A stretch of DNA of 64,000 bases from Glaciibacter superstes DSM 21135. GTDB lineage: Bacteria; Actinomycetota; Actinomycetes; Actinomycetales; Microbacteriaceae. The position numbers were made by a program, and so were the translations under genes. Position 1 is the stretch's first letter, and the number at the start of each line of letters is the position of its first letter. This document shows, piece after piece, positions 1 through 64,000 of the stretch. Where the stretch lies: the NCBI RefSeq assembly GCF_000421145.1, contig NZ_ATWH01000008.1, forward strand, positions 1-64,000. The letters run 5' to 3'. A model generated the notes under the pieces. That model searched no databases, had not been told where the DNA came from, and saw nothing but the letters and a program-made list of their open reading frames with translations.

Positions 1-582
1 CGGTGCCGCTGCCGTGGGGATGGCGTTGTCGATGAGGACGACTGCGATGGCGGCGGCGGTAGCGAAGATGTCGGCGTTGAGGACTCGGCTGCGGGCCGAG
101 GCGCCATCCAGGAGCAGCGCCAACTGCTCGCCGAGCTGTTCGGGGTTGGTGGCGCCGGCCTCGCGGGCGGTATCGGCGAACCGGGCGGCAAAGCCTTCTT
201 TGTAGTTGCGGGCGTATACGCGCGCCTCATGGCCCGGGTCGGGGATCTCGACGGCCGCCGCGATGAATGGACACAGGGGCGCGTGAATGTCGAAGACGGC
301 GAGGAGGCGTTCGCGAGGCGTGAGGTCGGTGCTCTCGAACACTTCAGGCAAGATCTCGGGATCAAACCGGCGTAGGCATTCAGCGATCAGCTCGTCTTTG
401 CCGGTGAAGTGCTGGTACAGCGTGCGCTTGGACACTCCAGCCACCGCGCTGAGCTGGTCCATGCCGGTGCCGTTGATGCCTTGATCGCGGAACAGTTGTT
501 GTGACGCACTGAGGATGCGCTCTCGTGCCCCCCTGCCGCGGCGCAGGCCTCGCGGCCCCTTCTCCAACTCCGTCTCCGTCAT
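1..582 (-). CDS. TetR/AcrR-family transcriptional regulator, C-terminus cut by window edge
   Basis: Open frame of 194 codons running off the left edge, so the protein is partial. After a basic tail the N-terminus shows a typical TetR helix-turn-helix: RERILSASQQLF, then MDQLSAVAGVSKRTLYQHF and a following GKDELIAECL. The rest is the variable ligand-binding region. The start is the ATG at 582-580; a TACACT box lies six bases upstream and there is no Shine-Dalgarno sequence, which suggests a leaderless message. It is divergent from the SDR gene at 707, which it probably represses through the palindrome in the shared region. The ligand cannot be predicted. Confidence 0.9.
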   Translation of the reverse strand, partial: MTETELEKGPRGLRRGRGARERILSASQQLFRDQGINGTGMDQLSAVAGVSKRTLYQHFTGKDELIAECLRRFDPEILPEVFESTDLTPRERLLAVFDIHAPLCPFIAAAVEIPDPGHEARVYARNYKEGFAARFADTAREAGATNPEQLGEQLALLLDGASARSRVLNADIFATAAAIAVVLIDNAIPTAAAP

Positions 583-706
583 AGGCTCAGTGTAGCCCAC
601 TTGGGTACCAATCGGTGTACATAGCTTGACACCCCACGCACCGTCCGCTACGTTAAGTACGCAGATCGGTGTACTTAACATCGGCGCGGCGATTGAATGG
701 AATCTC
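583..706. promoter_or_regulatory. Divergent promoter region with perfect TetR-type palindrome
   Basis: The arms GTTAAGTAC (652-660) and GTACTTAAC (671-679) form a perfect 9-bp inverted repeat around a 10-base spacer. The decamer ATCGGTGTAC occurs at 611-620 and again at 665-674, in each case next to a GTAC core, so there may be two sites, one nearer each gene. That TetR binds here is inferred from position. Confidence 0.6.
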
Positions 707-1441
707 ATGGGAAAGCTCGATGGCAAGGTTGCGGTGATCACAGGCGCGACAAGTGGTATGGCATTGGCCGGGGCGAAGTTGTTCGTTGACGAAGGAGCGC
801 ACGTCTTCATCTCGGGCCGGCGGAAGGACGCGGTGGACGAAGCCGTCAAGCTGATCGGCCGGAACGTGACCGGCGTGCAGGCCGATTCGTCCAACCTCGA
901 CGACCTGGACCGTCTGTTCGAGACGGTCAAGCAGGAAAAGGGCACGATCGACGTGTTGTGGACGAGTGCTGGCGGGGGCGAGCAGGGCAGGCTCGGCGAG
1001 ATCACCGAGGAGCAGTTCGATGCCGCCTTCTCGCTGAACGCACGCGGCACGCTGTTCACGGTCCAGAAGGCGCTGCCGCTGTTCAACGAAGGTGGTTCGA
1101 TCTTCATGACCGGGTCGAACGCTTCGCTCCGGGGCTACCCCGATTGGAGTGTGTACGCAGCGAGCAAGGCCGTGCTGCCCGCCTACGCACGGGTGTGGGT
1201 GGCCGAGCTGAGAGACCGGAGGATCCGGGTGAACGTGCTGACCCCCGGCTCGGTCGCCACGCCGATGATGAGCGAGGCGCTGAGCGCGGAGATGAAGACG
1301 ATGTTCGAGTCCGTGATCCCGCGGCGAGAGATGGGCCGCCCTGAGGAGATCGCGTCCGTCGCTTTGTTCCTCGCCTCGGACGACTCAAGCTACGTCAATG
1401 GCATGGAACTCGTTGTCGACGGCGGCACCACAGTGATCTGA
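707..1441 (+). CDS. Short-chain dehydrogenase/reductase (SDR) family oxidoreductase
   Basis: A 244-residue classical SDR, probably NAD(P)-dependent. The nucleotide-binding motif is TGATSGMA (residues 12-19), with Ala in place of the usual last Gly. N111, S137 or S140, Y150 and K154 (YAASK) supply the catalytic set, and the C-terminus LVVDGGTT is typical. The start at 707 was chosen because the Rossmann strand begins a few residues later; an upstream in-frame ATG at 626 would add 27 unconserved residues and lie across the operator. In the NNAG position it has TSAG. The substrate is unknown; control by the divergent TetR protein is likely. Confidence 0.9.
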   Translation: MGKLDGKVAVITGATSGMALAGAKLFVDEGAHVFISGRRKDAVDEAVKLIGRNVTGVQADSSNLDDLDRLFETVKQEKGTIDVLWTSAGGGEQGRLGEITEEQFDAAFSLNARGTLFTVQKALPLFNEGGSIFMTGSNASLRGYPDWSVYAASKAVLPAYARVWVAELRDRRIRVNVLTPGSVATPMMSEALSAEMKTMFESVIPRREMGRPEEIASVALFLASDDSSYVNGMELVVDGGTTVI

Positions 1442-1609
1442 GCGCGTCGCTGCTGGTCGCACGCGCCGCGCCGGCCGGGCGTCGGCCCGGAGGCCTGGCG
1501 CGGCGCGGCCAGTCGATGCCTCGCCCTCAACAGTTGAGCACATCGGACGTTGTCCACAGAACTGACCGTTCTCCGGTTTGCTCGGCCCGCACGCAATTAG
1601 CCTCGGCGC

Positions 1610-2158
1610 ATGATCATTGAAGCTGGATACGACCTCATGGAACTACTCCATCCGGAGGTCTTCAAAGATGAAGCAAGCCGCCGCGGGCTGTGGGTGCTTG
1701 CGATGGACGAAGACCTACGACTGTCCTTCATCCGGAAGGTGCGTGATGACGTGCCCAGTTCGCTCGATGCGGTGATCCCCGATCTCGTCACGAGCCTCGA
1801 CTGCGAACCTCTACAGGTGCGCTACTTCGTACTCGCGCATATGGTCCCCCACACCGAACACGGCATCGCGGACGAGGTACAGGCCCAAGACGAGCTCATC
1901 AATGATTCACCAGCGCTGGTGGAGTATGAGTTCCTGGGCCGCTTCGTATTCGATGGTGAATACGTCTACTCAAGCGCACCGCGCTACAGATTTCGGGACT
2001 ACATCGGCTACGAGCACCTTCCTCGCACCGCCACCTTCCCCGGTCCGCACGAGTTCATCACGTGCTCGTGCATGGCCTGCAGGCAATACGAGGCAAAACT
2101 TGCCCGAAATCGGGAGCGTCACGAGGCTGCCGCTCTCGCCGAGGGAGGGGACTCGTGA
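1610..2158 (+). CDS. Hypothetical protein, 182 residues
   Basis: I do not recognise this protein. It is acidic, has no signal peptide or membrane segment, and is rich in charged residues. Near the C-terminus there is a CSCMACRQY cluster (three Cys) that could bind metal. The stretch VRYFVLAHMVPHTEHG is faintly like a JAB/RadC-type strand, but the metal-binding HxH...D signature is absent, so I do not assign that fold. The ATG at 1610 is preceded by TAGCCT six bases upstream, consistent with a leaderless start. It converges with the toxin gene at 2201-2596. Confidence 0.6.
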   Translation: MIIEAGYDLMELLHPEVFKDEASRRGLWVLAMDEDLRLSFIRKVRDDVPSSLDAVIPDLVTSLDCEPLQVRYFVLAHMVPHTEHGIADEVQAQDELINDSPALVEYEFLGRFVFDGEYVYSSAPRYRFRDYIGYEHLPRTATFPGPHEFITCSCMACRQYEAKLARNRERHEAAALAEGGDS

Positions 2159-2200
2159 GCTCAATGTCGACTGCCCGATCACGACTCTGAGACAACAGCC

Positions 2201-2596
2201 TTACGGATTCACGACGGTCAGGCCGACGGAACGCGCCGCTTCGGCCTGGCGCAGGTCATAAGTGACAAACTCGTCGGCTGCCGTGCGCACGGCCACGGCA
2301 ATGTGCAGAGCATCGAGGCTCCGAAGCGAGGAGCCCGGCAGAATCAAACCAGCTTCGCGAAACACTCCGCGCTCCATGTCGACGAGCGTAAAACGCCTGA
2401 GAACTTCGGTGACCACTACCTGAGAAATCCGCACGCGGTCCGCCAAACGGCGCAGCTCGGTCTCGAGTAGCGATGACGATGCGATGATCGTCTCGTCGTC
2501 GGCAGCGCGTTCATCCAGGTAACCGGCCAATGCAGTCGACTCGGCTTCTTCGACAATGAGTTTCCCCACCGCGGAGGTGTCGAGGTAGATGATCAC
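2201..2596 (-). CDS. vapC: PIN-domain toxin (VapC-like ribonuclease)
   Basis: A 131-residue PIN domain. The acidic metal-binding residues expected of VapC RNases are visible: D6 in YLDTSAV, E45/E47 in SLLETELRR, D95 in SLDALHIA and D114 in TYDLRQ. Such proteins cleave RNA and are neutralised by the antitoxin encoded just upstream, whose stop codon is 14 bases before this GTG start. The pair therefore reads antitoxin then toxin on the minus strand, the usual order. The RNA target is unknown. Confidence 0.9.
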   Translation of the reverse strand: MIIYLDTSAVGKLIVEEAESTALAGYLDERAADDETIIASSSLLETELRRLADRVRISQVVVTEVLRRFTLVDMERGVFREAGLILPGSSLRSLDALHIAVAVRTAADEFVTYDLRQAEAARSVGLTVVNP

Positions 2597-2610
2597 GAGG
2601 CTACTGCTGT

Positions 2611-2862
2611 TCAGCGCTCGGCGCGCAGGTCATCAAGCGCATCCTCGACCGTGATGACGGTCGCGGATCTCGGCAGTGTTGAGAATCCCCCGCGCACCCG
2701 CGGCGGACGCGATCTCACTCCCTGCAAGGCTGTCGTATTTGGCGGGGTCAACAGAGCAACTACCTCGCCGTTATTCGTCACTTCGAAGGACTCGCCTGCT
2801 TGAACCGAGCGCAGAACATCTGCGCTATTGTTTCGCAGTTCACGATGAGCGATCGTTTTCAT
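2611..2862 (-). CDS. Phd/YefM-type antitoxin
   Basis: An 83-residue protein beginning MKTIAHRELRNNSADVLRSV, the characteristic Phd/YefM DNA-binding N-terminus, followed by GESFEVTNNGEVVALLTPP. The C-terminal half (ITVEDALDDLRAER) is the likely toxin-neutralising tail. A longer frame extends upstream but lacks family similarity, and the chosen ATG has a TACACT box six bases upstream with no ribosome-binding site, so it is probably leaderless. It is the first gene of the operon with the PIN toxin. Phd-type antitoxins normally repress their own promoter. Confidence 0.87.
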   Translation of the reverse strand: MKTIAHRELRNNSADVLRSVQAGESFEVTNNGEVVALLTPPNTTALQGVRSRPPRVRGGFSTLPRSATVITVEDALDDLRAER

Positions 2863-2867
2863 GCGTC

Positions 2868-2890
2868 GAGTGTAGCACGCGTAGCACATT
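2868..2890 (-). promoter_or_regulatory. Toxin-antitoxin promoter/operator
   Basis: On the minus strand the box TACACT ends six bases before the antitoxin ATG. It overlaps two direct copies of GTAGCAC (plus strand 2872-2878 and 2881-2887), nine bases apart and centred on ACGCGT. This is a plausible autoregulatory site; binding is inferred. Confidence 0.45.
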
Positions 2891-2932
2891 GAACGGCTAA
2901 CGCTGGCTCTCCCCCGCGCACTCTCCCGCGCT

Positions 2933-2965
2933 CGCGCTACAGGCTCCGGCCGTCTTCCCACAGGC
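2933..2965. repeat. 33-bp copy of the dgt 3' end (left direct repeat)
   Basis: These 33 bases are identical to 7933-7965, which holds the last codons and stop of dgt; read on the minus strand both encode LWEDGRSL and a stop. Similarity stops at both borders. The two copies are in the same orientation and exactly 5,000 bp apart, bracketing the GntR/NCS1/PfkB operon. The wider gene-free stretch 2863-3389 otherwise holds only the two hairpin repeats at 3111 and 3211; I see nothing else in it. Confidence 0.85.
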
Positions 2966-3110
2966 ACTGATGCGTCAACGGAGACGATCACGGATCCCCG
3001 CCTCTGGTCATCTCACGCGCGTCAGCCGTCTCCGTCGGCGCCAGTGCTGCAGGTTGAGTCGCTCCTGCCTGATCCGCGCTGACCTGACGCATCCGCTCGC
3101 AGCAATTGGC

Positions 3111-3185
3111 GTCGATTAAACATAGCTGTGGGGCCCTCCATGCTCCGGGGAGCAATACGTGTACTCAGCGCTGTGCTTCATCGAC
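3111..3185. repeat. Hairpin repeat, type B (copy 1)
   Basis: A 75-bp element bounded by GTCGAT and ATCGAC. It starts GTCGATTAAACATAGCTGTG and carries CTCCATGCTCCGGGGAG in the middle, as does the type B copy at 20084-20156. The right arm of the inner hairpin is eroded here (CAGCGCTGTGC in place of CCCACAGCT). A type A element follows after 25 bases. Confidence 0.8.
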
Positions 3186-3210
3186 AAGGTTGCGGGGGCA
3201 GATGCCCGGT

Positions 3211-3281
3211 CGATAAGAACCAGCTGTGGCACTACGCACCCTCGATATACGGGTGCTGTGCCCCACAGTTGGATTTAATCG
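3211..3281. repeat. Hairpin repeat, type A (copy 1)
   Basis: A 71-bp imperfect palindrome ending CGAT...ATCG. The arms CCAGCTGTGGC and GCCCCACAGTTGG surround GCACCCTCGATATACGGGTGC, in which GCACC pairs with GGTGC. It is closest to the copy at 7853-7923, and both read TGGATTTAATCGCCCC at the right end. Confidence 0.85.
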
Positions 3282-3389
3282 CCCCAGCGCCAGCTCGCGT
3301 GAGCTTCCCCGGTCGCCTGAATTGTCGGCGTGAGCTGTACTGTCCGCCCACAGCTTGCGGTACAGGAACAGAACAGGTACATTCGGAGC

Positions 3390-4127
3390 GTGAACGAAGC
3401 GACCGACATTGAGACAGCGCCGGGCCGGACAAGCCTGAAGGGCAAAGAGATTGCCAGCCAATTGCGCGAGGCGATCATCGCCGGGTCATACGGCAACGGC
3501 GCACTCCTGCCAGGCGAGAACGAACTCGCCCACAAGTTCGCGGTCAGCCGCGGAACCATCCGACGCGCACTCCAGGGTCTCGCCCAGGACCGCCTGATCC
3601 ACACCCAAAGCGGCGTGGGCTCCTTCGTCACCTTCGACGGTCACCAGCTCAGCGCCTCATCCAGCTGGGGCAGTGCACTGGCCGTCAGCGGCGTTCGGGT
3701 GCAGACCGAGATCCTCCGCATGGAGCGCATCGTCGACCCCGAACTCGCGGCCGGCGTCGGCAGCAGCTCCATCGAATTCCTCGCCCTCGACCGCGTGCGC
3801 CACGTCGTCGACGGTAGGGCGGTCTCCATAGAGCGCAGCCGGGTGCCGGCGATCGGCGCGGTCGGCGCCGCCCCCGAAAAGGGCCTGATCGATGGCTCCC
3901 TCTCAGCCACGATGGCCGAAGCCGGCCTGATCACTCACAGCGGGGAGCAATGGATCTCGGTTGCCCCCCTGGGCGACGCCGACGCGCGCACACTGGGCCG
4001 CGTGCCCGGTGACCTGTTCCTGCACAGCATCCGGATAGCCCGCGACCTCGACGGAAACTTCGTCGAAAAAGTCGTCAGCTGGCTTGACCCCGATCGCTTC
4101 CGCCTACACATGAACTTTGGGGCCTGA
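3390..4127 (+). CDS. GntR-family (HutC subfamily) transcriptional regulator
   Basis: A 245-residue regulator. The N-terminal winged helix is clear (KEIASQLREAI, LLPGENELAHKFAVSRGTIR, then ALQGLAQDRLIHTQSGVGSF), and residues about 90-240 form the UTRA effector-binding domain ending FVEKVVSWLDPDRFRLH. The GTG at 3390 was chosen because TACATT lies six bases upstream, the leaderless pattern seen repeatedly here; an upstream ATG at 3330 adds 20 unconserved residues. It begins the ADP-ribosylglycohydrolase/permease/kinase operon, with ATG of the next gene one base after its stop, and probably responds to that pathway's substrate. CTGTAC (3335-3340) and GTACAG (3360-3365) form a possible operator. 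Confidence 0.9.
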   Translation: MNEATDIETAPGRTSLKGKEIASQLREAIIAGSYGNGALLPGENELAHKFAVSRGTIRRALQGLAQDRLIHTQSGVGSFVTFDGHQLSASSSWGSALAVSGVRVQTEILRMERIVDPELAAGVGSSSIEFLALDRVRHVVDGRAVSIERSRVPAIGAVGAAPEKGLIDGSLSATMAEAGLITHSGEQWISVAPLGDADARTLGRVPGDLFLHSIRIARDLDGNFVEKVVSWLDPDRFRLHMNFGA

Positions 4128-4128
4128 T

Positions 4129-5160
4129 ATGCCGATCACCTCACCTTCGCCCGCGACATCCGTGCCGAATACCGCCGCGCAATCCCACGCCCAGGGAGCG
4201 TTCTACGGCCTGGCGCTTGGCGACGCACTCGGTATGCCGACCCAATCAATGTCCCGCACCGAAATCGCCGAGGACTACGGCCGCATCACCGGCTTCCTCG
4301 ATGCCGGACCGCGGCAGCGCATCGCCGCCGGCATGCCCGCCGGTTCGATCACGGATGACACCGAGCAGGCGATCCTGCTGGCCCGCCTTCTAATCGACGG
4401 CGACGGCGCCTTCGACGCGCTTGACTTCGCGACGCGGCTCATCGAATGGGAACGAGACATGGAGGCCCGCGGGTCGCTTGACCTGCTCGGCCCGTCGACG
4501 AAGGCCGCCGTGCAGCGCCTCACCGACGGTGCCTCGGCGAGTGAATCCGGCCGCTTTGGCTCCACCAACGGCGCCGCGATGCGCATCACCCCGGTCGGAA
4601 TCGCCTTCGACGCCTCAGATCTGACCAGCTTCGTCGACGCCGTCACCCGCGCCAGCGAGGTCACCCATAACACGACCCTCGGCATCGGCAGCGCGGCTGC
4701 CATCGGCGCCGCCGTCAGTGCCGGTATTCGCGGCGCCTCACTCACCGAGACGCTCGAGGTCGCCTGCGCTGCAGCTGCAGAAGGGGAACGGCGCGGGCAC
4801 TGGATCGCCGGCGGTTCGATCGCAGCGCGCACACGCTGGGCAACCGGCTACCTCGCCGGGCTCCCCCGCGACCAGCACACGGATGCCGTCGAGACCGTCA
4901 TCGGAACATCCGTCGCCTCTCAGGAATCCGTCGTAGCGGCGCTCGCCCTGGTGTCGGTCTCGGCCGACCCGTGGGAAACGCTCTGCCTCGTGGCCGGCGT
5001 CGGCGGCGACACCGACACCATCGCAGCCATGGCCGGCGCCGTGCTGGGTGCGGTGCACGGTATCGGCGCGTGGCCCTCCCCCGCCCTGCGCACCCTGGTG
5101 TCGGTCAACGCGCTAGACCTCGACCCGCTCGTGGACCAACTGCTGGCCCTGCGCCGCTGA
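4129..5160 (+). CDS. ADP-ribosylglycohydrolase-family N-glycosidase
   Basis: A 343-residue ADP-ribosylglycohydrolase (DraG/ARH-type) fold. The dinuclear-metal residues are present: GLALGDALGMPT (27-38), SITDDTEQ (73-80) and a C-terminal VGGDTDTIAAMAGA. Family members cleave N- or O-glycosidic bonds of ADP-ribose conjugates. Lying between a GntR regulator, an NCS1 nucleobase/nucleoside permease and a PfkB sugar kinase, this one more likely cleaves a small ribosyl compound such as a nucleoside; that is inference from context. ATG 4129 follows GGGG by six bases and the GntR stop by one; a TTG at 4117 is an alternative. Confidence 0.88.
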   Translation: MPITSPSPATSVPNTAAQSHAQGAFYGLALGDALGMPTQSMSRTEIAEDYGRITGFLDAGPRQRIAAGMPAGSITDDTEQAILLARLLIDGDGAFDALDFATRLIEWERDMEARGSLDLLGPSTKAAVQRLTDGASASESGRFGSTNGAAMRITPVGIAFDASDLTSFVDAVTRASEVTHNTTLGIGSAAAIGAAVSAGIRGASLTETLEVACAAAAEGERRGHWIAGGSIAARTRWATGYLAGLPRDQHTDAVETVIGTSVASQESVVAALALVSVSADPWETLCLVAGVGGDTDTIAAMAGAVLGAVHGIGAWPSPALRTLVSVNALDLDPLVDQLLALRR

Positions 5161-5239
5161 ACGCACGCGATCCCCATGAATCACTGAATCCCCCGGGTTT
5201 GCACCGACCGCCCAACACAACGACGTCACGGAGAAGTAG

Positions 5240-6742
5240 ATGAGCCACCAGAGTTCGGCCGACCTGGCCAGCGCACCCCTTACCCGCATTGAGCAACGCG
5301 GCATTGAGCCGGTCCCCGATGCCGAACGCAACGGCAATCCACTCCAGCTGTTCTGGGTGTGGTTCGCCGCCAACATCTCCATCCTTGGCCTGCCCCTCGG
5401 CGCCTCCCTGGTTGCGTTCCAGTTGCTGAACTTCTGGCAATCGCTGATCGTAGCCACCATCGGCGCCGCCGGAGCCTTCGCCCTTGTCGGCGTCGTCTCC
5501 GTGGCCGGCCGCCGCGGCGGCGCGCCCAGCATGACCCTCTCCCGTGCCACGTTCGGTACCCGCGGCAACGCAGGACCAACCCTCGTCTCCCTACTTTCCC
5601 GCCTCGGCTGGGAAACCGTCAATACGACGACGGCGGCCTTCGTGCTGCTTTCGCTGTTCACCATCGCGTTGGGCACGAGCGGTGACGCGAAGAGTGTTCC
5701 GATTCTCGCGATCGTCGCCATCGCTATCTTTGAGGCCTGCACATTGCTGGTCTCCGGACTCGGCCACGCGGCCATCCTGGTGATTCAGAAGTGGGCGACC
5801 TGGATCTTCGGCGCACTGAACGTGATCGTCGTCATCTTTCTGGTCGCGACCATCGACTGGAGTGCCGTCGCCAGCGCCCCGGCCGGACCGTTCAGCGCCA
5901 TCATGATCGGCATCGGCGTCATTGCCGCCGGAACCGGAATCGGCTGGGCCAACGCGGGAGCGGATATGGCCCGCTACCAGCGCACCAGCGTCAAGGCGAG
6001 TCACCTCATCGCCTCGAGCGCGGCCGGCGCCGGCATTCCACTGATCGTGCTGATCGGCCTGGGCGCCCTGCTCAGCGCCGGCGACAGCAGCCTCGCTTCG
6101 GCATCCGACCCGGTCGCGGCCATCCGTGAACTCCTCCCGACCTGGATGGCTGTTCCCTACCTGATCGCGGCCTTCGGCGGCCTGCTTCTCTCCAACCACC
6201 TGTCGGTATATTCCGCGGGGCTGACCACCATCACCCTCGGCATCAAGGTCAAGCGGGTGTACGCCGTCACCCTCGACGTGGTGGTGACCTTCATCGGCGC
6301 GATCTACTTCATGCTCATCGCCGACAGCTTCTACGGGCCATTCATCACCTTCATCGCCCTGCTCGCCATCCCGATCACCGCCTGGCTCGGCGTCTTCATG
6401 GTCGACATGATCAAACGCCACTACTACGACCCGGCCGGTTTGATGAACCTCGGCAAGGGCGGCGCGTACTGGTACCGCGGCGGAATCGAATGGCGCGCAA
6501 CCGCCAGCTGGGCGATCGCGATCATCGTTGGCTTCTCCTTCATCACGGTGAACACGGGCGGAGACGCGTTGTTCTCCGGCTGGCTCTCCGGAACGTGGAT
6601 CGGCGCGAACGGTCTCGCCTGGATCGTCACCTTCATCGTCGGCGCCGGCCTCTATCTCCTGCTCGGCGGCGCACGCGGCCAGGTCACCGCGCCAACGACC
6701 GAGAGCGATACCGCTCACGACACCGAGGCATCCCGTGTCTAA
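5240..6742 (+). CDS. NCS1-family cytosine/purine/nucleoside permease
   Basis: A 500-residue polytopic membrane protein with about 12 hydrophobic segments. The N-terminal region IEQRGIEPVPDAER and then LFWVWFAANISILGLPLGAS is the signature of the NCS1 (CodB-type) symporters for nucleobases, allantoin and related compounds; GGAPSMTLSRATFGTRGN fits the conserved loop after segment 2. A good ribosome-binding site (GGAGAAG) precedes the ATG. Its stop overlaps the PfkB kinase by 8 bases, so the two are co-translated. It presumably imports the substrate of the glycohydrolase. Confidence 0.93.
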   Translation: MSHQSSADLASAPLTRIEQRGIEPVPDAERNGNPLQLFWVWFAANISILGLPLGASLVAFQLLNFWQSLIVATIGAAGAFALVGVVSVAGRRGGAPSMTLSRATFGTRGNAGPTLVSLLSRLGWETVNTTTAAFVLLSLFTIALGTSGDAKSVPILAIVAIAIFEACTLLVSGLGHAAILVIQKWATWIFGALNVIVVIFLVATIDWSAVASAPAGPFSAIMIGIGVIAAGTGIGWANAGADMARYQRTSVKASHLIASSAAGAGIPLIVLIGLGALLSAGDSSLASASDPVAAIRELLPTWMAVPYLIAAFGGLLLSNHLSVYSAGLTTITLGIKVKRVYAVTLDVVVTFIGAIYFMLIADSFYGPFITFIALLAIPITAWLGVFMVDMIKRHYYDPAGLMNLGKGGAYWYRGGIEWRATASWAIAIIVGFSFITVNTGGDALFSGWLSGTWIGANGLAWIVTFIVGAGLYLLLGGARGQVTAPTTESDTAHDTEASRV

Positions 6743-7772
6743 TTCGCCAGTCTCTCCGACATCCGGTGCCGTAGGCACCCCGAGCTCCCCCGTTACGCGG
6801 ACGCCGCGCCTGATCTATACGGGCAACGTGATCGTCGATATCGTGATGACGATCGACGGCCTGCCAGAGCCCGGCGGTGACACGCTCGCTTCCTCGTCTC
6901 TGGTCGCCGCAGGCGGCGGCTACAACGTGATGACCGCCGCTGCCAGGGACGGTCTCCCCGTCACATTCGTCGGGCAGTATGGCACCGGACCGTTCGGCAC
7001 CGTCGTGCGCGCGGCTCTGGCCGGGAGCGGTTTCGACATCGCACAACCCGGGCGTGAGGACCTCGACAGCGGGTACTGCGTCGCCCTCGTCGATGCCTCC
7101 ACCGAGCGCACATTCGTGACGCATGTCGGAGCGGAAGGCCAGCTCACCCGAGCCGACCTCGACCGGGTCGATGTCGGCAACGATGACCTTGTGTATGTCA
7201 GCGGATACAGCCTCGCACACCCGGTCAATGCAGCCTCGCTGCCGGGGTGGCTGGATGCGCTGCCGGACACGGTTCGAGTGATCACCGATCCCTCGCCGCT
7301 CATTTCCGACCTCGACGCGGATACGCTCGCACGCGTGCTCGCCCGCACCGATGTGTTCACCGCCAATGCCCGCGAGGCCCGCCTGGGTTCTCGCCTGGAC
7401 AACCTCAGCGACGCCGCGACATGGTACCTGGCCCGCGTCCGGCCGGGCGGGACGGTACTCGTGCGCGACGGCAAGAACGGATGCTGGGTTGCCGGTCCCG
7501 GCGCCGGCGCGCATCCGCTACTTGTGCCCGCGTTCGCCGTCGAGGCCGTCGACAGCAACGGCGCCGGCGACGCGCACGGCGGCGTATTCGCCGCAGCTCT
7601 GGCCCGCGGTGACGAGCCTCGGCGCGCGGCAACTCGCGCGAACGCCGCCGCGGCGCTGGCAGTGACCCGCTCCGGCCCGGCCACCGCGCCAACTTCGGCC
7701 GAGATCGATGCGCTCATTGCTGGGACGCACGGCACCCTCGACCCCGGCAATGGGAACCCGATCGCCAGGTAG
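6735..7772 (+). CDS. PfkB-family carbohydrate/nucleoside kinase
   Basis: A 345-residue ribokinase-like protein. Signature 1 is seen as LVAAGGGYNVMTAAARDG near residues 57-74 and signature 2 as DSNGAGDAHGG at about 273-283, with D279 as catalytic base. The first 25 residues are a Ser/Pro-rich extension. It overlaps the permease gene by 8 bases and ends the operon. It likely phosphorylates the sugar released by the glycohydrolase, or the intact nucleoside before cleavage as in pseudouridine breakdown. No pseudouridine glycosidase (PsuG) is encoded in this window. Confidence 0.9.
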   Translation: MSNSPVSPTSGAVGTPSSPVTRTPRLIYTGNVIVDIVMTIDGLPEPGGDTLASSSLVAAGGGYNVMTAAARDGLPVTFVGQYGTGPFGTVVRAALAGSGFDIAQPGREDLDSGYCVALVDASTERTFVTHVGAEGQLTRADLDRVDVGNDDLVYVSGYSLAHPVNAASLPGWLDALPDTVRVITDPSPLISDLDADTLARVLARTDVFTANAREARLGSRLDNLSDAATWYLARVRPGGTVLVRDGKNGCWVAGPGAGAHPLLVPAFAVEAVDSNGAGDAHGGVFAAALARGDEPRRAATRANAAAALAVTRSGPATAPTSAEIDALIAGTHGTLDPGNGNPIAR

Positions 7773-7852
7773 ACCCGCACGATCCGCCTTGCGCCCGCGC
7801 GCGCTTTCGCTCGGAGCGCATGATCTCGCCCTCGCGCATCCGTTCTGGGTGT

Positions 7853-7923
7853 TGATAAGAACCAGCTGTGGCACTACGCACCCTCCATACACGGGTGCTG
7901 TGCCCCACAGCTGGATTTAATCG
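7853..7923. repeat. Hairpin repeat, type A (copy 2)
   Basis: A 71-bp palindrome almost identical to 3211-3281: arms CCAGCTGTGGC and GCCCCACAGCTGG around GCACCCTCCATACACGGGTGC, then TTTAATCG. It lies just past the 3' end of dgt and the end of the kinase operon, between convergent genes, where it may also act as a terminator. Confidence 0.85.
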
Positions 7924-7932
7924 CCCCCGCGC

Positions 7933-7965
7933 CGCGCTACAGGCTCCGGCCGTCTTCCCACAGGC
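7933..7965. repeat. dgt 3' end, right direct repeat
   Basis: The native copy of the 33-bp sequence repeated at 2933-2965. It contains the dgt stop codon (7937-7939) and the last eight sense codons. See the left copy for what lies between. Confidence 0.85.
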
Positions 7966-9442
7966 TGTCGGACGTGCCGCTGATCAGGGCCGCAGCGGAT
8001 GTCGCCTGCGCATCCGTGAACGACGCCACATAGTCGATGATCGCGCGCGCCCTCCCGAGCCGCTCGAGCTCTGCGGGCCCAACGTCACGCCCCGGCGACT
8101 CCAGGTAGGCCTGTGTCGACGACTCCACGGAATCCGTGAGCCGTCTCGGCGCGCGAAACGCGTCATCCGGATCATTCAGCCAGGCGTGGAATCCCTCGAC
8201 CAACGTCTCGATCACTCGCGCCTGACCACGCTGGTAAATGGCGAGGTCCGGCCGGTCGAGTACGAACCGGGAGTGCACGAACTTGAGCACGACGACATCG
8301 TGCCAGGTGTCCTTCGCCAGTCGCACGTGGCCACTGCGCACGTGTGGCCGACTATCGACGCTGATCGAACTCTTCAGGCGGTCGATCCAGTGCCGAGTGA
8401 ACGCGGCAACAGCCCGCTCGGCCGCAAGACCGCCGTCGTATGGCACGGCGAGTAGGCCATCGACCAGATCCACCTGCACCCGGAGCACCGATTCGGCGAA
8501 TGCCTCCGCATCGGCGATCCAAGAGTCTTTCGCCTGCACATGGCGCCACGCCAGCTCAAGCGAGTATCCCGGTGCCCGGAGCTGCTTCACGAGCGTCTCC
8601 CGCGGAAGCTTGGAGAGGGCCAGCCGGTTCGTGAGCCAGCCATTGAGCTCGGCCGACACGATGGTGTGCTGCAGCACGCCCGCCCGGTAGAAGTCGTCGA
8701 GGTCATGCACGGAGTAGGCGATGTCGTCTGCGACATCCATCACGGAGCACTCGATGGTCTGCTGGTGCAGCGCGATCTCCGGGTAGGCGGACTTGACCTC
8801 CCTCATCTCTGCGGCATTGACCGAGTAGGCCGAAAACTTCTGGGCGCCGTCGCTGCGGTCCATCCCGACCCCGCGAGGGAGCTGGTCGGCGGGAGGGAAC
8901 ACTCCGAGCCACTCGTCGCGTGCCCACGGGTACTTGAGCACTGCGGCGCGCACCGCTGCGGTGAGGTTCAGGCCGCGCTCGGCCGCGTCGCAGGTGTCGA
9001 GCGTCGTCAGGATGCGGAACGTCTGCGCGTTTCCCTCGAAACCGTCGGGGAGGCCAAGCCGCTCCCTGGCCATTCGGTCGAGCACCTGCTCACCGAGGTG
9101 TCCGAACGGCGGATGCCCCAGGTCGTGAGCTGCAGCCGCGGCCTGCACGACAACCGGATCGCATCCGCCGAGTTCGGCGATTGTGGAAGCCTCCGGTCCG
9201 TGGATGAGGTCGATTGCGATGGCTCGCGCGACGGCCGTGACCTTGAGGGAGTGTGTGAGCCGGTTGTGCACCACGGTTCCCGAACCCGCCTGCGGAATCA
9301 CCTGGGTCACCGCGGAGAGTCGGGAGAAGTAGCGGGAGAAACGGATACGGTCGAGGTCGATTCGGAATTCAGAGTCGTTGCGGCCCAGTCGCGCGTCCGT
9401 GTCTTCCGGCTGATTTCGGCTTTGTGGATTGAGGTTCGGCAT
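7937..9442 (-). CDS. dgt: dGTPase-like deoxynucleotide triphosphohydrolase
   Basis: A 501-residue HD-domain protein that hydrolyses dNTPs to deoxynucleoside and triphosphate. The metal site is visible in VVHNRLTHSLKV (first His), AAAHDLGHPPFGHLGE (HD) and VMDVADDIAYSVHDLDD (late Asp), each typical of Dgt-like enzymes; N-terminal RIRFSRYFSRLSAVTQV also fits. The ATG at 9442 was preferred over a GTG one codon earlier because it leaves a short GGAG upstream. The four-carbon acid-sugar kinase gene upstream is on the same strand, 52 bp away. The last 29 bases are duplicated at 2937-2965. Confidence 0.93.
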   Translation of the reverse strand: MPNLNPQSRNQPEDTDARLGRNDSEFRIDLDRIRFSRYFSRLSAVTQVIPQAGSGTVVHNRLTHSLKVTAVARAIAIDLIHGPEASTIAELGGCDPVVVQAAAAAHDLGHPPFGHLGEQVLDRMARERLGLPDGFEGNAQTFRILTTLDTCDAAERGLNLTAAVRAAVLKYPWARDEWLGVFPPADQLPRGVGMDRSDGAQKFSAYSVNAAEMREVKSAYPEIALHQQTIECSVMDVADDIAYSVHDLDDFYRAGVLQHTIVSAELNGWLTNRLALSKLPRETLVKQLRAPGYSLELAWRHVQAKDSWIADAEAFAESVLRVQVDLVDGLLAVPYDGGLAAERAVAAFTRHWIDRLKSSISVDSRPHVRSGHVRLAKDTWHDVVVLKFVHSRFVLDRPDLAIYQRGQARVIETLVEGFHAWLNDPDDAFRAPRRLTDSVESSTQAYLESPGRDVGPAELERLGRARAIIDYVASFTDAQATSAAALISGTSDSLWEDGRSL

Positions 9443-9494
9443 CACTCCGATTGCACCACACTTTGTCTACTTGCGACATCGCGAGTATTCGACG

Positions 9495-10760
9495 TCAACC
9501 GGCAACCGCTCGGCCGGGGTTGTGCCCGAGGGCGCCCAGCACTCGCACTAGGGCATCCGGCTCGCCGACGTTGCCTGGGACCACGACGTAGAGCCGCTCC
9601 CGTCCGTCGACCGCCGTCAGCCGCCACACCGAAACACCGGGGAGCACCTGTCCGAGCACGACCGCACGGGTGGCGCCGAGGCCGATTCGGGCAACGTCGG
9701 CCGAGGTGATGCCGCCCTTGGAGACGACCACCTCGGCGCGCGGCAACAGGGCTCGCACCGTCGACGTGAGCGCCTCCATGACTAGCCGCCCGTGCTCGAG
9801 CGTGTTGTGACTGCTCGAGCGTTCCCGCTCCGTTGTCACCACGGCGAGGCCGCGATTGGCCAGAACACGCGACGCGGCGGCGGCAACTGCCGCACCGGTC
9901 TCAGCGGGGTTGGCAAGCGCATCCGTTGTCGGGATGATCGTCGGCTCGCCCCAGATAGCCGTGACCGCGTCGAGCTGCGCCGTCGCCCCAGCCGTGTGCG
10001 AGCCGCACACCACCAGCGTCGCGACCGGCTTCGGCACCAGCGGCACCGGCAGCAGCCCGGCGCTCTCCACACCGGCCAGTGCCGCCGCCAGGGGCGACGC
10101 ACTTCGTACAACGATGTTCGCGCCATGAGCGCGCGCGGCCTCCACTCCGCGAGCAATCAGACGGATGTCGTCGTTCGCCACGGCATCCGGAACCACTACG
10201 GACCCGGCCGCGGCTTTGAGGAGCACTGCCTCGATGCCACCGGCGCGCACGTCAACCAGCGGCACCGGCACACCAGCGCGGCCAGATTTCTCCCGCACAT
10301 AGTCGACGAGCACCGCCGTCGAGAACGGGAACACCGGGTCGTCGGCGAACTCGGTCTCATGCGCCGCCACCCGCTTATCGCCGAGCCGCACAAAGTGCAC
10401 GCCGCCCTCTGTGGTGCGCCCGCCGTCTGGGAAGGCCGGCACGAACAGAATCACCGAGGCCGGATCGACGAACACCTCCGATTCGGGGAAGACATGGCCG
10501 CGCAGGGTCGAATCGCCACGCAGCACGAACTGGATCTCCTCCCCCAGTCGCTCGGCCGCAGTCGACGCGTCGCCCTTGATCTGACGCATGAGGGCAACGG
10601 CCTCAACTTCGGGGATCGCCCTGCTGTTGGTCAGCACGTACACGCTGTCGGCGTCGCCGAGCGCGTCGGCGATCAGGTCGGCGCTGCTCTCCAGGAGGAC
10701 GACGACATCGCTGGCGGACTGAGTGCCGGTGGGGTCGTCATCGAGAACGATGGTCTTCAT
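9495..10760 (-). CDS. Four-carbon acid sugar kinase family protein (DUF1537)
   Basis: A 421-residue two-domain kinase of the DUF1537/OtnK family, which phosphorylates acid sugars such as D-threonate, D-erythronate or oxo-tetronate. N-terminal VLDDDPTGTQSASDV and FVLRGDSTLRGH are hallmark motifs of the sugar-binding domain, and the C-terminal nucleotide-binding domain shows VVSKGGITSADVA and VLGQVLPGVSVW. AGGAGA precedes the ATG. It is downstream of, and on the same strand as, the LacI-controlled ABC sugar operon, but 258 bp with a hairpin repeat separate them, so it may have its own transcript. The precise substrate is not predictable. Confidence 0.9.
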   Translation of the reverse strand: MKTIVLDDDPTGTQSASDVVVLLESSADLIADALGDADSVYVLTNSRAIPEVEAVALMRQIKGDASTAAERLGEEIQFVLRGDSTLRGHVFPESEVFVDPASVILFVPAFPDGGRTTEGGVHFVRLGDKRVAAHETEFADDPVFPFSTAVLVDYVREKSGRAGVPVPLVDVRAGGIEAVLLKAAAGSVVVPDAVANDDIRLIARGVEAARAHGANIVVRSASPLAAALAGVESAGLLPVPLVPKPVATLVVCGSHTAGATAQLDAVTAIWGEPTIIPTTDALANPAETGAAVAAAASRVLANRGLAVVTTERERSSSHNTLEHGRLVMEALTSTVRALLPRAEVVVSKGGITSADVARIGLGATRAVVLGQVLPGVSVWRLTAVDGRERLYVVVPGNVGEPDALVRVLGALGHNPGRAVAG

Positions 10761-10905
10761 GGTCTCTCCTGCAAATCGGGAACGGATGGGAAGCTCGGGT
10801 CAGACGCAACAGCTGCCGGGAAGCGGTGTGCGCACCCCGGCATCCGTCATCACAGGCTGCTACGGATGAGGGCGTCCTGCAACTTGGTCGCTCGCAGCAA
10901 TCGGT

Positions 10906-10978
10906 GTCGATTAACCAGCTGTGGCACCACGCACCCTCTATATACGGATGCTGTGCCCCACAGCTGGATCTCGTCGAC
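10906..10978. repeat. Hairpin repeat, type A (copy 3)
   Basis: A 73-bp palindrome bounded by GTCGA and TCGAC, with arms CCAGCTGTGGC and GCCCCACAGCTGG around CTATATACGG. The left flank CGCTCGCAGCAAT plus GTCGATTAA also precedes the type B copy at 3111, so the mobile or amplified unit may extend left of the hairpin. I see nothing else in the gap 10761-11018. Confidence 0.85.
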
Positions 10979-11018
10979 AGCGTCTCGGGTCAGCAGTGGC
11001 CGTACGGCCGCACGACGG

Positions 11019-12149
11019 TCAGGCCAACTGACCAAGCGGTGAGTCCCACCCGGCGAGCGCCGCCTTCACGTCGGGCCGACGTTCGCCAGCCAGAGCCGCG
11101 CGATAGGCGCTCTCGAGCACCTCGTCGATCCGCACGCGCTGCCCTGTTTCGGCCGACCTTACGGCCGCCTCGACCATCGCGAGACTCTGCACATTCGAGT
11201 GCACCTCACCAGAAGGAGTGCGACCGGTTCGCAGCGCCTGCACGAACTCCGCCAGCGCCCCAGCGATCTCTTCGGCCTCCGCGTTGGCCGCAACCGCACT
11301 CCGGTCAGCGGCGGCGCCGGCGGTCGCCGTCCGTTCGACCACCGGCGAGTTCGTGCCGTCCCAGGTCGCGCTGCCCCCCGCACCGTTCACTCGCCAGCTA
11401 CCGTTCCAGGAGGTCTCGAGCCCATCGGCGCACCAATTGCCGGTGTACACGTAGCGGGTTCCCCCGCTGAACTCGAAGATGGCCGTTGCCGCGGCATCCG
11501 CCGCATACCAACTCCAGCTCGGGTTGAACTCTTCGCAGTAGACCGACACCGGGTCGTCGTCGAGCAGGTAACGCACGACGTCGAAGGCGTGGATCGCCAT
11601 GTCGACCAGGAGCACGTGCTCCATCTCCTCGCGGAATCCGCCGAAATGCGGTGCCTTGAAGAAGTCAGTGGTGACGATGCCCACCTCTCCGAGGGACGCG
11701 ACCTGGCGCTTCAGTTCGGCCAGCGTGCGGTAGTACCGCCGCGACTGGCTGATCATCAGCAACTGGCCGCTCACCTCCGCGGTGGCGGCGAGCGAGAGCC
11801 CGAGCGCAACAGTAGGGGCGACCGGCTTCTCGCACAGCACCGGCAGCCCGGCGATGAGCGCCTCGACATTGACCGGGTGGTGGGCGGCCGGAACCGTCAC
11901 GTTGACGACGGCCTGCGCGCCGGATGCCGCGGCGACGGTGCTCAGACTGGTTCCGGTTGACACTCCAGAGAGCCCCGCATCGGTGAGGGCCGACTCTGCC
12001 GCCGCCAGATTGAGGTCGACCAGGCCCACCAGCTCAACATCCGGCGACGCCGAAAGCACGCGAATCCAGTTCTTGCCCATGCCGCCCGCCCCGACCAGGA
12101 CGACCCGAACCGGGCTCTGCGCATCCGTCAGCGTCTGAAAACTGCTCAA
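11019..12149 (-). CDS. Gfo/Idh/MocA-family oxidoreductase
   Basis: A 376-residue NAD(P)-dependent dehydrogenase acting on sugars or inositols. The Rossmann motif is [17 protein letters not shown] near residues 16-32, and [12 protein letters not shown] carries the EKP motif with the conserved Lys; the substrate-binding domain includes [15 protein letters not shown]. It overlaps the upstream ThuA-like gene by four bases (ATGA), so they are translationally coupled, and it is the last gene of the ABC sugar operon. It may oxidise the imported sugar before further breakdown. Confidence 0.92.
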
Positions 12150-12934
12150 CTCTCCATCGCCCCTTGGTAGCCGACGCCGGCGTAGAAGTCTTCCATTTCA
12201 TAGCGGAGGAGAACGGGCGAGGTGCGTTCGGGCCGCAGTGTGCGCGCCCATTCGACGCCGTTGGCGATCACTCGGCGAACGTCTTTGTGATGGTAGACGG
12301 GGTAGTCCTGGTCGCCGGGGCTGAAGAAGAAGATCTTGCCGAAGCCGCGCCGGAAGGTGCAGCCGCTGCGAAACACCTCACCGCCGGTGAAGGTGCTGAG
12401 GAAGACCAGTTCGTCTGGCGCGGGGATATCGAAGAACTCGCCGTACATCTCCTGCTGCGGAATAATGAACGGATGCGGCACTCCCTGGGCGATCGGATGT
12501 GTCGGGTCGACCGTCCACACGATCTCCCGGTCGTCTTTTGAGCGCCAGCGCAGGGTGCAGCTGGTCCCCATCAGCTTGCCGAAAATCTTCGACCAGTGGG
12601 CGGAGTGCAGCACCAGCAGGCCCATTCCGGCCAGAACGTGGCGGTGCACCCTGTCGACGACCTCATCGGAGACTTCGGCGTGGGCAGCGTGACCCCACCA
12701 CACCAGCACATCCGTGTTGACCAGCACTTCTTCGGTGAGCCCGTGCTCTGGATCGTCGAGGGTGGCCGTGCTCACCTGCGCGCGGGCGCCGAGATTCTCC
12801 TCGATGCCCTCACGGATGGTGTTGTGCATGCCCTGCGGGTAGATCTCGGCGATCTCTGGCTGCAGCTGCTCGTGGCGGTTTTCCCCCCAAACGAGAACCT
12901 TCAGCGGTGCGTCGGCGATGGTGGGGTCAGACAT
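12146..12934 (-). CDS. ThuA-like (trehalose utilisation) domain protein
   Basis: A 262-residue protein of the ThuA family, a class I glutamine-amidotransferase-like fold linked genetically to trehalose and related disaccharide use; its reaction is not well established. Supporting segments are [11 protein letters not shown] at the start, [34 protein letters not shown] and [14 protein letters not shown]. An AGGAA ribosome-binding site precedes the ATG. It lies between the second permease gene and the oxidoreductase, with which it overlaps. The association with MocA-type dehydrogenases and MalFG-like permeases is common for this family. Confidence 0.88.
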
Positions 12935-13012
12935 GTTTTTCCTAACTATGAAGGCGAATCGGTGAAGCGAAAGCTAGTGAAACGGATGTGGATGTCGGCT
13001 ATTTGACGTTGC

Positions 13013-13903
13013 CTATTTGACGGCGCCGCCGATGGCCCCGGCAGCGATGTACTTCTGCGCGATCAACAGCAACACGATGGCCGGCACCGACGACAACACG
13101 GCCGTGGCCATGACGGCGCTCCAGTTGGAGACCTGGGTTCCGAGGTACTGGTAGATGCCGAGCGTGACCGGGCGCACCTCATCCGTTGTCGTGAGGGTCA
13201 GGGCGAAAAGGAAGTCGCTCCACGAGAACAGGAACGCGAACAGGCCGGCAGTGATCAACGAATTGCGACTGATCGGCACGACGATCGACATGAACGCCCG
13301 CACCAGGCCGGCCCCGTCGACCCTGGCCGCTTCGACGATCGATGGCGGGATGCCGATCATGAATGCGCGCAGAATCAGGATCGCGAACGGGATGGCGTGG
13401 GTCGCGTCGGCCAGGATCAGCCCAGGGATCGAGTTGAGCAACCCCACGTCGTTGTAGGCGGCATAGAGGGCGTTGGCAATGACGATGCCGGGGATCATCT
13501 GGGAGATGAGAATGGCCAGTAGCGCGATATTGATCCAGCGAAACCGAAACTGGGCCAGCGCGTAGGCCGCCGGCGCGGCGATCACCAGGCTGAAGAGCAC
13601 CGTGCCGAGCGAGACGATGAGGCTGGTGACCAGGTTGCCGCCCTGGTCTGCGATGGCCTTCTCATACCCGGCAAAGCTCGGATTCCACGGGAAGAAGTCG
13701 GCGTTGAGGGTATTGCCGGAGGGCTGGAGCGACGCGTTGATCATCCAGTAGATCGGGAAGAGCATGATCCCAAGGAAGATCACGCCAAGGGTCGTGTTGA
13801 TCGCTCCTCTGCCAGAGCCGGTCGGTCGCGCCCAGGGGCGCGGGCGGCCTGGGCGGGGATGAGCAGACGGGCGGGTTTTCAGAACTGCGGATGCCGAAGT
13901 CAT
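13013..13903 (-). CDS. Carbohydrate ABC transporter permease (MalG type)
   Basis: A 296-residue inner-membrane permease with six hydrophobic segments. After a Pro/Arg-rich cytosolic N-terminus comes LGVIFLGIMLFPIYWMINASL, typical of MalG-type subunits, and the EAA loop VEAARVDGAGLVRAFMSIV lies near residues 188-206. It pairs with the MalF-type permease encoded 11 bp upstream and the binding protein before it. No ATPase is encoded in the operon, as is usual where a shared MsiK-type ATPase serves many sugar importers. Confidence 0.93.
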   Translation of the reverse strand: MTSASAVLKTRPSAHPRPGRPRPWARPTGSGRGAINTTLGVIFLGIMLFPIYWMINASLQPSGNTLNADFFPWNPSFAGYEKAIADQGGNLVTSLIVSLGTVLFSLVIAAPAAYALAQFRFRWINIALLAILISQMIPGIVIANALYAAYNDVGLLNSIPGLILADATHAIPFAILILRAFMIGIPPSIVEAARVDGAGLVRAFMSIVVPISRNSLITAGLFAFLFSWSDFLFALTLTTTDEVRPVTLGIYQYLGTQVSNWSAVMATAVLSSVPAIVLLLIAQKYIAAGAIGGAVK

Positions 13904-13914
13904 TGCAACCCCCT

Positions 13915-14907
13915 TTACTCGTCTACCGCGCGCCGGTTGGCACGAAGGTAGATGATGGCGAACAGAAGCGAGATGACGATGAGGATGTTACTGAAGGCCG
14001 CGCCGACACCGAACTCGAAGTTGACGAACGATTCCTGGTAGGAGCGGATCGACAGTGTCTGCGTCGCATTGGCCGGACCACCGTTGGTGAGCCCGAGAAT
14101 GATGTCGAGCACTTTGATCGTGTAGACCATGCCGAGCACGAGCACTACGCTGACGACCGGTCGCAGGTTCGGCCAGGTGATGTACCGGAACGCCGCCCAT
14201 CCGGTGGCTCCGTCCAGAGCGCCAGCCTCGTACAGCTCTTCGGGAATATCCTGCAGGCCGCCGTACAGGATGGTGACGTTGAAGGGGATGCCGACCCAGA
14301 TGTTCACGAGGATCACCGCGATCAGCGCCACAGACGGGCTGGTCAGCCACGGCACCGGTTCGAGGCCGAACGCACCGATAAAACGGTTCAGGATGCCGCT
14401 GTCCTGGTCGAGGATGGAACGCCAAGTGGCGCTGGCCACGATCAACGGCAACAGCCAGGGCAGCAGCAACATGGAGCGCAGGAAGTTGTTCAGCGGGAAG
14501 CGTCGCTTGAAAAAGCTGGCCAGCGCGAGACCGATGACGAACTGTCCGGCGATCGATCCGATCGTGAACAACCCCGTGTTCAGCAGCGCAGGACCGAAGA
14601 GCTGGCTGCCGAACATGGTGGCGTAGTTGTCGAAACCGACCCAGGGAGCTTCCCCTGTGAAGAACGTCTTCGTCGTGTACGCCTGCAGGCTCATCGTGAT
14701 GTTCTTCACGACAGGATACCCGAAGAACAACGCCAGGTACAGCGCGGCCGGCACGATGAAGAGCACCTTGGCCACGTTTTCCCGGGTGAACCGGCCCCTC
14801 CGCGGTTCACCCCCGGCCGGTTCCCCCCAGCCCTTTTCTGCCGCCGTGCCCGCTGCACCCGCCGAGACGGCCGGAGCCGTCTCCTGGTGCTTCGTCGTCG
14901 ACTTCAT
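13915..14907 (-). CDS. Carbohydrate ABC transporter permease (MalF type)
   Basis: A 330-residue membrane protein. A cytosolic N-terminus of about 55 residues precedes VLFIVPAALYLALFFGYPVV, and five further membrane segments follow; the EAA loop is YEAGALDGATGWAAFRYITW. The start at 14907 has AAGGGA eight bases upstream; an in-frame extension to 15003 would overlap the binding-protein gene and has no family similarity. It forms the membrane channel with the MalG-type partner. Confidence 0.92.
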   Translation of the reverse strand: MKSTTKHQETAPAVSAGAAGTAAEKGWGEPAGGEPRRGRFTRENVAKVLFIVPAALYLALFFGYPVVKNITMSLQAYTTKTFFTGEAPWVGFDNYATMFGSQLFGPALLNTGLFTIGSIAGQFVIGLALASFFKRRFPLNNFLRSMLLLPWLLPLIVASATWRSILDQDSGILNRFIGAFGLEPVPWLTSPSVALIAVILVNIWVGIPFNVTILYGGLQDIPEELYEAGALDGATGWAAFRYITWPNLRPVVSVVLVLGMVYTIKVLDIILGLTNGGPANATQTLSIRSYQESFVNFEFGVGAAFSNILIVISLLFAIIYLRANRRAVDE

Positions 14908-14968
14908 CGGTGATCCCTTCGATACCACGCTGAATCGGTGAAGGCGTCCTGTGCTGGAGTGGCTGTCG

Positions 14969-16228
14969 TCAGCCGGCCATGGCCTGTTCGAAGGCATCCT
15001 CAACGGGCACCTGACCGGTCAGGGCAAGCTGCATCGCCGTGTAGATCACGGTCGCTGCCTCCGGCCATTCCTCGCCGAGCTGGCCGGTGCGTGACCTGGC
15101 ATTGGCGACCTGTTCGGTGAAGGACTTCATCGTGGGAACCTTCTCCACATATTCCTCGGCCAGCGCCTCCTTGGTCGGCACCAGATAGCGAGCTTCAGAG
15201 AGGGCAAGCTGGTTCTCATCGTCGCTGATGCACTCAACGAACTTCGCTGCGGTGGCCTGCTTCTCGTCGTCACCGGTCACCGGCACGGTCCAGACTTCAC
15301 CGCCGAGCGGTGCGACCGGGGTCTGGCCCGCCTTGTTCACCGGAATCTGAACCGAGTCCCACGTCACGTCTGGGGTCTCCATGAGCGCGGGGATCTGCCA
15401 CGGCCCGTTGATCATCATCGCCGCTTTGCCGGCCACGAACTGGTCCTTGACATCGGCCTGCGACCAGTTGATGACACTCGACGAGGCTGAACCACTCTCG
15501 ACCAGATCGACGATCAGTTGCAGCGCCTCCGTCACCTCAGGGGAACCGAGGTCGGTCTCATCGCCGCCATTGGTCCACATGAACGGGAGGAACTGCCAGG
15601 CACCCTCATAGGTCGCAATGGCCGAGAACGCCATCCCGTACTGGTCGCCGACGGTCAGTGCTGCCGCCGCCGCCTTCAGTTCATCCCACGTCGTTGGCGG
15701 CTCGATGCCCGCTGCGGCCAACAGCTCCGTGTTGTAGAACAGGCCGAGGGTGTTGACCGCGGGCGCAAGGCCGTAGACCTCGCCCTCATAGGTGGCTGCT
15801 TCGAGAATGCCGGGGGCGAATCCAGAGGTGTCGACGTCGTAATCGCTCATGGGCGAAAGCCCGCCGGTTGCGGCGATCTCCTGTACGTCGGGGTTGTCGA
15901 GCATGAGCACATCCGGAAGCGTCTTGGACGATGCCCGCTGCAACACCTTCTGAATGAGGTCCTTGCCAGGCACGCTCTCTCGCTCGATCGTGACGCCGAG
16001 GTCGGTGGCGCACTTGTCGAGCGCTGCCTGCACCAGCGTCTTGTCTGGTTCGTTGTTGTAGTAGTCGAGGATCGTCAGGGTATCTGCACCCTCGCCCGAT
16101 GTTTCGGATCCCCCGGCTCCCCCGGCGCTGCAAGCGCTGAACGCGAGAGGTGCGATGGCGGCCATCGCCAGCAGGGTGGTCAACTTCTTCTTGGTCAACT
16201 TCTTCTTGGTCATTGTCGTTCGGCTCAT
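14969..16228 (-). CDS. Sugar ABC transporter substrate-binding lipoprotein
   Basis: A 419-residue extracellular solute-binding protein (family 1, MalE-like). A lipoprotein signal is evident: a basic n-region, a hydrophobic core and the lipobox LAFSAC, so Cys32 should be lipidated. The mature part shows GLFYNTELLAAAGIEPPTTW and AAMMINGPWQIP, both common in sugar-binding members. AAAGGAG precedes the ATG. The n-region holds a 15-bp tandem duplication (16179-16208) giving KKKLT twice. It is the first gene of the operon and lies downstream of two LacI-type operators. Confidence 0.94.
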   Translation of the reverse strand: MSRTTMTKKKLTKKKLTTLLAMAAIAPLAFSACSAGGAGGSETSGEGADTLTILDYYNNEPDKTLVQAALDKCATDLGVTIERESVPGKDLIQKVLQRASSKTLPDVLMLDNPDVQEIAATGGLSPMSDYDVDTSGFAPGILEAATYEGEVYGLAPAVNTLGLFYNTELLAAAGIEPPTTWDELKAAAAALTVGDQYGMAFSAIATYEGAWQFLPFMWTNGGDETDLGSPEVTEALQLIVDLVESGSASSSVINWSQADVKDQFVAGKAAMMINGPWQIPALMETPDVTWDSVQIPVNKAGQTPVAPLGGEVWTVPVTGDDEKQATAAKFVECISDDENQLALSEARYLVPTKEALAEEYVEKVPTMKSFTEQVANARSRTGQLGEEWPEAATVIYTAMQLALTGQVPVEDAFEQAMAG

Positions 16229-16252
16229 GTCAGGGCTCCTTTGCCTCGGTGT

Positions 16253-16284
16253 GGTGCGAATCGATGGTGGTGCGAATCGATGGT
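16253..16284. repeat. 16-bp tandem duplication upstream of the binding-protein gene
   Basis: GGTGCGAATCGATGGT occurs twice head to tail (16253-16268, 16269-16284), between the operator at 16313 and the ribosome-binding site. It is in the leader or promoter of the ABC operon; no function is evident. Confidence 0.7.
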
Positions 16285-16312
16285 GCTGCGAGAAGTGATG
16301 CTCGGCTGTGCC

Positions 16313-16389
16313 GGTTAAGCGCTTTACCGTCGCGACCGATTCTGCATGGTCTCTGAGCCGATGTCAACAGAAAAGTTAAGCGCTTTACC
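16313..16389. promoter_or_regulatory. Two LacI-family operators in the divergent promoter region
   Basis: GGTTAAGCGCTTTACC (16313-16328) and AGTTAAGCGCTTTACC (16374-16389) are near-palindromes with the central CG step typical of LacI-family sites. They are 61 bp apart, about six helical turns, between the ABC operon and the divergent lacI-type gene, and so suit looping or dual control by that regulator. Confidence 0.8.
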
Positions 16390-16460
16390 GATTAGCGGTA
16401 TCGTCGCAAGAGAGTCGAGCGGCATGAGAGACTTCAGCCCGAACCAGTGAAGGGATCTCC

Positions 16461-17486
16461 ATGGCAACGATGCAGGATGTCGCGCGCCGGGCCAATGTTT
16501 CCATCGCCACGGTCTCGTTCGTTGTCAACAGCACCAAACCAGTCTCGCCGGCGACCCGAGAGCGGGTCGAATCGGCGATGCAGGAGCTCGGATACCGTCG
16601 CAACGCGGTCGGCCGGGCGTTGGCGAGCAGACGCACGCACATCATTGCCCTCCTGTTTCCAGCTCTCCAGCACCGATTCAGCGAAACGGCCGTGAGCTTC
16701 TTCACCAGCGCGGCCGAGACGGCGAGTGAGCTCGGCTACAACCTGGTGCTCTGGCCGGTCAGCAACGACGCCGAGCAGGTCACCGACCTCACAGCAGGCG
16801 GCCTGGTCGACGGCGTGCTGCTGATGGAGGTGCAGATGGACGACCCTCGGGTCGACCGCCTGCTGGAGTCAGGGACGCCGTTCGCCCTGATCGGGCGCAC
16901 CCGTGAACCGGGGGCTCTCCCCTACGTTGACGTCGACTTTGAGAACGCCGTGATCGACTCCATCGACCATCTCGTCTCGCTCGGGCACCGTGCGATCTGC
17001 TACCTCGACGGCAGCGTCGGCAACTCCCTGGAGAATTACGGTCCTGTCGTGCGGGCGCGCGCCACCTATGCGGCGCATATGGCCAGTCTGGGACTAACCG
17101 CCATTACCCTCTCCTGCGATGAAACCCCGGCCGCCGGCCGTGCTGCTGCAGGAGAGTTGCTGGAAAGAGCCCCGGACGCAACAGCCGTCATCGTCATGAA
17201 CGAGCACGCGGCATTCGGGCTGGTGAGTGGGCTGACCAGGCGCGGCGTGCATGTTCCTCGCGACATGTCGATCATCTCCATCGGCACCTCCCCCGACATG
17301 GCCGCGATGTCCGATCCAGAGCTCACCTTGATGAGTTCGCCCGGTGTGGAGGTCGGGCGGCGCGGCGTTGTGGCGATCATCGACCAGCTTGAAGGCCGAA
17401 CGGGGAAGCTGCCGCAAACGCTGGTGAGGTGCGGCTTCGAGCAGGGGCAGTCCACCGGCCCGGTGCCGGTGCGCACAACTCTCTGA
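16461..17486 (+). CDS. LacI-family transcriptional regulator
   Basis: A 341-residue repressor. The N-terminal helix-turn-helix and hinge are textbook (MATMQDVARRANVSIATVSF, RERVESAMQELGYRRNAVGRAL), followed by a periplasmic-binding-protein-like effector domain with DFENAVIDSIDHLVSLGHR. A GAAGGGA site lies upstream of the ATG. It is divergent from the ABC sugar operon and next to two GTTAAGCGCTTTACC operators, so it very probably represses that operon, and perhaps itself, in the absence of the sugar. Confidence 0.95.
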   Translation: MATMQDVARRANVSIATVSFVVNSTKPVSPATRERVESAMQELGYRRNAVGRALASRRTHIIALLFPALQHRFSETAVSFFTSAAETASELGYNLVLWPVSNDAEQVTDLTAGGLVDGVLLMEVQMDDPRVDRLLESGTPFALIGRTREPGALPYVDVDFENAVIDSIDHLVSLGHRAICYLDGSVGNSLENYGPVVRARATYAAHMASLGLTAITLSCDETPAAGRAAAGELLERAPDATAVIVMNEHAAFGLVSGLTRRGVHVPRDMSIISIGTSPDMAAMSDPELTLMSSPGVEVGRRGVVAIIDQLEGRTGKLPQTLVRCGFEQGQSTGPVPVRTTL

Positions 17487-17509
17487 GCTCTCGACAGGCA
17501 ACTCTGACA

Positions 17510-17555
17510 GACCCGTCGGCTGACCCGTCGCGCTGACCCGTCTGACTGAACCGTC
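17510..17555. repeat. Four-fold GACCCGTC repeat, about 13-bp period
   Basis: GACCCGTC occurs at 17510, 17522 and 17535, with a variant GAACCGTC at 17548. It lies between the lacI-type gene and the SWIM-protein gene. The period is not a whole helical turn; it is probably a slippage product. Confidence 0.55.
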
Positions 17556-17665
17556 GCTCCCGTTCATCGCAAACAGCCCTGAGCACGATGAGCGTCACAG
17601 CCGTGTTTCGGCGACACCTGGGCACCCTTTCGGTTGCCGACGTGACGGCTGCAAGACTTGTCACC

Positions 17666-19225
17666 ATGCTGCTCCCCCAGATCGAACGCCTCGCCGACGC
17701 CGGCTCGCTCTCGCGTGGCCGCTCCTACTTCGAGCGCGGGCACGTGGTGAGCGTCACCGTGCGGGATGACGGCACCATCGACGGCGTCGTCCAGGGCGAA
17801 CGCGCGTACCGGGTGAAGATCTCCAAGCGAACCTGGAGCTGCACCTGCCCGGTCGCCGCGCAGGGCGCCTTCTGCAAACACTGCGTCGCCGTCGGGTTCG
17901 CCGCGCGCGACCAGCTCGCCCAGACACAGAGTGCACAATCGCAGAGTGCACAGACACAGCTGACGGATGCGGCGGGCCCGCAGCACGCAGCCTCCGTCGC
18001 GTCTCGCACCGCAGCATCCGGCCCAACCCTCGCCCAGGCGCGCACCCGCATTCTGGCCATGTTCCGCACCCGGCGGGGCCTGTGGGACTGGAACGCCGTC
18101 TCGGAATATGCCTCCCTCGCCGGCGCCGGCATCGGCGAACTGCACGACGCCGCGACAACCTACGGCGCCGCAGCCCTGATCCCCACGGCGCAGAAGGCCA
18201 TCGCCATCATCGAGAAGCTCATCGTGCACGCCGACGACTCCAACGGTGAGATCGGCGACGTGCTGTTCGGCCTCCTCGAACTGCACGCCGAGCTGTGCAC
18301 CACCGCCCCGCCGAAACCGGCTGCACTCATCGACTGGCTGGCCGACTACCTCGAGAGCGACTCACACGTGTTCGAGCCCGACGTCGCCGACTACGCCGAT
18401 GCCCTCGGCACCAGCGGTCTCCAACTGCTGGGCGAACGGCTCGACGCGATCGAAGCTGCCCTGCCCCCGCAGACCAAGGACTGGGACTCCGGCCGCGTCA
18501 AGCTCGGTCGCTTCCGCGAGCGCACGCAAGTGGCCGGCGGCGACCCGGCCGCCGTTGTCGCCAGCTTCGGCGAGCTGACCCGCTCGTATCGCATGCACGA
18601 CCTGGCCAAAGCTCTGATCGAAGTCGGTGCTGTCGTCCAGGCCATCGACTACGCCGAACGCGCCACCCTGCTCGAAGACGGCTGGCAGGCCGAACGTGCC
18701 GCACAGTACTGGACGGACCTCCTTCACGAGCACCGTCCGCACGACGAACTTGCCGCGTGCCAACTCGTCTTCACCCGGTGGCCGACGTCGGTGAATGCCC
18801 TGACGCTCGCACAGGCGGCCGGCGATCAGTGGGAATCGCTCGCCGAGCAGGTCTACTCCACGCTCGAGACACAGCACCCGCGCGAGCTGATCAACACCCT
18901 GCTCGCCCTCGGGCTCGCCGATCGCGCGTGGGAGTCCGCTGAACGCCTCACCACGGATCCCGGTCTGTGGACCATGCTCGTCGCCGCGCGCGCGAAGACG
19001 CACCCGGCATCCGTTGTTCCCGTGCTCATCCAGCTCATCGACTCCGACCTTGAAGTCTCCAAACCCCAGAACTACAGTTCAGCCGTCAAGCGTTTGAAGC
19101 AATTGCGCACGGCATTGAAGGCGACGGATGCCGCGGCACGATTCCCGCTCATCGTCTCCGAGCTGCGCGAGCAGCACCGTCGCCGCCCCACCCTCCTCCA
19201 GCGGTTCGACCGCGCCGGCTTCTGA
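17666..19225 (+). CDS. SWIM zinc-finger protein
   Basis: A 519-residue cytosolic protein. Near residues 48-70 is a SWIM finger (WSCTCPVAAQGAFCKHCVAV: CxC...CxH), preceded by the usual LADAGSLSRGRSYFERGHV repeat-like strand. An Ala/Gln/Ser-rich linker with short SAQTQ repeats follows, then a long helical region of unknown role that may be a repeat scaffold. SWIM proteins bind DNA or protein; no helicase partner is encoded nearby. Start choice: the ATG at 17666 puts the SWIM-associated strand at the N-terminus; an in-frame ATG at 17588 would add 26 residues. Confidence 0.85.
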   Translation: MLLPQIERLADAGSLSRGRSYFERGHVVSVTVRDDGTIDGVVQGERAYRVKISKRTWSCTCPVAAQGAFCKHCVAVGFAARDQLAQTQSAQSQSAQTQLTDAAGPQHAASVASRTAASGPTLAQARTRILAMFRTRRGLWDWNAVSEYASLAGAGIGELHDAATTYGAAALIPTAQKAIAIIEKLIVHADDSNGEIGDVLFGLLELHAELCTTAPPKPAALIDWLADYLESDSHVFEPDVADYADALGTSGLQLLGERLDAIEAALPPQTKDWDSGRVKLGRFRERTQVAGGDPAAVVASFGELTRSYRMHDLAKALIEVGAVVQAIDYAERATLLEDGWQAERAAQYWTDLLHEHRPHDELAACQLVFTRWPTSVNALTLAQAAGDQWESLAEQVYSTLETQHPRELINTLLALGLADRAWESAERLTTDPGLWTMLVAARAKTHPASVVPVLIQLIDSDLEVSKPQNYSSAVKRLKQLRTALKATDAAARFPLIVSELREQHRRRPTLLQRFDRAGF

Positions 19226-19306
19226 CCCGCGCCCGTGGCATCCGCACCGGTTTCAGAAACCGGGCCCACGGCATCCGTCGCCAGCGTTGTCACTGCCAGG
19301 TCAGGC

Positions 19307-19388
19307 GGTGATGAGATCCAGCTGTGGGGCCAAGCACCCGCTATATACGGATGCTGCCGCCCACAGCTGGACGTAACCCCCTTCGCAA
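19307..19388. repeat. Hairpin repeat, type A (copy 4)
   Basis: The 12-bp arms TCCAGCTGTGGG and CCCACAGCTGGA are perfect; inside them AGCACCCG and CGGATGCT pair around the loop CTATATA. The right end is CCCCCTTCGCA. This sub-form is nearly identical to 20183-20264 and differs from the 3-11 kb copies in its termini (GGTGATGAGATCC at the left). It lies in the gap between the SWIM and OsmC genes; the rest of 19226-19488 is featureless. Confidence 0.88.
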
Positions 19389-19488
19389 CGCGAGCTGGGC
19401 TGTTACGTCGTGTGAAGCGCGCGTTCGCGGGCGCACCAGCGCCGCCCGTAGCCTGAGCGCACTGCCCATCGATCCCGTAAGGAATGCC

Positions 19489-20052
19489 ATGTCGCTGCTC
19501 GTCGATTCGCCCGCCACCGTTTCTGTGCCCGCCGTCACCGCCGAAGAACGCGCCACCCGCCTGCAGGATGCGGGCGCGGCCTGGGGCGAGCGCATCGGCG
19601 CCGACGTTGCGAACGCCCAGCTCAAGTACACGGTCACCGGTGAGGGCGAAGGCTCCGTCGCCAGCCGCATCACCGCCGGCAAGCAGGTCTTCTTCGTGGA
19701 CGAGCCGGCCGCACTCGCCGGTGACGACATCGCTGCCAGCCCGGTCGAGTTTGCGCTCGGTGCGCTGATCTCCTGCCAGATCGTGGTCTACCGCCTGTAT
19801 GCACAGACCTTGGGGATCCGCGTCGACTCGATCTCGGCATCCGCTGAAGGAGACCTCGACGTGCGCGGCCTGTTCGGCGTCGACGACACGGTGCGCCCCG
19901 GATTCTCGGCCGTGCGCCTCACCGTGCGCGTAACCGGTCCGGAGTCCGACGCCCGCTACGAAGAATTGCACGCCGCCGTCGACGCGCACTGCCCGGTGCT
20001 CGACCTGTTCTCGAGCGAGACGCCGGTGACCGTGGAGCTCGTCGCCAACTGA
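19489..20052 (+). CDS. OsmC-family peroxiredoxin-like protein
   Basis: A 187-residue OsmC/Ohr-fold protein. The two conserved cysteines are present: one in ALISCQIVVYRLYA (on the central helix) and one in AVDAHCPVLDLF, as needed for peroxide reduction with a thiol partner. PVEFALGALISC matches the family helix. The ATG at 19489 has AAGGAA upstream; the frame is open further left but passes through the hairpin repeat. It is more like the general OsmC/YhfA branch than Ohr. Confidence 0.9.
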   Translation: MSLLVDSPATVSVPAVTAEERATRLQDAGAAWGERIGADVANAQLKYTVTGEGEGSVASRITAGKQVFFVDEPAALAGDDIAASPVEFALGALISCQIVVYRLYAQTLGIRVDSISASAEGDLDVRGLFGVDDTVRPGFSAVRLTVRVTGPESDARYEELHAAVDAHCPVLDLFSSETPVTVELVAN

Positions 20053-20083
20053 CCCGGCCAAGTCTGCGGGCAATCGCACGGAT

Positions 20084-20156
20084 GTCGATTAAACATAGCT
20101 GTGGTGCGCTCCATGCTCCGGGGAGATGCGTGCACCCACAGCTTGTTCTCATCGAC
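20084..20156. repeat. Hairpin repeat, type B (copy 2)
   Basis: A 73-bp element with termini GTCGAT and ATCGAC, inner arms AGCTGTGG and CCCACAGCT, and centre CTCCATGCTCCGGGGAG. The left 20 bases and the centre match 3111-3185. A type A element begins 26 bases further on, the same order and nearly the same spacing as at 3111/3211. Confidence 0.85.
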
Positions 20157-20182
20157 ACTCATTGTCGCTGGCCGGCCAGGCA

Positions 20183-20264
20183 GGTGATGAGATCCAGCTG
20201 TGAGGCCAAGCACCCGCTATATACGGATGCCGCCGCCCACAGCTGGACATAATCCCCCTTCGCA
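20183..20264. repeat. Hairpin repeat, type A (copy 5)
   Basis: Nearly identical to 19307-19388, with arms TCCAGCTGTG and CCCACAGCTGGA, loop CTATATA and right end CCCCCTTCGCA. One substitution in the left arm (GTGAGG for GTGGGG) weakens the stem. It lies between the OsmC and CPBP genes. Confidence 0.87.
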
Positions 20265-20337
20265 GCGCGGCGAAACCCTGACGCGCCCACCGGCATCCGT
20301 TCACCTGCGCGCCACCTAGCCGGTCTAGCGTCTGCTC

Positions 20338-21072
20338 GTGGCAAATCAACAGTGGCGAGCCGTCGGCTTCGGAGTGACGGTGCACGTCGCACGCTTCGGC
20401 GTGATCATGCTCACCCTCGCGGTCGCGCCGCTCTTCGGCGTGTCTGGCTGGTATCTCGGCTTGGTCGCGAATGTGGCCTGCGTGGTGTTCGCAGCAGTGC
20501 TGGTCACCGTTCGCGGGCTGTGGCGCACCTCGGGCATCCTGGTCGCCTGGCGCGGGCCGCTGGCCATGCTCTTGCTATTGCCGCTCGTCGCCGAGGTGCT
20601 CATGTGGACGGTGCCGGCAGGCCTCGTGGAGCAGGAGCCGGGTTTCGGCATGTGGGCGCTCACCCTCCTGCTGGTCGGGATCAACGAGGAACTGACGAGT
20701 CGCGTCGTTGTACTCGAACGGATGCGCGGCGCGTTCGGTCCGACGGCCGCCGTCGCGATCACGGCGGCACTGTTCGGTCTGCAGCACCTTTCGGCTTTTG
20801 CCACCACGAGTCGCACCATCGACGACGTGCTCCTGAACGTGCTGGTTTCTGCCTGCTATGGGTTCGCTCTCGCCGCGTTCCAGTTTCGGTTCCGGTGGCT
20901 GTGGCCGCTCATCCTGCTGCACGCCGGCGCTGACTTCACGACGGTGCTGACGGGTCAGCCGCACTCCGACCCGGTCATCGCGGTGAGCCTCGTGGTGTTC
21001 ATTGCGCTCGGCGTGGTCATTCTGCGGCCGGTCGTCGCGGCCCGGCGAGACTCCACCGGCCTGTCGCGGTAG
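20338..21072 (+). CDS. CPBP-family intramembrane protease-like protein
   Basis: A 244-residue membrane protein with about eight hydrophobic segments. The CPBP (Abi/CAAX protease) motifs are visible: NEELTSRVVVLERMR (the EExxxR type), FGLQHLSAF with a putative metal-ligand His, and LLHAGADFTTV near the C-terminus. Such proteins are putative glutamic or metal-type intramembrane proteases involved in prenyl-protein or bacteriocin-related processing; the substrate here is unknown. The GTG start has TAGCGT six bases upstream and no ribosome-binding site, so it is probably leaderless. Confidence 0.85.
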   Translation: MANQQWRAVGFGVTVHVARFGVIMLTLAVAPLFGVSGWYLGLVANVACVVFAAVLVTVRGLWRTSGILVAWRGPLAMLLLLPLVAEVLMWTVPAGLVEQEPGFGMWALTLLLVGINEELTSRVVVLERMRGAFGPTAAVAITAALFGLQHLSAFATTSRTIDDVLLNVLVSACYGFALAAFQFRFRWLWPLILLHAGADFTTVLTGQPHSDPVIAVSLVVFIALGVVILRPVVAARRDSTGLSR

Positions 21073-21344
21073 GTCACCGCGTACACGATCAGGCCGACAT
21101 CCGTGATCACCAAGTACTCATCGCGCAGCACGTCGGTTCACGCCCATATGAACTTCCCTTCCTTCCGTCGCGTAGTACTCGTTGCCGCTGCGGCGTTCGG
21201 GCGGGCAAGCGGCGTCCGGCGCGCGAGCATAGGGTCCCCGCGCCACACTGCCTCGATCGTCGCTGCGGCGACGTAGGTGCAGACGAACAGAAGGGCCCGG
21301 GATGCCGAAGCTGCGCGATGGTTCCGGAGGCTAAGGGAACGGTG
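21073..21344. other. Intergenic region between convergent genes
   Basis: These 272 bases separate the CPBP gene from the end of the second ABC sugar operon. I see no gene and no convincing RNA or repeat in them. Confidence 0.5.
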
Positions 21345-22244
21345 TCAGTCCTTGACCGATCCTGAGGCGAGACCGCTGGTGATGTGCTTCTGGAAGACTA
21401 TGAACACAATGATCAGCGGGATGGCCACGATGGTAGACGCAGCCATCAACGGGCCGTACTGCGTTCCGTACTGCCCGATGAACGAGTTGAGTGTCACTGT
21501 CACCGGTTGCATCTCGCGTTGCGTCGACAACGTGAGGCCGAAGACGAACTCGCCCCATGCCATCACGAAGGCGAACACCGCGACCGTAACCAGGCCCGGA
21601 CGTACGAGCGGTAATACGATGCGGAAGAACGCCTGGAAGCGCGTCGCGCCGTCCACTGCTGCGGCTTCCTCCAACTCCTTCGGGATCGTCAGGTAGAACG
21701 GCCGCAGCACGATCACCGCGAACGGAAGCGTGCCGACTGTGTTCGCGAGAATCAGGCCCGAGTAGGTGTTGACAAGCCCCCACTGCGAGAACAGAGTGAA
21801 CATGGGAAGTGCGACGTTGATCGCCGGCAACAGTTGCGCGATGAGGAACGGTAGTAGAAGCACACCAGTCCAACGCAGCTTGAGTCGCGCGAGCCCGTAG
21901 GCGGCGGGGGCAGACAGCAGCAGGGTCAGCAGAGTGGCACCTATGCTGATGATCAGGCTGTTTCCTAACGCCCTCAGCATGACAGGATTGTCGAACACCG
22001 CTGTCGTGTAGTTGCTGAAGTCTAGCGGCGTCGGCACCCAAGTCGGAGGGCTCGTGAAGATCTGGTCGGGCGACTTCAGCGACGTCGAGACAAGCCAATA
22101 TAGCGGGAAGAGGTATGCGCCGACAATTACAATCGCGATCGCAGTGAGGTGCCAATTCGGCCGCTCCGATGCAGCGCGTCGGCGCTTGTGGGCCGGCACG
22201 ACGAGGGCCCGGGTCTCATTGATATTTTGCAAATGGGCGCTCAT
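21345..22244 (-). CDS. Carbohydrate ABC transporter permease (MalG type)
   Basis: A 299-residue permease with six membrane segments. LTAIAIVIVGAYLFPLYWLV is the first, and the EAA loop LEEAAAVDGATRFQAFFRIV is well conserved. The ATG at 22244 overlaps the stop of the upstream permease (ATGA), so the two are coupled; an earlier in-frame start at 22274 would overlap by 34 bases. It is the last gene of a six-gene operon transcribed leftward from 26636. No ATPase is encoded with it. Confidence 0.93.
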   Translation of the reverse strand: MSAHLQNINETRALVVPAHKRRRAASERPNWHLTAIAIVIVGAYLFPLYWLVSTSLKSPDQIFTSPPTWVPTPLDFSNYTTAVFDNPVMLRALGNSLIISIGATLLTLLLSAPAAYGLARLKLRWTGVLLLPFLIAQLLPAINVALPMFTLFSQWGLVNTYSGLILANTVGTLPFAVIVLRPFYLTIPKELEEAAAVDGATRFQAFFRIVLPLVRPGLVTVAVFAFVMAWGEFVFGLTLSTQREMQPVTVTLNSFIGQYGTQYGPLMAASTIVAIPLIIVFIVFQKHITSGLASGSVKD

Positions 22245-23197
22245 TGTGTCGATTCCTCTCGCTTGCGCAGCCAAAGGTAGAGCGCCGACAGCAGCAGCGG
22301 GATCAGGAGGAGGACGTTCGCCGCGGCCGCGCCGTCACCGAAGCGGAAGTATTCGAAAGAGAGCTTGTACACCTCGATTGACAGCACGTTCGTCGCGCCC
22401 GCGGGGCCGCCGGCAGTCATCACGTAGATCAGATCGAAGACCTTGAACGTATGCACGAAGCCGAGCAGAAGAGCGATGATGATCACGGGTTGCATCATGG
22501 GCACGGTGATATGCCGGAAACGCTTCCATGCCGAGGCGCCATCGAGGCTCGCAGCCTCGTACAGCTGCTCCGGGACGCCCTGCAGACCCGCATAGATCAG
22601 CATCATATGGAACGGGATGCCGATCCATATGTTCGCGATGATTACCGCGATCAGCGCGGTGTTCGGGTTCACTAGCCAGGGCTCAGAAGACGAGATCCCG
22701 AATAGGCCGAGGGAGGAATTGAGGAGACCGTAGCTTCCGCTGAAGATCCAACGCCACAGGCTCGCGGACACTACCGCCGGCAGTACCCAGACGACGAGCA
22801 TCAGCGCGCGCAGCAGCGCCGACAGTGGGAATCCCCTGTTGAAGAACAGGGCGAACATGAACCCGATTGCGTGTTGGAACATCAACGAGCCAACTGTGAA
22901 GACCAGCGTGACGACCAGGGATGGGATGAACCCCGGGGAGGCGATGAATTCCTTATAGTTGTCGAGGCCGACGAAGGGCGCTCCGCCGGCGAGGAAGTTG
23001 CCTGCGTTCACGTCGAAGAGGCTCAGATTGACTGTGTAGAGCAGGGGGTACAGCATGAAGATAGCGAGGAAAACCATCGCCGGCAGCACGAAGCCGTATC
23101 TGCTCAGCGCGCCTCGCCAGTTCGCTGTCCGCTGGCCCTGTCGGGGGGCCGACGAGAAGCCGGCTCCCCGAGAAGTCGTGCTGGATGAGATAGTCAT
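22241..23197 (-). CDS. Carbohydrate ABC transporter permease (MalF type)
   Basis: A 318-residue membrane protein with a short cytosolic N-terminus, then YGFVLPAMVFLAIFMLYPLL and five more membrane segments; the EAA loop is YEAASLDGASAWKRFRHITV. It is coupled by ATGA overlaps to the binding-protein gene before it and the MalG-type gene after it. Its sequence is not close to the 13.9 kb permease, so the second system is not a recent duplicate of the first. Confidence 0.93.
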   Translation of the reverse strand: MTISSSTTSRGAGFSSAPRQGQRTANWRGALSRYGFVLPAMVFLAIFMLYPLLYTVNLSLFDVNAGNFLAGGAPFVGLDNYKEFIASPGFIPSLVVTLVFTVGSLMFQHAIGFMFALFFNRGFPLSALLRALMLVVWVLPAVVSASLWRWIFSGSYGLLNSSLGLFGISSSEPWLVNPNTALIAVIIANIWIGIPFHMMLIYAGLQGVPEQLYEAASLDGASAWKRFRHITVPMMQPVIIIALLLGFVHTFKVFDLIYVMTAGGPAGATNVLSIEVYKLSFEYFRFGDGAAAANVLLLIPLLLSALYLWLRKREESTQ

Positions 23198-24459
23198 TGC
23201 TTCGGCAGCAGATCCACGATGGCATCAGCAGCGGTCTTAAGCGCCTGCTCGGAGTTCGCTGATCCGGTCATACGCGACTGGAGCGCGACAACAATCTGGT
23301 CGGCGATCTCCGCGTACGACGCTCCGTAGGCGCGCGGATTTGCGACTTGCAGCTGCTCAGTGAACAAGGCAATCTTATCGTTTCCAGGGAACGGGTCGAT
23401 ATCGTTGCGGATCGGCAGGCTGCCTTCCGCGACGTTCGATTTCGTCGCTATCTCTGGGGTCTGAAGGAACTTCAATAGATCCCACGCGGCGTCCTCGTTC
23501 GGGCCGGCCATGATCATGAAGTTTTCGCCACCGGTGACCGAGGCTGCTTCCTCGCCCGCAGGAAGCAGTGCGACGCCGTAGTCGAGATCGGATGCCTCAT
23601 TCGCGAGGAACGGTAATTGCCATGGGCCGTTAATCATCATCGCCGCGCGTCCCTGGCCGAACTCAGCCGCGACAGCCGCCTGGTCCCAATTTAGCGCCTC
23701 CTTCGACACGCTGCCGTCGTCCATCATCCCAGCCCAATAGTCCAGGGAGACCACGGCCTCCGGCGCCGTCAGATCGTACAGATCTCCCCCGCCCTGCCAA
23801 AGGGCGGGGAGCCACTGGAACACGGCTTGCTGGTTGTTGACGGCGGAGTAGGCAAATCCGAAGTGCTCGGGCGTTGTCAGTTTGGCGGCGGCTGCCTCCA
23901 TCTCCTTCCACGTAGTCGGTGGCTCGATCCCCGCCTCCCTCAGCATGGTCTTGTTGTAGAAGAGCGCGAGGCAGTTCGTCGACGATGGAAGGCCGTAGAT
24001 ACTGCCGTTGTACTTTGCCGATGCGATAACACCTTCGGCGTAGTTGTCGAGCTCGCCCCACTCTGCGACCTTTTCGTCGAGATTCGCGGCGATGCCGAGC
24101 TCGGCGAACTGCTGGTGATCGGGTCCGTTTATGATTACGATGTCAGGGAGCGACCCCGCGCCGGCGGATTGCAGCAAGGACTGCTTAAGATCGGCGTAGG
24201 CAATGAATTTGCGCTCGATCTGCACATCCGGGTGCTCGTCCATATATGCACCCAGATTATCTAGGAGTTGTTTCTCGGCTGTGCCGTCGGCTCCGAAGTA
24301 GTCCCACAGCTTGAGTGTGACCGCCCCGTCTTGGCTCTCGTCCGAGGAATTGTCTGATCCGCCGGGTGCACAGGCCGTCGCCGCGCCGAGAATAGTTACC
24401 GCTGCCGCGAGAATGGCGATCGAACGCCGCGAAACACGGCGTGTTCGGATGGTGGACAT
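23194..24459 (-). CDS. Sugar ABC transporter substrate-binding lipoprotein
   Basis: A 421-residue family 1 solute-binding protein. RTRRVSRRSIAILAAAVTIL then GAATAC gives a twin-basic n-region, hydrophobic core and lipobox ending at Cys30. LALFYNKTMLREAGIEPPTTW and AAMMINGPWQLP are typical of sugar-binding members. AAGGGA lies eight bases before the ATG at 24459; an upstream ATG at 24477 is less well placed. It follows the isomerase gene by 52 bp in the operon. Genes for catabolic enzymes precede the transporter here, the reverse of the usual order. Confidence 0.93.
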   Translation of the reverse strand: MSTIRTRRVSRRSIAILAAAVTILGAATACAPGGSDNSSDESQDGAVTLKLWDYFGADGTAEKQLLDNLGAYMDEHPDVQIERKFIAYADLKQSLLQSAGAGSLPDIVIINGPDHQQFAELGIAANLDEKVAEWGELDNYAEGVIASAKYNGSIYGLPSSTNCLALFYNKTMLREAGIEPPTTWKEMEAAAAKLTTPEHFGFAYSAVNNQQAVFQWLPALWQGGGDLYDLTAPEAVVSLDYWAGMMDDGSVSKEALNWDQAAVAAEFGQGRAAMMINGPWQLPFLANEASDLDYGVALLPAGEEAASVTGGENFMIMAGPNEDAAWDLLKFLQTPEIATKSNVAEGSLPIRNDIDPFPGNDKIALFTEQLQVANPRAYGASYAEIADQIVVALQSRMTGSANSEQALKTAADAIVDLLPKQ

Positions 24460-24511
24460 GGTGGAGTTTCCCTTCATCAGTGAAGAACTTCCGCTTGGTT
24501 TTCGGTTGGTG

Positions 24512-25261
24512 TTACTCTTGCCGGACGCGTTTTGACCGCTCGGCGAGCCAGCGGCCGGCGACACGGAGGCTCTCGTCCAGCGGAGCAGTCGACTCCTCGT
24601 CGATGCAGAGCCAGCCTCCGTATCCGATCTCAGCCATGGTGTCGAGGATCAGGTCGAGATCGAGCTCGCCCTCTCCTGGCAGACACCAGTCGTCCCCCTG
24701 CACATCCTTAAGGTGGATGTTGTCGATGATCGGCGCGAACTCTCGGAGGAATCCGGGAATGTCTTCCACGCCACTGCGTACCAGGTGGCCGGTGTCGACA
24801 GTCAGCCCGATCACCCCGGGTTCGATCGCCCCCCAGAACTCACGCACATCCTCTGGCAGCATCACCGGCTGACCGTAGTGATGGTGTAGAGACAACCGGA
24901 TGCCGAGTTGTGCGGCGCGACGACCGTGCTCCGCCAGCTGTTCTGCCAGTCGGATGCGTTCCTCGCTCGTGACACCCTCACGGGAGCGGTTGTGGCAGAA
25001 CACTACCATTTCGGAGCCGACTTTCCCGGCGAACCCGATGACGCTTGACAGGCGCCCGTCGTCCAGCTCGTCGTAATAGACAAGCGTGGCGACGGCCCCG
25101 GGGTCGCCCCCGGTCGCCTCCAATAACCGCTCCGGGGAGTCGATCCATGGCATGAACTGACCCGTTTTAAGCTGCAGACCCTCAAAACCGGCGGTTCGGA
25201 AGCCGGCGAACAGCGCTGGCGTCTCGTCGCGCGCGGTGGGTTTGGAAATTGCGGCACGCAT
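24512..25261 (-). CDS. Sugar phosphate isomerase/epimerase (xylose isomerase-like TIM barrel)
   Basis: A 249-residue AP-endonuclease-2 / IolE-type TIM barrel. Metal-site segments are LSLHHHYGQPVML, IGLTVDTGHLVRSG, IIDNIHLKDVQ and WLCIDEESTA, giving the His, Asp and Glu ligands typical of sugar isomerases and epimerases or 2-keto-inositol dehydratases. The ATG shares its last base with the stop codon of the upstream oxidoreductase (TAATG), so translation is coupled. With the dehydrogenase it probably converts an imported cyclic polyol or sugar; the exact compound is not predictable. Confidence 0.9.
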   Translation of the reverse strand: MRAAISKPTARDETPALFAGFRTAGFEGLQLKTGQFMPWIDSPERLLEATGGDPGAVATLVYYDELDDGRLSSVIGFAGKVGSEMVVFCHNRSREGVTSEERIRLAEQLAEHGRRAAQLGIRLSLHHHYGQPVMLPEDVREFWGAIEPGVIGLTVDTGHLVRSGVEDIPGFLREFAPIIDNIHLKDVQGDDWCLPGEGELDLDLILDTMAEIGYGGWLCIDEESTAPLDESLRVAGRWLAERSKRVRQE

Positions 25262-26259
25262 TACAGTAGGCCTTCCGAGAATGTGACCGTCTCGCCGGAC
25301 ACAGCGGAGCGGTAGGCGCCCTCGAGCAGCGAGAGTGTTTGGAGGTTATCGCGCCCGGAGTTGGTCGGTTTTGTACCGCGGTCGACTGCCGTGAGGAGGT
25401 CGTTCAGCCCGAGGTAGGCGGACTCGGGCTTGGCCAAGCCGCTCCACGGGTTGATTACCTTCTCAAGACCGTCTGACGTGTGGATCTCGACCTGGTCGTA
25501 GTCGAGACGCAGGGCGCCCTGCTCGCCCACAACAATGGTCTCGACGCTCTCGATTCGGCTCGCGAAGCTATGGGTGTAGTTGACACCGACATCGCCGAAC
25601 CGAAGGTGCACAGAAGCATCCGTCTCACCCATGACGGCCTGGAGGGGCGAGCGATGCGTCGTCGCAGTGAGCCAGTCGGCCTCCCGATCCAGCATGTAGC
25701 GGAAGCCGTCGAACCAGTGCACGCCCATCACTGACAGTGCATGGTGCTGCTGCTCCGCTCGCCAGCCGACCACCTCGCGCCACATCAGTTCGCGATGGTC
25801 GATCGAGACAGGCCGCCCGATGCGGCCACTGCGAATTGCCTCCCTAGCCTGGGTGAAGGCGTAGTGATACCGGAAGTTCTGGTTGACAGCCAGTTCCACG
25901 TTAGCGCCTGCAGCAATCCCGACGATCTCGGTGGCGCTCTCGACGCTGTCTGCGAGCGGTTTCTCCACGAAGAGGTGCTTGCCACTTGCAGCGAGTTCGG
26001 TGACCGCTTCCAGCCGCACATGACTGGGCGTTGAAACCACCGCCGTGTCGAAGTCGACCCCTTCGAGCGCGGTGCCTATCGAGTCAAACGTCTCCGAAAT
26101 TCCGAAGGTCGTCGTCACCCACCTGCGTCGGTCAGCCGACGGGTCGACGGCCGCGACGACCTCGACCCGGTCCCTATGCGCGAGATAGCCGCGGAAGTGC
26201 ATTTCGCTTACAACTCCGCATCCGATGACGGCGATTCGGTGCTTTGGTGGGATGCTCAC
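25261..26259 (-). CDS. Gfo/Idh/MocA-family oxidoreductase
   Basis: A 332-residue NAD(P)-dependent dehydrogenase. HRIAVIGCGVVSEMHFRGYL is the Rossmann motif, FVEKPLADSVE carries the EKP motif with the catalytic-region Lys, and VMGVHWFDGFRYML is the expected substrate-side helix. It overlaps the cupin gene upstream (ATGA) and touches the isomerase gene downstream. The MocA plus isomerase plus ABC arrangement is typical of inositol-like or rare-sugar catabolism. Confidence 0.92.
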   Translation of the reverse strand: MSIPPKHRIAVIGCGVVSEMHFRGYLAHRDRVEVVAAVDPSADRRRWVTTTFGISETFDSIGTALEGVDFDTAVVSTPSHVRLEAVTELAASGKHLFVEKPLADSVESATEIVGIAAGANVELAVNQNFRYHYAFTQAREAIRSGRIGRPVSIDHRELMWREVVGWRAEQQHHALSVMGVHWFDGFRYMLDREADWLTATTHRSPLQAVMGETDASVHLRFGDVGVNYTHSFASRIESVETIVVGEQGALRLDYDQVEIHTSDGLEKVINPWSGLAKPESAYLGLNDLLTAVDRGTKPTNSGRDNLQTLSLLEGAYRSAVSGETVTFSEGLL

Positions 26260-26636
26260 TCGCCAACGACCTCTCGGTACGCGGTATCAAAGCAGATCAA
26301 CAGCTCACACGGCTCGTCGCCGATGTTGGCGGCATTGTGGATCGCTCCCTTAGGGATCGAGATCGTGTCGCCCGCCGCCATTTCGACATACTCGTCTCCG
26401 ACGCGGTGTCGGATGCGGCCCGAGATGACGTGCAGTACCTCGTCGCAGTTCGGGTGGTGGTGCACCGGATTGTTCTGACCTGGCTGGATGAAGCACTTCC
26501 CCATCGTGAGCGTGTCGGAGTTCTCGAGTGCACCGGAGACCATCCATTCGAGATGACCCCATGACTGAGAATCGATCCGAACGTCTTTGGCTGCGCTCAG
26601 GCCTCCCCGTGCGGCCTGCTCGGTCGGTTCTGACAT
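26256..26636 (-). CDS. Cupin-domain protein
   Basis: A 126-residue single-domain cupin. Motif 1 is NPVHHHPNCDEVLHVISGRI with the metal-binding His pair and Glu; motif 2 is DTISIPKGAIHNAANIG with the last His. It is the first gene of the operon that continues through dehydrogenase, isomerase and ABC genes, and lies 102 bp from the palindrome GTGCCAATTTGGCAC. It may be a small sugar isomerase or mutarotase-like enzyme, or a sensor; this is not resolvable from sequence. Confidence 0.88.
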   Translation of the reverse strand: MSEPTEQAARGGLSAAKDVRIDSQSWGHLEWMVSGALENSDTLTMGKCFIQPGQNNPVHHHPNCDEVLHVISGRIRHRVGDEYVEMAAGDTISIPKGAIHNAANIGDEPCELLICFDTAYREVVGE

Positions 26637-26737
26637 GTGCTCTCACTCCTCGGGTATGCGTCGCTGCGTCCCTACAGCGGCATCGACTCTGGTAGGTCCT
26701 TCGAGGCCACTATTGCCGCGTGCGACAGGGATAGCGA

Positions 26738-26752
26738 GTGCCAATTTGGCAC
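26738..26752. promoter_or_regulatory. Candidate operator palindrome of the ABC/cupin operon
   Basis: GTGCCAATTTGGCAC is a perfect 7-bp inverted repeat around one base, 102 bp upstream of the cupin start. The half-site TTGGCAC also occurs twice beside the MocR-type gene start (28172 and 28202), which suggests one regulator for both units. Confidence 0.6.
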
Positions 26753-26767
26753 GGGTGGCCTCTGGTC

Positions 26768-28159
26768 TCACAAGCCATTCGTCGATCTGGAGAAGTGTGA
26801 TTCCCAGCATTCGGCGAGCAGCTCGATGCCACGGTGGGTGTATGCAGGCGCGGCGGCGTAGGAGATTCGCAGGTGATTGTCTAGACCGTCGCGCGCGCTG
26901 AATGTCGCGCCAGGGAGCACCCGCACGCCGAGTCGCTCGGCGCGGCGCGCGAAGGATGTCGCGCATTGCGCGGGCAGTTTGATCCAAAGCGAACCACCGC
27001 CTGCCGGGGTCTCTGGGCACCACTCCGGCAGCATCTCAGCGAGGTCCTCGAGCGCGAGACGGCGTGCCTCCGAGAGTGAGCGGAAGCGTTCATCGCGCGC
27101 GCGCTCGATCTGCGGTAGCAGGTGGCTGGCCAGCAGCTGTGCGATGAGTGAGGTGCCGAGATCCTGGCCGCCCTTTATCGCGGCGAGCTCGACGATCGCC
27201 TCCGGCTGTGCCCGCAACCAGCCCACCCGAAGTCCTCCCCAGAACGACTTGCTCATCGATCCGACGGTCATCACGAGGTCGCTGCCGGCGGCCAGTGGGA
27301 CGGGGCGGCGGTCCCCGTCGATGATCGTGTCTGCGAGCGTCGCATCGTCGATCACCGGCGTGCCGTAGCGATTGGCGATGGTGGCCACCCGGCTGCGTCG
27401 GAAGGTGTCGAGCACGGAGCCCGTGGGATTGTGCACGGTGGACTGGAGCACAATCAGAGCCGGCCGTTCCCGCGCCACAGCTGCGGCCAGCTCGTCCACG
27501 TCGATCCCTTCTCGTCCGCTGCGAATGCTTACAAGGCGAACATCGAGGGCCCGGAGCGACTCAATCGCGCCGCGGAACGAGGGTTCCTCGATGATCACGG
27601 TGGAACCAGCCTCTGTGACGCTCGATGCCGCCAGGCGCAGCGCCTGCTGTGCCCCGGACGTAATCAGAATGTGCTCATACGTGGTGGGTAGGCCCAGCGC
27701 CGAGTAGTAGCGAGCCACGGCGTCGCGGAGCTCGTCCAAGCCGCTCGGTATGTAGCCGTGCTGCGCCACGAGTTGTCGCGCGCGCGAGCTCTCCAGCATG
27801 TCGAAGTGATCCGCGACCAGGGCTAGGCCCGGCAATGCAGCGCTGCGCAGATCGATGATGTCGAGGTCGACGCCTTCAGTGAAGGAGCGCAGTCGGTCAT
27901 CCGCTTGAACTGCGGGCGACCGCTGCGTAGTTGACACGTATGTCCCGTCTCCCTGGCGGCTCGAGAGAGCGCCCTCACCGCGGAGGATGTCGAAGGACTT
28001 CGTGACGGTGTTGCGACTCACACCGAGCGCGCTCCCAAGGCTTCGCTCGGAAGGTAACCGGGTACCCGAAGCCAGGGCTCCGCTGGCGATGAGCTCACGC
28101 ACGCCACCGGTCAGCTGAGTATGCAGCGCGGCTTCGCCGCTATTCCACTCCCCGAGCAT
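26768..28159 (-). CDS. MocR-type (GntR wHTH plus aminotransferase-like) regulator
   Basis: A 463-residue PLP-dependent regulator. Residues about 10-80 are a GntR winged helix (TRLPSERSLGSALGVSRNTV, then SRQGDGTYV). The rest is a fold type I aminotransferase domain with ITSGAQQALRLAA, LQSTVHNPTGSVLD, VIDDATLAD and SMSKSFWGGLRVGW (putative PLP lysine). The start at 28159 was preferred: the longer frame to 28228 adds 23 atypical residues over a cluster of TTGGCAC sites. It is divergent from the Tm-1-like gene and downstream of its palindrome-bearing neighbour, and is the likely controller of both units. Effector unknown. Confidence 0.88.
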   Translation of the reverse strand: MLGEWNSGEAALHTQLTGGVRELIASGALASGTRLPSERSLGSALGVSRNTVTKSFDILRGEGALSSRQGDGTYVSTTQRSPAVQADDRLRSFTEGVDLDIIDLRSAALPGLALVADHFDMLESSRARQLVAQHGYIPSGLDELRDAVARYYSALGLPTTYEHILITSGAQQALRLAASSVTEAGSTVIIEEPSFRGAIESLRALDVRLVSIRSGREGIDVDELAAAVARERPALIVLQSTVHNPTGSVLDTFRRSRVATIANRYGTPVIDDATLADTIIDGDRRPVPLAAGSDLVMTVGSMSKSFWGGLRVGWLRAQPEAIVELAAIKGGQDLGTSLIAQLLASHLLPQIERARDERFRSLSEARRLALEDLAEMLPEWCPETPAGGGSLWIKLPAQCATSFARRAERLGVRVLPGATFSARDGLDNHLRISYAAAPAYTHRGIELLAECWESHFSRSTNGL

Positions 28160-28170
28160 GCGAGCGAGCC

Positions 28171-28209
28171 GATTGGCACCCACTGTCGCCAATCGAAAGG
28201 AATTGGCAC
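28171..28209. promoter_or_regulatory. TTGGCAC half-site cluster at the MocR/Tm-1-like divergent promoter
   Basis: ATTGGCAC occurs at 28172-28179 and 28202-28209, exactly 30 bp apart, so on one face of the helix. GATTGGC (28171-28177) and GCCAATC (28188-28194) form an inverted repeat. If the regulator starts at 28228 instead of 28159, these sites lie inside its coding region. Confidence 0.5.
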
Positions 28210-28284
28210 TCGAATAGCTGGTCAACATGTGTCCATTATGGCTGTGGCTGCAAAGCCGCAGTCAACTCGAGAATCGGAGATGTC

Positions 28285-29538
28285 ATGACTTCCCCCACGG
28301 TCCTGCTCCTCGGTGCCCTAGACACGAAAGGCGCGGAATATAGCTTCGTCCGAGATCGACTCGCTGGAGCCGGCATCGACACGATCACAATCGACTTCGG
28401 CGTGCTCGGAGAGCCCCAGATCACCGTCGACATCGACCGGGCACAAGTCGCCCGCGCCGGCGGCGCCGAGGTCGGCGATCTGGCGTCCGCCGGCGACCGT
28501 GGCGCGGCGATGGCCGTCATGGCCAGCGGGGCGACCGAGGTCGTGCGTGAGCTCGTCGAGTCGGGACGGGCAACGGGTGCGCTCGCGCTCGGAGGCACGG
28601 GGGGTACATCCGTAGCCGCCACCGCGTTCCGCGGCCTGCCACTCGGCTTTCCCCGTATAATCCTCTCGACCGCAGCGTCCGGCAATACAGAGCAGTACAT
28701 CGGCGAGACAGACCTCATACTAATCCCGAGCATTGTCGACATCGCGGGACTGAACCGCATCTCTCTGAGGATGCTGGCCAACGCTGCCGCCGCGATCGCA
28801 GGCATGGTTAATGCCGCGCCGCTCACCCAGACCCCCACCAAACCGCTCGTGGCCGCCAGCATGTTCGGTGTGACCACACCAGCGGTCACGCGTGCTCGGG
28901 AGCGCTTGGAAGAGCTCGGCTACGAGGTGCTCATTTTCCACATGACTGGCTCTGGCGGCCGCGCTATGGAAGCGCTGATTCGCCAGGGATACATCGACGG
29001 TGTACTGGATCTCACGACCACCGAGCTCGCCGATGATCTGGTCGGCGGGGTATTTTCGGCGGGCCCTGCGCGACTGACCGCCGCCGGCGAGACGGGGACG
29101 CCCCAGATTGTGTCGCCGGGTGCGCTCGACATGGTCAACTTCGGGTCGATCGGGACCGTTCCCGAGTGCTTCCGCGATCGCAACCTCTATGTACACAACT
29201 CGAGCGTGACGTTGATGCGGACGACACCGGAGGAAGCTGCGCAGCTCGGTGCGGAACTGGCGCGCAAGGTTGCCGCCGCAATCGGACCAACGACGGTCAT
29301 CCTCCCCCTGGGCGGCGTCTCTGCGATCTCCGTGCCCGGCGGTCCGTTCCACGACGAGGCCGCCGACGATGCGCTGTTCTCTGCCATTCGGAACGGACTT
29401 GAGGGCAGCGCGCTGACCATCGTGGAGTCCTCCATGGACATCAACGATCCTCACCTCGCCATCGAGTCGGCCGACCGCCTCCACGAGATGATCTCCGAGC
29501 ATTCGGCACACTTCTCGACCAGACCGAACGGAAAGTAG
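28285..29538 (+). CDS. Tm-1-like ATP-binding protein (UPF0261 family)
   Basis: A 417-residue protein matching the N-terminal domain of the plant Tm-1 resistance protein, known in bacteria as UPF0261. Recognisable segments are [20 protein letters not shown] at the start, [51 protein letters not shown] and [17 protein letters not shown]. It probably binds a nucleotide; the bacterial function is not firmly established. Its stop is 7 bp before the PEP-hydrolase-like gene, the partner to which it is fused in plants and fungi, so they almost surely act together. It is divergent from the MocR-type regulator. Confidence 0.93.
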
Positions 29539-29545
29539 AAACGCC

Positions 29546-30376
29546 ATGCCATTCGTTGCACGAGCTGAGATCCTCGACCGCCTGAGGGCGAAGATCGCCG
29601 CAGGAAATCCCATCATCGGAGCTGGAGCCGGAACCGGAATCTCGGCGAAGTGCGAAGAGGAGGGCGGCGCCGACCTCATCGTCATCTACAACTCGGGCCG
29701 GTACCGCATGGCAGGACGTGGCTCGCTGAGCGGACTGCTAGCTTACGGGAACGCAAACGAGCTGGTCGTCGAGATGGGCAAGGAGGTGCTGCCGATCACG
29801 ACCCACGTCCCCGTGCTCGCCGGTGTCAATGGCACTGATCCTTTTTACGAACCGTCACGCTTCGTGGCGGAGTTGCGAAATCAGGGCTTCTCCGGGGTGC
29901 AGAATTTTCCAACCGTTGGCCTAATTGACGGGCAGTTCCGGGCGAACCTCGAGGAGACCGGGATGAGCTATCGGCTTGAGGTCGATCTCATCCAGCGGGC
30001 GCATGACGCGGATCTGCTAACCACCCCGTACGTGTTTTGCGCAGAGGACGCGATCGACATGACCATCGCAGGTGCCGACATCGTCGTGTGCCACATGGGA
30101 CTTACCACCGGGGGAAGCGTCGGCGCGGAATCAGCGCGCACCCTCGACGACTGCGTGCAGCTCTCGACGGAATGGGCCGCTGCCGCACGCTCGGTGCGCG
30201 ACGACGTCATCGTGCTCGTGCACGGTGGACCGGTCTCGACACCCACCGACGCTCAATATCTGCTAACCAACGCCGAAGGACTGGACGGCTTCTATGGCGC
30301 CTCTTCCATGGAGCGTCTCCCCGCCGAGCTCGCCATCACCGCGACAGTGCGCGAGTTCGTACGAATGTCTCTCTGA
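29546..30376 (+). CDS. Phosphoenolpyruvate hydrolase-like TIM-barrel protein (Tm-1 C-terminal family)
   Basis: A 276-residue protein of the PEP hydrolase-like / PEP mutase-related family, equivalent to the C-terminal part of plant Tm-1. Characteristic segments are [65 protein letters not shown] and [17 protein letters not shown]. The family name rests on structural similarity; the true reaction may be a retro-aldol or related C-C cleavage of a sugar-acid derivative, which is my inference. AGTAGAAACGCC precedes the ATG and the gene follows its partner by 7 bp. Confidence 0.92.
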
Positions 30377-30488
30377 TCACCACTTGCGAGACGATGGGAG
30401 TCGGGCGGCGGCGCACCCCACGATGGTCCTCACGTCGTCAGGCTCAGTTCCGTGCCACGGACGCTCGCTGCATGGGCTGAGGACCGCC

Positions 30489-31029
30489 TCAGAAAAGCTC
30501 GTCTTCGCCGTGGGCGCGTGCTTCGGCAGCGAGGGTTTTTTGTCCGCTGTCGATTCTGGTTGAGGGGTTCGGGACTCCGCGGAGGTTCACGGGTGGGCCC
30601 CAGGCGCGAAGGATGCTCGCTTCGACTGGGATCATGTCGTCTGGTTGCCAACCGGTGGGCATTGGCCAGACGGAGAACGTGAGATGGTCGTGCATCCACT
30701 TGGTTAGAGCTTGCTCGCCGTCGGGTGTTAGGTCGTAGTTGGTGAAGTCGCGTGTGGCCGGTGGCTTCTTGCTGCGGCGTGGGATTGCGCGGCCCGAGCT
30801 GCTCGCGAAGCAGCACGGCGAAGGACCAGCGCACGGTGGACCGGCCGGTGCGGCCGGTGGTGAAGTGGGAGATCCCTGGGCCTTCGCCCTCTGGCTGAAC
30901 ACCCCGGCCGAACGATTCGAGGGTCGAACCGCTGCCGAGACGCTCCGTGCCGGTGCAAGTGGCGTAGAAGCCGTGCTTTCCGCAGCCCGATCCGATGCCA
31001 ATGCCCGCGCGGGAGTTCTCGTTTGACAT
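30489..31029 (-). pseudogene. Decayed GIY-YIG nuclease-family gene
   Basis: Similarity is split between two frames. The first frame reads HFTTGRTGRSTVRWSFAV and LLREQLG; near 30790-30800 the similarity moves to another frame, giving AIPRRSKKPPATRDFTNYDL, then EQALTKWMHDHLTFSVWP and ILRAWGPPVNLRGVPNPST before a stop at 30489. Together these match the C-terminal two thirds of an actinobacterial GIY-YIG family, so I infer a frameshift. The catalytic GIY/YIG region at the N-terminus is not convincingly present. A sequencing error at one base is an alternative, but the weak N-terminus argues for decay. Confidence 0.65.
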
Positions 31030-31074
31030 CGAGGAACCAGAGCTTCCTCAGGCCTCCCGCCGCGGAGTTGTCCT

Positions 31075-31661
31075 TTGGTTGGTTTCCCTGAGAACAGGCC
31101 ATCTGCCGGCGCGCTTGCATTCAAGGCTCACAAAGCGACGCGCCAACCCGGGTATTTCGCCCCTCGCCCACCTTCGACCGGTCGATTCAGTGTGCCTGAC
31201 CCCCTGGGAGCCTGTTACCTTGCGGCCACCCCTGGCGTCGCGGTCGGTGAGCTGATCTCGCCCGTCTACATCGACGCCGGGTATGTGCCCGCCAGCGCAG
31301 TAGAGGGCGTCGTCATTACTGCTGTCATGCTGCCGGAAGCGCTCTGTTTTGCGAACGTCTCCGACCCAGCCGCCAAGCCATGGAGAGTGACCACGGAACT
31401 TACGTCCACAGACGACTGCGACATTCCGAGGCAATGGGCCGTGCGCTTTGCCGCTGAAGGATATGACGGCGTCTTCTACACGGCACGGTTCAGTCCTGGG
31501 GGCCGAACGCCTGGGCATGGTTCGGTCAGGCAGGTGGCTTCGACCTCGGCGCGCACTCCACCGAAACGGCCAGGGAAGCGTGCATCGCATCCGGACTTCA
31601 AGTTCTCGACCCTCCGACGTCGCTGGCCGCATGGCGCACGGTGTCACCGCCGAAGCACTGA
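31075..31661 (+). pseudogene. Decayed RES-domain (toxin-type) gene
   Basis: The first frame encodes RES-like sequence: TGRFSVPDPLGACYLAATPG, VAVGELISPV, ALCFANVSDP and AVRFAAEGYDGVFYTARFSP. At about 31495-31506 the similarity jumps to another frame, NAWAWFGQAGGFDLG, AREACIASGLQVLDPP, and ends at a TGA at 31661. One missing base explains this. RES proteins are NAD+-degrading toxins normally paired with a Xre-type antitoxin; no such gene is present. The 5' end is also uncertain, as the frame runs into the GIY-YIG remnant. Confidence 0.65.
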
Positions 31662-31780
31662 GAAGGAATCCGAGTCGTCGCGAGCCGTTTCGCGAGCATT
31701 TCACAAATGAGTCACGCGTTCCGCTCTGCACGTGAGCCGCAATGCCTGCATTCTGCATGCATATGCGCTAAACTGTCTGC

Positions 31781-32014
31781 ATGACAGTAACAATCACGAT
31801 TCGATCGGTCCCCGATGACGTTCGAGACGAGCTTGCTGGGCGCGCGGCACGCTCTGGGCGTTCGTTGCAGGAGTACCTGAGTGCAGAGCTTGTCGCCCTG
31901 GCATCACGCCCGAGTGCCGCTGAGGCACTCCTGCGCATCCGCAGCCGCGCCGCACACTATCCACCCGTCGACACCTCCGAACTGCTGGCCGACATCGATG
32001 CCGACCGAAGGTAG
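31781..32014 (+). CDS. FitA/VapB-like ribbon-helix-helix antitoxin
   Basis: A 77-residue protein starting MTVTITIRSVPDDVRDELAG, an Arc-type ribbon-helix-helix that binds DNA as a dimer; the C-terminal part (SRAAHYPPVDTSELLADIDA) should wrap the toxin. The ATG has TAAACT six bases upstream, so it is probably leaderless. The promoter contains repeated TGCAT (31747, 31754 and near the start), a possible operator. It overlaps the PIN toxin gene by 17 bases. Confidence 0.9.
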   Translation: MTVTITIRSVPDDVRDELAGRAARSGRSLQEYLSAELVALASRPSAAEALLRIRSRAAHYPPVDTSELLADIDADRR

Positions 32015-32423
32015 GCGGTCGGGCGGTCGCGAACTTGTCGTGGTCGACGCATCCGTCATCGTTTCGCTGTTGATCGACCCCGGGCCTACGGCAACCGCGA
32101 TCGCCACACGGCTCGGTGATGCCACACTCATCGCCCCAGCGGTGCTGCCGTTCGAGGTGGCCAACGTGCTTCGCCGACGACGGAACGCCGGGCTGCTCTC
32201 ACCTGGCGAGGCCGCCGTCGCCCATGATGCATTCATCGAACTGCCCGTCGATCTCTGGCCGTGGGAGGTCATGGCTGCCCGCGCCTGGCAGCTCGGCGAC
32301 AACCTCAGCAGCTACGACGCGTCATACATTGCGCTGGCCGAGTTGACCAACGCAACGTTGCTGACGCGCGACAAACGGATCGCCGGAGCGCCTGCCCTGA
32401 AGTGCGCCGTCACGGTGTTCTGA
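31998..32423 (+). CDS. PIN-domain toxin (FitB/VapC-like)
   Basis: A 141-residue PIN-domain RNase by the chosen start. Acidic residues are in VVDASVIVSLL (first Asp), PFEVANVLRR (Glu), SSYDASYIALAE (Asp) and LLTRDKRIAG (Asp), the full VapC-type set. The start is uncertain: ATG 31998 overlaps the antitoxin by 17 bases, while GTG 32040 would begin MVDASV. It is the second toxin-antitoxin pair in the window and is not closely related to the one at 2.2-2.9 kb. Confidence 0.88.
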   Translation: MPTEGRRSGGRELVVVDASVIVSLLIDPGPTATAIATRLGDATLIAPAVLPFEVANVLRRRRNAGLLSPGEAAVAHDAFIELPVDLWPWEVMAARAWQLGDNLSSYDASYIALAELTNATLLTRDKRIAGAPALKCAVTVF

Positions 32424-32470
32424 CGCCATCGCAAGACGCAGACTGGTCGTTGGCAGGCTCTCGCGCTTCG

Positions 32471-34018
32471 TTAGACAGAGGTTGCCAGCGCCGCGCGCGC
32501 GAGGGTGCGGGCCCCATCGAGGCCGAGCGAGTCCCACCCCAAGCCGTTCGACGGCAACAGGCTTCCCGTTCCCGCCCATTCGAGAGAATTTCTGCTTTCA
32601 GAGGATGCCTGAAAGGCTCCGAGCCTGCCTCCCTCTGACTCCCAACCAAGCATCGCAGCCATCGAGTCGAGCGATTCCGAGAGCGTCAACGGCGAGCCGG
32701 CTTCACCGGATGCCACCAGAAGGAGCAGCAACAGCCCGCTGTCCTGGGCGAACTCACCGCTCCCAAGGGGAAGCCGCGCGGCAACGTAGCGCCAGAGCTT
32801 TATCGGCGCATCCTGCAGTTCGGTGCCACGCTTGGTCAGGAGCAGCTCGCCGCGATACTTGCGCACGAGGCCCAGTTGCGTTGCCGCCTCCCGCAGATCG
32901 AGTAACTCTCTGGTGTTGTTCTCGCGGTTGCCCTGACCATAGACCCTCTTCTCCGGGTCGAGCTCAGCCAGCAGCTCGACAACCGCAGCAGGCACGAGAA
33001 AGCCGGCACCGGTCAGACGGATGCCGACGCTCACGTGCCGCAGATAGGTGCGGAACACCGCGGTCGCCTTCGTGGCCTCGTTTTCACTGATCTCGACGGG
33101 CTCGTCCATTCTCGCCGCCGACAGATAGCCAGCGAGGTGTCTCTGCACTTCTTCGCCAGCTCCTGCAAAGAGTGCGGCAAGAGGTGAGGATGGCCCCTCG
33201 CCTGCGCTCCCGGCACGCAAACGGGCGAGGGCCGCGTCGGCACCGAGCAGCCTCTCCAACCCACGGTTCGTGCCGTCGATATCGAACTCATCCGTGAAAT
33301 TCCAGAGTCCGAAGTAACTCACGGCGTCTCGTTGCTCCGGATAGTCAGGGCTGCGCTTGCCCGTGGCGATCGCAAGAAGAGTTTCCCAGCCGTGCACTCC
33401 GCCAGAGTCTTCCGCCGGCCCCCGACGACCACCGTCAAGGCAGCGCACGGCTGCCGCCGCGCTATCGGCACCCGTCGCATCGCGGCCGGCGGCATCCGTC
33501 GCCTCGATCGGTTCAGCCGCCTCGAGCGTGATGCTGTGCTGCCAGTCGTCGCCGAAATCGTAGGTGTAGTGGAGAGTGTCGCCGACGGTCGACAACAGCT
33601 GGTCGAGGCGCAGCTCGCTCTCGAGAACTCCCTCGTCACCCTCTTCGACATCGAATGGAGTGAGGATGCCCTCTGTGTCGTTCTGGTACGGGTCACTCGA
33701 CGGAGAGAACCGGTGCAGGTGGCTGTTGGTCCAGCCGAATGCCGTCTGCAGCACGTCGTGCAGCACATCGAGGGTGATGCTCGACGACAGGCTCAGCTGT
33801 CGCCAGATCGGCGGTTCGGAATCGACGAGGACAACTCTGACGCGGAACCGGGTCGGCGTACCGGCGGGTTGGTGCAGCGTCATTGGCTTCCGCGGGCGGT
33901 CGAGGTCGTCCCAGTCTCCCGCACGGGCAGCGCTGGTCGGTTCAGTGTCGGCGCGTGCACGCTTCTTGAATCCTTCGAAGTCGGTGACGTTGTCGTGGTC
34001 GGGGTTCGGCGGCGTCAT
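32471..34018 (-). CDS. Plasmid pRiA4b ORF-3 family protein
   Basis: A 515-residue protein. Residues about 55-230 match the pRiA4b ORF-3-like domain (FRVRVVLVDSEPPIWRQLSL, LHDVLQTAFGWTNSHLHRF, LHYTYDFGDDWQHSITLE), often seen in proteins carried by plasmids and by IS1096-like elements. The C-terminal 270 residues are helical and unassigned. The ATG at 34018 has TACGCT six bases upstream, consistent with a leaderless start; the frame continues upstream to 34315 without recognisable sequence. No transposase is adjacent. Function unknown. Confidence 0.87.
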   Translation of the reverse strand: MTPPNPDHDNVTDFEGFKKRARADTEPTSAARAGDWDDLDRPRKPMTLHQPAGTPTRFRVRVVLVDSEPPIWRQLSLSSSITLDVLHDVLQTAFGWTNSHLHRFSPSSDPYQNDTEGILTPFDVEEGDEGVLESELRLDQLLSTVGDTLHYTYDFGDDWQHSITLEAAEPIEATDAAGRDATGADSAAAAVRCLDGGRRGPAEDSGGVHGWETLLAIATGKRSPDYPEQRDAVSYFGLWNFTDEFDIDGTNRGLERLLGADAALARLRAGSAGEGPSSPLAALFAGAGEEVQRHLAGYLSAARMDEPVEISENEATKATAVFRTYLRHVSVGIRLTGAGFLVPAAVVELLAELDPEKRVYGQGNRENNTRELLDLREAATQLGLVRKYRGELLLTKRGTELQDAPIKLWRYVAARLPLGSGEFAQDSGLLLLLLVASGEAGSPLTLSESLDSMAAMLGWESEGGRLGAFQASSESRNSLEWAGTGSLLPSNGLGWDSLGLDGARTLARAALATSV

Positions 34019-34203
34019 CCGTCCAGCGTAGGCGCATCTCCCACCGCGGACGATAGTTGTCAGGCCCGTCGCGGATACAGCAAGAACACGCCGGGACGCT
34101 GAAATTCTTGATGTTCTCGAAGGACAGATGGTCGATTCGTGATGTATGCGGTGACACTGCGCTCTGGGCTTGCAGACGGATGCCGGCCCGCGGCATCCGT
34201 TCT

Positions 34204-35604
34204 CTAGATATTGATCATGTGGCCGGTGAGGCCGTGGAAGGCATCCTGCAGCGCCTCGCTCATCGACGGGTGAGCGTGCACGTTGCGGGCCAACTCGGTG
34301 GCGGTGAGGTCCCACTTCTGAGCGAGCGTGAGCTCGGGGAGCAGCTCTGAAACGTCGTGCCCGACCAGGTGTCCGCCGAGCAGCTCGCCGTACTTCGCGT
34401 CAGCGACGAGCTTCACGAACCCACTCGGGTCGCCCATCGTGTGCGCCTTGGCATTGGCCACGAACGGGAACGTCGCCACCGTCACATCGTGACCACCGTC
34501 TCGAGCCTGCTGCTCTGTCAGCCCGAAGCTCGCCACCTGCGGCTGCAAATAGGTGGCCCTCGGCATCATCCGGTAGTCGCCCAGCTCCATCGTCTCTGCG
34601 CCGGCGATCGTCTCAGCGGCGACGATTCCCTGCGCCTCCGCGACGTGTGCGAGCTGCAGTTTCAATGTCACATCGCCGATCGCATACACGCCCTCCACGT
34701 TCGTGCGCATGAAGTCATCGATCGCGATCCCCCCGCGCTCGGTCAGTTCGACTTCCGTGGTCTCCAGGCCGAACCCGGTGACATTCGCCCCGAATCCGAC
34801 AGCCATCAGCACCTTGTCGGCGCGGATCGTGGTCTCGGTGCCGGCGGCATCCGCGTAGGTGACGGCCACGTCTGAACCATTGTCGACAACAGCGCCTACC
34901 TTTACCGAGGTGAGCAGGTTCACGCCGAGCTTCTTCAGGTTCTTCGCGACCTCCTTTGAGACGTCGACGTCTTCGTTCGGCAACGCCCGATCGAAGTACT
35001 CGAGGATTGTCACGTCGACCCCGTAGTTCTTCATCACGTAGGCGAACTCGATGCCGATGGCGCCGGCTCCGACGACGACCAGCGACTCGGGCAATGTGCG
35101 CTCGAGAATGAGGGTCTCGTAGGTGACGATGTTGTCGCTGAGCGTCACGCCGGGGAGCAGCTTCACGGTGGAGCCGGTCGCGATAATCAGATTGTCGAAG
35201 CTGATGGCATCCGTTTCACCGTTGCCGAGCGCGATGCTCATGTTCTTGGAGCCGGTGAGGGTTCCGCGTCCCTCATATTCGGTGACCTTGTTCTTGCGCA
35301 TCAGGTAGTGCACACCCTTGGCGCGGCCGTCGGCGACCTTACGGCTGCGGTCGAACGCGACGCCGTAGTCGAATGTGACGTCACCGACGATGCCGAATGT
35401 GGCTGCCTCGTTGGTGAAGATATTGGCAAGCTCCGCGTTGCGGATGAGTGTCTTCGCGGGCACGCAGCCCACGTTGAGGCAGACACCACCCCAGTACTTC
35501 TCCTCGACGATCGCGACGCTCAGGCCGAGCTGTGCGGCACGCACCGCGGCGACGTAACCGCCAGGGCCGGCTCCCAGAATGACGAGGTCGAAGTGTGCGG
35601 TCAT
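34204..35604 (-). CDS. lpd: Dihydrolipoyl dehydrogenase
   Basis: A 466-residue flavoprotein disulfide reductase, the E3 subunit that reoxidises dihydrolipoamide in 2-oxoacid dehydrogenase complexes. FDLVILGAGPGGYVAAVRAA binds FAD, GGVCLNVGCVPAKT holds the redox disulfide, VVVGAGAIGIEFAYVM binds NAD, GVYAIGDV is the second FAD motif, and HAHPSMSEAL gives the catalytic His and Glu. GGGAGG lies five bases before the ATG at 35604. It is a single gene here, away from E1/E2 genes, as is common in actinobacteria. Confidence 0.97.
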   Translation of the reverse strand: MTAHFDLVILGAGPGGYVAAVRAAQLGLSVAIVEEKYWGGVCLNVGCVPAKTLIRNAELANIFTNEAATFGIVGDVTFDYGVAFDRSRKVADGRAKGVHYLMRKNKVTEYEGRGTLTGSKNMSIALGNGETDAISFDNLIIATGSTVKLLPGVTLSDNIVTYETLILERTLPESLVVVGAGAIGIEFAYVMKNYGVDVTILEYFDRALPNEDVDVSKEVAKNLKKLGVNLLTSVKVGAVVDNGSDVAVTYADAAGTETTIRADKVLMAVGFGANVTGFGLETTEVELTERGGIAIDDFMRTNVEGVYAIGDVTLKLQLAHVAEAQGIVAAETIAGAETMELGDYRMMPRATYLQPQVASFGLTEQQARDGGHDVTVATFPFVANAKAHTMGDPSGFVKLVADAKYGELLGGHLVGHDVSELLPELTLAQKWDLTATELARNVHAHPSMSEALQDAFHGLTGHMINI

Positions 35605-35763
35605 GCCAGCCTCCCAGCCGTTGGGCGGGCGCATCAGTCGTGGCGCCCGTCATTTCCCATGCGGCTGGTGCTCGCTCGTTGATCTCGGGCGACGTGCCGC
35701 ACTGTGTCGAACCATTGCGGTGTTAAGGGTATTCCATATGGGTGTAGGAATAACTGTCGGTGC

Positions 35764-36696
35764 TCACCCGACCGGTACGCGAATGGCCGCGAGTTCCTCC
35801 AGCTGGTTCCAGACTCGTGTGGCGAGATCTCCTTCAGGGGCGGCCGTTCTGACGAGCGCATCGCGCCGCGTCGGCTGCCCGCGCAAGGCACCCGTCGGCC
35901 CGTAGTACTCGCCGCCCTGCGCGTCTGGGTCGGTCAGCCCTCGCACAGCCGACCAGGCCGCGGTGTCCTTACCCTGCGCCCACGGTGTGTACGGATTGCG
36001 CTGGTACGGCGTAGCCGCATCGCGGATGCCGGCCCGCGACGGCGTCTTCGCATCCACACCGACGCCGGGAATGGTCACGATCGATGCGACCGGCAGTTCC
36101 GCCGCTCTCAGCCGCCGGTCGAGTTCGAACGCGTAGATCTCGTTCGCGGTCTTGGCGTGCGTGTAGGCGGCAATCGACATCCGAGGGGTGCGCATGAGGT
36201 CGTCAACCTCGAAGGCGAAGCGACGCACGAAGCCGGTCGAGGTGTGCACGATCCGCGCACTCGTGCCGTGTTCTCGACCAGTCTCCCCGAGCGTGGGCAG
36301 GATGCCGGCGACAAGAGCGAAGTTCGAGGCGACGTGGCTGCCCATCATCAGCGGCAGACCGTCAGCGGTGGTCTCGCCCCGACGCATCGTCACCATACCT
36401 CCATTGAGCAGGATGCCGTCGAGCCGCGGCAGCGCGGCGAGCTCCTCCGCGGCGCGAGCAACCGAGGTCAGAGAAGTGAGATCAATCACTACCGCGCTGA
36501 GGGAAGCACCAGGAACCTGCTCCCGAATAGCCTCCTTCGCGACCTCGAGCTTGGCCGCGTTGCGAGAGGCCAGCACGACGTGCGCACCAGCACCAGCCAG
36601 CTGTTCTGCAGCAAAATAACCGATGCCGGCGGTTGCACCGGTCACCGCGACTGTGCGGCCGGTCTGGTCAGGAAGTTGGTCTGGATCCCAGGTCAC
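35764..36696 (-). CDS. SDR-family oxidoreductase (retinol dehydrogenase/WWOX-like)
   Basis: A 310-residue atypically long SDR. TVAVTGATAGIGYFAAEQLA is the cofactor motif, LDGILLNGGMV stands in the NNAG position and YTHAKTANEIYA holds the Tyr and Lys; the catalytic Ser is in VHTSTGFVR. The GTG start at 36696 is fixed by GAAGGAG five bases upstream. It is divergent from a TetR-family gene, and its promoter overlaps the two CGGAT-N5-ATCCG operators, so that regulator very likely represses it. Substrate unknown. Confidence 0.9.
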   Translation of the reverse strand: MTWDPDQLPDQTGRTVAVTGATAGIGYFAAEQLAGAGAHVVLASRNAAKLEVAKEAIREQVPGASLSAVVIDLTSLTSVARAAEELAALPRLDGILLNGGMVTMRRGETTADGLPLMMGSHVASNFALVAGILPTLGETGREHGTSARIVHTSTGFVRRFAFEVDDLMRTPRMSIAAYTHAKTANEIYAFELDRRLRAAELPVASIVTIPGVGVDAKTPSRAGIRDAATPYQRNPYTPWAQGKDTAAWSAVRGLTDPDAQGGEYYGPTGALRGQPTRRDALVRTAAPEGDLATRVWNQLEELAAIRVPVG

Positions 36697-36711
36697 GCGA
36701 GCTCCTTCGTT

Positions 36712-36766
36712 AAGCGGATTAGTTATCCGTTTGAGCGTAGCATTAAACGGATACTTCATCCGCTTT
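36712..36766. promoter_or_regulatory. Two TetR operators between divergent SDR and TetR genes
   Basis: AAGCGGATTAGTTATCCGTT begins at 36712 and the second site runs AAACGGAT (36745-36752), five bases, ATCCGCTTT (36758-36766). Both share the inverted core CGGAT-N5-ATCCG, with dyad centres 33 bp apart. A TATACT box (36772-36777) for the TetR gene follows directly. Confidence 0.78.
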
Positions 36767-36783
36767 GTGGCTATACTCGAAGC

Positions 36784-37320
36784 ATGATGGCCATCCGCTC
36801 CGACGCTGCACGCAGCAGGGAACGCATCCTCACCGCCGCGCGCGAACAAGACTCCAGCACGCTGCGACTCAACGACCTCGCTCGTGAAACGGGCCTCGGC
36901 GTCGGCACTGTCTACCGCCACTTCCCCACCGTGCACGCCCTCGTCGAGGCGCTCGCGTACGACACCCTCATCCGGATGCGCGACCTGAGTCGCGAGGCAG
37001 CGGCCGAACCCGACGCGGAGGTCGCCCTCGCGTCGTTTCTCCGATCGGCGCTTGACCTTCAGTTGGCAGATGGAGGCCTGCAGGCGGTGCTCCTCTCCCC
37101 CGACGACGAAACCGACGACGTGCGCGAGACTAAGCGTGAGATCTTCGCCACCTTCACCGCCGTGCTCGAACGTGCCCGTTCCGACGGGGCCGTGCGCGCA
37201 GATCTCACCGTCGAGCAACTGGAACACCTCATCTGCGGCATCGAGCACGCGGTGCGGCTGGGTTCTCCCGCCGATAGCGAACCGTTCCTGCAGATCATGC
37301 TCGCCGGCATCCGCCCCTGA
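36784..37320 (+). CDS. TetR-family transcriptional regulator
   Basis: A 178-residue repressor: SDAARSRERILTAAREQ, then LNDLARETGLGVGTVYRHFP and HALVEALAYD form the DNA-binding domain, and the C-terminal part resembles the SbtR-type ligand domain. The ATG at 36784 is preceded by TATACT with six bases between and no ribosome-binding site, so it is probably leaderless; an ATG one codon later is possible. It should control the divergent SDR and itself through the two CGGAT operators. Confidence 0.92.
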   Translation: MMAIRSDAARSRERILTAAREQDSSTLRLNDLARETGLGVGTVYRHFPTVHALVEALAYDTLIRMRDLSREAAAEPDAEVALASFLRSALDLQLADGGLQAVLLSPDDETDDVRETKREIFATFTAVLERARSDGAVRADLTVEQLEHLICGIEHAVRLGSPADSEPFLQIMLAGIRP

Positions 37321-37404
37321 CCCATTGCGCAGCGGCGGCGATGCCGTGAGACTGGCGAAGGGGCAGGCGTGCACACGGCCCCGACCGACAGCAAGGAGCA
37401 CCGC

Positions 37405-38373
37405 ATGGCCGAGCAGTCCCGCGAACGAGTCGGCGTCTACATCGACTTCGACAACATCGTCATCTCCCGCTACAACCAGCTGCACGGCAAGGGGGCATGG
37501 GCGAAGGACCGCGTACGCGGCCACGATTCATCGAACCCCCAGGCCGATCAGGGCGTCACCGCCCGCATCAATCAGGCCACCATCGACGTCAGCGCAATCC
37601 TCGACTATGCATCCTCATTCGGATCCATCGTCATCAGCCGCGCCTACGCCGACTGGTCCGCCGCCGTCAACGCCCGCTACCAGAAGCAGCTCAATGACCG
37701 TGCAGTCGACCTGACCCAGCTGTTTCCGACGGTTCTGTCCCTGAAAAATGGCGCAGACATCCGTCTCGCCGTCGACGTCGTCGAAGACGTCTTCCGCCTC
37801 GACGACCTCACCCACATCGTGATCGTCGCCGGCGACTCCGACTACATTCCGCTCGCCCAGCGCTGCAAACGCCTCGGCCGTTACGTGGTGGGCATCGGCG
37901 TCTCCGGCGCAACCAGCAGCTCCCTCGCCGCCGCCTGCGACGAGTTCGCCGACTACGACAGCCTCCCGGGCATCGCCAGCGCCGCGGTCAGCACGCCCCC
38001 CGATGACGACGAGCCGACTGCCCGATCCACCAGGCGCCGAGCGACCAAGAAAACGGATGCGCCGGCGCAGGAATCAGAACAGGTCGCCGCCGAGCCCGCC
38101 ACCGAAGCCTCCGCGGCACCGAGGGTCGGGCCGCGTGCGCAGAAGGCGGCGACATCGCTGCTCACCCGCGCCATGGAGTTGCTCGCCAAGAATGACCTCG
38201 AATGGCAGCACGCCTCGGTCGTGAAGTCGCAGATGCGGCGCATGGATCCGTCGTTCCAGGAACGCACTCTCGGCTACAGTCAGTTCTCCGACTTTCTGAC
38301 GTCACGCGACAAGGTCATCGAGCTCGACCAGGAGAGCCCATCGAACCAGCTGCAGGTTCGGTTGCGGGTATAG
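37405..38373 (+). CDS. NYN-domain ribonuclease-like protein with C-terminal OST-HTH/LOTUS domain
   Basis: A 322-residue protein. The N-terminal NYN (PIN-like) domain shows VGVYIDFDNIVISRYN, then GADIRLAVDVVEDVF and HIVIVAGDSDYIPLAQRCKR, supplying the acidic nuclease residues. After an Ala/Thr/Pro/Glu-rich linker (about 195-245), residues 250-320 (LLTRAMELLAKNDLEWQHAS, FQERTLGYSQFSDFLTSRDK) form an OST-HTH/LOTUS RNA-binding domain. This matches the bacterial LabA/limkain-like group, thought to act on structured RNA. AAGGAG precedes the ATG. It is a single gene. Confidence 0.92.
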   Translation: MAEQSRERVGVYIDFDNIVISRYNQLHGKGAWAKDRVRGHDSSNPQADQGVTARINQATIDVSAILDYASSFGSIVISRAYADWSAAVNARYQKQLNDRAVDLTQLFPTVLSLKNGADIRLAVDVVEDVFRLDDLTHIVIVAGDSDYIPLAQRCKRLGRYVVGIGVSGATSSSLAAACDEFADYDSLPGIASAAVSTPPDDDEPTARSTRRRATKKTDAPAQESEQVAAEPATEASAAPRVGPRAQKAATSLLTRAMELLAKNDLEWQHASVVKSQMRRMDPSFQERTLGYSQFSDFLTSRDKVIELDQESPSNQLQVRLRV

Positions 38374-38399
38374 CCGGCGCGGCACTGGCTCTGCACCAA

Positions 38400-38469
38400 A
38401 GTAGGAAGACCGTGCTCTCGAGCCTCAATCTGTCCTACGTACAGCGCGCTGCAGCCAATTCTTCCTACT
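38400..38469. repeat. Inverted repeat between convergent genes
   Basis: AGTAGGAAGA (38400-38409) and TCTTCCTACT (38460-38469) are perfect 10-bp arms around 50 bases that contain CCTACGTA. A related CCTACGTAGGAGAAG occurs at 38548-38562. The 255-bp gap between the NYN and HhH-GPD genes is otherwise empty. Confidence 0.6.
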
Positions 38470-38628
38470 CTCGGAAGTGGCGGCTGGATGTGTAAACGAC
38501 GCCGACGGCATCCGTTGTCGGGTTCCCGGTGAACGGATGCTGCGCGCCTACGTAGGAGAAGCGTGTTTCAGCGCGCTGGTTCGTCCTCGTTTCGCGCACT
38601 CGGGCGCGATCCGTCCTCTGTAGCGCAG

Positions 38629-39222
38629 CTAGTTCTTCGTCTTCGCGGCGGCTTTGGCCGCGCGCTTGGTCTCGCGCACGCGCGTGAGGGAGTCTGGATC
38701 TACGATGTCGGCGACCGACCGATGGCTGCCCTGCTCGCCGTATGCACCAGCGGACTCACGCCATCCGTCGCCCGTGAACCCGTACTGCTTGCCCAGCAGC
38801 GCCACGAAGATCTTCGCCTTCTGCTCACCGTAACCCGGCAGCGCTTTGAGTCGCTTGACGACCTCTGCCCCGTCTGGTGCGGCCCCGTCTGGTTGGTCCT
38901 TGGTCCAGATCGCGGAGGCGTCGCCGTCCCAGTCGTCGACGACCGCCTGGCAGAGCGACTGCACCCTGCCTGCCATGCTGCCCGGATACCGGTGCACAGC
39001 CGGCGGCGTGCGGAAGAGGTCCGCGAAACTGTCGGTGTCCTGGCCGGCGATTGTCTTGGGGTCGAGGGATCCGAGCCGCTCCTTGATCTTCAGCGGCCCA
39101 GCGAAGGCAGTCTCCATGGGCACCTGCTGGTCGAGGAGCATGCCGATCAGCAGAGCCAGCGGATCCTCGGAGAGCAGCGCATCGGCTGCGGCGTCATCGG
39201 TGATGTGCAGTGTCCCAGTCAT
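38629..39222 (-). CDS. HhH-GPD-type base-excision DNA repair protein
   Basis: A 197-residue protein of the small actinobacterial HhH-GPD glycosylase-like family. The helix-hairpin-helix is VKRLKALPGYGEQKAKIFVA, and DPLALLIGMLLDQQVPMETA fits the N-terminal helices of the fold. It lacks the four-Cys iron-sulfur cluster of EndoIII/MutY. The C-terminal ETKRAAKAAAKTKN tail is basic and may help in DNA contact. The damaged base recognised is unknown. It converges with the NYN gene. Confidence 0.9.
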   Translation of the reverse strand: MTGTLHITDDAAADALLSEDPLALLIGMLLDQQVPMETAFAGPLKIKERLGSLDPKTIAGQDTDSFADLFRTPPAVHRYPGSMAGRVQSLCQAVVDDWDGDASAIWTKDQPDGAAPDGAEVVKRLKALPGYGEQKAKIFVALLGKQYGFTGDGWRESAGAYGEQGSHRSVADIVDPDSLTRVRETKRAAKAAAKTKN

Positions 39223-39259
39223 GCGCCCATTCTCCCAGCGAATCGGCGATCGCCAACAG

Positions 39260-39319
39260 GTGAGGGGTCAAGATTCCCTAGTCCGCGACGCCCTGCACTA
39301 GGAGAAGTCGTCCTCTCAC
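39260..39319. repeat. GTGAGGGG hairpin (copy 1)
   Basis: A 60-bp imperfect palindrome: left arm GTGAGGGGTCAAGATTCCCT plus AGT, right arm ACTAGGAGAAGTCGTCCTCT plus CAC, with 17 of 23 positions paired. It lies beyond the stop of the cytosine deaminase gene and upstream of the HhH-GPD gene. It shares its stem with 49044-49103. A transcription-terminator role is plausible. Confidence 0.75.
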
Positions 39320-39337
39320 GCAGGGCGCGGGCGTCGG

Positions 39338-39820
39338 CTACACCCCGATGTCTTCGTTCCAGAGTGCGGGTTCTGCCGTGATGAATTCCGCCATCAACTG
39401 TCTGCACTCTGCGTCATCGACCACAACGACCTCGACTCCGCGCTGGCGAAGGTAGTCTTCGCCGCCATAGAAGTTGGCGTTCTCGCCGATCACCACACGC
39501 GGGATCTTATAGAGCAGGATGGCCCCGGTGCACATGTCGCACGGCGACAATGTTGTGACCATCGTCGCCCGCGCATAGACGCTTGCGGGCAGCCGCCCCG
39601 CGTTCTCGAGGCAGTTCGTCTCACCGTGGTGAATCGCGCTGCCTTCCTGAATTCTTCGGTTGCGACCAGTGGCGACGACCTTGCCGTCGACGATCAACGC
39701 GGCGCCGATCGGGATGCCTCCCTCGCTACGCCCGATGCGTGCCTCGCCCAGTGCAATACTCACCTGTTCCGCATCGGTGAGGTGTGTGATCTCGGCTCGG
39801 TTGGTGTCACTGCCGCTCAT
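39338..39820 (-). CDS. Cytosine deaminase of the fungal (Fcy1-like) type
   Basis: A 160-residue zinc-dependent nucleoside-deaminase-fold enzyme. The zinc site is HHGETNCLENAGRL (His, catalytic Glu) and TTLSPCDMCTGAILLY (two Cys). Also GIPIGAAL, VVIGENANFYGGEDYL, VEVVVVDDAEC and the C-terminal WNEDIGV match yeast cytosine deaminase Fcy1 closely (recalled family sequence, not searched). It deaminates cytosine to uracil; it is unrelated to the amidohydrolase CodA. GGAG precedes the ATG. It is 51 bp downstream of a nucleoside-type ABC operon on the same strand and probably acts on what that system imports. Confidence 0.9.
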   Translation of the reverse strand: MSGSDTNRAEITHLTDAEQVSIALGEARIGRSEGGIPIGAALIVDGKVVATGRNRRIQEGSAIHHGETNCLENAGRLPASVYARATMVTTLSPCDMCTGAILLYKIPRVVIGENANFYGGEDYLRQRGVEVVVVDDAECRQLMAEFITAEPALWNEDIGV

Positions 39821-39871
39821 CGTGGCTCCGTTCGTGGATGGTGAGAAGTGAGTGGTAAAGGTGAGTGGTGA

Positions 39872-40771
39872 TCAGGCTCTGCGATAGGGCTTGAGGTATG
39901 ACCCTGGATACCGCACGCCACGGCCCCAGATGGCGAGCGCAGCGATCACGACGAGGTAGGGGAACGCGATCATGAGTTCGTTCGGTACGCCACTGAAGAG
40001 CGAAGTGATCGCCAGCTGAAGCTGCAGCGCATCTGTCACGGCGAACAGCAGTGCACCGCCGACCACCGGCCACACCTTCCAGCGCCCGAAGATCACGAGA
40101 GCTATGCAGATCCAGCCGCGCCCGCTGACGATGTCGATCGTAAAGGTGCCGAGCAGCGACAGCGTGAGAAACGACCCGCCGATCGCCATCATCGCCCCGC
40201 CCAGGATCAACGCCGCATAGCGGGTGCGGGCGACAGGGATGCCGGCGGCGTCTGCTGCCTCGGGGTTCTCGCCGACGGCCCGAAGCCGCAGTCCGAATCC
40301 GCTCGAGCGCAGCACCCACCACAGCGCGGGGGCGAGCACGAGGAAGGCCACATAGGTGAGCGGGTATTGCGAGAATATGCCCCCGCCGGCGAACAGCCTG
40401 TCGAATTTCGCCGTGATCGTCTGGGAACCGCTGCTGAACAGCAGCCGGTTGGCGAAATCACATGCCGCGACCAGCAGCAGGGTTATGCCGATACCGGCGA
40501 CGTGCTGGTTCACCCCGAGCGTCACTGTGAGCAACGCCATCAGGGCACCGGCGACGACGCCAGCCACAACAGCGGCGCCGAGGCCGAACCACGCCGACCC
40601 GCTCGTCGCCGCGGCGAAGAACCCGCAGAACGCTCCCGCGTACATCGTGCCCTCGATGCCGAGATTCATGATGCCCGCACGCTCGTTGATCACGGCACCG
40701 AGCGCCGCCCAGACCAGGGGTGTCGCGATGGTCAACATTGCAGCGAGCACCGCAAAGACGGGAAAGTCCAT
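39872..40771 (-). CDS. BMP-type ABC transporter permease (NupQ/YufQ-like)
   Basis: A 299-residue membrane protein with about eight or nine hydrophobic segments. TIATPLVWAALGAVINERAG then IMNLGIEGTMYAGAF is the signature of permeases in the BmpA/NupABC nucleoside importer group (branched-chain amino-acid permease superfamily), and GENPEAADAAGIPVARTRY is the conserved cytoplasmic loop. The start codon overlaps the preceding permease stop by one base. Confidence 0.92.
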   Translation of the reverse strand: MDFPVFAVLAAMLTIATPLVWAALGAVINERAGIMNLGIEGTMYAGAFCGFFAAATSGSAWFGLGAAVVAGVVAGALMALLTVTLGVNQHVAGIGITLLLVAACDFANRLLFSSGSQTITAKFDRLFAGGGIFSQYPLTYVAFLVLAPALWWVLRSSGFGLRLRAVGENPEAADAAGIPVARTRYAALILGGAMMAIGGSFLTLSLLGTFTIDIVSGRGWICIALVIFGRWKVWPVVGGALLFAVTDALQLQLAITSLFSGVPNELMIAFPYLVVIAALAIWGRGVRYPGSYLKPYRRA

Positions 40772-41889
40772 CAGCGATCACCCACAGTCGCCTGCGCATC
40801 CGTCGCCGTCGCTTGGCCATCGTGCTCTGGGGTACCGCGCCTGCGTCTGAACACCACACGGTAGCGACGCAGCGCAACCAGCGAGACCACCGCGAGCAGC
40901 AGCGTCGAGCTGACGATCGCGCCCATCTGAGTGGGCAGCTGCAGTGCGATCGAGGCGTTCTGCGCGCCGACGGCTATGGTGCCGAGCAGCAGCGCGACGA
41001 GCAGCACACCGCCTGCGGTGAGCGCACCAAGAGTGGCGACCACAATCCCGGTGTAGCCATAGCCGTTCGATATACCCGCAGTGAGCTGATGCTGGACGCC
41101 GAGCACCTGGCTCGCGCCACCTATGCCAGCGATACCGCCCGAGATGAGCGCGCACCTCCACTGCAGGCGAGCGACGGGAATACCGGAGAACTTCGCGGCG
41201 GCAGGTGCCTGCCCGGCCGCCCGCAACTTGAGCCCGAGCGGCGTGAACGACATCACAATCCAGGTGATCGCGACAAGGAGCAGAGCGATGATGAGCCCCC
41301 AGTGCGCGCGACCGCCCTCCGCGATCGCCGGCAATGTGTACCCGGCGCCATAGGCGTCGGAGTCGGGGAACCCGCTCTCGGAGTTGCGCCACGGCCCGTT
41401 GAGTAGTCCCTGCACGAGCAGCAGCGCCACCGGGTTCAGCAGCAGGGTCGTCACGACCTCGTCGATGCGAGCGTGCCGCTTGAGCCACGCGGGGATGAAC
41501 GCCCACACGGCACCGCCGACGAGGCCGGCGCCGATCGCCAGCGGAAGCGCCAGCACCGCCGGCAGACTCGGAAGATAGAGCCCCGGAATTGTTGCCGCAA
41601 CGGCACCGGCGAGGTACTGCCCCTCTGCACCGATATTGAAGTAACCCACCCTGAAGGCGATCGCGACGGCGAGGCCCGTGAAGATCAGCGGGGTGGATGC
41701 CAGCAGCACCTCCGAAAGACCGTTGACGGTGGTGAGCGGAGTCACCAAATAGCGCTGATAGGCCGCCACCGGGTTCGCACCGGCGAGGCGGATCGGCCCC
41801 GCCGTGAGCAGCAGGGTGATGACAACAGCCACGAGCACAGCAGCCGGAGCAAGCCAGCGTGATTCTCGGGCACGCAGCATGATTCTCAT
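40771..41889 (-). CDS. BMP-type ABC transporter permease (NupP/YufP-like)
   Basis: A 372-residue membrane protein with about ten hydrophobic segments. ASTPLIFTGLAVAIAFRVGY then FNIGAEGQYLAGAVAA is the family signature, with IDEVVTTLLLNPVALLLVQG and QAPAAAKFSGIPVARLQW as the conserved cytosolic parts. It overlaps the ATPase gene by four bases (ATGA). With the 39.9 kb permease it forms the channel of a nucleoside importer. Confidence 0.92.
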   Translation of the reverse strand: MRIMLRARESRWLAPAAVLVAVVITLLLTAGPIRLAGANPVAAYQRYLVTPLTTVNGLSEVLLASTPLIFTGLAVAIAFRVGYFNIGAEGQYLAGAVAATIPGLYLPSLPAVLALPLAIGAGLVGGAVWAFIPAWLKRHARIDEVVTTLLLNPVALLLVQGLLNGPWRNSESGFPDSDAYGAGYTLPAIAEGGRAHWGLIIALLLVAITWIVMSFTPLGLKLRAAGQAPAAAKFSGIPVARLQWRCALISGGIAGIGGASQVLGVQHQLTAGISNGYGYTGIVVATLGALTAGGVLLVALLLGTIAVGAQNASIALQLPTQMGAIVSSTLLLAVVSLVALRRYRVVFRRRRGTPEHDGQATATDAQATVGDR

Positions 41890-43631
41890 GCGTTCACCGC
41901 CGCATCGCTGTCATCAGCCGCACCGGTGTCGTGCCCCGTCATCAACAGGCCGAGGGCCTCTGGCGTCGCGTCGGCCGCAGGCAGTTCGCCGATGATGCGG
42001 CCCGAGAAGATCACGGCAATGCGATCGCAGATGCCGAGCAGCTCGTCGAGGTCTTCTGAGATCAGCAGAACGCCGGCACCCTCGTCACGGAGAGCACGCA
42101 GCTGCGAATAGACGTACTCGCACGCGCCGATGTCGAGCCCGCGCGTCGGCTGCGAGGCGACGAGTGCCTTCGGCCCCCGCGAGATAGCCCGCGCGAGCAG
42201 CACCTTCTGCATGTTGCCGCCCGAGAGAGAGCGGATCGGGTCCCCAGGCTGCGCACGGATGTCGAATCGCTCGATGAGCTTCTGCACGTGCTCACGCACA
42301 GCGCCCCGGTTGAGGAACGGCCCGATCCTGAATCGATCGAGGTCTTCGAGCACGAGATTCTGCCCCACGCTGAGGCCGGGAATCACGCTTCCCTTGCGGT
42401 CCTCTGTGAGCCGGCCGAAGCCGGCGCGGATGCGTGCGGCCGGGTCGAGTCCGCTGATCTCAGTCTGATCGACCATCACCGATCCGCGATCGGCAGTGAG
42501 GGTTCCGCAGAGCACATTCACCAGCTCGGTCTGACCGTTGCCTGAGACCCCGGCAATGCCGAGGATCTCACCGCGCCTGACTGAGAGGGTCACCGCGTCG
42601 AGCACGCGCGATCCGTCATTCCCGAGGGTGACGTCGGTGATCTGCAGCGCCGTGGCCTCCGAGATCGGTGACGTGGCCCGTGTGGCGCGCGACCGGTCCC
42701 GAATGGCCGCTGAAGGCAGTGCCGAGCCGCCCACAGAAACTGATGGGCCGTCGAGGTCGGCGGGGTCGAGACCGATGCTTGTGGCGAGCGCATCGGCGAG
42801 CGTCTCGTTCTCAGCGGATGCCACCGGTGCGGCAACGGATTCCGCTCCGACCATGAGCGCGGCGATGTCGCGCGGCTCGAGCCCCGCTGCGGGGCGTGAC
42901 GCGACGATGCGCCCGCGGCGCAGAATGCTGATGCGGTCGGCGATGCGGGTCACCTCGTGCAGCTTGTGAGAGATGAAGATCACACCCATGCCCGCCGAGG
43001 TGAGCCTACCGATCGAATCGAAGAGCTGCTCGACGTCTTGCGGCACAAGCACGGCCGTCGGTTCGTCGAGGATGAGCACGCGACAATCGTGAAAGAGTGC
43101 CTTAACGATCTCGACCCGCTGACGCTGTCCGACTGAGAGGTCTTCGACGATGGCATCCGGATCGATCGAGACGCCTATGCGTTCGGCTGCCGCGAGCACT
43201 TTCGCGCGCGCGGCAGCACGATTGATGCGACCGAGCCCGACACCGGCGAGCATCAGGTTCTCCGTCACCGTCATCGTGTCGACTAGTGAGAACTCCTGGG
43301 TGACCATGCCGATGCCGGCCTCCATGGCATCCGCCGGTGAGGAGATGCGTTTTACCCGGCCATCCACGCGGATCTCACCGCTGTCTGGTTGGCTGAGCCC
43401 GTAGAGGATGCGCGTGAGAGTTGATTTTCCCGCACCGTTTTCGCCGAGCAGGGCATGAACCTCGCCTGGAAGCACGGACAACGAGATCGCGTCGTTGGCA
43501 ACGAGAGCACCGAATGTCTTGGTGATGTCGACGAGTTCGGCGAGAGCAGAGCCCGGGGACGAGCGAGACGAATCGGGTGACGCCGCGGAGACGGAACTCG
43601 CCGCGCCCGCAGCGGATGGTGGTGCCGTCAC
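41886..43631 (-). CDS. ABC transporter ATPase with two nucleotide-binding domains (NupO/YufO-like)
   Basis: A 581-residue double ATPase like those of RbsA and the BmpA-type nucleoside importers. The first domain has HALLGENGAGKSTL (Walker A), LSVGQRQRVEIVKAL (signature) and RVLILDEPTAVL (Walker B). The second has a degenerate Walker A (GVSGNGQTEL) but LSGGNMQKVLLARA, as is usual for these proteins. A Ser/Ala-rich N-terminal extension of about 30 residues and a long linker with little similarity (about 265-325) are unusual. GTG start, one base from the upstream gene's stop. Confidence 0.93.
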   Translation of the reverse strand: MTAPPSAAGAASSVSAASPDSSRSSPGSALAELVDITKTFGALVANDAISLSVLPGEVHALLGENGAGKSTLTRILYGLSQPDSGEIRVDGRVKRISSPADAMEAGIGMVTQEFSLVDTMTVTENLMLAGVGLGRINRAAARAKVLAAAERIGVSIDPDAIVEDLSVGQRQRVEIVKALFHDCRVLILDEPTAVLVPQDVEQLFDSIGRLTSAGMGVIFISHKLHEVTRIADRISILRRGRIVASRPAAGLEPRDIAALMVGAESVAAPVASAENETLADALATSIGLDPADLDGPSVSVGGSALPSAAIRDRSRATRATSPISEATALQITDVTLGNDGSRVLDAVTLSVRRGEILGIAGVSGNGQTELVNVLCGTLTADRGSVMVDQTEISGLDPAARIRAGFGRLTEDRKGSVIPGLSVGQNLVLEDLDRFRIGPFLNRGAVREHVQKLIERFDIRAQPGDPIRSLSGGNMQKVLLARAISRGPKALVASQPTRGLDIGACEYVYSQLRALRDEGAGVLLISEDLDELLGICDRIAVIFSGRIIGELPAADATPEALGLLMTGHDTGAADDSDAAVNA

Positions 43632-43632
43632 G

Positions 43633-44709
43633 TTACTCGCCTACGGTGGTCGAACCGGCGGGGGCTTCTTCGTTGATCGGCGTTTCGAAGGTTCCGTCGT
43701 GGATCTCGGCCTGGCGCGCGTCGACCTGATCGATGAGCTCGGCCGGAATCTCGAATGCCGTTTCGGTGTTGATCGGTGCGAGCGAGCTTCCGCCGTTGAC
43801 CATGAACGAGTACTCTGCCAGGTTTGATGCCTCGAACTCACCGGCGACAACGGCCTCGACGATGGCCTCGACTGTGGGGCGCATGTTCCAGAGCAACGAC
43901 GAGACGACGTACTCAGGGGCTTGCTCCTGCTGGTCGACCATCATGCCGAACGCCGGAAGGCCGTGCTCTGCCGCTGCGGCGATCACGCCGTCGCGTTCAG
44001 CGAACAGCACATCGGCTCCGCCGGCGATTGCCGCTTCTGCTGCCTGCTTGGCGGTTGCCGGGTCGAAGAACGAGTTGATGAACGAGACGGTGACTGTTGC
44101 CTCTGGGTTGGTCTCGGCGACACCGGCGATGAAGCCGTTGACGATGCGGTTCACCTCCGGAATGGGCATGGCCCCGACGACACCGATCGTGTTCGACTGA
44201 GTGAGGCCCCCGGCGAGCATGCCCGCGAGGTAGGCGGGGTCCTGCATCCAGTTGTCGAACACACTGAAGTTCGGTGCCTGCTCCTCGCCGCCAGACCCGA
44301 AGGCAAAGGCGATTTCGGGGAACTCGCTCGCGACAGCGCGTACGGCATCTTCTGCGGCGAATGCGTCGCCAATGATGATGTCTGGTGCCTGATTCGACGC
44401 GATGTCGCGGAGGGCACGCTCCATTTCATCTGCGGTGTGCAGGTTGTCCGTGTATTCGTACTCGATGAGTCCGTCTTCTGCAGCGGACTCGAGCGCTGCG
44501 TGAATTGCGCCGTCCCACGGTTCTTCGAGCGGGGTCGCGAATGCGCCAAAGACGGAGGGAAGATCACTGCCGGATGCACCGGCATCCGGAGCTTCCGCAC
44601 CCGTGGCACCGCCGCAGCCGGCCAGCACGAGGGCAGCGGCGGATGCGAAGCCGATGGCCGTGAAAGCGCGCTTGAGATATCGGGGGGTGCGTGACGAGCG
44701 AGTGGTCAT
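43633..44709 (-). CDS. BMP-family (basic membrane protein) nucleoside-binding lipoprotein
   Basis: A 358-residue solute-binding protein of the BmpA/PnrA group, which bind purine or pyrimidine nucleosides. The signal LKRAFTAIGFASAAALVLAG then C gives a lipobox ending at Cys32. SVFGAFATPLEEPWDGAIHA, FDNWMQDPAYLAGMLAGGLT and GVVGAMPIPEVNRIVNGFIA are family segments. First gene of the operon with the double ATPase, two permeases and cytosine deaminase, divergent from a PucR-type regulator. Substrate may be cytosine, cytidine or a related compound (inferred). Confidence 0.93.
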   Translation of the reverse strand: MTTRSSRTPRYLKRAFTAIGFASAAALVLAGCGGATGAEAPDAGASGSDLPSVFGAFATPLEEPWDGAIHAALESAAEDGLIEYEYTDNLHTADEMERALRDIASNQAPDIIIGDAFAAEDAVRAVASEFPEIAFAFGSGGEEQAPNFSVFDNWMQDPAYLAGMLAGGLTQSNTIGVVGAMPIPEVNRIVNGFIAGVAETNPEATVTVSFINSFFDPATAKQAAEAAIAGGADVLFAERDGVIAAAAEHGLPAFGMMVDQQEQAPEYVVSSLLWNMRPTVEAIVEAVVAGEFEASNLAEYSFMVNGGSSLAPINTETAFEIPAELIDQVDARQAEIHDGTFETPINEEAPAGSTTVGE

Positions 44710-44863
44710 GAGTGCCTTCTCTCGGTGCGTGCTGTGGCAGTTGCGGCGCGACGGTGCGTCTAACTGAGACTAGGGGCGGGCGACGGCCAACCGATAGAGA
44801 CAATATGTCATTTCTCAGCCGTAAACACTTGACAGAGTATCCATACGCTGCCACGGTGACGGA

Positions 44864-46456
44864 GTGAGATTGACCGTTGCCCAGCTGATCAATCTGCCCG
44901 TGCTCGCTCGGGCCAGGCCAGAGGTGGTGTCTGGCGAGAATCTCGAGAACCGCGACGTGCGATGGGTTCACACGAGCGAAATCTATGAGATCTCGTCGCT
45001 GCTTCAGGGCGGAGAAGCGCTGCTCACCACAGGTCTCGGTCTTGTCGCGCTTAGTCCGGAGGCACGCCGCAACTACATCGCCGATCTCGCGAAGGTCGGT
45101 GTCGCCGCCGTGCTGCTTGAGCTCGGCCGAACCTTTCCTGAGGCTCCGTCAGATCTCATCGATGAGGCCAAGCGGTTCGGACTGCCCCTGATCCTGCTGC
45201 ACGGCGTTGTGCCGTTCATCGAGGTCACTGAAGTCGCACACGCCCTGTTGCTCGTCGGCGAACTCAACGACCTGCGGCTATCGACAGCGGTCACGGATCG
45301 GTTGCTGCACTCACTCGGCGAGGGCGCGGGGCTTGTCGGGCTGACCGGCCTGGTGAGCGAGATCGCCGGATGTCCCGCCTCGCTGTACGCGGTTGACGCC
45401 GGACTCATTGCCGGAGCCCCCCAGGCCGACGGGTTCGAGGCCGACGGGTTCGAGGCCAACGGGTTCCAGGCCGAGGAAGCTCAGCCCGAGGCCACCCACC
45501 GCGCGCAATCAGTGCGGGTAGCTGTCGTCACCGGCGGGGTGGTCTGGGGTGAGCTCGTGCTTGACGCACCGGAGTCACCGAGGCTGCGCACGATCGCGGA
45601 AAGCGCTGTGCAGGTGCTCCGCGCCGAGGCAGCAAGGTCGAATGTAACGCCGATGAGCCGCGATCAGGCGGGTGCGGAGCTACTGCGCGACATCGTGACA
45701 GGTCGTTACGCTGGAGCCGCCGAGCTCACGACGAGAGCGCTCGGGGCCGGGCTGACCGTGCATCATGGCCACAAGATTATTGCGCTCTGCCTGCCGCCGC
45801 GTTCCGCACGCACAGTGGCGAACACGGTGATGATCGCCGCGCGTGAGGCGGCGAGGCAGGTGCTCGGCGCTTCACTGGTCGCCGAGGTCGACGGTGACGT
45901 GCTCGTCGCGGCGGTGGTGCGACCAAGCGACCTGCGTGCCGTGGTTGCACGCTTCGCCGATGCCGTCGAGCGCGAGCTGCGTTCGACCTCCGGGGGTGGA
46001 GTGATGGTGAGTGCGGGTCACCCGGTCGATGATGTGCCGGCGCTGGTGAGCGCTTTTCCGAGTGCCAGGGAAACCGCGAGGCTCGCCATGCGCCTGACCC
46101 CGGCGGCACGCGTGGTGCTCGCCGTCGACTTCGCTCTTTATCAGCTGCTCACTTCGCTCGTCGACGACGAGTCACTTGAGCGGTTCGTCAACGATCAGCT
46201 CGGCCCGCTGCTCACGCATGATGCCCGGACAGGCGCAGGACTGGTGATGACACTCGACGCCTACCTGGCCGCCGGACTGTCGAAGACGAGAACCGCCGAC
46301 GCCCTCGGCATTCGCCGGCAGACGCTTTATAGCCGGCTCGAACGCATCAGCCGGCTACTCGGCGGACTCGACCTTGACAATCGTGAGCAACGAACGGCTC
46401 TCGACCTCGCACTCGTCAGCTGGCGGCTTCGCGTCTCTGCAGCTGTCGGCGCGTAG
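44864..46456 (+). CDS. PucR-family transcriptional regulator
   Basis: A 530-residue regulator. Residues 1-125 are a PucR purine-catabolism domain (LTVAQLINLPVLARARPEVV, WVHTSEIYEISSLLQGGEAL), the centre is GGDEF-like and degenerate, and the C-terminus is the PucR helix-turn-helix (TLDAYLAAGLSKTRTADALG, IRRQTLYSRLERI). GTG start; the divergent binding-protein gene begins 154 bp away, and the palindrome GACAATATGTC (44799-44809) between them is a weak operator candidate. By family precedent it senses nucleobase availability and activates or represses the importer and deaminase. Confidence 0.92.
   Translation: MRLTVAQLINLPVLARARPEVVSGENLENRDVRWVHTSEIYEISSLLQGGEALLTTGLGLVALSPEARRNYIADLAKVGVAAVLLELGRTFPEAPSDLIDEAKRFGLPLILLHGVVPFIEVTEVAHALLLVGELNDLRLSTAVTDRLLHSLGEGAGLVGLTGLVSEIAGCPASLYAVDAGLIAGAPQADGFEADGFEANGFQAEEAQPEATHRAQSVRVAVVTGGVVWGELVLDAPESPRLRTIAESAVQVLRAEAARSNVTPMSRDQAGAELLRDIVTGRYAGAAELTTRALGAGLTVHHGHKIIALCLPPRSARTVANTVMIAAREAARQVLGASLVAEVDGDVLVAAVVRPSDLRAVVARFADAVERELRSTSGGGVMVSAGHPVDDVPALVSAFPSARETARLAMRLTPAARVVLAVDFALYQLLTSLVDDESLERFVNDQLGPLLTHDARTGAGLVMTLDAYLAAGLSKTRTADALGIRRQTLYSRLERISRLLGGLDLDNREQRTALDLALVSWRLRVSAAVGA
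45424..45468 (+). repeat. 15-bp coding tandem repeat inside the PucR gene
   Basis: Three units of GGCCGACGGGTTCGA (45424, 45439 and a variant at 45454) encode ADGFE-like pentapeptides in the linker between the N-terminal domain and the centre of the protein. It is likely a length-variable site. Confidence 0.85.
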
Positions 46457-46572
46457 GGCCTGCTCAGTGGCATAGCGTTTCCCCGAGCGCTCTGCGGACG
46501 TGATTGGGGGTTCGGTCGAGATTGTCACGCTCGTCGCATAGCGCCGGGCGCTTCCCCGCGGCAAAATGGAGC

Positions 46573-49035
46573 ATGGCCGCGCGCGGGAACAACCAGACCG
46601 TCTCGGTCGACGGGCGGCGCATCAAGCTCACCAACCTCGACAAGGTGCTTTACCCAGAGACCGGCACCACCAAGGCCGACGTGCTGCGCTATTACGCCGA
46701 GATCGCGCCGTACATGGTGCCGCACACGGCGAACCGGCCGGCCACCCGCAAACGCTGGGTGAACGGAATCGGCACCATCGAACACCCCGGCGAGGTGTTC
46801 TACCAGAAGGACCTCGACGATGGCACGCCCGAGTGGGTGGCGAGGCGCAGCATCCGTCACAAGAGCCGTACCAGCGACTACCCGCTGGTCAATGATCGTG
46901 CCACCCTCGCCTGGCTGGCGCAGATCGCTGCACTTGAGATTCATGTGCCGCAGTGGCAGTTCGCCCGGAATGGCGAACCCCGCAACCCAGACCGGCTCGT
47001 ACTCGACCTTGACCCAGGCCCTGGCGCCGGCCTGCCGGAGTGCGCAGAGGTGGCGCGGCTTGCGCGTGACATCCTCAGTGACATGGGGCTCGAGCCGTTC
47101 CCGGTGACGAGCGGCAGCAAGGGCATCCATCTGTACGCCGCGCTGAACGGCAACTGGACCTCAGACCAGGTGTCGGATGTCGCACACGAGCTCGCCCGCG
47201 CGCTGGAGTCCGACCACGCCGACCTCGTCGTCAGCGATATGAAGAAGACCCTCCGCGAGGGAAAAGTGCTGGTCGACTGGAGCCAGAACAACGCGTCGAA
47301 GACCACGATCGCCCCCTATTCGCTGCGTGGCCGGGCGCATCCCATGGTCGCGGCGCCACGCAATTGGAAGGAACTCGACGATCCAGACCTGCGACACCTC
47401 GACTACGAAGGGATACTCGAACGCGTGCAGGAACACGGCGACCCGCTGCGCCCGCTGCTGGCCGCCCGCGACGCCGGGCTCGAACCCACCCAGGAGCACA
47501 TGGCGACGTTCGACAGCACGCCGGAAGCACGCGATCGGCTGGCGAAGTACCGCAGCATGCGCGACCAGGCCAAGACTCCAGAGCCGGTTCCGGATGCCGC
47601 GGCAGCGCCCACATCCGGAACCTCGTTTGTCATCCAGGAGCATCACGCCAGGCGGCTGCACTACGACTTCCGGCTCGAGCACGACGGCGTTCTGGTGTCG
47701 TGGGCAGTGCCGAAGGGGCCGCCGCTTGAGGGAACCGAGAACCACCTCGCCGTGCAGACCGAAGACCACCCGCTGGAGTACGGCACATTTGAAGGCAGTA
47801 TTCCGAAAGGGGAATATGGCGCGGGCGCGGTCAGCATCTGGGACTCCGGCTGGTACGAACTCGAGAAGTGGCGCGACGGCAAGGAGGTCATCGCCACGCT
47901 GACCGGCCGCGCAGACGGCGGGCTCGGCGGAGTGCCACGCAAGTACGCGCTGATCCACACCGGTCGTGGCGGCGACGAGAAGAACTGGCTGATTCACCTG
48001 ATGGACGGAACTGCCAAGCGCCAGCACGGCGCTGCCAAGCCGGCCCACGGCATCCGTCGCACCGAACGCGGCTCGCTGCCGACGATCTCGCCCATGCTCG
48101 CGACGAACGGGTCGAAGGCCGACCTGATCGATGACCACGACTGGGCCTACGAGATGAAGTGGGACGGCTACCGCTGCATCCTCTACCTCGACGGCGACGA
48201 CGTGCGACTGGTCAGCCGCAATGGCAACGACTTCACCAAGACGTTCCCAGAGCTGGCGGCGCCGCTCCGCGAGGCGATCGCCGCCGAGACTGCCGTGCTC
48301 GACGGCGAGGTCGTGGCCCTGAACAAGCAGGGGCGACCGGATTTCGGGCTTCTGCAGACGCGCGTCGGCTTCGACAAGACGACGGATGCCGGAGGCTCCG
48401 GTTCGCGCACGCCGGTGCAGTTGATGCTGTTCGACCTGCTCGCGCTGAACGGCGAGCGCATCACGGACGACACCTGGGACGAGCGTCGCGGCGCGCTGGA
48501 AGAGATCGCGACCGACACCGCGCTGGTGCACGTGCCGCCGCACTTCGGCGACGACTTCGACGCGGCCCTTGAGAGCAGCCGGCTGTTGAAGCTCGAGGGG
48601 GTGATGGCGAAGGTGCGGGGCAGCACGTACTCGGCCGGGAGCCGGTCGCGGTCGTGGATCAAGATCAAACAGCAGCGCACCCAGGACGTGGTCATCGCCG
48701 GGTGGATCCGGAGTTCGACGAACCGGCCGGGAACGCTGGGCTCGCTGGTGATGGCAATGCCGGATGGAAGCGGCTTTCGTTACGCCGGGCGGGTGGGTAC
48801 CGGCTTCACCGACCGGGAGCGAAAGATGTTGCGCGCCCGTCTCGACGAGTTGGCGATAACGGAGTCACCGCTGACCGGTGACCCGCCGGAGGACGCCGCG
48901 AAGATGCAGTGGGTGCGCCCGGAGCTCGTCGGCGAGGTCACATTCATGGAGTGGACGGCGAGCGGGTCGCTCCGGCATCCGTCATGGCGTGGTCTGCGCA
49001 TCGACAAGTCGCCAGCCGACGTGCGCCCGGAGTGA
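46573..49035 (+). CDS. ligD: ATP-dependent DNA ligase D (Pol-PE-Lig)
   Basis: An 820-residue multi-domain enzyme of non-homologous end joining. Residues about 10-290 are the primase-like polymerase (LDKVLYPETGTTKADVLRYY, LVLDLDPGPGAG with the metal Asp pair), about 350-490 the 3'-phosphoesterase (FVIQEHHARRLHYDFRLEHD), and 500-810 the ligase with nucleotidyl Lys in EMKWDGYR (about K529) and SWIKIKQQ as a later motif. This order is the one found in mycobacterial LigD. GGAG sits before the ATG at 46573; a frame to 46504 adds atypical residues. No ku gene lies in the window. Confidence 0.96.
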   Translation: MAARGNNQTVSVDGRRIKLTNLDKVLYPETGTTKADVLRYYAEIAPYMVPHTANRPATRKRWVNGIGTIEHPGEVFYQKDLDDGTPEWVARRSIRHKSRTSDYPLVNDRATLAWLAQIAALEIHVPQWQFARNGEPRNPDRLVLDLDPGPGAGLPECAEVARLARDILSDMGLEPFPVTSGSKGIHLYAALNGNWTSDQVSDVAHELARALESDHADLVVSDMKKTLREGKVLVDWSQNNASKTTIAPYSLRGRAHPMVAAPRNWKELDDPDLRHLDYEGILERVQEHGDPLRPLLAARDAGLEPTQEHMATFDSTPEARDRLAKYRSMRDQAKTPEPVPDAAAAPTSGTSFVIQEHHARRLHYDFRLEHDGVLVSWAVPKGPPLEGTENHLAVQTEDHPLEYGTFEGSIPKGEYGAGAVSIWDSGWYELEKWRDGKEVIATLTGRADGGLGGVPRKYALIHTGRGGDEKNWLIHLMDGTAKRQHGAAKPAHGIRRTERGSLPTISPMLATNGSKADLIDDHDWAYEMKWDGYRCILYLDGDDVRLVSRNGNDFTKTFPELAAPLREAIAAETAVLDGEVVALNKQGRPDFGLLQTRVGFDKTTDAGGSGSRTPVQLMLFDLLALNGERITDDTWDERRGALEEIATDTALVHVPPHFGDDFDAALESSRLLKLEGVMAKVRGSTYSAGSRSRSWIKIKQQRTQDVVIAGWIRSSTNRPGTLGSLVMAMPDGSGFRYAGRVGTGFTDRERKMLRARLDELAITESPLTGDPPEDAAKMQWVRPELVGEVTFMEWTASGSLRHPSWRGLRIDKSPADVRPE

Positions 49036-49043
49036 GCCACTTT

Positions 49044-49103
49044 GTGAGGGGTCAACTTCTCCTAGTGAGACGCCGCCGCGACTAGGAGAAGCTGGCTCCT
49101 CAC
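49044..49103. repeat. GTGAGGGG hairpin (copy 2)
   Basis: A 60-bp palindrome: left arm GTGAGGGGTCAACTTCTCCT plus AGT, right arm ACTAGGAGAAGCTGGCTCCT plus CAC, with 20 of 23 positions paired and a 14-base loop. It sits exactly between the convergent ends of ligD and the DUF4287 gene, where it could terminate both. Confidence 0.82.
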
Positions 49104-49107
49104 CGAC

Positions 49108-49398
49108 TCAAGCGGGCCGGGTGGCCTGGCCGTCGAGCCAGAGTTCCGTCGACTCGTCGCGGTGAACCCCGTCGGTGCCGACGTGCTTCTCGCTTATGGT
49201 CGTACCGTTCTTGACCACGTGGACGAGGGCCATCGCGTGCCCGCGGCCGAGCCCGTACTCGTCTTTCAGCCACTCGATGATGGGTCCGGCCTTGACGGGC
49301 GGCGTGTCGAGGCCGCGTTCGTGGGCGAGGTCGAGGATCTGCCGCGGGGTGAGGCCGGTCTTGTTCTCAATCGTGTCGAGGTACGCCTGGAATGACAT
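49108..49398 (-). CDS. DUF4287 domain protein
   Basis: A 96-residue small soluble protein. MSFQAYLDTIENKTGLTPRQ and LKDEYGLGRGHAMALVHVVK match the DUF4287 family, found in many actinobacteria and often fused to or next to DUF5655 proteins. Its function is unknown; an AGGAG site lies upstream of the ATG. It follows the RibD-type reductase gene by three bases, so the two are co-transcribed. Confidence 0.88.
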   Translation of the reverse strand: MSFQAYLDTIENKTGLTPRQILDLAHERGLDTPPVKAGPIIEWLKDEYGLGRGHAMALVHVVKNGTTISEKHVGTDGVHRDESTELWLDGQATRPA

Positions 49399-49401
49399 GG
49401 T

Positions 49402-49989
49402 CTAGCTCCTGGATGTTGTGGATGTTGTGGGTGTTGCTGTGGTGAGTGCTGAATAGGTGACATCGATCACACCGGTGGTGTAGACCGTGGACTGTGTGAG
49501 CTCGAACTCAATTGGCCCCGTCACGGCGCCGGAAGCAAACAACATCTGGCCGCGACCCAGAACGATCGGGTGGATCATCAGCTGCAGTTCGTCGAGCAGG
49601 TGCTCGCCAAGGAGCCAGCGGATGAGAGAAATGCTACCGACGACGGCGAGCGTATTTTCCGTTTCCAAAGCCATGCGGGTCAATTCGGCGCGCAGGCCGG
49701 AACGGATGGCCGAAGAGTTGGCCCACTCGAGCGATTCGGTTCCCGAGGTCACGACGACCTTGGGCATCGAATTGATCCGGTGCGCGAGCGGGTCGTTGTG
49801 GGGTCGACGCGGCCAGGAGCCGGCGAAGACGTCGTAGGTCGCGCGCCCGAGAAGAAGGACGTCGGCGCGGTCATAGAAGGCCGACACCTCCCCGGCCATC
49901 TCATCGTTCAGAAACGGGAAATGCCATTTCTCCGGAGCCTCAACGACGCCGTCCAGTGAAGTGAACAGTTGAGCGACAATTTTGCCCAT
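49402..49989 (-). CDS. Dihydrofolate reductase-family (RibD C-terminal-like) protein
   Basis: A 195-residue reductase-fold protein. MGKIVAQLFTSLDGVVEAPE, LLLGRATYDVFAGSWP, NSMPKVVVTSG, NTLAVVGSISLIRWLLGEHL and LDELQLMIHPIVLGRG are the standard segments of the RibD C-terminal/DHFR-like family in actinobacteria, which have no firm substrate. The C-terminus is a run of Thr/Ala/Ser (TTATPTTSTTSRS) encoded by a GTTGTGGAT-type repeat, probably slippage-derived. The ATG at 49989 was chosen because the family's N-terminus starts there. Confidence 0.9.
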   Translation of the reverse strand: MGKIVAQLFTSLDGVVEAPEKWHFPFLNDEMAGEVSAFYDRADVLLLGRATYDVFAGSWPRRPHNDPLAHRINSMPKVVVTSGTESLEWANSSAIRSGLRAELTRMALETENTLAVVGSISLIRWLLGEHLLDELQLMIHPIVLGRGQMLFASGAVTGPIEFELTQSTVYTTGVIDVTYSALTTATPTTSTTSRS

Positions 49990-50106
49990 GCTGAGCTCAG
50001 CTGCGGAAGAAGTAGGCGGCGGCGCAGCCCCAGACGGCAAGGTCTGCCTCGTGGGCCGGTTCTGGCACTATCGCGTGCATAAGTCCCTTCCGTCCGATCC
50101 CCTGAT

Positions 50107-50155
50107 CGGTACTAACCAGTACTGTAATAGACATAAGGAGTACTGTCTAGTACCG
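50107..50155. promoter_or_regulatory. Nested inverted-repeat operator upstream of TetR-cupin operon
   Basis: CGGTACTAACCAGTACT (50107-50123) and AGTACTGTCTAGTACCG (50139-50155) are near-perfect inverted arms 15 bases apart; each arm itself contains paired GTAC cores. The second arm ends 38 bases before the TetR start. It is the likely autoregulatory site. Confidence 0.7.
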
Positions 50156-50193
50156 TTCTGAACATGCAAACCGACACCGCCGGAGGGAGTCCC

Positions 50194-50838
50194 ATGACTG
50201 CACGAAGCGACGAGAAACGCCAGCAGATACTCAGTGCGACCCTGGATGTATTCCTCGCCAACGGCTACGTCGGCACGAGCACCGATCAGATTGCCGCGGC
50301 ATCCTCGATCTCGAAGCAGACGATCTATAAGTACTTCAGCGACAAGCAGGGCCTCTTCACCGCCCTGATCACCGACCTGGCCGATGGCATCCACAACCCA
50401 TTCGAACAACTCATCCCTGACATGACCAAAAGCCCGGATGCCCAATCCGCTGTGACCCTGCTTGCCGAGCAGTTCACTCGCTCGATCCTGAGCCCGAGGG
50501 TGCAGGAGATCCGTCGACTGGTCATCGCCGAAGCCACGCGCTTCCCCGAGTTGGGGCGCCTCTACTGGCAGAGCGGATTCGAGCGGATGCTCGATTCCAT
50601 GGCCGCGTGCCTGCTGATCCTCTCCGGTCGCGGGCTGCTCTCGACTCCGGATCCGCTCCTCGCTGCGCAACATCTCACCGGCATGCTGCTGTGGATCCCA
50701 AGCAACCGCATCATGTTCACCGGCGAGGCCGGCACCCCATCGCGGAAAGAACTGACGCACTACATCAACCAGGGAGCGCGAGCCTTCGTCAGGGCCTATG
50801 CACCAGACAGGGCCTACTCCCCCGACAAGAAGGAATAA
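50194..50838 (+). CDS. TetR-family transcriptional regulator
   Basis: A 214-residue repressor with DEKRQQILSATLDVFLANGY and TDQIAAASSISKQTIYKYFS as the DNA-binding domain; the C-terminal part looks like the AefR-type ligand domain (RLVIAEATRFPELGRLYW). The ATG at 50194 has GGAGGGAG upstream and is preferred to one 30 bases earlier. The cupin gene begins two bases after its stop, so they are co-transcribed. The nested GTAC palindrome lies just upstream. Confidence 0.93.
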   Translation: MTARSDEKRQQILSATLDVFLANGYVGTSTDQIAAASSISKQTIYKYFSDKQGLFTALITDLADGIHNPFEQLIPDMTKSPDAQSAVTLLAEQFTRSILSPRVQEIRRLVIAEATRFPELGRLYWQSGFERMLDSMAACLLILSGRGLLSTPDPLLAAQHLTGMLLWIPSNRIMFTGEAGTPSRKELTHYINQGARAFVRAYAPDRAYSPDKKE

Positions 50839-50840
50839 GG

Positions 50841-51182
50841 ATGTTGACCAGGGTCAAGGGTTCTGAACTGGTGATCGGCGCCGGGCGCACGATCAAGTTC
50901 GAGGGCGAGTCATACGGATCGGGGGTCTCGTTCTTCCTCGTCGACAACCAGCCGGGCCAGGGTCCGGGCCTGCACCGCCATCCGTACAGCGAAACCTGGG
51001 TCGTTCTCGAAGGCGAGGCGGTCGTCACCGCAGATGGCGAAGACTTCTCCGCGCAAGTCGGCGACATTCTCGTCGTCGAAGCCGGCACGGCGCACCGGTT
51101 CACCGCGGTCGGCGATGGCACGCTCCGGGTGATGTGCATTCACGCATCGCCGCGCTTTCTGCAGGAGAACCTCGAGCCGTGA
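50841..51182 (+). CDS. Cupin-domain protein
   Basis: A 113-residue single-domain cupin. Motif 1 GLHRHPYSETWVVLEGEAVV carries the HxH...E ligands, and motif 2 GDILVVEAGTAHRFTAVGDG carries the final His. It follows the TetR gene by two bases, with AAGGAATAAGG just before the ATG. Such cupins may be metal-dependent isomerases, dioxygenases or binders; nothing here decides between these. Confidence 0.9.
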   Translation: MLTRVKGSELVIGAGRTIKFEGESYGSGVSFFLVDNQPGQGPGLHRHPYSETWVVLEGEAVVTADGEDFSAQVGDILVVEAGTAHRFTAVGDGTLRVMCIHASPRFLQENLEP

Positions 51183-51230
51183 GCCCGGCGACGATCCGCG
51201 TCGCCGTGCGAGTCGCGTAACGTTACGACC

Positions 51231-52235
51231 ATGGAATTTCGATACCTCGGCAACAGCGGCTTCAAGATCTCGGAGATCACCTACGGCAACTGGCTCACCC
51301 ACGGCTCGCAGGTGGAGAACGACGTGGCAGCGAAGTGCGTGCGAGCCGCCCTCGAAGCGGGCATCACGACCTTCGACACCGCTGACGCCTACGCCAACAC
51401 CGCCGCTGAGGTCGTACTCGGCGACGCGCTCAGGCACGAGCCCCGGGCATCCGTTGAAATCTTCACCAAGGTCTACTGGCCGACCGGTCGCAAGCAGCAC
51501 AACGACGTTGGCCTCTCCCGCAAGCACATTTTCGAGTCGATCGACGGTTCACTGAAGCGCCTGCAGACCGACTATGTCGACCTCTACCAGGCGCACCGCT
51601 ACGACGTCGAAACGCCGCTCGAAGAGACCATGCAGGCATTCGCGGATGTCGTACGCGCCGGCAAGGCCCTCTACATCGGTGTCTCGGAGTGGAATGCTGA
51701 CCAGTTGCGGGCCGGTTCGGCGCTGGCAAAGGAGCTCGGTTTCCAACTGATCTCGAACCAGCCGCAGTATTCGATGCTGTGGCGAGTCATCGAGCAGGAT
51801 GTCGTGCCGGCATCCGCCGAACTCGGCATCTCACAGATCGTCTGGTCGCCGGTGGCGCAGGGCATCCTGACCGGCAAGTACACGCCGGGCGCCGAAGCTC
51901 CGGCGGGTTCGCGCGCGCGCGACGACAAGGGCGGCGCAGACACGGTCAAGGGGTTCATGACCGACGAGGTGCTCACGGCCGTTCAGGGTCTGGCGCCGAT
52001 CGCCGATGACCTCGGTCTCACGATGGCGCAGCTGGCGATCGCCTGGGTGCTGCAGAACGAGAACGTGGCGTCGGCCATTATGGGTGCGTCGCGGCCGGAG
52101 CAGGTGGCCGACAACGTGAAGGCCAGCGGCGTCAAGCTAGACGCGGATGTGCTCTCCCGCATCGACGGTGCCATTGGCGCGGTCGCTGAACGCAACCCGG
52201 CGAAGACCTCGTCGCCCGAGAAGCGCCCGGCATAG
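51231..52235 (+). CDS. Aldo/keto reductase
   Basis: A 334-residue (beta/alpha)8 NADPH-dependent oxidoreductase, close to the Kv-channel beta-subunit/YghZ-like group. The tetrad is visible: FDTADAYANTAAE (Asp, Tyr), VEIFTKVYWP (Lys) and LYQAHRYDVETPLE (His). The C-terminal VASAIMGASRPEQVADNVKA binds the cofactor phosphate. The ATG has TAACGT seven bases upstream and no clear ribosome-binding site. The physiological carbonyl substrate is unknown. Confidence 0.95.
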   Translation: MEFRYLGNSGFKISEITYGNWLTHGSQVENDVAAKCVRAALEAGITTFDTADAYANTAAEVVLGDALRHEPRASVEIFTKVYWPTGRKQHNDVGLSRKHIFESIDGSLKRLQTDYVDLYQAHRYDVETPLEETMQAFADVVRAGKALYIGVSEWNADQLRAGSALAKELGFQLISNQPQYSMLWRVIEQDVVPASAELGISQIVWSPVAQGILTGKYTPGAEAPAGSRARDDKGGADTVKGFMTDEVLTAVQGLAPIADDLGLTMAQLAIAWVLQNENVASAIMGASRPEQVADNVKASGVKLDADVLSRIDGAIGAVAERNPAKTSSPEKRPA

Positions 52236-52255
52236 ATTCCGGCCCGGCGAAGCCG

Positions 52256-52987
52256 TTGACCACTCCCCTGCCCGAGCCGTCTCCGGTCGATTGGCCTGCG
52301 CTGTTCACCCGCGCCGAGCCGGTCGACGTGTCGACGCCGGTGCTGCTTGGCATCCTCGCGGTCGCTGCCGCCCTCTGCATCCCCCGAGCGACGTGGCAGT
52401 ACTTCGGCCTGTTCACCACACTCGTGCACGAGCTCGGCCACGCCGTCGCAGCGGTGCTGACCGGGCGTGTGGTGCACGGCATCCGCATCCGTCGCAATCA
52501 TTCCGGTGACGCGCTCAGCAGTGGGCGCGGCGTGCTCGGCAGTGTGGTCAGCGGAATGCTGGGCTACCCGGCGCCGGCCATCGTGGGCGCCGCCCAACTG
52601 TGGAGCGTCTTCAACGGATACACCGCGATCGCCCTGTTCGCGGGTGGAGTCGTGCTGCTGCTGACAATCCTGGTCATTCGCAATCTGTTCGGCGTCCTGG
52701 TGGTACTGGCGTCAGCCGCGGCGAGCGCGCTCCTGTGGTTCTTCGCATCGCCGACCGTGCAGAGCTACGCACTGCTCGTGCTCGGCATCGCCCTGCTGGT
52801 CGGATCGGTGCGCGGGCTGGCCACCGTGATCGGGGTGCACACGCGTCGCCGGAGCCAGCTGGCGACGTCGGATGCCTACCTTCTATTCCGCAGAACCGGC
52901 GTACCGTCTCCGGTGTGGCTTCTGCTCTTCGCCGGGGTGATCGGCGGGTGCGTGGTGTTTGCGGTCAGTTCATTTGTGGGCCGCTGA
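52256..52987 (+). CDS. M50-family (S2P-like) membrane metallopeptidase
   Basis: A 243-residue membrane protein. LFTTLVHELGHAVAAVLTG carries the HExxH-type zinc site (HELGH) within a hydrophobic segment, and five further membrane segments follow. It matches the M50B-like group of actinobacteria, whose substrates are not known. The start is uncertain: TTG at 52256 gives MTTPLPEPSP; no ATG or GTG is better placed. It runs in the same direction as the aldo/keto reductase, 20 bp after it, and converges with the glycosidase gene. Confidence 0.88.
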   Translation: MTTPLPEPSPVDWPALFTRAEPVDVSTPVLLGILAVAAALCIPRATWQYFGLFTTLVHELGHAVAAVLTGRVVHGIRIRRNHSGDALSSGRGVLGSVVSGMLGYPAPAIVGAAQLWSVFNGYTAIALFAGGVVLLLTILVIRNLFGVLVVLASAAASALLWFFASPTVQSYALLVLGIALLVGSVRGLATVIGVHTRRRSQLATSDAYLLFRRTGVPSPVWLLLFAGVIGGCVVFAVSSFVGR

Positions 52988-52996
52988 TTGGGCCTG

Positions 52997-55900
52997 CTAT
53001 ATGCTTCCAGTCGAGTCGACGGTTCCGGTCGCGACGACGGCGGCGTCGCTGTCGATCGTCACCGCGATGACATCCGCTGAGGGTGGCAGCGAAGATACCT
53101 TGACCGTCAGTTGATCACCGGCGACGACCGACGGCATTCCATCGTGGACGGCCGTTCCGATGATCTCCAGCTGCGGATCGGATTGACTCACGGTTTTGCA
53201 CGTGTTGATCGGGCCGGCAGTGAGCGGGATATCACTCGAGCTGCCCGCCAGATGTACTCGCACAGTCATCGGCCGCTCGAGTTCGCCGTCGAAGCAGATC
53301 TTGGCGTCCGCAGATCCGGAAGCGCGAGGCTCGGCGATCATGGACAGTACGCCTGCTTGCCCCAAAGACAGATTCTCGATGCCGTTGCGGTCCGTGCGGT
53401 GCAGATTCCAATCGATGACGCCCGCGGGCATGTCTGTCTGAATCCCGATAACGTCTTCGATGAGAAGCGCAATGGGGGCGAGACCTGTCCACCCTGCAAA
53501 GTCAGGTTTACCCATGTAGTCGGAGCCTCCTTGCACGTTGGGTGCGGAGCCGGCGTCATCGGTGCCAGGGGAAATGTAGTCTTGATCGGCCGCCACCGCG
53601 GCATCCGGGAGCACAATGGGGATGTGCTGGCCGGACTTGTGGCCGGTGGCTGAATTGAGGATCCAATCGGCTGGCTGCCGTTCAGGTGCGTAGAGTTCGA
53701 AGATCGTGCCGGAGTAGTTGTACACCTCGACAATGCCGTCAAGGTAGCGTTTGGCTGCTGTCTCCGCGAACGCGCGATCGCCACTGGCTTCGATCCCCTT
53801 GATAGTGGCGAAAGTTGCCGGCGCCCATACGCCGCCTCGCCAATAGTGGCCCTTCGGATCGTATCGAGAGTCAGTCTTGGCGAGTGCCGGGAAGACCATG
53901 TCTGTCCAGTACTTTGCCGGGTCCTTCAGCGCGTCTACTAACCGGGTGGCTTGTTCGGGGCTGGTGACTGCAGCCAACATCGGCCAGAAGCCTGCGAGGC
54001 TGTCAACTTTCCAGTGTTCTCCCTTGGCGTCGACCTCATAGAAGCGTGCGTCTTGACCGTCCCACATGAAGTCCTGGATCCGCGAGGCGATGTCTTCGGC
54101 CCAGGCGCGATCGGCTGCGGCTCGCTGGGTGTTTCCGGCCGCTTCCTCCAGTGCCGCGAGGCTGTTTCGCATCATGACCATCTGGCTACTGATATCGACG
54201 CTGGCCACACCGCTGCCGGCCCCGTTTCCGCCTTGGTCGAGCTGCGTGGGCAGGTTATCCATACCGTTACCGTTGCCGTTGTTCCAGAACAGCTGATGCG
54301 GCGCAGCCTGGGACCACTGCTGGATCGAGACCCAGTCGGCGTAGGCGCGGAGGGCAGGGAGCACGCGCCGAACGCGGTCGAGGTCGCCGGACTTCTTGAA
54401 GCTTGAAAGTTCAACCCAAGCGAAAAGTGGGGGGTTCACGCCGTTTGCACCGGCGGCCCAGGGGTGGGTCTCGCCAGTTCTGGTGTCGACTGCGCGTCGG
54501 ATCTCGCCGGTCGGCCGTTGTAAGACGTACCAATTGTCCAAGGTCGCGATCATGTCGAAACCGCGCTCTCCGTAGAGGGCATACTGCAATGAGAACAGCG
54601 TGTCCCATTGGAACATGATCGCCGGATCGAAGCCCGAATCAACATAGGTGCGTACCAGCGGTGAGGATTCGCTCGGCTCCAGCAGGTTCTTCGAGAGCAT
54701 GATGCGCCACGTCTGGTTGTACATCTCAACGTATTTTGGGTCCGCATCGGCCACCGGCGTCGGCAATTCTGGGCGCATTTCGTCGTAGCTCCGAGCAGGA
54801 AGGATGTTCTTTTCCGTGGGGTAATACAACCCGTGGGAGGAAGTCGTCACCCACGCGGGCGCATCACCACGCGTCTCGGCGAGGTTCGTGACCGTGAAGT
54901 CTCTGTAGGTCGCCGTTTGCACGCCCCACTGCCTGAAACCGCCGGAGACAGGAGTGAAAGACTCGATTGAGAACGTTGACTGTGCGTCTTCCGGCCGCGA
55001 TTGGGTCGACGGCCAGACTCGCAGGCCATACTCGCCCGACGCCCATGAAAGCTCGAAAGTGTAGCGTTCGCCGGGTGTCCAGGTGAAGGATGTCTCGACG
55101 ATGCGGCTCTCCGAGCCGCTGTTACTTCGGATGATCGACAGCTTCGACTGTTGCCCAACCAGACCGAGCCTGTAGAGTCGCTGGTCGGTGTCGGCACCGG
55201 CAAGAGCGAGTCCGACCGACGCCCACGTCTGATCCGCCAAGTCTTCCGAAACAGGGACAACTATGTCTGCTGTTACTGTCGCCGCTTCCACCGACGCCCC
55301 GGCTTCACACGTCGCGCATATCGTTCGAATCACGGCGGCATCTGAACCATCGCTTGACGAAGTGAGTGAGCCGTCAGAGTTTTCGGACCACGTGCCGCTC
55401 TGCGTTTTCCAGCCGTTCGGGTCTGCTGGCTGTTCCGGCGGGTCCAACTGCTTCGGGTAGCCAGCCTCCACATCTTCGATCGCGTACCCCGTTATCGTCG
55501 CCCTGAGACCATCGGAAGTCTGGATTTCAGCGGAGTTCGGCCAGATGTCTAACGAATCAATGGTGTAACCACCTGCCGGAGCGCCCGGGCGCGGCTGGCC
55601 TTGGGGCCACAGGCGGTAGAACACGTTTCCCTCACGCCACTCGAGCTCAACGTTCTGAATGCTCCCGACCGGCAACGTCCACTCACGTTTCGTATTTGAA
55701 GCACCGGAATCGAGGGCCATGTCTTCACCGCCGGCCGTGCGAACCAATAACGATGAAACGCTTTCCGTTCCGAGGCCGCTCAGCCTCAGCCCCATCTTCC
55801 CTCGTCCAGTGTCGTTGCGGAAGCCGAGCTTGAGCGTCGGCGCGGTTCCAGCAACATCAGCCGCCGGCATGAGCACCTGGAAACTCAGGCGCGCATTCGT

Positions 55901-56131
55901 AAGCGGACGCTCCGGTGAACATTCGTTGCAGAACACGAACCGGGAAGTCCCCGAACCGATCAGCTGCCCCTCCTGAACCGACCACGACCCCGACTCAGTC
56001 GACCACTCGCCATCACTGAACTGCTGCATGTTATCCACAGGCGATCCGTCTTCGTATCCTTCTGAGGCGTTCGCTGGTCCGGCAATGACCGCAAGAGCGA
56101 CTGCTCTTTGGCATTGGATCGTTTCAATCAT
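52997..56131 (-). CDS. Secreted GH63-like (trehalase/glucosidase clan) glycoside hydrolase with duplicated N-terminal module
   Basis: A 1,044-residue protein. A short hydrophobic start (QRAVALAVIAGPANASEG) may be a signal peptide. Residues about 38-220 and 238-418 are two copies of a beta-sandwich-like module; each begins with SGSW or SGTW, then a CxxC (C68/C71, C272/C275), and ends with a WP...RP motif. Residues about 440-960 are the (alpha/alpha)6 catalytic barrel: MFQWDTLFSLQYALYG (D510, probable acid), WNNGNGNGMDNLP, HYWRGGVWAP and TIFELYAPE (E812, probable base). A beta-type C-terminus follows. It resembles GH63 mannosylglycerate hydrolase or glucosidase types; the substrate is not predictable. 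Confidence 0.87.
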   Translation of the reverse strand: MIETIQCQRAVALAVIAGPANASEGYEDGSPVDNMQQFSDGEWSTESGSWSVQEGQLIGSGTSRFVFCNECSPERPLTNARLSFQVLMPAADVAGTAPTLKLGFRNDTGRGKMGLRLSGLGTESVSSLLVRTAGGEDMALDSGASNTKREWTLPVGSIQNVELEWREGNVFYRLWPQGQPRPGAPAGGYTIDSLDIWPNSAEIQTSDGLRATITGYAIEDVEAGYPKQLDPPEQPADPNGWKTQSGTWSENSDGSLTSSSDGSDAAVIRTICATCEAGASVEAATVTADIVVPVSEDLADQTWASVGLALAGADTDQRLYRLGLVGQQSKLSIIRSNSGSESRIVETSFTWTPGERYTFELSWASGEYGLRVWPSTQSRPEDAQSTFSIESFTPVSGGFRQWGVQTATYRDFTVTNLAETRGDAPAWVTTSSHGLYYPTEKNILPARSYDEMRPELPTPVADADPKYVEMYNQTWRIMLSKNLLEPSESSPLVRTYVDSGFDPAIMFQWDTLFSLQYALYGERGFDMIATLDNWYVLQRPTGEIRRAVDTRTGETHPWAAGANGVNPPLFAWVELSSFKKSGDLDRVRRVLPALRAYADWVSIQQWSQAAPHQLFWNNGNGNGMDNLPTQLDQGGNGAGSGVASVDISSQMVMMRNSLAALEEAAGNTQRAAADRAWAEDIASRIQDFMWDGQDARFYEVDAKGEHWKVDSLAGFWPMLAAVTSPEQATRLVDALKDPAKYWTDMVFPALAKTDSRYDPKGHYWRGGVWAPATFATIKGIEASGDRAFAETAAKRYLDGIVEVYNYSGTIFELYAPERQPADWILNSATGHKSGQHIPIVLPDAAVAADQDYISPGTDDAGSAPNVQGGSDYMGKPDFAGWTGLAPIALLIEDVIGIQTDMPAGVIDWNLHRTDRNGIENLSLGQAGVLSMIAEPRASGSADAKICFDGELERPMTVRVHLAGSSSDIPLTAGPINTCKTVSQSDPQLEIIGTAVHDGMPSVVAGDQLTVKVSSLPPSADVIAVTIDSDAAVVATGTVDSTGSI

Positions 56132-56262
56132 GGCCGAACCATCGCCCGAGTGTCAATGCGCCGTTGGAATTGCCCACCAGCGTTCGGTGGCGTTGGCCGC
56201 GAGGGAGCTGCACTGGGTTGGCTCATCGCTCGACCGACGGAGATCGCACATAACATCGAATG

Positions 56263-56544
56263 ATGACTGATCTCGATACCTCCGCCGATTCCGCCCAGCG
56301 CATCACCATGTTCGGTGCCCAGTGGTGCAGCGACTGCCGCCGCTCGAAGTCGCTGCTCGACCGACTCGAGGTCGAGTACGACTACGTCGACCTTGAGTCC
56401 GTCGAAGACGGGGCAGACCGGGCCTTCGCGATCAGCGGACGCACCAGCATCCCGGTCATCGTCTTCCCAGACGAGACGCACGTCGTCGAGCCGACCGACC
56501 CCGAACTGCGTGCGAAGCTCACCGCGTTGGGCCGTATCTCCTAG
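56263..56544 (+). CDS. Mycoredoxin/glutaredoxin-like protein
   Basis: A 93-residue thioredoxin-fold protein with the active site GAQWCSDCRRSKSLLD (CSDC) and TSIPVIVFPDETHVVEPTDP holding the cis-Pro. In actinobacteria such proteins reduce mycothiol-mixed disulfides; most have CxYC, so the Asp is a variation. The second of two adjacent ATGs was chosen because TAACAT lies six bases before it, the leaderless spacing seen elsewhere. It is a single gene. Confidence 0.9.
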   Translation: MTDLDTSADSAQRITMFGAQWCSDCRRSKSLLDRLEVEYDYVDLESVEDGADRAFAISGRTSIPVIVFPDETHVVEPTDPELRAKLTALGRIS

Positions 56545-56573
56545 CCAGAGGCGATTCCGCTCGCTCCTCCCTC

Positions 56574-56632
56574 GTGAGGGGACAAAAAGTGCTCTCCTTT
56601 CGCGCGTTTCAGAGCGATTTGTGACCCCTCAC
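56574..56632. repeat. GTGAGGGG hairpin (copy 3)
   Basis: A 59-bp palindrome: left arm GTGAGGGGACAAAAAGTGCT plus CT, right arm AGAGCGATTTGTGACCCCTC plus AC, with 18 of 22 positions paired. It follows the mycoredoxin-like gene by 29 bases. Its stem is of the AAAGTGCTC type shared with 62691-62750. Confidence 0.78.
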
Positions 56633-56643
56633 GCGCCGCCCAT

Positions 56644-56760
56644 CGTCGAGTAGGTTGCGACCTTTGTCGCAAGCGAAGTGTGCACCTTTGCGCGATGTCG
56701 TTTCCCGTCGCTTTCTCCAAGCTGGATACGAACCACATCGGGTGCACAATCTCGGTCGTC
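56644..56760 (+). promoter_or_regulatory. Upstream region of the ABC exporter operon, similar to 60549-60650
   Basis: TTGCGAC (56655-56661) and GTCGCAA (56666-56672) form a perfect inverted repeat with a four-base spacer. Further matches to 60549-60650 follow in the same order: TGT..ACCT..GC.CGATGTC, then AAGCTGG/AAGGCTGG and ATCGGGTG. It is a candidate binding region for the NarL-type response regulator. Confidence 0.55.
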
Positions 56761-56800
56761 GACCGGACACCACGATGGGTTCAGAAAGCGAAGCTCAATC

Positions 56801-57514
56801 GTGCACGCCATAGAAATCGACCATCTGGTCAAGTCGTACGACCATCTCAATGCCGTCGACGACCTCACCTTCGCGGTTCGAGCCGGCTCGGTCACCGGCT
56901 TCCTCGGCCCCAACGGCGCCGGCAAGACGTCGACCATCCAGGTTCTTCTCGGCCTTGCGAAGGCAACGTCGGGAACAGCGACGGTGTTCGGTCAGAACTA
57001 CGGGGACCTCGAAGACCCGACCGGCACCGTTGGAGCGCTGCTGGAGCCCAGCGGCATCCACCCCGCCCGCAGCGGCCGCGATCACCTGCGTGTGCTGGCA
57101 GCCTCTGCGAAGATTCCTGACTCACGAGTCGACGCGGTGGTGAAGGCCGTCGGCATGGAGCAGGCCGCACGCCGCAAGGCCAGGACCTACTCAATGGGAA
57201 TGCGGCAGCGGATCGGAATCGCCGCCGCACTGCTTGGGAGCCCCCGCATCCTGATCCTCGACGAGCCGGCCAACGGCCTCGACCCGGCCGGAATGCTGTG
57301 GCTGCGAAAACTTCTTCGCGAGTTCGCGGATGACGGTGGCACGGTGCTGCTCTCCAGTCATGTACTGGCCGAGGTGACCCAGGTCGCCGACGACATCCTG
57401 ATCATCGCCCAGGGCAAACTTGTGCTCACCCAGGAACTCGACGCGCTGGTCGACAGCGCTTCGCTGGAAGACACCTACCTGAACGTCACAGCCGGAGCGG
57501 AGGCGATGCGCTGA
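56801..57514 (+). CDS. ABC-2 exporter ATP-binding protein
   Basis: A 237-residue ATPase of the drug/peptide-exporter (BcrA/CcmA-like) group: GFLGPNGAGKTSTIQVLLGL (Walker A), TYSMGMRQRIGIAAALLG (signature), RILILDEPANGLDP (Walker B) and LLSSHVLAEV (switch His). The GTG at 56801 was chosen because the first beta strand (HAIEIDHLVKSYDHL) follows at once; an ATG at 56678 would add 41 residues across the duplicated regulatory region. It overlaps the permease gene by one base and opens the exporter/two-component operon. Confidence 0.93.
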   Translation: MHAIEIDHLVKSYDHLNAVDDLTFAVRAGSVTGFLGPNGAGKTSTIQVLLGLAKATSGTATVFGQNYGDLEDPTGTVGALLEPSGIHPARSGRDHLRVLAASAKIPDSRVDAVVKAVGMEQAARRKARTYSMGMRQRIGIAAALLGSPRILILDEPANGLDPAGMLWLRKLLREFADDGGTVLLSSHVLAEVTQVADDILIIAQGKLVLTQELDALVDSASLEDTYLNVTAGAEAMR

Positions 57515-58383
57515 TGATCAAGGCAGAGATCTTGAAGATTCGCACCCTGTCTACAGGCTGGGTGCTCGCCTGGGTGGCCCTCGGGGTGACCGCGATCATG
57601 CAGCTGGTCAACGTGCTCGCGCCGACCCTCGTCGCCGCACTCCCCACCGGAGACGGCGGTGACGTTCAGGAGTTCTCCGAATCGGTCAACTCCGTCGCCC
57701 AACTCGCCCTACCCGAATATCAGCGCAGCATGCTCGACGTGCTCGGAAACGGCCCGTTGTGGGGCACAGGATTCCCCGGAATCGGCGTCATGATTGCGCT
57801 GTTCCTCGGCGTCATCGTTGCCACCTCAGACTTTCGCTTCGGCGGCATCATCACGACGGCACTGGCGACGCCCAGCCGCCTCCGCGTGGTCGGGGCGAAA
57901 GCGGCGGCGGTCGCGATCGTGACCGCGCTCGGAGCGATCGCGATGGCCCTGATCACCGGGCTCGCCCTTCTTGCCGGAACGGCCGTGGCGCAGGTACCGA
58001 TCCAGGTTCAGACCGGCGAAGTCCTGTCGATCTGGGGCCGCGGCACGATCGTGCTGATCATCTACGGCCTCATCGGACTGGCAGCGGGGCTGCTCATCCG
58101 GCACCAGGTGGCAGCCGTCATCGCGGTCTTCGCCCTCGTGCTGGTCGAACCGCTGATCTCAGGGATCGCTCTCCTCGCAACCGGCACCACGCCCATCGCC
58201 ACTGCGGTCCTCCCTCTCACCCTGGGCCCTGTCGCCTCGAGCGGGGAGACTCCCCTGACCCTCGAGTTGTTCACCGGCTCAGGAGCATTGACCCCGTTGG
58301 CCGCACTGATCGGCCTGCTCGTCTGGGGCGCCGTTCTCCTGTCCATCGCCGCACGGCGCCTGGTTCAGAAAGACCTCGTCTAG
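57514..58383 (+). CDS. ABC-2 exporter permease
   Basis: A 289-residue membrane protein with about six hydrophobic segments. The start MIKAEILKIRTLSTGWVLAW is typical of ABC-2 permeases of this kind, and a large extracytoplasmic loop (about residues 40-85) precedes the second segment. Its ATG overlaps the ATPase stop by one base and the kinase gene begins 54 bp after its stop. It forms the exporter with the ATPase; the cargo is unknown, and lantibiotic or cell-envelope stress export is possible. Confidence 0.9.
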   Translation: MIKAEILKIRTLSTGWVLAWVALGVTAIMQLVNVLAPTLVAALPTGDGGDVQEFSESVNSVAQLALPEYQRSMLDVLGNGPLWGTGFPGIGVMIALFLGVIVATSDFRFGGIITTALATPSRLRVVGAKAAAVAIVTALGAIAMALITGLALLAGTAVAQVPIQVQTGEVLSIWGRGTIVLIIYGLIGLAAGLLIRHQVAAVIAVFALVLVEPLISGIALLATGTTPIATAVLPLTLGPVASSGETPLTLELFTGSGALTPLAALIGLLVWGAVLLSIAARRLVQKDLV

Positions 58384-58437
58384 TTGATCAGCGCATCCGG
58401 GCAACCGAATGCACAACGAACACGAGATACTCAAGTG

Positions 58438-59835
58438 ATGAACGACACCGGCACCAGCAACACCAGGGTGGCCGGCGAACCCGGGCGTAACCACCTGGCC
58501 GTCTGGTTCGATGAAGCGCTCTCGAAGATCGGTCTTCGAGGGCGCTTCGCCAGGGATTGCCTGCTCGCGGCGGTCACAGCCTTGATCTCGGTGCCCGTGT
58601 TCGTGCTGGTCCTGGCTGCCCTCGTCGCGTCAGAAGGCTACTCGTTCAGCCCCGCCCAGGTCGGCCTGGTCGCCGTCGTCGTTGGCGTCCAGGCGCTCAC
58701 GCTCTGCATCAGGCGGGTGAACCCGGCGCTGTGTCTCGCGATCGTGGCCGTGTTCCAGGTGGTGCTGATCACCATCATGCCGCAGGATATCTCGGCGCGC
58801 GGCGCAGCATCCGTCATCGCCGCGTACACGGTCGGCGCCTACCTGCCGACCAGAACCATGCTTCGGGTCGTGACCGGGGTGGCACTCTTCGAGGTGGTCT
58901 TCGGCTATATCGCCGGCAGCACGCTGAACCCACTTGTGCAACCGGTCACCGTCTCTGACCCTGCGCTGCTGGCTCTGAACTACCTCCTCGCCACCGGGCT
59001 GCTCTACCTGGTGTCGGTCTTCCTCGGAAAGTTCGTTGCCAACCGTCGCGAGTATATTGAGCTGCTTCGGGCGAGAGCGCGCGACGTCCTGCGCGAACAG
59101 CAGGCGCGAACGGATGCCGCGATCGACGCCGAACGCTCCAGAATGGCGCGCGAGCTGCACGATATTGCGGCCCATCACCTGTCTGGCATGGTCATTCAGG
59201 CCGCTGCCGTGGAGCGACTCATCGATCGTGACCCGCAAGCGGCGAAGGCCGCGACGAGCTGGATTCGCAGCCAGGGCAAAGAGACTCTCGCGAACCTCCG
59301 GCTCGTGGTGGGCATCCTTCGAGAACGAGGCGCAGACCATGAATTGAATGAGACGGATGCCCCGGTGCCCGGCCTGGCCGTGGCCGAGCACCTGGTGGAG
59401 ATGGCGCGCTCACTCGGAACCACCGTGGACTACGACGTCACCGGCGAGCCCTATCCTCTCCCTCCCCTCGCCGATGTCACGGTCTACCGGGTCATGCAGG
59501 AGGCTCTGTCCAACGCGCGCGAGCACGCGCCGGAAGCCGGTGTGAAACTCACCCTGCAGTATTCACACGACCAGGTGCAGCTCGTCGCAGCCAATGGCCC
59601 GGTCAGCCCTCACGCAGAACGGACGGCAGACGAACGCCGGGGACTCGGACTCATCGGCATGCATGAGCGCGCCAAACTGGTCGGTGCGACACTGGAGACC
59701 GGGCCGACCGCATCCGGCGGATGGCGGGTGGCCTTCACCCTTCCCCGAGACAAGGATGCGTTCGGGACGGAATCAACCCGATCAGAATCTCCCCAATCAG
59801 AACCTCCCCAATCAGAATGGAGCGACTCCGCATGA
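58438..59835 (+). CDS. Sensor histidine kinase (HisKA_3/NarL-partner type)
   Basis: A 465-residue membrane kinase. Residues about 40-200 have five or six membrane segments with no large external domain, so it probably senses within the membrane. ERSRMARELHDIAAHHLSG carries the phospho-acceptor H241; the HATPase domain has VMQEALSNAREHAPEAGV (N box) and RRGLGLIGMHERAKL (G box). The C-terminal tail has a 15-bp tandem repeat. The regulator gene overlaps it by ATGA. It pairs with that regulator and probably monitors the exporter's substrate. Confidence 0.94.
   Translation: MNDTGTSNTRVAGEPGRNHLAVWFDEALSKIGLRGRFARDCLLAAVTALISVPVFVLVLAALVASEGYSFSPAQVGLVAVVVGVQALTLCIRRVNPALCLAIVAVFQVVLITIMPQDISARGAASVIAAYTVGAYLPTRTMLRVVTGVALFEVVFGYIAGSTLNPLVQPVTVSDPALLALNYLLATGLLYLVSVFLGKFVANRREYIELLRARARDVLREQQARTDAAIDAERSRMARELHDIAAHHLSGMVIQAAAVERLIDRDPQAAKAATSWIRSQGKETLANLRLVVGILRERGADHELNETDAPVPGLAVAEHLVEMARSLGTTVDYDVTGEPYPLPPLADVTVYRVMQEALSNAREHAPEAGVKLTLQYSHDQVQLVAANGPVSPHAERTADERRGLGLIGMHERAKLVGATLETGPTASGGWRVAFTLPRDKDAFGTESTRSESPQSEPPQSEWSDSA
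59781..59820 (+). repeat. 15-bp coding tandem repeat at the histidine-kinase C-terminus
   Basis: ATCAGAATCTCCCCA (59781-59795), ATCAGAACCTCCCCA (59796-59810) and a partial ATCAGAATGG encode a SESPQ/SEPPQ/SEW tail just before the stop codon. It lies next to the regulator's start. Confidence 0.85.
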
Positions 59836-60497
59836 TCAGGGTGCTACTGGTTGACGACCAGTCCGTCGTGCGGGCGGGCTTCCGCGTCATCCTCGAAGAC
59901 GCGGGTGACATCGAGATCGTCGGCGAGGCATCCAACGGTCCGGCCGCGGCCGACCTGGCGCGGCGCCTGACACCTGACGTGGTGTGCATGGACGTACGGA
60001 TGCCGGGAGGCGACGGCATTGCCGCGACTCGGCAGATCACCGCGGACGCGGATCCCGGCCAGGGGCCCGCCGTCCTGGTCGTCACGACGTTCGACCTCGA
60101 CGAATACGTTTTCGGCGCGCTCGAGGCCGGGGCGAGCGGATTCATCCTCAAGGATGCGGAACCTGATGACCTCATCGACGCGGTGCGAAAGCTGGCCCGC
60201 GGGGAGGGGCTCGTCGACCAGTCGGTCACCCGTAGAGTGATCGCTGAGTTCGCCAGGCGGAAGGCACCACATCAGCCTGAATCTGCTGCCGTTGAGGTTC
60301 TCACCAGCCGCGAGATCGACATCGTACGGTTGCTGGCCCAGGGTCACTCGAACGCGGAGATCGCCGGTCGGCTCTTCGTTGAAACCAGTACCGTCAAGTC
60401 ACACCTCGGTCGGGCGATGACGAAGATCGGCGTGCGCGACCGGGTGCAGACAGTGGTGTGGGCTTATCAGAACGGCCTGGCAGAGCCCGACGCCTGA
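59832..60497 (+). CDS. NarL/LuxR-type response regulator
   Basis: A 221-residue regulator. The receiver domain has the acidic pair D8/D9, phospho-acceptor D54 in VVCMDVRMPGGDG and Lys in GFILKDAEPDDL. The C-terminal LuxR-type helix-turn-helix is LTSREIDIVRLLAQGHSNAE, then LFVETSTVKSHLGRAMTKIG. Translation is coupled to the kinase (ATGA). It probably controls the exporter operon and perhaps the serine hydrolase that follows, since both units share a similar upstream region. Confidence 0.95.
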   Translation: MIRVLLVDDQSVVRAGFRVILEDAGDIEIVGEASNGPAAADLARRLTPDVVCMDVRMPGGDGIAATRQITADADPGQGPAVLVVTTFDLDEYVFGALEAGASGFILKDAEPDDLIDAVRKLARGEGLVDQSVTRRVIAEFARRKAPHQPESAAVEVLTSREIDIVRLLAQGHSNAEIAGRLFVETSTVKSHLGRAMTKIGVRDRVQTVVWAYQNGLAEPDA

Positions 60498-60548
60498 GCG
60501 GTTGCGTGAGCGGTTGCGTGGTCGATTGTCGACCTGACGACCGGGCGT

Positions 60549-60650
60549 CTGCCACTTTGGTCGCAACCAGGATGTAGACCTCCGCTCGATGTCCTCCTGC
60601 CGCGGTTTCGGAAGGCTGGGAACTGAGCGAAATCGGGTGACGCACAACCG
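60549..60650 (+). promoter_or_regulatory. Upstream region of the serine hydrolase gene, similar to 56644-56760
   Basis: The right arm GTCGCAA (60560-60566) is identical to that at 56666 and lies at the same distance from a degenerate left arm CTGCCAC (60549-60555). Then TGTAGACCTCCGCTCGATGTC, broken here by substitutions relative to the first copy, AAGGCTGG and ATCGGGTG follow in the same order and at similar spacing. Confidence 0.5.
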
Positions 60651-60697
60651 GGCATCCGCCTGAACACCGCGATCCGCTCGGAAACCGGAGCCTGCAC

Positions 60698-62677
60698 ATG
60701 GGTGCGCCCAGAGTTCGAAAATTACTCGTTGCGACCGCCGCAGCGCTACTCGCCGCCGTGCTGACGGGGGCCACGGCCCAGTCTGCCCAGGCACTCGTGG
60801 CGCCACCGATTCCCACGCCGGTCACGACCGCAGAACTGAACCAGGCGGATGTCGACGCGTGGCTCGACGGGCTGCTGCCGGCTGCCCTGGATCGCTCAGG
60901 GATCGCCGGTGCCGCGGTGTCGGTGGTTCACGATGGGGCCGTTCTCACTGAGCGCGGTTTCGGCCGTTCCGACACGGGCAACGGCGAGACACCGGCGAAG
61001 GCTGTCGACCCAGAGTCGACGCTCTTTCGCGTCGGGTCGGTGTCGAAGCTCTTCACCGCTACCTCGGTGCTGCAGTTGGTCGAGAGTGGTGACCTCGATC
61101 TCGACACCGATGTGAACGACTACCTCGATTTCACCCTGCCGGCGACCTTCGACGAGCCGATCACGCTGCGACACCTGCTTACCCACACGGCAGGGTTTGA
61201 AGAGCGCCTCGACGGCAACGTGCGGTCCGACGGAAACCTCAGCCTTCACGATTTCGTCTCGATCAACCCCCCTGAGCGGGTGTTCGAGCCCGGGACAGTG
61301 CCCGCATACTCCAACTACAGCAATGCCCTTGCCGGTTACATCGTGGAGCGCGTCAGCGGAATGCCGTTCGAGGAGTACGTCGATCGTCAGATATTCGACC
61401 GGATTGGCATGGATTCTTCGTCGTTCGAGCAGCCATTGCCTGCTCCACTTGCTTCTCGCCTTTCGAATGCCTACGCCAACGCCTCGGGGCCTGCCGCGCC
61501 GTTTGAGTTCGTCGGCCCGGTGCCAGCAGGCGCGCTGTCGGCCTCGACAGCGGATATCAGCCAGTTCATGCTGGCTCAACTGGGCGAACTGCCCGATGAG
61601 CAATCCCTTTTCTCCGACGCAACGCGCGAACTCATGCAGCAACCCGCACTGGATGCAGATTCGCTCGGCGCATTTGCCAGCGGACCGCGCATGACCCTCG
61701 GTTTCTTCGACGACAGTCGAAACGGCCACCGCATCATCGGACATGGCGGAGACACCCAGTTCTTCCACTCTCATCTGCAGCTCTTTCCAGACGAGAGAAC
61801 CGGAATCTACGTCACGCTGAACAGCAGCGGCGCGAGCCCCATCGACACTCTTGAGCTGCGAGAGGCAGTGGTTCAGGGATTCGCCGACCGCTACTTCCCT
61901 GCAACAAGCGGCGCGACCGAAACGACGGTAACGGATACGGGCGCAGAGCACGCTGCCCTGGCGGCTGGAACCTATGAGACCTCCCGGTCATTCCAGAGCA
62001 CGTTCATCAGCGCAATCGGGCTGCCCTCCCAGGTGCAGGTCACAACAGAGGCTGAAGGGCGCCTCCTCATCACACCTGGTCCGGAGAGCCTGCATCCGGC
62101 GCTCTTCGAAGAGATTGAGCCGTGGGTCTGGCAGGAGGTCGACGGGCAGCGGATCATCACCCTGCGCGAGAGCGACGGGGCCGTAGACGCCATTGGCTTC
62201 AGCTCGGCGTTCGCTTTCCTCCGCGTCGACACCGTGCATAACAGTGCGATTGCCTTCCCGGTGCTCGGTGTCTCGGCGGCTGTTCTCCTCGGCAGCCTGC
62301 TGCTCTGGCCGATCGGTGCATTCGTTCGCCGTCGCCTGAACCTGCCCGCTCGGGTCGGTCGGAAGGGGAGCGTCGTTCGGATTCTGACCCGCGTCGGAAG
62401 CGGCAGCGCTGTTCTGGCCCTCGTGGGCTGGCTGGTAAGCATTATGCTGCTCCTCGGCGACCAGAGCCTCCCGGAACTCGCCCTGCGAGCCCTTCAGGGT
62501 CTGCAGCTCATCGGTGTGCTGGCGATCGTGCCAGCGGTGCTCAACGTGATCAACGGCATCCGTCACCACACCGGGTGGAAGATCCTGGTCGGCCGAATCC
62601 TGGTGGTGCTCGCCCTCGGCGGCGTGGCCTGGTTCGCGCTGGTCTTCAAACTGATCGCGCCAAGCGTGTCGTACTGA
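60698..62677 (+). CDS. Membrane-anchored serine hydrolase (beta-lactamase class C / PBP-like)
   Basis: A 659-residue protein. A signal peptide (VRKLLVATAAALLAAVLTGA, cleavage near AQSAQA) is followed by an extracellular beta-lactamase-like domain: LFRVGSVSKLFTATSVLQLV (SxxK nucleophile), VPAYSNYSNALAGYIVERVS (YxN) and IIGHGGDTQFFHS (HxG). Residues about 515-655 hold four membrane segments. Such proteins are D-amino-acid esterases, carboxypeptidase-like or peptide hydrolases. Following the exporter/two-component operon with a similar upstream region, it may belong to the same response. GGAG precedes the ATG. Confidence 0.92.
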   Translation: MGAPRVRKLLVATAAALLAAVLTGATAQSAQALVAPPIPTPVTTAELNQADVDAWLDGLLPAALDRSGIAGAAVSVVHDGAVLTERGFGRSDTGNGETPAKAVDPESTLFRVGSVSKLFTATSVLQLVESGDLDLDTDVNDYLDFTLPATFDEPITLRHLLTHTAGFEERLDGNVRSDGNLSLHDFVSINPPERVFEPGTVPAYSNYSNALAGYIVERVSGMPFEEYVDRQIFDRIGMDSSSFEQPLPAPLASRLSNAYANASGPAAPFEFVGPVPAGALSASTADISQFMLAQLGELPDEQSLFSDATRELMQQPALDADSLGAFASGPRMTLGFFDDSRNGHRIIGHGGDTQFFHSHLQLFPDERTGIYVTLNSSGASPIDTLELREAVVQGFADRYFPATSGATETTVTDTGAEHAALAAGTYETSRSFQSTFISAIGLPSQVQVTTEAEGRLLITPGPESLHPALFEEIEPWVWQEVDGQRIITLRESDGAVDAIGFSSAFAFLRVDTVHNSAIAFPVLGVSAAVLLGSLLLWPIGAFVRRRLNLPARVGRKGSVVRILTRVGSGSAVLALVGWLVSIMLLLGDQSLPELALRALQGLQLIGVLAIVPAVLNVINGIRHHTGWKILVGRILVVLALGGVAWFALVFKLIAPSVSY

Positions 62678-62690
62678 TTCGCGCCCGGCT

Positions 62691-62750
62691 GTGAGGGGAC
62701 GCAAAGTGCTCGAATCTCTCGCGATTCAGAGCACTTTGCGTCCCCCTCAC
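62691..62750. repeat. GTGAGGGG hairpin (copy 4)
   Basis: The most perfect copy: arms GTGAGGGGACGCAAAGTGCT plus C and GAGCACTTTGCGTCCCCCTC plus AC pair fully apart from one extra C, around an 18-base loop. It lies between the convergent ends of the serine hydrolase and alcohol dehydrogenase genes and should terminate both. Confidence 0.87.
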
Positions 62751-62813
62751 GGCCGCACGACCTCCCGCCGCGGACTCAATCGACAGCGAACGCATGAGGG
62801 AGGTACTCCAATC

Positions 62814-63878
62814 TCAGGCGAGGACCACATCCTTGCCCGTGATCAATACCTTGATGTGCTCACCGCTTGCCGCGGCTTTGAATGCGTCGGTCACCCGCTC
62901 AAGAGGGAAGGAGGCCGTGATCATCGTCTCGGCGTCGACACCGCCCGATGCAATGATGCGAGTCGACTCCAGATAGTCCTCGCTGAGGTAGGTCGCCGCC
63001 CCTTGAAGCCTGATCTGACGATCCTGCAGGATGAACGCCGGAACTTCGACCGGCCCGGATGGAACTCCGACGATGACCACCGTGCCACCCCGCTGCACCA
63101 TATCGATGGCAGCGGTGACTGTTGGCTGGATCGATACACAGTCGAAGACGACGTCTGCGGACTCCCCCAACTGCCGCCGCACCGCCGACGCGAGCTCGGG
63201 ATCCGCCGCATCGACAACCGCATCCGCTCCGCGACGTTTGGCGCCTTCACGCTTTGACTCGAGAACGTCTGTCATGACGATAGTTCGCGCGCCGTGAGCT
63301 CTCGCCGCGGCAAGGACCAGAAGCCCGATCGTTCCGCATCCGATGATGACAATGGCCTTGTCGGTGAGGTCGCCGGCCAGACGCACAGCATGCACCGGCG
63401 TCGACAACGGTTCGATGAGGGCAGCCTGTTTCAGGCTGAACTCCGACGGAACCCGATGGAGTCGGCTGGCACGGACGCTGAAGACGTCCGCCATGCCTCC
63501 CTCGCGAAAACCGCAGCCGAAGAACTCGAGTTTCTCACAAATATTCGAGCGGTCAGTACGGCACATCTTGCAGGCCCCGCATGGCAGCGGCGGTTCAGGC
63601 GTAACACGCTGCCCGACGTCGATGCCAGTGACGTCCGCGCCGATCTCGCGCACGATTCCGACGACTTCGTGTCCGGGATAGTACGGCGGCTTCATGGTGG
63701 GGTGTGAACCATGAAGACCATGCATGTCTGACCCGCACACTCCTGTCACCTCGAGGGAGACCAAAGCCTCATCGGGCGCCAGAACAGGACGCGGCTCCTC
63801 GACGAGGTCGATCACGTTATTCGCTGAGATGAGAACCCTCCGTCTGACCGCGGGCGCTGTGTCTTGTTCATGTGTCAT
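62814..63878 (-). CDS. Zinc-dependent medium-chain alcohol dehydrogenase
   Basis: A 354-residue MDR dehydrogenase like sorbitol, threonine or butanediol dehydrogenases. GVCGSDMHGLHGSH holds the first zinc ligand, PGHEVVGIVREIG the His-Glu pair, and PLPCGACKMCRTDRSNICEK the four structural Cys; VIIGCGTIGLLVLAAARAHG binds NAD, and TDVLESKREGAKRRG follows the specificity loop. AAGGA lies nine bases before the ATG at 63878; an ATG three codons earlier is possible. The upstream region contains CGCTTAAC, reminiscent of a LacI-type half-site. Confidence 0.94.
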   Translation of the reverse strand: MTHEQDTAPAVRRRVLISANNVIDLVEEPRPVLAPDEALVSLEVTGVCGSDMHGLHGSHPTMKPPYYPGHEVVGIVREIGADVTGIDVGQRVTPEPPLPCGACKMCRTDRSNICEKLEFFGCGFREGGMADVFSVRASRLHRVPSEFSLKQAALIEPLSTPVHAVRLAGDLTDKAIVIIGCGTIGLLVLAAARAHGARTIVMTDVLESKREGAKRRGADAVVDAADPELASAVRRQLGESADVVFDCVSIQPTVTAAIDMVQRGGTVVIVGVPSGPVEVPAFILQDRQIRLQGAATYLSEDYLESTRIIASGGVDAETMITASFPLERVTDAFKAAASGEHIKVLITGKDVVLA

Positions 63879-63927
63879 TGCTGGCATCCTTCATCCGTGC
63901 GCTTAACTGTGCGCGGGTTGTTAAGAG

Positions 63928-63970
63928 GTCAATCCGGTGGAGCACCCCTACGGTCCTCCACCGGATTGAC
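63928..63970. terminator. Hairpin terminator or palindrome upstream of the alcohol dehydrogenase gene
   Basis: GTCAATCCGGTGGAG (63928-63942) and CTCCACCGGATTGAC (63956-63970) are perfect 15-bp arms with a 13-base loop. It lies upstream of the alcohol dehydrogenase start, so it probably ends a leftward gene that lies beyond the window. No T run follows on either strand. Confidence 0.6.
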
Positions 63971-64000
63971 TCGCTGTGCTGCGTGATGTCGTGAGGTCCT

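What the first reader, a model, noticed from the sequence alone, without database searches (positions are those of the whole stretch)
56644..62677. Shared upstream region marks an exporter, two-component and serine hydrolase response module
About 100 bp before the ABC exporter operon are mirrored before the serine hydrolase gene, with matching blocks (GTCGCAA, CGATGTC, ATCGGGTG) in the same order. The genes between encode a kinase and a NarL-type regulator. The likely meaning is one regulon: the regulator binds TTGCGAC-N4-GTCGCAA-like sites, adjusts an exporter and makes a membrane-anchored beta-lactamase-like enzyme, possibly against an envelope-active compound.
Basis: partly seen in the sequence, partly recalled or inferred. 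Interest (0 to 1): 0.55.

Follow-up and report, generated by a model that had tools for sequence, protein, structure and literature searches.

The report
Shared switch for exporter and peptidase-like enzyme
In an actinobacterial genome the same stretch of control DNA sits in front of an exporter-and-sensor operon and in front of a membrane-anchored peptidase-like enzyme, and relatives carry the same control DNA with only one of the two, so this looks like one small defence regulon, perhaps against a peptide-type antibiotic.

Summary
The repeat is real. A direct repeat of about 140 bp (56656-56794 and 60550-60691; 95 of 138 aligned pairs identical) reaches almost to both start codons; 0 of 2000 shuffles match its score. 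GTCGCAA-N20-CGATGTC occurs without mismatch only twice in the 4.80-Mb genome, both times here. A weight matrix trained only on other actinobacteria ranks these two sites first in the window (27.0 and 16.5; next 0.5).

Relatives explain it. The element precedes hydrolase-kinase-regulator operons (type A, 25 of 27 loci, 12 of them used for training) and exporter-kinase-regulator operons (type B, 10 of 10, four weakly); hydrolase loci without this regulator score low. The window has both outputs beside one regulator; among 396 genomes of the order, no other appeared in both protein searches. Binding, direction of control and signal are untested.

The enzyme models as an extracellular S12-type hydrolase with C-terminal transmembrane helices; Lip3, a lipopeptide-cleaving DL-peptidase, is among its best structural matches. 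New variant of a known kind.

The parts
56655..56744 (+). R1, control element before the exporter operon: exact dyad TTGCGAC-N4-GTCGCAA (56655-56672), CGATGTC (56693-56699), AAGCTGG (56719-56725), ATCGGGTG (56737-56744)
   Evidence: weight-matrix score 16.5; covariance-model rank 4 in the own genome, E 0.086, not separated from noise
56745..56800 (+). presumed leader, similar to the leader before the hydrolase
   Evidence: 3' part, 0 of 2000 shuffles
56801..57514 (+). ABC exporter ATPase (GTG start)
   Evidence: PF00005; best NCBIfam TIGR03740 lantibiotic protection at 198.4 bits, below its cut-off 309.75
57514..58383 (+). ABC membrane subunit, five hydrophobic segments, no Pfam or NCBIfam family
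58438..59835 (+). HisKA_3 histidine kinase with at least five N-terminal hydrophobic segments
59832..60497 (+). NarL-type response regulator (receiver plus GerE domain)
60549..60639 (+). R2, control element before the hydrolase: left arm 60549-60555, GTCGCAA 60560-60566, CGATGTC 60587-60593, AAGGCTGG 60612-60619, ATCGGGTG 60632-60639
   Evidence: weight-matrix score 27.0; best covariance-model match in the own genome, E 1.5e-5
60640..60697 (+). presumed leader before the hydrolase
60698..62677 (+). secreted S12-type serine hydrolase (SVSK, YSN, HGG) with four C-terminal hydrophobic segments
   Evidence: PF00144, motifs, hydropathy, model pLDDT 86.8, structure matches

Best explanation
A self-contained, probably autoregulated defence module. 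A membrane-embedded kinase senses an envelope-active, possibly peptide-type compound and phosphorylates the NarL-type regulator; the regulator dimer binds the conserved element before two transcription units, exporter-kinase-regulator (R1) and hydrolase (R2), and switches both on, so that the compound is moved away by the exporter and cleaved outside by the membrane-anchored hydrolase. Shown here: the two elements, their conservation, and their linkage to this regulator family and to both kinds of output. Inferred: the linked regulator reads them (about 85%), it activates (about 70%), the substrate is a D-residue-containing (lipo)peptide (about 40-45%), and R1 and R2 are copies of one promoter and leader made in this lineage (about 55-60%).
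For: Repeat beyond 2000 shuffles; only two exact GTCGCAA-N20-CGATGTC in the own genome; matrix trained on 13 other-genome sites puts R2 and R1 first. Score 10 or more in 14 of 15 and 11 of 12 type A loci (13 of the 15 not used for training) and 7 of 10 type B loci (10 of 10 at 6 or more), against 0 of 3 exporter loci with a 53-59% regulator, 0 of 6 hydrolase loci without the regulator, 0 of 2 with a regulator under 50%, and 0 of 61 distant hydrolase loci. The putative recognition segment of the regulator is 90% identical on average to type A, 69% to the 13 exporter-type loci, 41% to 4 outgroups. In L243 the hydrolase and a separate kinase-regulator unit each have a strong copy. Hydrolase model aligns with the DL-peptidase Lip3 over 479 residues to its last residue, Z 38.2; Lip3 is described as lipopeptide-induced (PMC13188892, passages). 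Closest solved relatives of the regulator are VraR entries.
Against: No binding or expression data. In the own genome R1 ranks only fourth with the covariance model. Two type A loci (L050, L149) have no scored site, and L144, a hydrolase locus where no kinase or regulator was seen, has by eye a dyad and CGATGTG at a changed spacing. Four type B sites (6.4 to 11.1) overlap the noise (distant-locus maximum 6.8; L254, fetched by motif, 11.0 with no module gene). In the operator alone R2 is closer to L047 (23) than to R1 (19). 16 further regulator-like matches in the genome, best 55%, could cross-talk. Substrate class rests on fold similarity, and esterases and amidases match about as well.
Confidence: 0.7

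Rival explanations
1. The similarity is only the trace of a DNA duplication (promoter plus leader copied once) and carries no shared regulation.
For: The repeat also covers the presumed leader, where blocks are less conserved in relatives; R1 and R2 are each other's best match over the full region among 44 others.
Against: The same blocks at the same 28-bp spacing precede type A and type B operons in other families, and score low where the regulator is missing.
Confidence: 0.08
2. The element is read by another regulator or an alternative sigma factor rather than by the linked NarL-type regulator.
For: The genome holds 16 further regulator-like matches at E up to 1e-15; no sigma-70-like promoter was found in 56500-62800.
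Against: The element goes with the presence of this regulator and with its recognition segment, and R1 precedes the regulator's own operon.
Confidence: 0.12
3. One regulon, but a cell-wall role: the hydrolase trims or repairs peptidoglycan (DD-peptidase-like) or destroys beta-lactams, and the exporter protects the envelope.
For: Same fold as DD-peptidases and class C beta-lactamases (Z about 35); VraR-like regulator, a family linked to cell-wall antibiotics in PMC7581861 (passages).
Against: Class C beta-lactamase and AmpH models far below cut-off; Lip3 matches over the membrane part too; exporter pairing suggests a toxic compound (inference).
Confidence: 0.3
4. The conserved stretch is an RNA leader (riboswitch or attenuator) rather than a DNA operator.
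For: Similarity runs through the presumed leader to the start codons.
Against: No Rfam match at E up to 0.1 in either leader; RNAalifold finds no pair in 30 aligned elements; constant spacing.
Confidence: 0.04

Closest known systems
Lip3 DL-peptidase of Paenibacillus (PDB 9sn1)
   Same: S12-like catalytic domain and C-terminal part align over 479 residues, Z 38.2, rmsd 4.9, 18% identity; induced by a lipopeptide (PMC13188892, passages; the original paper was not held).
   Different: Substrate of the window enzyme unknown; Lip3's regulation by a linked two-component system was not seen in what I read.
[quoted passage not shown]
   Same: Ser-XX-Lys and Tyr catalytic region and resistance by cleavage of D-residue peptides (PMC8127968, passages; PMC9541196, passages, puts BogQ in family S12).
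   Different: No sequence comparison with BogQ or TriF was made; Li et al. 2018 was not held.
ClbP (7mdf, 7mdc, 7ul6)
   Same: Catalytic domain outside plus C-terminal membrane helices; Z 35.9, rmsd 6.8 for 7mdf.
   Different: ClbP has a three-helix membrane domain and activates an exported precursor (PMC9889268, abstract in listing); four segments are predicted here.
LnrJK-LnrLMN of Bacillus subtilis
   Same: Two-component system that induces an ABC exporter operon in response to a membrane-active compound (PMC7472640, passages).
   Different: There lnrLMN is reported as the only target of LnrK; no hydrolase output. Sequence membership not tested.
LiaRS / VraRS and AbrB1/B2 of Streptomyces coelicolor
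   Same: NarL-type regulators; VraR entries are the best solved relatives of the window regulator; AbrB1 described as a VraR/LiaR homologue (PMC7581861, passages).
   Different: Different outputs; no exporter-plus-hydrolase pair described in the passages read.

Membership tests
NarL-type two-component system | HisKA_3 kinase beside a receiver-GerE regulator | tested here: met
   PF07730 and PF02518 in the kinase, PF00072 and PF00196 in the regulator, all above cut-off
Type A/B regulon defined here | Element with GTCGYAA and GATG 28 bp apart upstream of a unit linked to a regulator of about 60% identity or more | tested here: met
Type A/B regulon defined here | The regulator binds the element | not testable with these tools
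   needs gel shift or footprint
S12 / PF00144 serine hydrolases | PF00144 match with SxxK, YxN and HxG motifs | tested here: met
   197.1 bits against cut-off 27; SVSK, YSN, HGG; in the alignment of 32, 31 keep S-x-x-K, 31 YSN, 28 HGG
D- or DL-peptidases with membrane anchor (Lip3, ClbP, BogQ/TriF) | External catalytic domain plus C-terminal transmembrane helices | tested here: met
   hydropathy and model helices 516-547, 558-586, 593-622, 627-649; Lip3 aligned 46..659. Prediction only.
D- or DL-peptidases with membrane anchor (Lip3, ClbP, BogQ/TriF) | Cleaves bonds next to D residues | not testable with these tools
   needs enzyme assay
Class C beta-lactamase | Score above the curated cut-off of NF033085 | tested here: not met
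   75.2 bits against 415
Lantibiotic protection ABC transporter (TIGR03740) | ATPase above the curated cut-off | tested here: not met
   198.4 bits against 309.75, though the best of 186 families
LiaR/VraR regulators | Envelope-stress regulon with its partner proteins | not tested
   only sequence similarity to solved VraR entries was seen

The most novel reading that the evidence does not exclude
One regulator lineage has changed its output between exporting a toxic peptide and cutting it, keeping the operator while the gene behind it differs; the window is a rare state with both outputs, made by copying promoter and leader. The hydrolases would then be inducible, membrane-anchored actinobacterial peptidases against D-residue lipopeptides, and the element a handle for finding further resistance genes.
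Probability: 0.35. Interest if true: 0.65.

Novelty: new variant of a known kind. Interest (0 to 1): 0.5.

Why it matters
It gives a concrete control element for an actinobacterial sensor-regulator family for which my searches of the held library listed no description, and ties a membrane-anchored peptidase-like enzyme of unknown substrate to an exporter through shared regulation. The enzyme's role becomes testable: find the inducer with a promoter reporter, then ask whether that compound is cut and exported. It is also a case in which the output of a regulator differs between relatives while its operator is kept.

Tried and rejected
RNA-leader reading: no Rfam match in the leaders and no conserved pairs; the three Rfam rows, all below gathering score, are microRNA families on the palindrome at 62685-62756 and are taken as chance. 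Beta-lactamase proper: far below cut-off. Phage-defence reading: PADLOC gave generic ATPase rows for the exporter ATPase and two rows on the C-terminal part of the regulator, none for the other three proteins. Wider regulon by covariance model: apart from R2 the own-genome matches, R1 included (rank 4, E 0.086), do not separate from noise, so no further members are claimed; two one-mismatch matches of the exact pattern were not examined. Origin of the exporter: the ATPase tree leaves the window unresolved. My notebook figure of about 63% identity was a rough estimate; 95 of 138 is the count. Literature: searches listed no paper on this combination or motif; this covers only the held open-access library. 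Li et al. 2018 and Zhang et al. 2026 were not held and are used only through papers that cite them.

Rows left out: the matrix left out L038 and L040 as near-copies of L041 and L037, and L047; L038 and L040 are counted among the 15 type A loci outside training, so 13 of 15 includes two near-copies. L042 (used for training) and L047 have sites (42.0, 39.2), but their DNA ends soon after the hydrolase, so they are not counted as type A. Loci fetched through the motif model (L243-L255) are not in the counts. The regulator and kinase trees left out L244 and L246, whose contig lengths equal those of L040 and L034, and loci without the gene in the fetched DNA.
Full report
WHAT IS THERE. Five genes on the + strand: ABC ATPase (56801-57514), ABC membrane subunit (57514-58383), HisKA_3 kinase (58438-59835), NarL-type regulator (59832-60497) and a PF00144 serine hydrolase (60698-62677). 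Stop and start codons overlap between ATPase and membrane subunit and between kinase and regulator, so the first four are probably one transcript (inference). A glutaredoxin-like gene lies before and a zinc alcohol-dehydrogenase-like gene, on the other strand, after them.

THE OBSERVATION. The regions 56656-56794 and 60550-60691 align in the same orientation with score 37, against at most 18 in 2000 dinucleotide shuffles; 95 of 138 aligned pairs are identical. The part up to the third block and the part from there to the start codon are each beyond all 2000 shuffles; DNA upstream of the dyad is not similar. In the real window 8 of 19753 random pairs of 250-bp pieces score as high; the three I aligned are other repeats in the window. 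GTCGCAA-N20-CGATGTC without mismatch occurs twice in the 4.80-Mb genome, at these two places; with up to 3 mismatches there are 659 matches on both strands, against 372 for the reversed control pattern.

RELATIVES. The hydrolase search in one genome per species kept 80 loci. Of the 18 actinobacterial loci L032-L049 (48-58% identity), 14 are followed by a kinase (42-48%) and a regulator (70-76%), two end soon after the hydrolase, and two (L048, L049) show neither; L050 has a more distant set (41, 35 and 66%). I call this arrangement type A. In a sample of 396 genomes of the window's order, 19 have the hydrolase (E up to 1e-60) and 14 the exporter membrane subunit (E up to 1e-20), own genome included in both; no other genome is in both lists. 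Ten of the 13 other exporter loci have ATPase, membrane subunit, kinase and regulator (62-68%) in the window's order and no hydrolase row in the fetched DNA: type B; the other three have regulators of 53-59%. In the window's genus the membrane subunit is found in 1 of 57 genomes, its own, and no hydrolase match in 36 congeners is better than 2.7e-19. In a class-wide sample the membrane subunit was found in 2 of 296, the own genome and a type B genome already seen.

THE ELEMENT. Upstream of type A hydrolases there is a conserved element: a C-rich left arm, GTCGYAA, a block near CGATG exactly 28 bp further, and a block near AAGGCTGG about 30 bp further again. A 54-position matrix from 13 of these sites, window not used, gives R2 27.0 and R1 16.5 in the window; the next value is 0.5. 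Among loci fetched by protein search, score 10 or more is reached in 14 of 15 and 11 of 12 type A loci; outside training it is 13 of 15, two of them near-copies of training loci. In type B, 10 of 10 reach 6 and 7 reach 10. Score 10 is reached in 0 of 3 exporter loci with the more distant regulator, 0 of 6 hydrolase loci without kinase or regulator seen, 0 of 2 with a regulator under 50%, and 0 of 61 distant hydrolase loci, whose maximum is 6.8. Hence the four f14 type B sites (6.4 to 11.1) rest mainly on their position. Exceptions: L050 and L149 (type A) have no scored site though fragments such as GGTCGTAG or AAGGTCGG are visible, and L144 (no regulator seen) shows a dyad and CGATGTG at a changed spacing (by eye). 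A covariance model of 30 elements finds R2 first in the own genome (E 1.5e-5), but R1 only fourth (E 0.086), inside the noise. Class-wide it matched 42 of 394 genomes at E up to 0.001. I fetched 13 such regions from 12 genomes: nine hold the type A module with a site (two appear to be contigs already seen), and four do not, of which one, L254, has a site of 11.0 and no module gene. L243 carries two strong copies, before the hydrolase and before the kinase-regulator unit (54.6 and 52.9).

READING THE ANATOMY. A dyad spacing of 4 gives the highest arm complementarity of nine tried (mean 3.95 of 7 over 39 sites; next 3.05; no shuffle control). With no sigma-70-like promoter found, the simplest layout is a regulator dimer on the dyad, a second site or -35 region at CGATGTC about three helical turns on, and the core promoter at the AAGCTGG block. 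This layout is inference.

HISTORY. The window's regulator and kinase group with type A (98/97 and 99/99), at an unresolved place in or at the base of it; the ten type B regulators form their own group (99/99), but the joining fork is weak (91/40). The hydrolase falls in the actinobacterial group that holds type A (100/99). The exporter is like type B in sequence and order, but its ATPase tree is unresolved. Over the full promoter region R1 and R2 are each other's best match among 44 others (37; next 20 for R1 and 28 for R2, both L143, a type A locus of the same family). In the operator alone R2 is closer to L047 (23) than to R1 (19), and in the leader R2 is as close to L143 as to R1 (19 each). 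So a copy made in the window's lineage is favoured, not proven, and whether the exporter was kept or gained is open.

FUNCTION. The hydrolase has SVSK, YSN and HGG motifs, a signal-like N terminus and four C-terminal hydrophobic segments, and a confident model (pLDDT 86.8). Best structural matches are IS11 esterase (Z 39.2), a Pyrococcus PBP homologue (38.5) and the Lip3 DL-peptidase (38.2, 479 residues, to the last residue of the model), practically tied; D-amino acid amidase has 37.0, ClbP 35.9, and R61 DD-peptidase and AmpC about 35. Lip3 is described as lipopeptide-induced and cleaving DL-amide bonds in syringafactin (PMC13188892, passages). The regulator's best solved relatives are VraR entries. 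A kinase with several membrane segments and little sequence outside fits sensing in the membrane (inference). A peptide-type, envelope-active compound is the most likely signal and substrate, but only as a hypothesis.

VERDICT. It is a new variant of a known kind: a two-component detoxification module with two outputs under one conserved element.

Noticed in passing
56573-56637 and 62685-62757: Two similar hairpin-forming palindromes (GTGAGGGGAC...GTCCC(C)CTCAC type) flank the module. The second has matches at seven other places of the genome at E up to 0.01; the first is not among those rows.
   Followed up: partly
about 3126-3273, 10880-10968, 19282-19371, 20099-20247: Repeated DNA sharing GCACC-C-CTATATACGGATGC...CCCCACAGCTGGA-like sequence; nature not studied.
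   Followed up: no
15654-15749 and 23876-23971: Another pair of similar stretches (score 38), possibly within related genes.
   Followed up: no
L251, L253: Weaker covariance-model hits of the element lie near other NarL-type kinase/regulator pairs (regulators 45-48%), in L253 also near an exporter ATPase (48%), hinting at a wider family of related elements.
   Followed up: partly
L243:7410 and 9544: Two strong copies of the element, one before the hydrolase and one before the separate kinase-regulator unit; their operators are very alike (score 44).
   Followed up: yes
type A loci L032-L046: Hydrolases of type A often have a lipobox-like motif (12 of 15 by a rough pattern, the stretch not reaching the signal peptide in at least two); the window's signal peptide has no cysteine.
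   Followed up: partly
own genome: Nine matches of the hydrolase in the genome, itself included; the other eight are distant (E 5.2e-18 or weaker).
   Followed up: no
52997-56131 (-): Large open frame (1044 aa) with MGH1-like and trehalase-type glycoside hydrolase domains.
   Followed up: no
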